Assembly: GCA_946885645.1 (NCBI GenBank)
Contig: CAMPGU010000057.1
Span: 1-17,365, forward strand
Reading direction: 5' to 3'
Source: an uncultured Haloferula sp.
GTDB lineage: Bacteria; Verrucomicrobiota; Verrucomicrobiae; Verrucomicrobiales; Akkermansiaceae
Length of the DNA: 17,365 nucleotides
A program made the position numbers and the translations under genes. Below, piece after piece: positions 1-17,365 of this stretch; the stretch's first letter is position 1; every line of letters starts with the position of its first letter. The notes beneath the pieces were generated by a model. That model saw only the letters and a program-made list of their open reading frames with translations. It was not told the DNA's origin and searched no databases.

Positions 1-233
1 CATCATGGCCGATTTTGCGCGTGTTAGAATAACGCGATCACGTAGTCCGGGGAACACCCGGCCGCGGTGCGACACCAAGAGGTGGGGAGGACCCGGAAAA
101 AAAAGGCGCGTCCGTCATCAGTGGTCCATGCGGAGAGGACAGGGAAGATGGGCCCGGGAGGCTCGGGACCGTCACCGGCAGGACCGGCGGGAGGGGCGTG
201 CACAGCAGGGGGACCGCCGGAGGGGAGATAGGT

Positions 234-273
234 CCCCGGACACTAGAGGGGGGAACCTTTCCAGTGTCCGGGG
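234..273. repeat. 11-bp perfect inverted repeat (hairpin) inside repeat unit 1
   Basis: ccccggacact (234-244) and agtgtccgggg (263-273) are exact reverse complements separated by 18 bases. The corresponding place in the next unit (396-434) has a shifted hairpin, ttccag/ctggaa with a 4-base loop. Both copies therefore keep folding potential while the sequence drifts. There is no adjacent T tract, so it does not look like a simple terminator. Confidence 0.65.
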
Positions 274-351
274 GCCGTTTCCCTTTTTTGGGGGGCTGTG
301 CAACTATCCCTTACGCCGCCCACCATGACCGGTTTTGCCCCCGTTGCAAGT

Positions 352-363
352 ACGCGATCGCGT
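352..363. repeat. 12-bp perfect palindrome
   Basis: acgcgatcgcgt is its own reverse complement and includes the octamer gcgatcgc. The equivalent place in the first unit (32-43) reads acgcgatcacgt, which differs at one position. It could be a protein binding site or simply part of the repeat family. Confidence 0.55.
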
Positions 364-646
364 GAAAACGGGTGCTGGACCCGGAAACGAAAGGTCCCCG
401 GACACCAGAGGGGAACCATTCCAGTGTTCTGGAACTCTTTTGTTGGGGGCCGTGCAGCTCCCTTGCAGAGATGGGTCCTGTCCGCTTTTCCCCCATGATG
501 ACCGGCAGATGATGTATGCTTCCCCGTCCCTCCGTTTTCGTAACACGTGTCGGGACAGAAGGCTGCGGGAGATCGTACGGCGCTTAACCCCGCGGCGCGG
601 GACTGCCTTAAAATGCCGGATGGCAGGGAGCTTTCGGAGGGTTTAG

Positions 647-888
647 ACCGGGGACATAGGTAACAGACGTGCACGGACATGGGTTACACATTTGGGTTTG
701 GTTCATGAGCTGGCGCATCCGTGATCTGATGAAGGCGAGGTGGTGGCACTGCGCCCCGGGGGGACCGGCTGCCGTGACGTGTACTATTGCTGGAGGGAGC
801 TGGGCACAGTCGATCCGGCACGGGCGACCAAGGACAAGCCACCAGAACCGGCTGATCGAGGGCTGAAAAGTGTTACCCATGTCCCCGG
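647..888. mobile_element. Short relic with IS481-like terminal repeats (MITE-like)
   Basis: The left end accggggacataggtaaca (647-665) is the inverted complement of tgttacccatgtccccgg (871-888) with a single mismatch over 18 bases. A second, poorer copy of the left end lies at 671-689 (gcacggacatgggttacac). Such ends with repeated sub-sites are typical of IS481-type integrase elements (from memory). Inside, just after the left end, a frame starting at 705 reads MSWRIRDLMKAR, resembling the start of IS481-family transposases. Only about 240 bases lie between the ends, so nearly all of a transposase is missing. I infer an internally deleted, non-autonomous element or relic. No obvious target-site duplication was identified. 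Confidence 0.45.
705..740 (+). pseudogene. Remnant of transposase N-terminus (IS481-like)
   Basis: The frame from 705 gives MSWRIRDLMKARWW and then becomes unrelated. The spacing M-[SP]-W-[KR]-x(3)-[VL]-M-x-x-R is how many IS481-type transposases begin. It sits directly inside the left terminal repeat, as expected for such an element. The stretch is very short, so chance similarity is possible. The helix-turn-helix and DDE core that should follow are absent. Confidence 0.3.
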
Positions 889-973
889 CCTTTACATGGA
901 GAAAGGTCCCTGCCTTCCGGCACTTTCGGGCAACCTCTGACGGGGACCTCCGCGATCTTTCCTGCCGCCTCCT
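889..973. other. Non-coding gap downstream of IS-like relic
   Basis: This GC-rich stretch lies between the right terminal repeat and the end of the small minus-strand ORF. I see no gene, clear terminator or repeat in it. Confidence 0.4.
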
Positions 974-1117
974 CTAATCCGCCGCTCCGGTGCAGGCGGA
1001 GACGGAGCATCGTTCCTCCGCGTGGCAGCCCGTGTGCATCTCTTTGAACAGCATCAGCAGGACGAGGCCGAGAACGCCCGCGAGGATCCGGCGCCGTTGT
1101 TTATGGATCGGGTGCAT
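974..1117 (-). CDS. Small predicted membrane protein, 47 residues, Cys-rich tail
   Basis: This short minus-strand frame runs from an ATG at 1117 to a TAG at 974-976. The start is preceded by AGGA five bases upstream, a good Shine-Dalgarno site, better than those of most neighbours. The product has a basic N-terminus (HKQRRR), a hydrophobic run ILAGVLGLVLLMLF at about residues 11-24, and a polar tail with three cysteines (residues 31, 37, 42). It could be a single-pass inner-membrane protein with its cysteines in the periplasm. It lies 70 bases after the 1188-1637 gene on the same strand and may be co-transcribed with it. I do not recognise a family. Because it is short it could be a chance frame, but the ribosome site, the membrane segment and the lack of a competing gene support it. 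Confidence 0.5.
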   Translation of the reverse strand: MHPIHKQRRRILAGVLGLVLLMLFKEMHTGCHAEERCSVSACTGAAD

Positions 1118-1141
1118 GACTTTCCTGGAGGAGAGCACCGG

Positions 1142-1163
1142 TGTGTGAAGGGCGTGTGAAGGG
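1142..1163. repeat. 11-bp perfect tandem duplication
   Basis: gtgtgaagggc occurs twice head to tail (1142-1152 and 1153-1163). It lies between the two small minus-strand genes, upstream of the 47-residue frame. It could be a regulatory direct repeat or a simple slippage product. Confidence 0.5.
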
Positions 1164-1187
1164 CTGGCGATTTCCCGCGGGACTGGC

Positions 1188-1637
1188 TCATTCCCCTTCC
1201 GCCTCGTCCGGGGACGGGGAGAATCCCCGGGCCTTCCGGGCGTGCTTGCGGTGGCGTTTCCACTCGTAGGCCCGCGAGATCAGGGCGAGGCCGATGATCG
1301 CGGCGAATCCGGTGTGCAGCCTGCCCATCGTGACCAGTGCCAGACCGGAGAGGAAAAGCGGAAGCCATAATAGCCAGAACGTAAGGCTCCCCGGCTCGCG
1401 CCAGATCATCCGCTCGAACATCCAGGCGACCCCGCAAAACACCACTGCCGCGGAAATTTCCACCGGATCGAAGACCTGTTCCCGCGGCGGCCTGCCGAGG
1501 CTCCAGACCGGCCAATCGAAGGCCGCCGTGCCCGTCTCGGCCAAAGTGGCATCCCGCCACGCGGTCAGGGCAAGGGCCGCGACCGGAGCCAGCGCGCAGG
1601 CGAACAGCGGCAGGAGCACCGGATATCGCGGTTTCAT
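1188..1637 (-). CDS. Predicted multi-pass membrane protein, hypothetical
   Basis: The 149-residue product starts MKPRYPVLLPLFACAL. Hydrophobic stretches lie at about residues 7-26, 61-76, 83-101 and 104-120. A basic segment WKRHRKHARKARG and an acidic tail ending in DEAEGE follow, so the C-terminus is probably cytoplasmic. No catalytic motif is visible and I do not recognise the family. The start is uncertain: ATG at 1637 directly follows ggagagg, an in-frame ATG lies nine bases earlier at 1646, and a TTG at 1673 would also be in frame. The gene lies less than 50 bases after the 1683-2264 gene on the same strand, so the two probably share a transcript. The membrane assignment is fairly safe; the function is unknown. 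Confidence 0.65.
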   Translation of the reverse strand: MKPRYPVLLPLFACALAPVAALALTAWRDATLAETGTAAFDWPVWSLGRPPREQVFDPVEISAAVVFCGVAWMFERMIWREPGSLTFWLLWLPLFLSGLALVTMGRLHTGFAAIIGLALISRAYEWKRHRKHARKARGFSPSPDEAEGE

Positions 1638-1682
1638 CCTCTCCATTCTCGCGCGGGAAGGGAAGCTGCACAAGACCGCAGG

Positions 1683-2264
1683 CTAGCCCCTCGCGGTCAC
1701 GATCGTCTCCGCCAGCCGGATATGCTCCGGCAGGTCCGCGAAGATCAGCGGCGCGAAGCCGACCCGGAAGCGCTCGCCAGGGCGGGTGTGCAGGAAGCCG
1801 ATGCTGCGCTCCTGCCCGGCTCCGTCGGCGCGCTTCATGTTGAAGCGCAGGCCCGCCAGCACCTCCACCGTCTCCGTGCCGCCGGTCACTTGCATCTGGT
1901 GCGTCGCCATGAAAACGTCGATCGACTCGAAGGCGCCGAAAGGCACCTCGTGCACCGCCGCCTCGTCCATCGGGCGGGAGTCGGGATTCTCCGGCCGCAG
2001 GAAGCGGTATTCGAAGTGTTCGTCCTGCGCGGGCTCCCGGACGACATCTCCGCCTTCCTCATACTCCCAGGCTCCGTGGCGGACCACGGAGGTGCGGTGG
2101 TCGGAGGTGCCGAACTGCATCGTGCCGCCGCCGACGCTGGCGAATTGGATGGCGTGGCACTGTGTCACGCCCGTCAGGGGATTAAAGGATGCATTCCAGA
2201 CCCACATGCCGGGCAGCAGCCAGCCTTGGGAAAGCGGGGAGAGAGAGCGGGGGAGGGCGTCCAT
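1683..2264 (-). CDS. Hypothetical soluble protein, 193 residues
   Basis: The frame is complete, from an ATG at 2264 to a TAG at 1683. The product has no signal peptide or membrane helix. It is rich in aromatic residues and alternating hydrophobic/polar segments, for example a GMWVWNASFNP motif near residue 19 and repeated Gly-Thr turns. This pattern suggests a beta-rich fold, possibly barrel- or lipocalin-like, but I cannot assign a family. No convincing Shine-Dalgarno site precedes the ATG. The gene is probably the first of a short minus-strand group with the membrane protein immediately downstream. The overlapping plus-strand frames have no recognisable features and are taken as shadows. 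Confidence 0.65.
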   Translation of the reverse strand: MDALPRSLSPLSQGWLLPGMWVWNASFNPLTGVTQCHAIQFASVGGGTMQFGTSDHRTSVVRHGAWEYEEGGDVVREPAQDEHFEYRFLRPENPDSRPMDEAAVHEVPFGAFESIDVFMATHQMQVTGGTETVEVLAGLRFNMKRADGAGQERSIGFLHTRPGERFRVGFAPLIFADLPEHIRLAETIVTARG

Positions 2265-2398
2265 GTGCTATCGCGACATATCAAATGCCCGCGTTCGCGG
2301 AAGCCGACATTGCGGCATGCCCCGTTGTTACCCCGGTACCGGTGAGAGAATGTTAGAGAGGCTGTCCCTGCCGAACTTTCCATCGAACCGGGAAAGGG

Positions 2399-2467
2399 CG
2401 CGAAGGGACGCGAAATTCGAAAAGGCGGGAAGAGAGGAGGCTGTCGTTGATTTCGCGATCTTTCGCG
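2399..2467. repeat. Imperfect inverted repeat, REP-like stem-loop
   Basis: cgcgaagggacgcgaaat (2399-2416) and atttcgcgatctttcgcg (2450-2467) are reverse complements with three mismatches over 18 bases, separated by 33 bases. The structure begins 35 bases past the stop of the minus-strand gene ending at 2502. It lies in the gap before the next minus-strand gene. It could stabilise the 3' end of the upstream transcript or be a dispersed extragenic palindrome. Tract-like repeats such as ttcgcg(n)ttcgcgcgattcgcgg often recur in intergenic DNA of bacterial genomes (recollection, not checked). Confidence 0.45.
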
Positions 2468-2501
2468 CGATTCGCGGTTAGGCATCGCCCCGCTCCGGCC
2501 C

Positions 2502-2936
2502 TCACGGGTTCTCCACGTCTTCCGGCTCCGCGGCTTCTTTTTGCTCTCCCGCACGCAGGCGCGCGGCTTTCAGGGCGGCGTCCTCCGCCCTCATGGAGCG
2601 GATCTCCGCGCGCTCGCGCTCGATTTCCCGGGCGAGCTCTTCCTTCTCCCGCTCGTAATCCTCGCGGACTTTCGCGGGCCGGCCCATGGCCCGGTCGATG
2701 GTGCTCTGGCCTTTCCGCAGCGCCGCGCCGACGGAGAGGGTCTGGCGGGTATCCATTTCGAAGGAGCCTCGCAGCGTCTCGATCTTCTCGCCCAGCACCG
2801 CTTTTACCCGCTGACCCCGCGGTTCCGCCGTCGCCGGCCGGGCGTCCGCCTCCGCAGCCGCCGCCTGCACGAACTTGGTGGCCCAGGTGGCAAAGAGGGC
2901 CGAGGGGATCATCAGGACGGCGAGGATGGTTTTCAT
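2502..2936 (-). CDS. Exported coiled-coil protein, hypothetical
   Basis: The 144-residue product starts MKTILAVLMIPSALFATWATK, a typical signal peptide with cleavage probably after an AAA/AEA site near residue 28. The central and C-terminal part is highly charged and helical. A run of REDYEREKEELAREIERERAE at about residues 91-111 predicts a coiled coil, followed by a Lys/Glu-rich end. The mature protein is therefore probably a periplasmic, elongated helical protein. agaagg lies just upstream of the ATG. The gene is divergent from the zinc-ribbon gene at 3058 and shares a 121-base intergenic region with it. I do not recognise a family and propose no specific role. Confidence 0.65.
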   Translation of the reverse strand: MKTILAVLMIPSALFATWATKFVQAAAAEADARPATAEPRGQRVKAVLGEKIETLRGSFEMDTRQTLSVGAALRKGQSTIDRAMGRPAKVREDYEREKEELAREIERERAEIRSMRAEDAALKAARLRAGEQKEAAEPEDVENP

Positions 2937-2942
2937 CCCTTC

Positions 2943-2970
2943 TCTGTACCATCCCGGCGGCAGGCGTCAA
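2943..2970 (-). promoter_or_regulatory. Possible sigma-70-type promoter for the coiled-coil gene
   Basis: Read on the minus strand, TTGACG (2970-2965) is followed after 16 bases by TACAGA (2948-2943). The -35 is near consensus, the -10 is weak. The -10 lies only about six bases from the ATG, so transcription would be nearly leaderless. Confidence 0.25.
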
Positions 2971-2976
2971 AAAACC

Positions 2977-2986
2977 TTTCCGGAAA
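2977..2986. promoter_or_regulatory. Palindrome tttccggaaa, possible operator between divergent genes
   Basis: A perfect 10-base palindrome lies in the middle of the 121-base intergenic region between the divergent genes at 2936 and 3058. It is a few bases upstream of the putative -35 at 2965-2970. The position would suit an operator acting on one or both genes, but no regulator is identified. Confidence 0.25.
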
Positions 2987-3057
2987 AGCGGTGCGTCCCG
3001 CGGCGGCAGGGCCGGATCGCCCTTGCGCGCGGGCGGCCACCCGGGCAAGGTCCCGGG

Positions 3058-4131
3058 GTGGCGGAGACGGCGACAACAGTGCGGCGATGGAACAGCTTCG
3101 TGTGCCCGGGATGCAGGTTCATTTTCCGGGTGCCGCAGGATCACGACGGGATGGGCGTGGCATGCCCGGGGTGCAAGGTGATGCTGCGCCTGCCCGGGCC
3201 GGACGAGGAGGCGGGCCCCTTGGTGGTTCCCCCTCCGGAGACCGCCGGAGCCGCCTCCGAAGAAGAAGATCACGAAGACCACGAGGAGCACGATCATTCC
3301 CATGAGAAGGAAGGCGGCACCGCACGGCTGATCCTGCTGATGACCATCCCGGGGCTGCTGCTGCTGGGCCTCTTTGCTTGGCTGATGATGCCGGGAAAAG
3401 ACACGCTCGCGGCTCCCCTGCAGGCACCGGCGCTTCCCGCGCCGGGGGCGAAGGATCCCGCCGCCGGGGAGGCTGCACCCCCGCGGAGAGCGAGCGAACT
3501 GGTCGTGCTGGAAGAGACGGCGAGGAAATTCATGGAAGCCGCCACCGTGGACGAGGCGCTGGCGCTGGTGTACCGGCCGGAGGCGGTGAGGCCGAAGGCG
3601 GAGGCTTGGTACGAGGTGCGGCGCTATGAGCCGCCCGGCTTCAAGGGCACCACGGACGAGAGCAGCGAGGTGGTCATCGGGGGGCTCCGGGTCGTCCAGC
3701 TCGGCGTCCGCACGGGAGACTTCGAGAAGAAGGAGCTCGCGCTGGTCGAGACGCCGGAAGGCTTCCGCGTCGTTTGGGAGGCGTGGGCCGGTTGGTCCGA
3801 AATGGACTGGGAAGATTTCCAGAAGCAGAAGCCTACGGAAGGGAAGCTCTTCCGGGTCATCTGCTCGCCGTCGGATTACTACAATTTCGGCTTCAAGGAT
3901 GAAACGGAGTGGATCTCTTTCCGGCTGGATGCGGCCGATGGCGAGCATTCCGTTTACGGCTATGTCCCGGCGGGCAGCCCGCTGGCCGCGCAGCTCCGGC
4001 CGCTGGACGGGGTGGAAAGGCGTGCGGTGATCCTGGCCCTGAAGTACCCGCCGGATAGCACCGCCGACAATCAGGTGATCATCGAGAAGATCACCGGCTC
4101 CGGCTGGGTGGACCTGCTTGCCGAACCCTGA
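3058..4131 (+). CDS. Zinc-ribbon membrane protein with His/acidic linker
   Basis: With a GTG start at 3058 the product is 357 residues. It opens with a zinc-ribbon-like segment, CPGC at 16-19 and CPGC at 36-39. An unusual segment rich in Glu, Asp and His (about 68-84, with EEEDHEDHEEHDHSHE) follows. A single transmembrane helix lies at about 90-111, then a Pro/Ala-rich linker, then a C-terminal domain from about 150 to the end with no motif I can name. The N-terminus is presumably cytoplasmic and the large domain periplasmic. Such zinc-ribbon/TM/unknown-domain proteins are common in Verrucomicrobiota and Planctomycetes (recollection). The frame stays open upstream to 2875, but that extension overlaps the divergent gene and has no feature. 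aagg precedes the GTG; a second GTG at 3079 is an alternative. The next gene starts 13 bases after the stop. Confidence 0.7.
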   Translation: MAETATTVRRWNSFVCPGCRFIFRVPQDHDGMGVACPGCKVMLRLPGPDEEAGPLVVPPPETAGAASEEEDHEDHEEHDHSHEKEGGTARLILLMTIPGLLLLGLFAWLMMPGKDTLAAPLQAPALPAPGAKDPAAGEAAPPRRASELVVLEETARKFMEAATVDEALALVYRPEAVRPKAEAWYEVRRYEPPGFKGTTDESSEVVIGGLRVVQLGVRTGDFEKKELALVETPEGFRVVWEAWAGWSEMDWEDFQKQKPTEGKLFRVICSPSDYYNFGFKDETEWISFRLDAADGEHSVYGYVPAGSPLAAQLRPLDGVERRAVILALKYPPDSTADNQVIIEKITGSGWVDLLAEP

Positions 4132-4144
4132 AGCTCCCGAGCCC

Positions 4145-5521
4145 ATGCCCACTACCTTCGACAAGGCCCAGGAGCTGAACCTGGACCAAGGGATCTACGG
4201 GACCTTCGCCGAGATCGGCGCGGGACAAGAGACCGCCAATTGGTTTTTCCGCGCCAGCGGCTCTGCCGGCATGGTGGCGAAATCCATCTCCGCGTATGAC
4301 ATGACGATGAGCGATGCCATCTACGGCAAGAGCGCCCGCTATGTCTCGCGCCAGCGCCTGCGGCAGATGCTCGACCACGAGTATGGCATCCTGATCGAGC
4401 GGCTGGGGGCACAGCGCGGCGGGAGCACCACCTTTTTCGCCTTTTGCAATACGGTGCGCGCCCGCGGCTATCTGGATACGGGCGAGTGCCACGGCTGGCT
4501 GGGGCTGCGCTTCCAGCTGAAGCCCGGCGATCCGCCCTCCGATATCTACGCGCACGTGCGCCTGCTAGACGCGACGAATGCCGAGCAGGCGGAGGCGCTG
4601 GGAATCGCGGGCGTGAACCTGATCCATGCCGCCTTCCGCCACCGCGGGCACCTGGGAGCCTTCGTGGCCTCCCTGGTGGAGAACCTGCGGCCGTACCGGG
4701 TGGAGGTGGACATGTTGAAATTCCACGGGCATGGCTACGGGTTCTTCGACAACCGGCTGTGCTCGCTGGCGCTGGTGGAGGCGGGGCTGACGGAAGCGGC
4801 TATGTTTCTGCCGGACGGCGAGGTGGTGCAAGCGGCGGAGGCCCTCTACAAGCGGCCGATCCTGCTGCTGCGCGGGAGCTTCGATCCCGTGACGCGGCTG
4901 CATTTGCAGATGATGGCGGAGGCGCGCGGGGTTTTCACCACCAGTCTGGAGCCGGGCGAGGAGCCGCGCACGATCGAGCTGTGCGAGATGACGATGGCGA
5001 ACCTGTTGCGCGGCTCGGCGGTAGATCACGTGGATTTCATCGACCGTTGCGATGCGCTACAGGCGCTGGGGAAGACGGTGCTGGTGTCCCGCCACGCGGA
5101 ATTCCACCGGATCGCCGCGTACGTGAGCCGCTCGACGGAGCGGCCGATCGGCATCGTCCTGAGCATCGGCCTGCTGAACGAGCTCTTCAAAGCGAAGTGG
5201 TCGGAGAATCTGGCGGGCGGCCTGCTGGAGTCCTTCGGCCGGCTCTTCAAGAACCAGGTGACGCTCTACGTGTATCCCTGGCGGAACCGCAAGACGGGCG
5301 AACTGGTGGATGCGAAGAGCTTCGTGCCGCCGGAGGATTCGCGCAGCCTCTACAAGTATTTCCTGGAGACGGGGCGCGTGCGCGCGGTGCCCGTGGGGGA
5401 CGAAAGCCTGCTGCAATTCACCGGCCGTGACATCCAGGGGATGATCTCCGCCGGGGGCGAGGAGTGGAAAAAATATGTTCCCTCCGAAGCACACCGCTCG
5501 GCGATGCACTTGCACGAGTGA
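4145..5521 (+). CDS. Conserved uncharacterised protein (family often mislabelled as TonB receptor)
   Basis: The 458-residue product starts MPTTFDKAQELNLD. It carries a strongly conserved N-terminal block, IYGTFAEIGAGQE (about residues 18-30), then AKSISAYDMTMSDAIYG and YVSRQRL-MLDHEY. A central stretch reads NRLCSLALVEAGLTEAAMF and LLLRGSFDPVT (about 240-250). From memory these blocks define a widespread soluble bacterial family, seen for example in cyanobacteria. Its members are often annotated as TonB-dependent receptor or nicotinate-nucleotide adenylyltransferase. Neither name fits: there is no signal peptide, beta-barrel or plug, and no HxGH nucleotidyl-transfer motif is seen. Function is unknown. 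ATG 4145 is preferred over 4118 because the family blocks start there and the longer form overlaps the upstream stop. It is probably in an operon with the zinc-ribbon gene. Confidence 0.8.
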   Translation: MPTTFDKAQELNLDQGIYGTFAEIGAGQETANWFFRASGSAGMVAKSISAYDMTMSDAIYGKSARYVSRQRLRQMLDHEYGILIERLGAQRGGSTTFFAFCNTVRARGYLDTGECHGWLGLRFQLKPGDPPSDIYAHVRLLDATNAEQAEALGIAGVNLIHAAFRHRGHLGAFVASLVENLRPYRVEVDMLKFHGHGYGFFDNRLCSLALVEAGLTEAAMFLPDGEVVQAAEALYKRPILLLRGSFDPVTRLHLQMMAEARGVFTTSLEPGEEPRTIELCEMTMANLLRGSAVDHVDFIDRCDALQALGKTVLVSRHAEFHRIAAYVSRSTERPIGIVLSIGLLNELFKAKWSENLAGGLLESFGRLFKNQVTLYVYPWRNRKTGELVDAKSFVPPEDSRSLYKYFLETGRVRAVPVGDESLLQFTGRDIQGMISAGGEEWKKYVPSEAHRSAMHLHE

Positions 5522-5573
5522 GCCCGCCGGTTTCGTCTTGAGAGGAAGGGGGCTAACTGCATAGGATGAGGTA

Positions 5574-6002
5574 ATGGCGATCCGCCCGACTCTCCCGCAA
5601 CTCCTGCGCACGGCGGTGTGGGCGGAGATCGTGCTGTTCATCGTGTATCTCGCGGTGCCCTCGGCAATGGTGGATGAGCGCGACGGATCGACCTTCGGCT
5701 ATTTCTGGTTCGGGCTGGGCCTGCTGCTATTCCCGCTGTGGATCGCGGGCTGGATCGCGGTGCTCCGACACTGGAGGCGAGCTTTCGAAATCTATGCGGC
5801 CGGGTGGGTCGCCGCGGTGCTCTACTCCTTCCTGAGCGGTCCTTCCGCCTATAGCCAGATGGAGGGATTGCTGGGGGATTTGATGGCTCTCGCAGGGAAT
5901 GCCGTCCTGCTGCTGAGCTGGCTCCGGAAGCGCGGGATGGGCGATTGGGCAGAGGAGGAGAAGGTGCCGCGGCTTCCGGTGGTCTCCCCGCCGGTGGAGT
6001 GA
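5574..6002 (+). CDS. Predicted four-helix membrane protein, hypothetical
   Basis: The 142-residue product starts MAIRPTLPQLLRTAVWAEI. Hydrophobic segments lie at about residues 14-33, 43-63, 72-88 and 100-117. An acidic, proline-containing C-terminal tail (EEEKVPRLPVVSPPVE) follows. gagg lies three bases upstream of the ATG. It follows the conserved gene ending at 5521 by 52 bases on the same strand and may be the last gene of that group. I recognise no family and see no active-site motif. The minus-strand gene beyond it ends at 6177, so the two converge. Confidence 0.65.
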   Translation: MAIRPTLPQLLRTAVWAEIVLFIVYLAVPSAMVDERDGSTFGYFWFGLGLLLFPLWIAGWIAVLRHWRRAFEIYAAGWVAAVLYSFLSGPSAYSQMEGLLGDLMALAGNAVLLLSWLRKRGMGDWAEEEKVPRLPVVSPPVE

Positions 6003-6153
6003 TCAGGGCCGATCGAATATTGCCGGCAGGAATGTGACTTCAGCGCATATCTTTTTTTCGATAGACGTCTGTTTACCCCTCCTGGAATTGCCACCTCTGG
6101 TAGGAGGGATCTGATCATGCGTTGCCTGGAACTGATCCGGCAGGCATGAGACA

Positions 6154-6176
6154 GCCGCGCTAAGTTCGGCCGCGGC
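6154..6176 (-). terminator. Possible hairpin past the end of the pectate-lyase-like gene
   Basis: gccgcg (6154-6159) pairs with cgcggc (6171-6176) with an 11-base loop, immediately after the minus-strand stop at 6177. No T run follows on the minus strand, so at best it is a weak terminator. A second inverted pair, ccctcct (6077-6083) and aggaggg (6102-6108), lies further on in the convergent gap. Confidence 0.25.
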
Positions 6177-9100
6177 CTATGGCTGGAGGACGATCCGATA
6201 GAACTGCGTCGAGGGTCCCGCCGTCACCGTGTGGCTCGTAGTCGTCGCGGGCGAATCGGCGGCGGGGACGGTCGCAAGCAAATCCCAACCGAGGCTGAAT
6301 GACCCCGTGGACTGTATCTGATAGGAGTTCCCCGGAATGCTTGGCCAGGTGAGCAAGAACTGGCTCGCATTGAGCGGTGTGATCGTGGCGGCGAAGCGCG
6401 ACGCGCCGCTGTTGGGAAGCGTGCCAGCAAGCAGTTCGGCGGAGTTGTTTTGTCCGTCTCCGTCCGGGTCGTCTGCCGGTCCTTGGGTGAGATTGCCGAA
6501 GTTCGAGACTTCCCATGAGTCCGGCAGGCCATCCTCATCGGTGTCGTCAATCACGAGGTCGACCCGCCCCGTCACGGCGGTGGATAGATGGGCGGCGGGC
6601 CCGTCGGGATTTTCTGCTAGAGTCGCAGTTCCGCTCAGGGTCCCGCCGTAGGTGAAGAGCGGGTAGCGCCCGAAGCCGCTGCCGGGTGCGAGGCTGACCT
6701 GCAAGGTGCCGCCTAGCGCGAGGTCACCGGTGACTGCGACGAGGTCCGACGAAGCGCCGCCGCGCAAGCGCGTGAGGGAGGTGCCGCCGAGGAACATGCT
6801 GCCCTGCACCGTGAGCGTTCCCGGTGTCCCGGTGACAAAGCCGCGGCCGTCGGTGGTGCCGTCGGAGATGAAGTCGGAAGCTACCTTGCCGTAGCCGTAG
6901 AAGAAGGCTCCGCCGGCGATATTCGTGGCATCGGTGGTGAGGCTGCCGCCCTCGATTTTCAATGCGGCTCCGGGGAATACCCGGGTGGCAGTGGCGCTGG
7001 TGAAATTGCCGCTGAGCCGGAGCGTGCCTTGCTCGACATTGGTGCCGCCATTCCAGGCGCCGGATCCGCTGAGGGTCCAGGTGCCGGTACCGGTCTTGAT
7101 GTAGGTCGTGGCGGTTGCCGTGTTCTGTTCCGCTATCGTCCCGGCGAAGGTCGCATCGGTGTTTTTTCCTCCGATGCGATACGTTAGCGCCCTGCCGCCC
7201 GTAGCCCCGCCTTGGAGCAAAGAGAGGGCAGTGCCCGAGACAGCGCCGATCGGAATGGCGGTGCCTGCTCCTTCGGCGAGGATGCCAGTGTAATAGGCCG
7301 AGACCTTGTCCGTGAGGGCTATCGCTGCCTGCGGAAAGCCGGGAAAGCTATAGCTGGTGCCCATCCGGAAGTCGCCGCCTCCTGCATCAGTGAGAACGTT
7401 GATCGTCCCGGTAAAGGCCGACCAATCGGCGAAGAGCGTGGTGCGCACCCACGGCACGTAGAAATTCAACGTGCCGGCACCCGCGAGAGTGCCATGCACG
7501 TCCACGCGCGAGTCGGCATTGATGCTCGCGGTGGCTGCTGCGGGCACCACGAGGGCGGCGGTGAAGCTGTTGAAGGAGTTGTCCTCATCGAACATCGAAA
7601 GCACGCCGGCGTTGAGGGTGACCGGACCGGTGCCGAGCGCGCCGGCATTCGCGGTGTCGTTGGCAAGGGCGATGGTTCCGGCGTTGAGGGTGAGGCCGCC
7701 GGAAAAGGTGTTCGCCGTGGTGTTGGCGAAGGTCAAGGTGCCGCTACCGTTCTTGGTCAGAGCGGCGTTTCCGCCCAGCGACCCGGTCCCGCCGATGGTG
7801 TAGCCGAGCGCCGTCGTTACTGCTGCGGTGCGCGGGGCGACGGTGCCGGAAAGCGTCACATTCCGGGTGGCGGCGGTGTCGTCCAGTGACACGTCGTCGT
7901 TGTTGTAAAACTTGTCGGGTGTCGCGCCGGTCCAATTGTTCGCGGTCACGGTATCCCAGGTGCCGTTGGCGGCACCGGTCCAGGTGAGCGTGGCGGGATT
8001 GCCGGTCACGGTGAGCCAGACCTTCGAGGGATTCGATCCCGCGGGGCTGCGGCCGAGTGCGAAGGTTTGGCGCGAGTCGTTGGGGAGATTGTGGGTGAGC
8101 GAGACGCCGTTGATCGTGCTATTGGTCGCGCCGGTAATCAGGTCGTAGGTTCCGGCCTGGAGCGGGCCTTGCAGCAGCAGGAACTGGAAATGCTGCGTGC
8201 CCGTCATCGCCAGCGTCCCGCTCATGGTGATGGCGTCGTTGCCTGCGCCGGGCGTGTTCGCCATGTCGAAGTAGAGCGTGTTCCCGCCGAGCGTCAGGCC
8301 ATTGTTGGCCACCAGCGTGGCACCGGTGAAGGGCACGGTGCCCGGGGAAAGGAAGGCGCCGGCATTCGCGGTGATCGGCCCGGCGAAGCTGCCATCGCCG
8401 CCGAGCAGTGCGCCACTGGCGACGGTGACGGCCGTATTTCCGAGGCTGCCATCGACGAGCAAGCCCCCTTGGCTGACCGCGGTCGCGCCGGTGTGGCTGC
8501 CGGTGCCGCCGAGCGTGAGGGTGCCTGCACCCGTCTTCGTGATCGAGGTGGTGCCGCCGCCATTGGTGATGCTCCCGGAGAAGACGGTGGAGCTACCGTT
8601 GCCGCCGATCTGATAGTGGGTCGTGGTGGTATTGCCGCCGCCGGATGCGCCGGAAAGCGTGGTCCCCGCTCCGCCGGCAAGTCCACCGAGAGGGATGGCT
8701 GACGTAATGTTGCTGCGCTTCGATAACGAGGTGGTGCCGTTGCCGAGATGGAAGGTGGCAGCCGCGCTGCCGGCGCTGCCGAAGATGCGCACGGCGCTGT
8801 TTCCTGTGAAGGTGACCGTGCCGGAGTAGCCGCTCATGTCGCCCTCCAGGTCGAAGACATTAGTCTGCTGGATGGTCAGGGGCGCGCTGCCGGTGAGCAC
8901 GCCGAGGCCATGCGCGCCGCCGCCATCGCCGCCGGTAATGGTGGCCGGTCCGGCGATAGTGGTGGCATTGCCGGGATCGGTGGCTCCCATGTTCAGGGTG
9001 CCCCTTTCGATACGCAAGGGGCCGTTGCCGATGGAGGAACTATTGCCGAGCGTGAGCGCACCGCTTTCCAAGGTGACCGCGGAGAAGGAATTGGCACCGC

Positions 9101-11063
9101 TATTGGCGAGAGTGAGCGTGCCGGTGCCGCGCTTGACCAGCGGGCCGCTGCTGGCGATCGAGCCGGTGCCGGTGGTGCTGTAATTGCCGGCAGCATCGAC
9201 GTCCACCGATGCGGGCGAGACGGTGCCGGTCACATTGATGGCCGGCGTTTTCGAACCGCTGTCATCGAAGGCCACGCGATCGCCGAAGCTGAAGGCGGTG
9301 GCGGCGCCATTGCGCGACCAGTTATTCGTCGCGCTGTCCCAGGCGTTCGACGCGAGGCCCCCTACCCATTTCAAGTCGCGGGGCAGGCCGGCATTGGTCA
9401 CCAGCAGCGCGCAGGTTTGCGTCCACGAATGCCCGGCGGCATCGGTCACGGTGAAGTCGAAGCGGGCGCGGCCGACGTGATTCAGCGTAGGCGTGAAGGT
9501 GACGAGGTGATTGCCCGGGCCGCTCTGGGCAATGCCGCCGCCGGAGATATTGGAGACGCTGAAGGCCGGCGAGACCTGGAAGCCGGAGGTGAATTTCTGC
9601 AAGTCCACCTGCACGCTGGTGGGCTCGCTGGCGGTGTTCTTGGCCACGGTGCCGTGCGGGATCGCGAGGAAGTGCAGGTACTCCTCCAACCGCGTGTAGC
9701 CGGCAGGCGTGGCCGCGGGCATGAAGGTGGTGCCGGTGAGGAAACCGCCGCTATTCGCCAAGACCGCATTGTGATCCTGTGCGGCGGGATTCCAACCGAG
9801 CGCGGACTCATAGTAGTCCGGCATGCCATCGAGATCGATATCGAGCGGCGCGGCGGTGGCGTTGAGCGTGCCAATTCCGCCATTGCTGACGCCCGCGAGG
9901 TCGGACTCCCGCGTGATGTGGTTGGCAGTCTGGTTCACGAGGTTCTGGACCAGGCGGGTGTCCACTTCATCGCGCAGCGGCTTGGCGGGATCGATATCAA
10001 GCCGCAGCGCGCCGGACTTCGAGACGACTTTCTTGAAGGCGAGCAGCGGATCATCGGTGGTGACCGGGATCGAGCCGGTATTCGCGAAGGGCGCGAGCGC
10101 CTTCACGTAGCGGTTGGCCCCCACCGGATCACCGGCCTGGAATTCCGATCCGGCGACGATGGAGTAGCCCTTGTCGGTACCGTTGAGAATGCCGTCGCCA
10201 TCGCTGTCGTGACGGTTGTTGGAAAGATGGACGGAGAAGTTCGGGTTGCCATTGCGATCCACCGTGGCTTTTTCCAGCGCTTTAGAGCGGGTATTGCCGG
10301 GCGGGCTGAGGAAATAGTTCCCGATCACGTTCGCCTTCCAGGAGGCGGGCGTTTCCGAGTCGCCCATGATGAAGCCGATGTCCCAGTCGAAGGTTACGTT
10401 ATTGGTCCATTCCAGCAAACCGGACGGTCGTGCTTTCGGATTGCGGGTGTGATTGTGCGCCCACAGCGAGTGATGGCAGGTGGCGTGGTTCTGGTCCCAC
10501 AGGCCTCCGCACGAGTGGGACTCGAGGCCCCACGCGTTGAGCGACCATTGCATGGTCAGGTTCTCCGGCGGGCTGTTGAAACTGGAGAAATTCTCATCGG
10601 TCGAGAACTGCATCGAAACCGAGTCGAGCACGCTGTTGATCGAGCCGCTGTCGAGATTCACGCAATCGCCGCCGCTGCCGGTCTTGCGATGGCGGAAGCG
10701 CAGGTGACGCACCACCACGTCGTCGCCGGAAATGCGGAAAGTACCATCGACCAGGCCGACGCCGTCACCCGGCGCGGTTTGGCCCGCGATGGTGACATTC
10801 GAGCCCACCAGACGTAGGCCATTAATGTGGATGTGGCCGCTGACCGCGAAAACGATGGTACGGCCGGCCGCGGGCACGGTTTCGATCCCATAGCGAAAGG
10901 ATCCCGGGATGGAGGAGCCGCTCAGGTTGGTCACGATGTACACGTCGCCGCCGCGTCCGCCCTTCGAGTAGCCGCCATACCCTTCCGCCCCGGGAAACGC
11001 GGGGATCTGTGCGGCGGCTGGAAGAACGGCGCATAAACAAGACAGGGATAAGCGGCGGATCAT
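6177..11063 (-). CDS. Giant secreted pectate-lyase-like protein with PATR repeats
   Basis: The 1628-residue product opens with a signal peptide (MIRRLSLSCLCAVLPAAAQ). Residues 22-285 carry a pectate-lyase family 1-like beta-helix signature: AFPGAEGYGGYSKGGRGGD, TIAGQTAPGDG (91-101), VVRHLRFRH (117-125), STDENFS (154-160) and HNHTRNPKARPSG (203-215). Asp-rich calcium-loop-like segments follow at 286-292 and 408-415. From about 560 on there are two modules of the W-D-x-x-T-x-N-W type and at least four PATR stretches of the form K-x-G-x-G-T-x-T-L. The last about 120 residues hold a TSP3-like DTDEDGLPDSWE and DDPDGDGQN segment and a beta-rich end, FYRIVLQP. No C-terminal barrel or clear PEP-CTERM anchor is seen. 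Likely role: cleavage of pectin-type polysaccharides outside the cell (inference). Large antisense frames here are GC shadows. No Shine-Dalgarno site is visible. Confidence 0.85.
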   Translation of the reverse strand: MIRRLSLSCLCAVLPAAAQIPAFPGAEGYGGYSKGGRGGDVYIVTNLSGSSIPGSFRYGIETVPAAGRTIVFAVSGHIHINGLRLVGSNVTIAGQTAPGDGVGLVDGTFRISGDDVVVRHLRFRHRKTGSGGDCVNLDSGSINSVLDSVSMQFSTDENFSSFNSPPENLTMQWSLNAWGLESHSCGGLWDQNHATCHHSLWAHNHTRNPKARPSGLLEWTNNVTFDWDIGFIMGDSETPASWKANVIGNYFLSPPGNTRSKALEKATVDRNGNPNFSVHLSNNRHDSDGDGILNGTDKGYSIVAGSEFQAGDPVGANRYVKALAPFANTGSIPVTTDDPLLAFKKVVSKSGALRLDIDPAKPLRDEVDTRLVQNLVNQTANHITRESDLAGVSNGGIGTLNATAAPLDIDLDGMPDYYESALGWNPAAQDHNAVLANSGGFLTGTTFMPAATPAGYTRLEEYLHFLAIPHGTVAKNTASEPTSVQVDLQKFTSGFQVSPAFSVSNISGGGIAQSGPGNHLVTFTPTLNHVGRARFDFTVTDAAGHSWTQTCALLVTNAGLPRDLKWVGGLASNAWDSATNNWSRNGAATAFSFGDRVAFDDSGSKTPAINVTGTVSPASVDVDAAGNYSTTGTGSIASSGPLVKRGTGTLTLANSGANSFSAVTLESGALTLGNSSSIGNGPLRIERGTLNMGATDPGNATTIAGPATITGGDGGGAHGLGVLTGSAPLTIQQTNVFDLEGDMSGYSGTVTFTGNSAVRIFGSAGSAAATFHLGNGTTSLSKRSNITSAIPLGGLAGGAGTTLSGASGGGNTTTTHYQIGGNGSSTVFSGSITNGGGTTSITKTGAGTLTLGGTGSHTGATAVSQGGLLVDGSLGNTAVTVASGALLGGDGSFAGPITANAGAFLSPGTVPFTGATLVANNGLTLGGNTLYFDMANTPGAGNDAITMSGTLAMTGTQHFQFLLLQGPLQAGTYDLITGATNSTINGVSLTHNLPNDSRQTFALGRSPAGSNPSKVWLTVTGNPATLTWTGAANGTWDTVTANNWTGATPDKFYNNDDVSLDDTAATRNVTLSGTVAPRTAAVTTALGYTIGGTGSLGGNAALTKNGSGTLTFANTTANTFSGGLTLNAGTIALANDTANAGALGTGPVTLNAGVLSMFDEDNSFNSFTAALVVPAAATASINADSRVDVHGTLAGAGTLNFYVPWVRTTLFADWSAFTGTINVLTDAGGGDFRMGTSYSFPGFPQAAIALTDKVSAYYTGILAEGAGTAIPIGAVSGTALSLLQGGATGGRALTYRIGGKNTDATFAGTIAEQNTATATTYIKTGTGTWTLSGSGAWNGGTNVEQGTLRLSGNFTSATATRVFPGAALKIEGGSLTTDATNIAGGAFFYGYGKVASDFISDGTTDGRGFVTGTPGTLTVQGSMFLGGTSLTRLRGGASSDLVAVTGDLALGGTLQVSLAPGSGFGRYPLFTYGGTLSGTATLAENPDGPAAHLSTAVTGRVDLVIDDTDEDGLPDSWEVSNFGNLTQGPADDPDGDGQNNSAELLAGTLPNSGASRFAATITPLNASQFLLTWPSIPGNSYQIQSTGSFSLGWDLLATVPAADSPATTTSHTVTAGPSTQFYRIVLQP

Positions 11064-11537
11064 GGGGTCGTGCGGGGCGGGGCTTCGGGAGCCGCCCGAG
11101 ATTATTCAAAATGGTGCCCGGCGGCTTGTCGGTGCGAGCCGGCGAACTTGGGCCGGAGCTAGGACTGAGGAACTCGGAGCGATAATGCTCTCGCTCCAGC
11201 TCCAGGCCCAAGCGAACTTACCGTCGTTACCGGTGATCGCAAATTGCTGAACTGCGCGTTTCTTTGCGATGAGGCCGCCCCCGGTGTGGAGAATCGCGAG
11301 TGATTTGGAGACGGGGAACTGTAACGGCATGGATTCCGATGATTGAACGAAAGTTCCGTGCCCGCCAGTACCACGAAGGAGGTAGCCGCGGCCTCTTTTG
11401 AGGGGTTCATTGCACTTCTTCCTCTCTCGGCATTCCGGGAGGAACTTCCGGCGTCCGGTCGGGGGAGCCTTTTGCCCGGGGAACCTTCGTGGAATAAAGA
11501 AAGGTGTAACGAAAGCCCCGGCTGCCGTTACATCATC
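11064..11537. other. Intergenic region between divergent lyase gene and sigma factor
   Basis: This 474-base stretch separates the minus-strand lyase gene from the plus-strand sigma factor. It contains a long stem-loop (11147-11212, separate entry). I see no RNA gene. The plus frame from 11343 stays open into the sigma factor but has no conserved feature, so I take it as leader. Both genes' promoters should lie here. No clear -35/-10 pair was found, which fits ECF-type control but does not prove it. Confidence 0.5.
11147..11212. repeat. Long stem-loop flanked by 8-bp direct repeats
   Basis: cttgggccggagct (11147-11160) pairs with agctccaggcccaag (11198-11212) with a single bulged A, a 14-bp stem. 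Inside, ggagcg (11176-11181) pairs with cgctcc (11192-11197). The sequence gcgaactt appears on both sides (11142-11149 and 11212-11219), overlapping the arms. It could be a small insertion with target duplication, an RNA leader structure of the lyase transcript, or a regulator binding region. Confidence 0.55.
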
Positions 11538-12131
11538 ATGATGAGATCGAAACCCACGCCCCCGGACGAGGTCCTTCCGGACGCCGGACTAATCGAGCGC
11601 GCCCGACAGGGAGAGGAGGCTGCTTGTTCGGAATTGGTGGCGCGCCATCTGGCACCGGTGCGGGCGTTCGTGGCGATGCGCTTGCCGATCGGCCATGTGG
11701 TGGATGAAATCACTCACGAGACCTTCGTATTCGCCTTCACCCACCTTGCGGAATTCGAGCTGCGCGAATCGTTCCGGGCCTGGCTGCGTTCCATCGCCTT
11801 CAATCTCGTCCGCCGCGAGCTGCTGCGATTCGCGCGCGAGCGGCAGAATCTCTCGAATTTCGAGAGACTGCAGCTCTCGGAGCTTGCGGACAATGCTGAC
11901 CAAACCGGCTTGCGCGATGAGGTGGTATTTCTCGAGGAATGCATGGGTCGCCTGCCGGATACGATGCGGCAATTGCTTGAAGACCGCTATCATCGCGGTC
12001 TCACGGGGGTCCAAATTGCGGCAAGCCGGGGCCGCACCGAGGAATGGGTGCGGGTGACGCTGTTGCGGATCCGCCGCCAATTGCGGGACTGCATCGATCA
12101 CAAGATGACGGGAGGGGCGCATGCTGTCTGA
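11538..12131 (+). CDS. RNA polymerase sigma factor, ECF-like (Rhodopirellula/Verrucomicrobium type)
   Basis: From the ATG pair at 11538/11541 the product is 197 residues. Region sigma2 spans about residues 15-90. It includes a typical start LIERARQGEEAACSELVARH and the -10-recognition stretch DEITHETFVFAFTHLAEFE, ending in FRAWLRSIAFNLVRRELLR. Region sigma4 (about 130-185) carries RLPDTMRQLLEDRY and a helix-turn-helix VQIAASRGRTEEWVRVTLLR. There is no sigma3, as in ECF factors. The pattern fits the family recalled as TIGR02989. The last 11 bases overlap the start of the next gene, an operon sign with translational coupling. An in-frame extension reaches back to 11343 but looks unconserved. 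Likely role: directing transcription in response to an envelope signal relayed by the downstream protein. Confidence 0.85.
   Translation: MMRSKPTPPDEVLPDAGLIERARQGEEAACSELVARHLAPVRAFVAMRLPIGHVVDEITHETFVFAFTHLAEFELRESFRAWLRSIAFNLVRRELLRFARERQNLSNFERLQLSELADNADQTGLRDEVVFLEECMGRLPDTMRQLLEDRYHRGLTGVQIAASRGRTEEWVRVTLLRIRRQLRDCIDHKMTGGAHAV
12111..12120 (+). promoter_or_regulatory. Strong Shine-Dalgarno inside the sigma factor gene
   Basis: ggagg followed by ggcgc lies immediately before the ATG at 12121 and inside the end of the sigma factor frame. It supports coupled translation of sigma factor and anti-sigma-like protein and fixes the start of the latter. Confidence 0.6.
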
Positions 12132-13626
12132 CGAGAAATTGGCGGAGTATCTGAGCGGGGTGCTACCGCGGCAGGAGCGGCTCCAGGCCGAGGAGCAATT
12201 GCTATCCGATCCGGACGCGCGCCGGGAAATCCTGAACCAGCAACGGATCAGCGCAGCCCTGAAAGCATTGCACGCGACAGACCGTGCCCGGATGACCGAC
12301 GCGATTCTCGCGGCGACACGAGGGACGCGGGAGGCCCCGCAAGTGAGGAGGCTCCGGAAGGTCCGCTCGCTGTGGTCGATACGGGCCTTGGCGGTGGCGG
12401 CGGTACTGGTTTTGTGCGCTTCCCTTTACTGGCTCGTGATCCCGCGGGAAGCGGCACGGGTGAGCCGGGAGATTGCCGCGGCGTGGGATGGTGCCGCGCC
12501 GGTGGCCGGCAGGCCCTTGCGGCCGGGCTGGCTGAAGCTGCAGAGGGGCGCGGTGGAACTCGAGTTCTCTGGCGGGGCGAAAGTCACGGTGGAGGGACCG
12601 GCGGAACTTCAATTGATCTCCGGGAAGGAAGCCTTCCTCCGCAAGGGCAGGTTGCGGGCCATGGTGCCCGCAAGAGCCCGGGGATTCACGATCCGCGGCG
12701 AGGGCTTCGCGGCGGTGGATCTGGGCACGGAGTTCGGGGTCATCGCGGGAGATTCGCCGGAGGTGCATGTCTTCACCGGGAGCGTGGAGTTCCGGGGAAG
12801 CTCGCGCCGGATGTTGAAGAAGACCGAAGCGGTGCGGATCTCCGGCGGCATTGCGGAGAGCATTCCTGCGCGGCCGGAACTTTTCGCGGATGCGAAGCGG
12901 CTGGCGGCGCTGGAGATAGCTGCGGAGCTGGACCGACATTCTTCGGCGATCGCGCACTATGATTTCATCAAGGATGGCGCGCACTTGCATAACCGCGTGA
13001 GCGGAGCGGACCTGAAGGAGAAGGTAGTGGGATGCCGCGGCGTGGAAGGCCGCTGGCCGGGAAGCGAGGCCTTGGAATTCGGTAGGGAAGGAGACCACGT
13101 GAGCGTGACGCTTCCGGACGAGCTGAAGTCGCTGACGCTGTTGGCATGGGTGCGCGTGGACCGCCTGCCCGAGGTGCAGGGCTCCCTGATGATGGGCAGC
13201 ACGGAACTTCCCGGCGATGTGCACTGGTATGTGCACCAGAACGGATCCGTAGGCTTCGCGGTGGTCGGCGAGGAGGGCGAATGGCAGCCGCTCCATGGCC
13301 CGTCGGTTTTCCACAGGGCGAACCTGGGACAATGGAGGTGCATGGCCGCGAGCTTCGATGGCACCACCGGATTGGTGACCCATTTCCTGGATGGCAAGGC
13401 CATCGCCTCGCAGCCGATCGGAACGAGAGGCCCCTTGAAGCCCGGCATCGTGCAGGTGGGGAATTGGGCCCTGCGAGAGGGAGATCGGCTGCTTGCATCG
13501 AGGGAGAAAACGAGTCCCAAGGATTTCCGGCGCGCCTTGCAAGGTCGCATCGACGAGCTGGCGATTTTCTCCAGCGCGCTGAGCGCTGCGGAGATCCGGC
13601 GTCTGTCGGAAGCAGGTAAACCCTGA
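12121..13626 (+). CDS. FecR-type anti-sigma/sensor membrane protein with LamG domain
   Basis: The 501-residue product has three parts. Residues 1-80 form a soluble helical N-terminus (LAEYLSGVLPRQERLQAEEQ), probably the sigma-binding domain. A single TM helix lies at about 88-106. Beyond it, a FecR-like domain (about 112-250) carries LKLQRGAVELEFSGGAKVTVEGPAE and FAAVDLGTEFGV. A LamG/concanavalin-like domain (about 277-498) ends in GRIDELAIFSSALSAAEIRRL. The topology places the LamG domain outside the inner membrane, where it could bind carbohydrate. The gene overlaps the sigma factor by 11 bases, the classic cis arrangement. Role, inferred: binds the sigma factor and releases it on sensing a glycan or envelope signal. 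A matching open frame on the minus strand is a GC shadow. Confidence 0.85.
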   Translation: MLSDEKLAEYLSGVLPRQERLQAEEQLLSDPDARREILNQQRISAALKALHATDRARMTDAILAATRGTREAPQVRRLRKVRSLWSIRALAVAAVLVLCASLYWLVIPREAARVSREIAAAWDGAAPVAGRPLRPGWLKLQRGAVELEFSGGAKVTVEGPAELQLISGKEAFLRKGRLRAMVPARARGFTIRGEGFAAVDLGTEFGVIAGDSPEVHVFTGSVEFRGSSRRMLKKTEAVRISGGIAESIPARPELFADAKRLAALEIAAELDRHSSAIAHYDFIKDGAHLHNRVSGADLKEKVVGCRGVEGRWPGSEALEFGREGDHVSVTLPDELKSLTLLAWVRVDRLPEVQGSLMMGSTELPGDVHWYVHQNGSVGFAVVGEEGEWQPLHGPSVFHRANLGQWRCMAASFDGTTGLVTHFLDGKAIASQPIGTRGPLKPGIVQVGNWALREGDRLLASREKTSPKDFRRALQGRIDELAIFSSALSAAEIRRLSEAGKP

Positions 13627-14028
13627 GGCAGCACGCGTGCCCCGGGGAGGTGTCGGTCCCGGTGAGAGGGGATCTTGCCGGATTCTCATCGACCGATAGC
13701 CCTAAAATCGGGAACCGATGAGCGGTGCTTGCTGCAAGCGGTTGACGGCAGCGGTAGTGGCAGGGCGACGCGCCAAACCGCTTGTCGAACCACGCGGTGT
13801 AGCGACGGAATCTTGAGCGACGAGGCGATATGCACTCGCCGTCGGGGCGATCTGCAACCGGCCCGTGGAGGCCATCGGGCGGGAGGCTCGGCGTTACCAA
13901 CGTTCGGCCGGAATGAGGCCGGTGGTGTGGTGCCTGCTGGGAGGGGCGGCTCGCCGGGAGGGCAGGAGGACAGCGCGCCAACGACTGTTTCACGCCCTTC
14001 CCGCGAGAAACACCAAAAACACACCGAA
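13627..14028. other. About 400-base leader rich in inverted repeats
   Basis: No gene is supported here. The plus frame that joins the CHRD gene extends back to 13675, but that part has no conserved feature and the signal peptide starts at 14029. Inverted repeats are frequent. tcatcg (13686-13691) pairs with cgatga (13716-13721) around ccgat/atcgg. gcttg (13727-13731) pairs with caagc (13735-13739). caagcggtt (13735-13743) pairs exactly with aaccgcttg (13776-13784). cgacgaggcga (13818-13828) pairs with tcgccgtcg (13836-13844) with a 2-base bulge. These may form a structured 5' leader or mark an old repeat. Confidence 0.45.
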
Positions 14029-15162
14029 ATGAAGACAAAGAAGCTGTTGATCCAAGCACTCCTCGCCACAGCGGTCCTCCCGTTGCAGGCGGAGATCCTG
14101 AAATTCGACATCTCGCCCGCCGGCAGTAGTCCCGCTACCGGCTTGAGCCCCGCCAACGAAGTCCCCGCTGCCACGGGGACCGGAAGCGGAGGAGAGATCC
14201 TGGCCGGCATCACCTACGATACGGATAGTAATCTGCTCTCGCTACCGATCGGCTACGGCTCGTTCGGGGGCTTTACCAACCTGAGCGGACCTGCCACGGC
14301 CGCGCATATCCACGGTCCCGCCCCGGCGACGGGGACTGCTGGTCCGATCCATGATTTTTTCACCGCCGTCCAGCATCTGGCCGCACCGATCCCGGGGGAC
14401 GGCGGAGTGATCATCGGCTCCGTAGCGCTCAGCGACGCCGACGAAGCGAGCCTGTTGGCCGGGCAGCTGTACGTGAACGTGCACACCGCTGCCAATCCCG
14501 ACGGGGAAATCCGCGGCCAACTGGTCCAGGCTAGCGGCGAGCCCACGGTGACCTGCCCCGAGGAAACGACGGTGGAGTGTACCTCCCACGAAGAAACGCC
14601 GGTGGAGCTGGTCGCCCGGGTGGAGGACGCCGAGGGTGACTCCCTGGTGGTGGTCTGGACGATCGACGGAGTGGCCCAGCCCGAAATCGAAGTTCCTTCC
14701 GGCGGCACTACCACCAGCGAGGAAGTCCCCTTGGAGGTGGACCTGGGGCTTGGCGAGCACACGGTATCCGTTTCGGTCTCCGACGGGACCAACGTCGCGG
14801 TGAGCTGTGAAACTACCGTCACCGTGGAAGACACGGTAGCGCCCGAGATCAAGAGCATCGAGGCTGACCCCGCGACCCTCTGGCCGCCGAATGGGAAGAT
14901 GAAGACCGTGAACCTGACGGTGGAAGCCGAGGATGCCTGCGGCGAAGTAACCACGGAGATCGTCTCCGTTACCTCGAGCGACGGTGGAACCACGGATTCC
15001 GTAATCGTTGATGAAGATACGGTCCAACTGCGGGCGAAACGCGCCGGCAACAGGGAACGCACTTACACGATCACCGTGGAGGCAACGGATGAATCCGGCA
15101 ACACGGCCACCGACACCGTGGAAGTGAAGGTGCCGAAGTCCAGAGGCAAGAAGCGCCGCTGA
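14029..15162 (+). CDS. Exported CHRD-domain protein with Ig-like repeats and basic tail
   Basis: The 377-residue product starts MKTKKLLIQALLATAVLPLQAE, a signal peptide cleaved probably near residue 21. Residues about 22-168 match a CHRD-type domain: AAHIHGPAPATGTAG near 91-105, LYVNVHTAANPDGEIRGQL near 147-165. Residues about 172-268 form an Ig/HYR-like module (TVTCPEETTVECTS). Residues about 272-366 hold a second module with the recurring ATLWPPNGKM motif (283-291) and RTYTITVEATDESGNTATDT. The end is basic, KSRGKKRR. Secretion across the inner membrane is likely; the function of CHRD modules is unclear. The gene follows the sigma/FecR operon and could be a target of it (inference). An 8-bp-stem terminator lies 23 bases past its stop. 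Confidence 0.8.
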   Translation: MKTKKLLIQALLATAVLPLQAEILKFDISPAGSSPATGLSPANEVPAATGTGSGGEILAGITYDTDSNLLSLPIGYGSFGGFTNLSGPATAAHIHGPAPATGTAGPIHDFFTAVQHLAAPIPGDGGVIIGSVALSDADEASLLAGQLYVNVHTAANPDGEIRGQLVQASGEPTVTCPEETTVECTSHEETPVELVARVEDAEGDSLVVVWTIDGVAQPEIEVPSGGTTTSEEVPLEVDLGLGEHTVSVSVSDGTNVAVSCETTVTVEDTVAPEIKSIEADPATLWPPNGKMKTVNLTVEAEDACGEVTTEIVSVTSSDGGTTDSVIVDEDTVQLRAKRAGNRERTYTITVEATDESGNTATDTVEVKVPKSRGKKRR

Positions 15163-15185
15163 GTCCCCCCCTCTAAGCACACTTG

Positions 15186-15220
15186 GCCACCGGTCCCCAG
15201 CGGGCCGGTGGCTTTTCTTT
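15186..15220 (+). terminator. Intrinsic terminator of the CHRD gene
   Basis: gccaccgg (15186-15193) pairs perfectly with ccggtggc (15205-15212). An inner ccc/ggg pair can extend the stem, leaving a 4-base loop. ttttcttt follows directly. It lies 23 bases after the stop of the CHRD gene, the best Rho-independent terminator in the window. Confidence 0.85.
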
Positions 15221-15334
15221 AAGTAACTCATCGGAATAGTGCAGATTCAAATCGCGCCGGAGTCGTTCTGAGATAGCCTTGAGACATTCGCAATGAAGAG
15301 GTCGGGACTGCGGATCTCCTAGATCTGAGCTCCG

Positions 15335-15351
15335 GCTCCCTGAGCGGGAGC
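15335..15351. repeat. Hairpin gctccc/gggagc upstream of the DUF5329 gene
   Basis: gctccc (15335-15340) pairs with gggagc (15346-15351) around a 5-base loop. There is no T run, so it is more likely a leader element than a terminator. Confidence 0.4.
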
Positions 15352-15378
15352 GCCGCGCATCGGGCTGAAGGATGCACC

Positions 15379-15421
15379 CTGATTTCGGCTGCGGCGAGAA
15401 GTTGTGGATCTGCCGAATCAG
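15379..15421 (+). promoter_or_regulatory. Leader stem-loop just upstream of the DUF5329 start
   Basis: ctgatttcggc (15379-15389) pairs with gccgaatcag (15412-15421), a 10-bp stem with one bulged T and a 22-base loop. It ends 14 bases before the ATG, just upstream of the aaggtgg ribosome site. It could influence translation or be part of an RNA switch, but it matches no riboswitch I know. Confidence 0.35.
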
Positions 15422-15435
15422 GCTAAGGTGGCGAG

Positions 15436-15804
15436 ATGATGAAGAGAATTTCCCTTCTTCGCTCCTTGGTCGCGCTTGTCCTTTCGATCGCAGGTGTTTC
15501 GTTGTCGCAGGCTGCGGACCCCGGCAGGGAGGAAGCGCGGATCGAAGGCCTGATTGCGCATGTGAAAAACCTGCAAGACGCGGCCTTCGTCCGTAACGGC
15601 AAGGAGTACGATGCTGCGACGGCCGCCAAGTTCCTGCGCGGGAAGTGGAACGCCAACCGGGACGATATTCACACGGCGGAGGATTTCATCGCAAAGGCGG
15701 CCACGAAGTCCTCCACCACCGGCAAGGCCTATATGATCCGGTTCAAGGATGGCAAGGAAGTGGCCTGCGGGCCTTACCTCGCCGGGCGTTTGAAGAAGAA
15801 GTAA
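15436..15804 (+). CDS. Exported small protein, DUF5329-like
   Basis: The 122-residue product starts MMKRISLLRSLVALVLSIAGVSLSQAAD, a signal peptide with cleavage near residue 26. The mature part carries IEGLIAHVKNLQDAAFVRNGKEYDAATAAKFLRGKW, TAEDFIAKAATKSSTTGKAYMIRF and a basic end. These blocks match my memory of the DUF5329 family, small periplasmic proteins of unknown function. aaggtgg lies upstream of the ATG pair at 15436/15439. It is followed by the phospholipase D-like lipoprotein 79 bases downstream, possibly one transcript. No catalytic residue can be named. Confidence 0.75.
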   Translation: MMKRISLLRSLVALVLSIAGVSLSQAADPGREEARIEGLIAHVKNLQDAAFVRNGKEYDAATAAKFLRGKWNANRDDIHTAEDFIAKAATKSSTTGKAYMIRFKDGKEVACGPYLAGRLKKK

Positions 15805-15859
15805 CGGCGCACTTCCGGGAGCCGGCACGCGGGGTCATCCGAAATCCGTTTGACGCGTC

Positions 15860-15878
15860 CGCATCGACCGGCGATGCG
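15860..15878 (+). promoter_or_regulatory. Hairpin next to the start of the phospholipase D-like gene
   Basis: cgcatcg (15860-15866) pairs perfectly with cgatgcg (15872-15878) around accgg. It ends five bases before the ATG at 15884, where a ribosome site would be expected, and no Shine-Dalgarno is visible. It could restrict translation initiation or be a weak processing site. Confidence 0.35.
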
Positions 15879-15883
15879 TTAGA

Positions 15884-17314
15884 ATGCTTGCCTTCAAGGT
15901 GCTACTGCTGACCGCGGCCCTCGCTCTGGTCCCTTCTTGCGGCGACCTGACGCGCAATTACCGCTACCCGTCGGGACTCCGCAAACCGGAGGCCGGCAAG
16001 GGGATGCCCATGATGAAGTTCGGCTCCAGCCTGGCGCGCGGCACCGTTCTCAGCCTGGCGCGGCGGCCGGGGAGCACGGTCCGCATCGGCGGGGTGGTGC
16101 TATGGCAGCGGCCGCGGCAGCTCATTGCGGGGAATTTCCCCGGGGCACGCGAGTTCCGCTACGCGCCGGAGCAGGCGCCCGGGGGCGATGGATTCGAGAT
16201 GCTGCTCGACGAAAAACGCCTGCCTGCGCCGGTGCCGGGAAAGGTGACCTGGCTGGTGGATGGAAAGCGTTTCTTCCCGGAGTTCCAGCGGCAGATCGCC
16301 GCGGCCCGCCGCTCGATCGACGCACAGGTCTACATATACGACAACGACGACATCGCCGTGCGCTATGCGGACATCTTGAAGAAGCGCTCCGCGGAAGTGG
16401 ACGTAAGGGTGATCTTCGACGACCTCGGCAGCTCCACCTCCGCAGCCTTGCCGCCGGAAACGCCTTTCCCGCCGGGCTTTTCGCCGCCGCCGAGCATGAG
16501 CCGTTATTTCCGCGACGGGTCGGGCGTGGAGGTCCGCTCGATGCTGAATCCATGGCTCGTCTGCGATCATACCAAACTCCATGTCTTCGACGGGCAGATC
16601 GCGCTGATGGGCTGCATGAACATCGGCCGCGAATATTACAGCGAGTGGCATGACCTCATGTTCCGCGTGGAAGGCCCGGCGGTCGCAAAGCTTCAGGAGG
16701 ACTACAACCATACCTGGCGCCGCGCGGATCCGCTGGGCTTCTTCGGGGTTTTCCAAAAGAAGCCGGTCGTGGAGCCGGTACCCGCAGTCCCTGGCGAGGT
16801 GCCTCTCCGGATCCTGCGCACCGATCCTGCGGCAGGCCGCTACGAGATTCGCAAGGCCATGCTGCTTGGCATCCGCGCCGCGCGGAAGCGGATCTGGATC
16901 GAAGACCCCTACGTCGCCTACGACGACATCACGGAAGCGCTTCAGGATGCCGCACGCCGCGGTGTGGATGTGCGGCTCGTCTATCCCGGTCGCAACGATT
17001 CCAAGATCATGGATCTCGCCAACCGTGCCTTTGCGGACAAACTCGTGAAGGCCGGCGGCAAGGCCTACGCCTACCCGGGGATGACCCATCTGAAGGTGAT
17101 GATCTGTGACGGCTGGGCCTGCGTGGGTTCCGCCAATCTCGACACCCTGAGCATGCGCATCAATCGCGAGCTCAACCTGTGCTTCCGCGACCGCGGCCTG
17201 GTGGACGGACTCATCCGGCAGGTGTTCGCGCCCGACTTTGCACGGGCGAAGCCGCACGCCAGCGGACGTGCCGCCCTCGCGCCGATCGCCGAGGCGATAG
17301 CGGACCAGCTCTAG
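15884..17314 (+). CDS. Phospholipase D/cardiolipin synthase-like lipoprotein
   Basis: The 476-residue product begins MLAFKVLLLTAALALVPSCG. VPSC at 16-19 is a plausible lipobox with Cys19, so lipidation is likely. Two HKD motifs are visible. The first is HTKLHVFD with H229, K231 and D236, followed by MNIGREY. The second is HLKVMICD with H402, K404 and D409, followed by GSANLD. Both copies keep His, Lys and Asp, so the enzyme should be active. The family includes cardiolipin synthases and phospholipases that transfer or hydrolyse phosphatidyl groups via a phospho-His intermediate. Substrate cannot be told from sequence. No multiple N-terminal TM helices are present, unlike classic cardiolipin synthase, so an envelope-anchored periplasmic form is inferred. 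It follows the DUF5329 gene. Confidence 0.8.
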   Translation: MLAFKVLLLTAALALVPSCGDLTRNYRYPSGLRKPEAGKGMPMMKFGSSLARGTVLSLARRPGSTVRIGGVVLWQRPRQLIAGNFPGAREFRYAPEQAPGGDGFEMLLDEKRLPAPVPGKVTWLVDGKRFFPEFQRQIAAARRSIDAQVYIYDNDDIAVRYADILKKRSAEVDVRVIFDDLGSSTSAALPPETPFPPGFSPPPSMSRYFRDGSGVEVRSMLNPWLVCDHTKLHVFDGQIALMGCMNIGREYYSEWHDLMFRVEGPAVAKLQEDYNHTWRRADPLGFFGVFQKKPVVEPVPAVPGEVPLRILRTDPAAGRYEIRKAMLLGIRAARKRIWIEDPYVAYDDITEALQDAARRGVDVRLVYPGRNDSKIMDLANRAFADKLVKAGGKAYAYPGMTHLKVMICDGWACVGSANLDTLSMRINRELNLCFRDRGLVDGLIRQVFAPDFARAKPHASGRAALAPIAEAIADQL

Positions 17315-17317
17315 AAG

Positions 17318-17365
17318 CTATCTCAAAAGGGCATTGAGGAGAATGACGGCACAGGCGAGTTCCAC
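17318..17365 (-). pseudogene. C-terminal end of an IS5-like transposase (window edge)
   Basis: The minus strand from the window edge reads VELACAVILLNALLR followed by a TAG at 17318-17320. A hydrophobic ending with LACA-I-LL before the stop is common at the C-terminus of IS5-type transposases (recollection). The stop lies only four bases past the phospholipase D-like gene's stop, so an insertion sequence appears to begin here. Its right end should be near 17312-17317, with gagatagctt as a candidate terminal sequence (minus strand). Whether the gene is complete cannot be seen, because it continues beyond the window. Confidence 0.45.

Follow-up and report, generated by a model that had tools for sequence, protein, structure and literature searches.

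A sigma/FecR-LamG gene pair divergent from a giant pectate-lyase-like gene, with a candidate two-way promoter between them, in an uncultured Haloferula species

The SusC/SusD polysaccharide loci of Bacteroidetes are under control of the FecI/FecR type, and many ECF sigma factors are encoded by Planctomycetota and Verrucomicrobiota. To our knowledge, the targets and signals of most ECF sigma factors in these two phyla are not known. FecR-LamG sigma pairs of these phyla were not found in the titles and abstract openings of the open literature, of which partial coverage was available. In the accessible part of PMC7406223, the E. coli FecR protein was assigned to the anti-sigma group AS243. In the accessible part of PMC5615132, PSCyt genes were described in Verrucomicrobia and Laminin_G_3 was named among the carbohydrate-binding modules in the legend of figure 8; the terms 'sigma' and 'FecR' were absent from the main text.

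The locus described here is located in a 17,365-nucleotide stretch of DNA from an uncultured Haloferula sp., referred to below as the window (Table 1). As in the FecI-FecR-FecA systems of E. coli and Pseudomonas, an ECF sigma factor gene was followed by the gene of a FecR-like regulator predicted to be located in the membrane with its N-terminus in the cytoplasm. The window unit differed in that a LamG domain was fused to the FecR part, the FecR Pfam score was slightly below the cut-off, and a TonB-dependent transducer was not recognised among the nine ORFs scanned, in agreement with the first-pass annotation. The unit resembles FecI/FecR signalling, yet it is not filed there because of the missing transducer in the window and the FecR score. 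When compared with the SusC/SusD loci, the window shared the placement of an anti-sigma pair next to a polysaccharide-active enzyme, whereas SusC, SusD and TonB genes were not recognised among the nine ORFs and control of the enzyme is a prediction. The two-gene order and the domains were those of other ECF sigma/FecR-LamG pairs of Planctomycetota and Verrucomicrobiota, from which the window differed by its divergent lyase neighbour and by a promoter-like motif mirrored on both strands.

Table 1. Coordinates of the features of the sigma/FecR-LamG locus in the window
Feature	Coordinates	Strand	Remarks
ECF-type sigma-70 factor gene	11538..12131	+	197 aa from ATG 11538; ATG 11541 is a possible alternative start
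Membrane anti-sigma-like FecR-LamG gene	12121..13626	+	501 aa
Giant pectate-lyase-like ORF with PATR repeats	6177..11063	-	1628 aa; oriented away from the sigma gene
Decayed GDSL/SASA acetylesterase C-terminal-like stretch	11142..11426	-	Lyase strand; tblastn
Palindrome TGTAACG-N14-CGTTACA, candidate two-way ECF promoter	11505..11532	both	Motif scan
Probable single membrane helix of the FecR-LamG protein	12373..12438	+	Residues 85-106; AlphaFold helix, hydrophobic by eye
LamG/concanavalin-A-like domain	13111..13596	+	Pfam span, residues 331-492

The sigma ORF ended at 12131 and the FecR-LamG ORF started at 12121, which confirmed the 11-base overlap noted before. The lyase was divergent from the sigma gene as had been described, but not immediately so, since 474 bases separated the two start codons (11063 and 11538) and the esterase-like remnant was located inside this interval. 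No sigma-70 promoter or terminator pattern was found in the interval, a weak result given that 0.1 and 0.7 were expected, respectively. Rfam and tRNA scans gave no match. The window also encoded a protein at 4118-5518, with no family assigned, which was 82-83% identical to its counterparts in genomes G361 and G122 and 71-72% identical to those in G254 and G243. In the genome grouping used, G122, G361 and G243 belonged to one genus, and their order takes in G002, a Prosthecobacter MAG carrying locus L005. These identities place the window in Verrucomicrobiota, probably within or close to the genus of G122.

The sigma protein matched Sigma70_r2 (28.7 bits) and Sigma70_r4 (28.9 bits) of Pfam, both above the cut-offs, and TIGR02937 with 61.7 bits (cut-off 42.9). 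Regions 2 and 4 were the only sigma regions in the matches, as is the case for an ECF sigma factor, and ECF sigma factors of the PDB were matched as well, with CnrH as the best (E 3.9e-11). TIGR02989, to which the protein had been referred at first, was the top NCBIfam family, but its score of 114.5 bits was below the cut-off of 124.55; the protein is thus classed as an ECF sigma factor whose nearest family is TIGR02989, and is not filed as a member of it.

The 501-residue protein contained LamG (PF13385) with 52 bits, above the Pfam cut-off, so that the C-terminal LamG domain noted before was upheld. FecR (PF04773) scored 22.0 bits, slightly below the cut-off of 24, and residues 7-113 partially matched an anti-sigma model with E 5.6e-7, at 29.8 bits where the cut-off is 100. 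The AlphaFold model, built with 36 sequences (mean pLDDT 86.8, pTM 0.71), was composed of four N-terminal helices (residues 4-69), a helix at residues 85-106 and two beta domains, a FecR-like domain (~112-249) and a LamG domain (~273-500). The membrane helix was called from the model and from hydrophobicity judged by eye. Of the features of a FecR-type membrane anti-sigma factor, the N-terminal helices, a probable membrane helix and a FecR-like beta domain were seen in the model, but PF04773 scored below its cut-off. The N-terminus, predicted to be cytoplasmic, probably holds the sigma factor, as an anti-sigma protein would. The fold search probed chiefly the LamG domain and barely the FecR-like and N-terminal parts; its matches included domain 4 of the arabinanase AbnA, tied with other lectin-like domains. 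The matches to lectin-like domains of neurotoxins and sialidases were set aside as a reflection of the common jelly-roll.

Relatives of the FecR-LamG protein were numerous. At E<=1e-3, 118 proteins were listed among 7998 scored candidates, and the closest of them, P0002-P0007, were 53-79% identical to it. Database names of the relatives included 'FecR domain-containing' and 'LamG-like jellyroll fold domain-containing protein'. The scan of genome contigs with the single FecR-LamG sequence confirmed no relatives, whereas an alignment profile confirmed at least 536, of which the best 80 were studied as loci; P0002-P0007 were not placed. In 79 of these best 80 loci, the strand of the FecR-LamG gene also carried a sigma gene at a distance of less than 700 bp, and the window pair, adjacent and on one strand, was a unit in the same sense. 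The commonest offsets between the two genes in the best 80 were -4 (n=19) and -8 (n=11), which suggests translational coupling; larger overlaps were exaggerated by the mechanical setting of ORF starts.

The pair belongs to a large family that occurs in multiple copies in Verrucomicrobiota and Planctomycetota, with up to ~30 FecR-like matches per genome. Eight genomes contained 3-15 matches each. The 35 lyase-bearing genomes contained 442 matches, with none in one genome; at most 42 candidates were scored per genome, and part of the matches spanned the FecR region alone. No closer pair passed E<=1e-70 among 18 genomes of the genus of G122 or E<=1e-65 among 260 genomes of its family, with few candidates scored per genome in the larger groups. 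With the same restriction, the top identities among the matches listed were 41% and 42% in two orders (386 and 213 genomes, respectively). A plasmid search gave two weak, partial matches.

The neighbours of the pairs were varied. Among the best 80 of at least 536 loci, the first downstream gene was on the strand of the pair in 54, and the first upstream gene was divergent in 34. The downstream genes within 400 bases (n=52, cut to 560 aa) matched PSCyt1 in 26 cases and DUF1549 in 24. No lyase was observed among 25 of the 26 families of divergent upstream genes, which were those shown, and the 80 pair loci, searched with flanks of at most 10 kb and often shorter, contained no lyase homologue.

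The lyase itself was confirmed as a giant pectate-lyase-like protein. Its N-terminal domain (residues 15-208) partially matched the PelZ family NF041900 (E 5.3e-21), and the PDB entry 9buj, a 'pectate lyase', was matched with E 5e-24. It differed from PelZ-type enzymes by its score, 74.9 bits against an equivalog cut-off of 840, and by the fusion of four PATR-type stretches and a weak TSP3-like C-terminal part. At E<=1e-40, the lyase N-terminus had matches in 5 of the 213 genomes of one order and in 41 of the 386 genomes of another. The relative in G122 was 81% identical over 1633 alignment columns.

The lyase tree contained 45 distinct close lyases besides that of the window. A sigma/FecR-LamG pair was located beside three of them (G254, G412 and G243:C62), in a survey in which some contigs were short, flanks were cut, and sigma and FecR were sought by single sequences at E<=1e-5, so that distant pairs were possibly missed. 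In G254 the lyase and the pair were divergent, in the same layout as in the window, whereas the lyase ORF was directly downstream of the FecR-LamG gene in G412 (~25 bp) and in G243 (~39 bp). With the window included, four genomes thus had a lyase next to a pair of this kind. The check proposed at first, whether pairs adjoin polysaccharide lyases in other genomes, gave these three cases from the side of the lyases and none from that of the 80 pair loci. The unrelated neighbours that were to speak against the first-pass model were found in the family at large, but not in this small subset.

The probability of at least three adjoining lyases among the 45 was 0.002 to 0.035, depending on the number of pairs assumed and with 1.1 kb per gene taken for the base rate; when G254 and G412 were counted as one event, the probability of at least two was 0.02 to 0.16. 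The adjacency was therefore in mild excess of chance. On the FecR tree, the G412 protein clustered with that of G254 and with one protein of unplaced context, and the lyases of these two genomes clustered on the lyase tree, while the window and G243 were located elsewhere on both trees. The label 'beside a pair' changed four times on the FecR tree and three times on the lyase tree, with four and two changes, respectively, forced by the starred branches. Label shuffles indicated no clustering on either tree (500/500 and 165/500 as low, respectively). The adjacency probably had three origins, as judged from these trees.

The nearest relatives of the window lyase were those of G122, G361 and G301 (SH-aLRT 99), and a sigma/FecR pair was absent from their fetched flanks. 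Instead, a gene matching the G122 acetylesterase, a GDSL/SASA acetylesterase by Pfam, was located directly upstream of the lyase on the same strand in all three genomes. Such an esterase gene was found at most 160 bases upstream of the lyase, on the same strand, in 10 of the 45. The minus-strand stretch 11142-11426 of the window was similar to the C-terminal end of the esterase (tblastn E 2e-7 with the G122 query and 7e-8 with the G070 query). Four of five esterase queries scored 35.8-45.1 bits on this stub, against 25.0-28.1 bits for the best of 1000 dinucleotide shuffles, and the fifth (G301) gave no hit. When the region upstream of the window lyase was compared with those of 15 other lyases, an esterase-coding stretch was found in L169, L170 and L172 only, in addition to hits of 12-17 nt. 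Because of the stub and of the nearest relatives without a pair, the adjacency appears to be secondary. In the lineage of the window the esterase-lyase gene order was probably ancestral, and the placement of the pair beside the lyase probably dates from later.

The regions upstream of the sigma genes of 89 relatives (87 unique) and of the window were searched for motifs, and three classes were written by eye from the enriched motifs: class A (TGTAAC-N15-[CG]G[TC][TA]A), class B (TGTCCGG-N12..15-GTGAGATA) and class C (TGCTAAG, reversed form CTTAGCA). At the -10 place, the seven class-A sites of the relatives read [CG]G[TC]AA and the window reads CGTTA, on which the strict seven-site form fails. 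In 75 loci, class A gave 7 matches, all within 120 nt upstream of a sigma gene (0.026 expected), numbers that describe rather than test, because the -10 place was widened by [TA] after the window had been seen. Class B gave 11 matches, all within the same distance (0.04 expected), a looser class A gave 11 with 9 within it, and class C gave 26 with 4 within it; the class counts include the sites that suggested the patterns. Six of the seven class-A loci were from Planctomycetota, which, like the failing strict form, counts against the promoter reading of the window site.

With the widened -10 place, the window contained exactly two class-A sites, one at 11505 (+) directed toward the sigma gene and one at 11532 (-) directed toward the lyase. 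They formed one palindrome, each strand of which contained TGTAAC, a 15-nt spacer and CGTTA. Given the forward copy, a reverse copy was obtained in 0.8% of simulations. A search of both strands of 60 lyase loci (1.67 Mb) gave no class-A site and two sites of the looser form. The exact palindrome was found in none of the 386 genomes of the order, which counts against a conserved element.

Motifs that read both ways, with an exported protein encoded on the divergent side, recur in the sigma/FecR-LamG family. Of the 87 unique loci, 8 had reversed class C in the 200 nt that precede the sigma gene, against 0.26 expected, and in 6 of the 8 class C was also present in the forward direction. The reversed copies faced divergent genes of DUF1501 proteins (L001/L118, L003 and L119), of PEP-CTERM-like proteins (L126 and L129, near-copies, recognised by eye and with no Pfam match), of an exported protein, also by eye (L128), and of the G254 lyase; this tally covers 7 of the 8 loci, which are partly kin, with L029 left out. 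In G254, TGCTAAGT was separated from the lyase ORF by 41 nt and from the sigma anchor by 35 nt, upstream of both. A sigma unit with a neighbouring exported target agrees with these motifs and contexts. From the motif, the sigma unit of the window probably controls itself and plausibly also controls the lyase. The earlier proposal of a sigma circuit acting on the lyase is thus favoured by the two-way motif and by the joint-control layouts of 3 of 45 lyases, as far as sequence can indicate, but weakened by the secondary adjacency and by the 80 pair loci without a lyase.

From gene order, domains, remnant, motif statistics and comparative contexts, we infer an autoregulated ECF sigma/membrane anti-sigma unit with a two-way promoter, under which the lyase was put by regulatory capture; this reading is held with slightly better than even confidence. 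The sigma factor would be held in the cytoplasm by the N-terminus of the membrane protein until a periplasmic or envelope signal on the FecR-LamG part sets it free. The freed sigma factor would transcribe its own operon from the TGTAAC-N15-CGTTA promoter (11505-11530), and the 28-bp palindrome would provide an identical promoter leftwards, with a transcript that crosses the esterase stub before it reaches the lyase. The implied leader of ~430 nt counts against this mechanism. In the ancestor, the lyase would have followed an acetylesterase gene, most of which was lost in the lineage of the window, and this loss would have placed the lyase in front of the promoter of the sigma unit.

The stub, which indicates that the lyase-sigma junction is not ancestral, the pair-free nearest relatives and the lyase-free pair loci would equally suit a sigma unit that regulates itself and targets elsewhere, next to a lyase that has its own promoter or is silent. 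This simpler account is a possible one, though it appears rather doubtful, because the class-A motif faces both ways, the lyase is linked to a pair in three further genomes, the lyase ORF is open across its 1628 residues and the intergenic stretch contains no sigma-70-type pattern. The palindrome might instead be the operator of a dimeric regulator or an RNA hairpin, which would be compatible with mere adjacency. A perfect 7+7 inverted repeat is the usual form of an operator, and its absence from all 386 genomes points the same way, but in spacing and in most of its letters the palindrome agrees with a promoter-like class found before sigma genes of the family, and this explanation is considered improbable. 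Least probable is the stronger form of the favoured mechanism, the first-pass model in which recognition by LamG of a plant-type glycan on the outer side of the inner membrane releases the sigma factor and turns on the lyase, as a lectin-sensor version of SusC/FecR control: the LamG domain, the match to AbnA domain 4 (entry title opening 'in complex with arabinot') and the four lyase-pair genomes are in its favour, but AbnA was tied with other lectin-like domains and the same FecR-LamG architecture was located beside PSCyt1/DUF1549 (the most frequent, downstream), DUF1501, PEP-CTERM-like and other genes, so that a sensor specific for plant glycans and linked to the lyase, whose nearest relatives have no pair in the fetched flanks, was not sustained.

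For the proposed regulatory capture of the lyase by the sigma unit, the esterase stub suggests a route, in which a gene comes under a new regulator after the loss of its old upstream partner. Through the motifs, some FecR-LamG sigma units are connected with neighbouring genes as candidate targets, and these links are testable by transcript-end mapping. More tentatively, the family may represent a TonB-less form of signalling with one membrane protein, in which an anti-sigma factor carries its own lectin-like sensor. It would exist in many paralogues in Verrucomicrobiota and Planctomycetota, some of which may drive an exported neighbour by a back-to-back promoter, and gene loss may allow new targets, such as the lyase, to be captured.

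Two overlapping genes on the far side of the giant pectate-lyase-like protein gave no match at E<=0.01 when Pfam and NCBIfam were searched, and their relatives co-occurred in three genomes (G361, G243, and G254). The CHRD-domain protein encoded downstream of FecR-LamG, which also gave weak Ig-like matches, is probably exported. The first 900 nt of the window contained repeats, both direct and inverted, around GTCCCCGGACAC; this stretch may be an intergenic repeat element.

Window features flanking the lyase and FecR-LamG genes
Feature	Position	Arrangement
Overlapping gene 1	2926-4131	
Overlapping gene 2	4118-5521	
CHRD-domain protein	14029-15162	Same strand as FecR-LamG, gap ~400 bases
DUF5329 protein and cardiolipin-synthase-like PLD protein	15436-17314	Both on same strand

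The motif TGTCCGG-N-GTGAGATA, which was highly uniform, was located ~40 nt upstream of the sigma gene at 11 loci (L005, L006, L008, L009, L011, L012, L022, L024, L030, L047, and L053), several of which came from Prosthecobacter records. At L127/L177 (G254), L003, L119, L118/L001, L126, L128, and L129, TGCTAAG was found reversed in the stretch separating the sigma/FecR-LamG unit from a divergently encoded exported protein (DUF1501, PEP-CTERM-like, TSP3-type, or lyase); most of these loci carried forward copies too.

The FecR-LamG proteins of L115 (G412) and L127 (G254) were near kin, as were their lyases. The two genomes were drawn from different orders, and gene orientation differed between the loci; this likeness across orders possibly reflects transfer.
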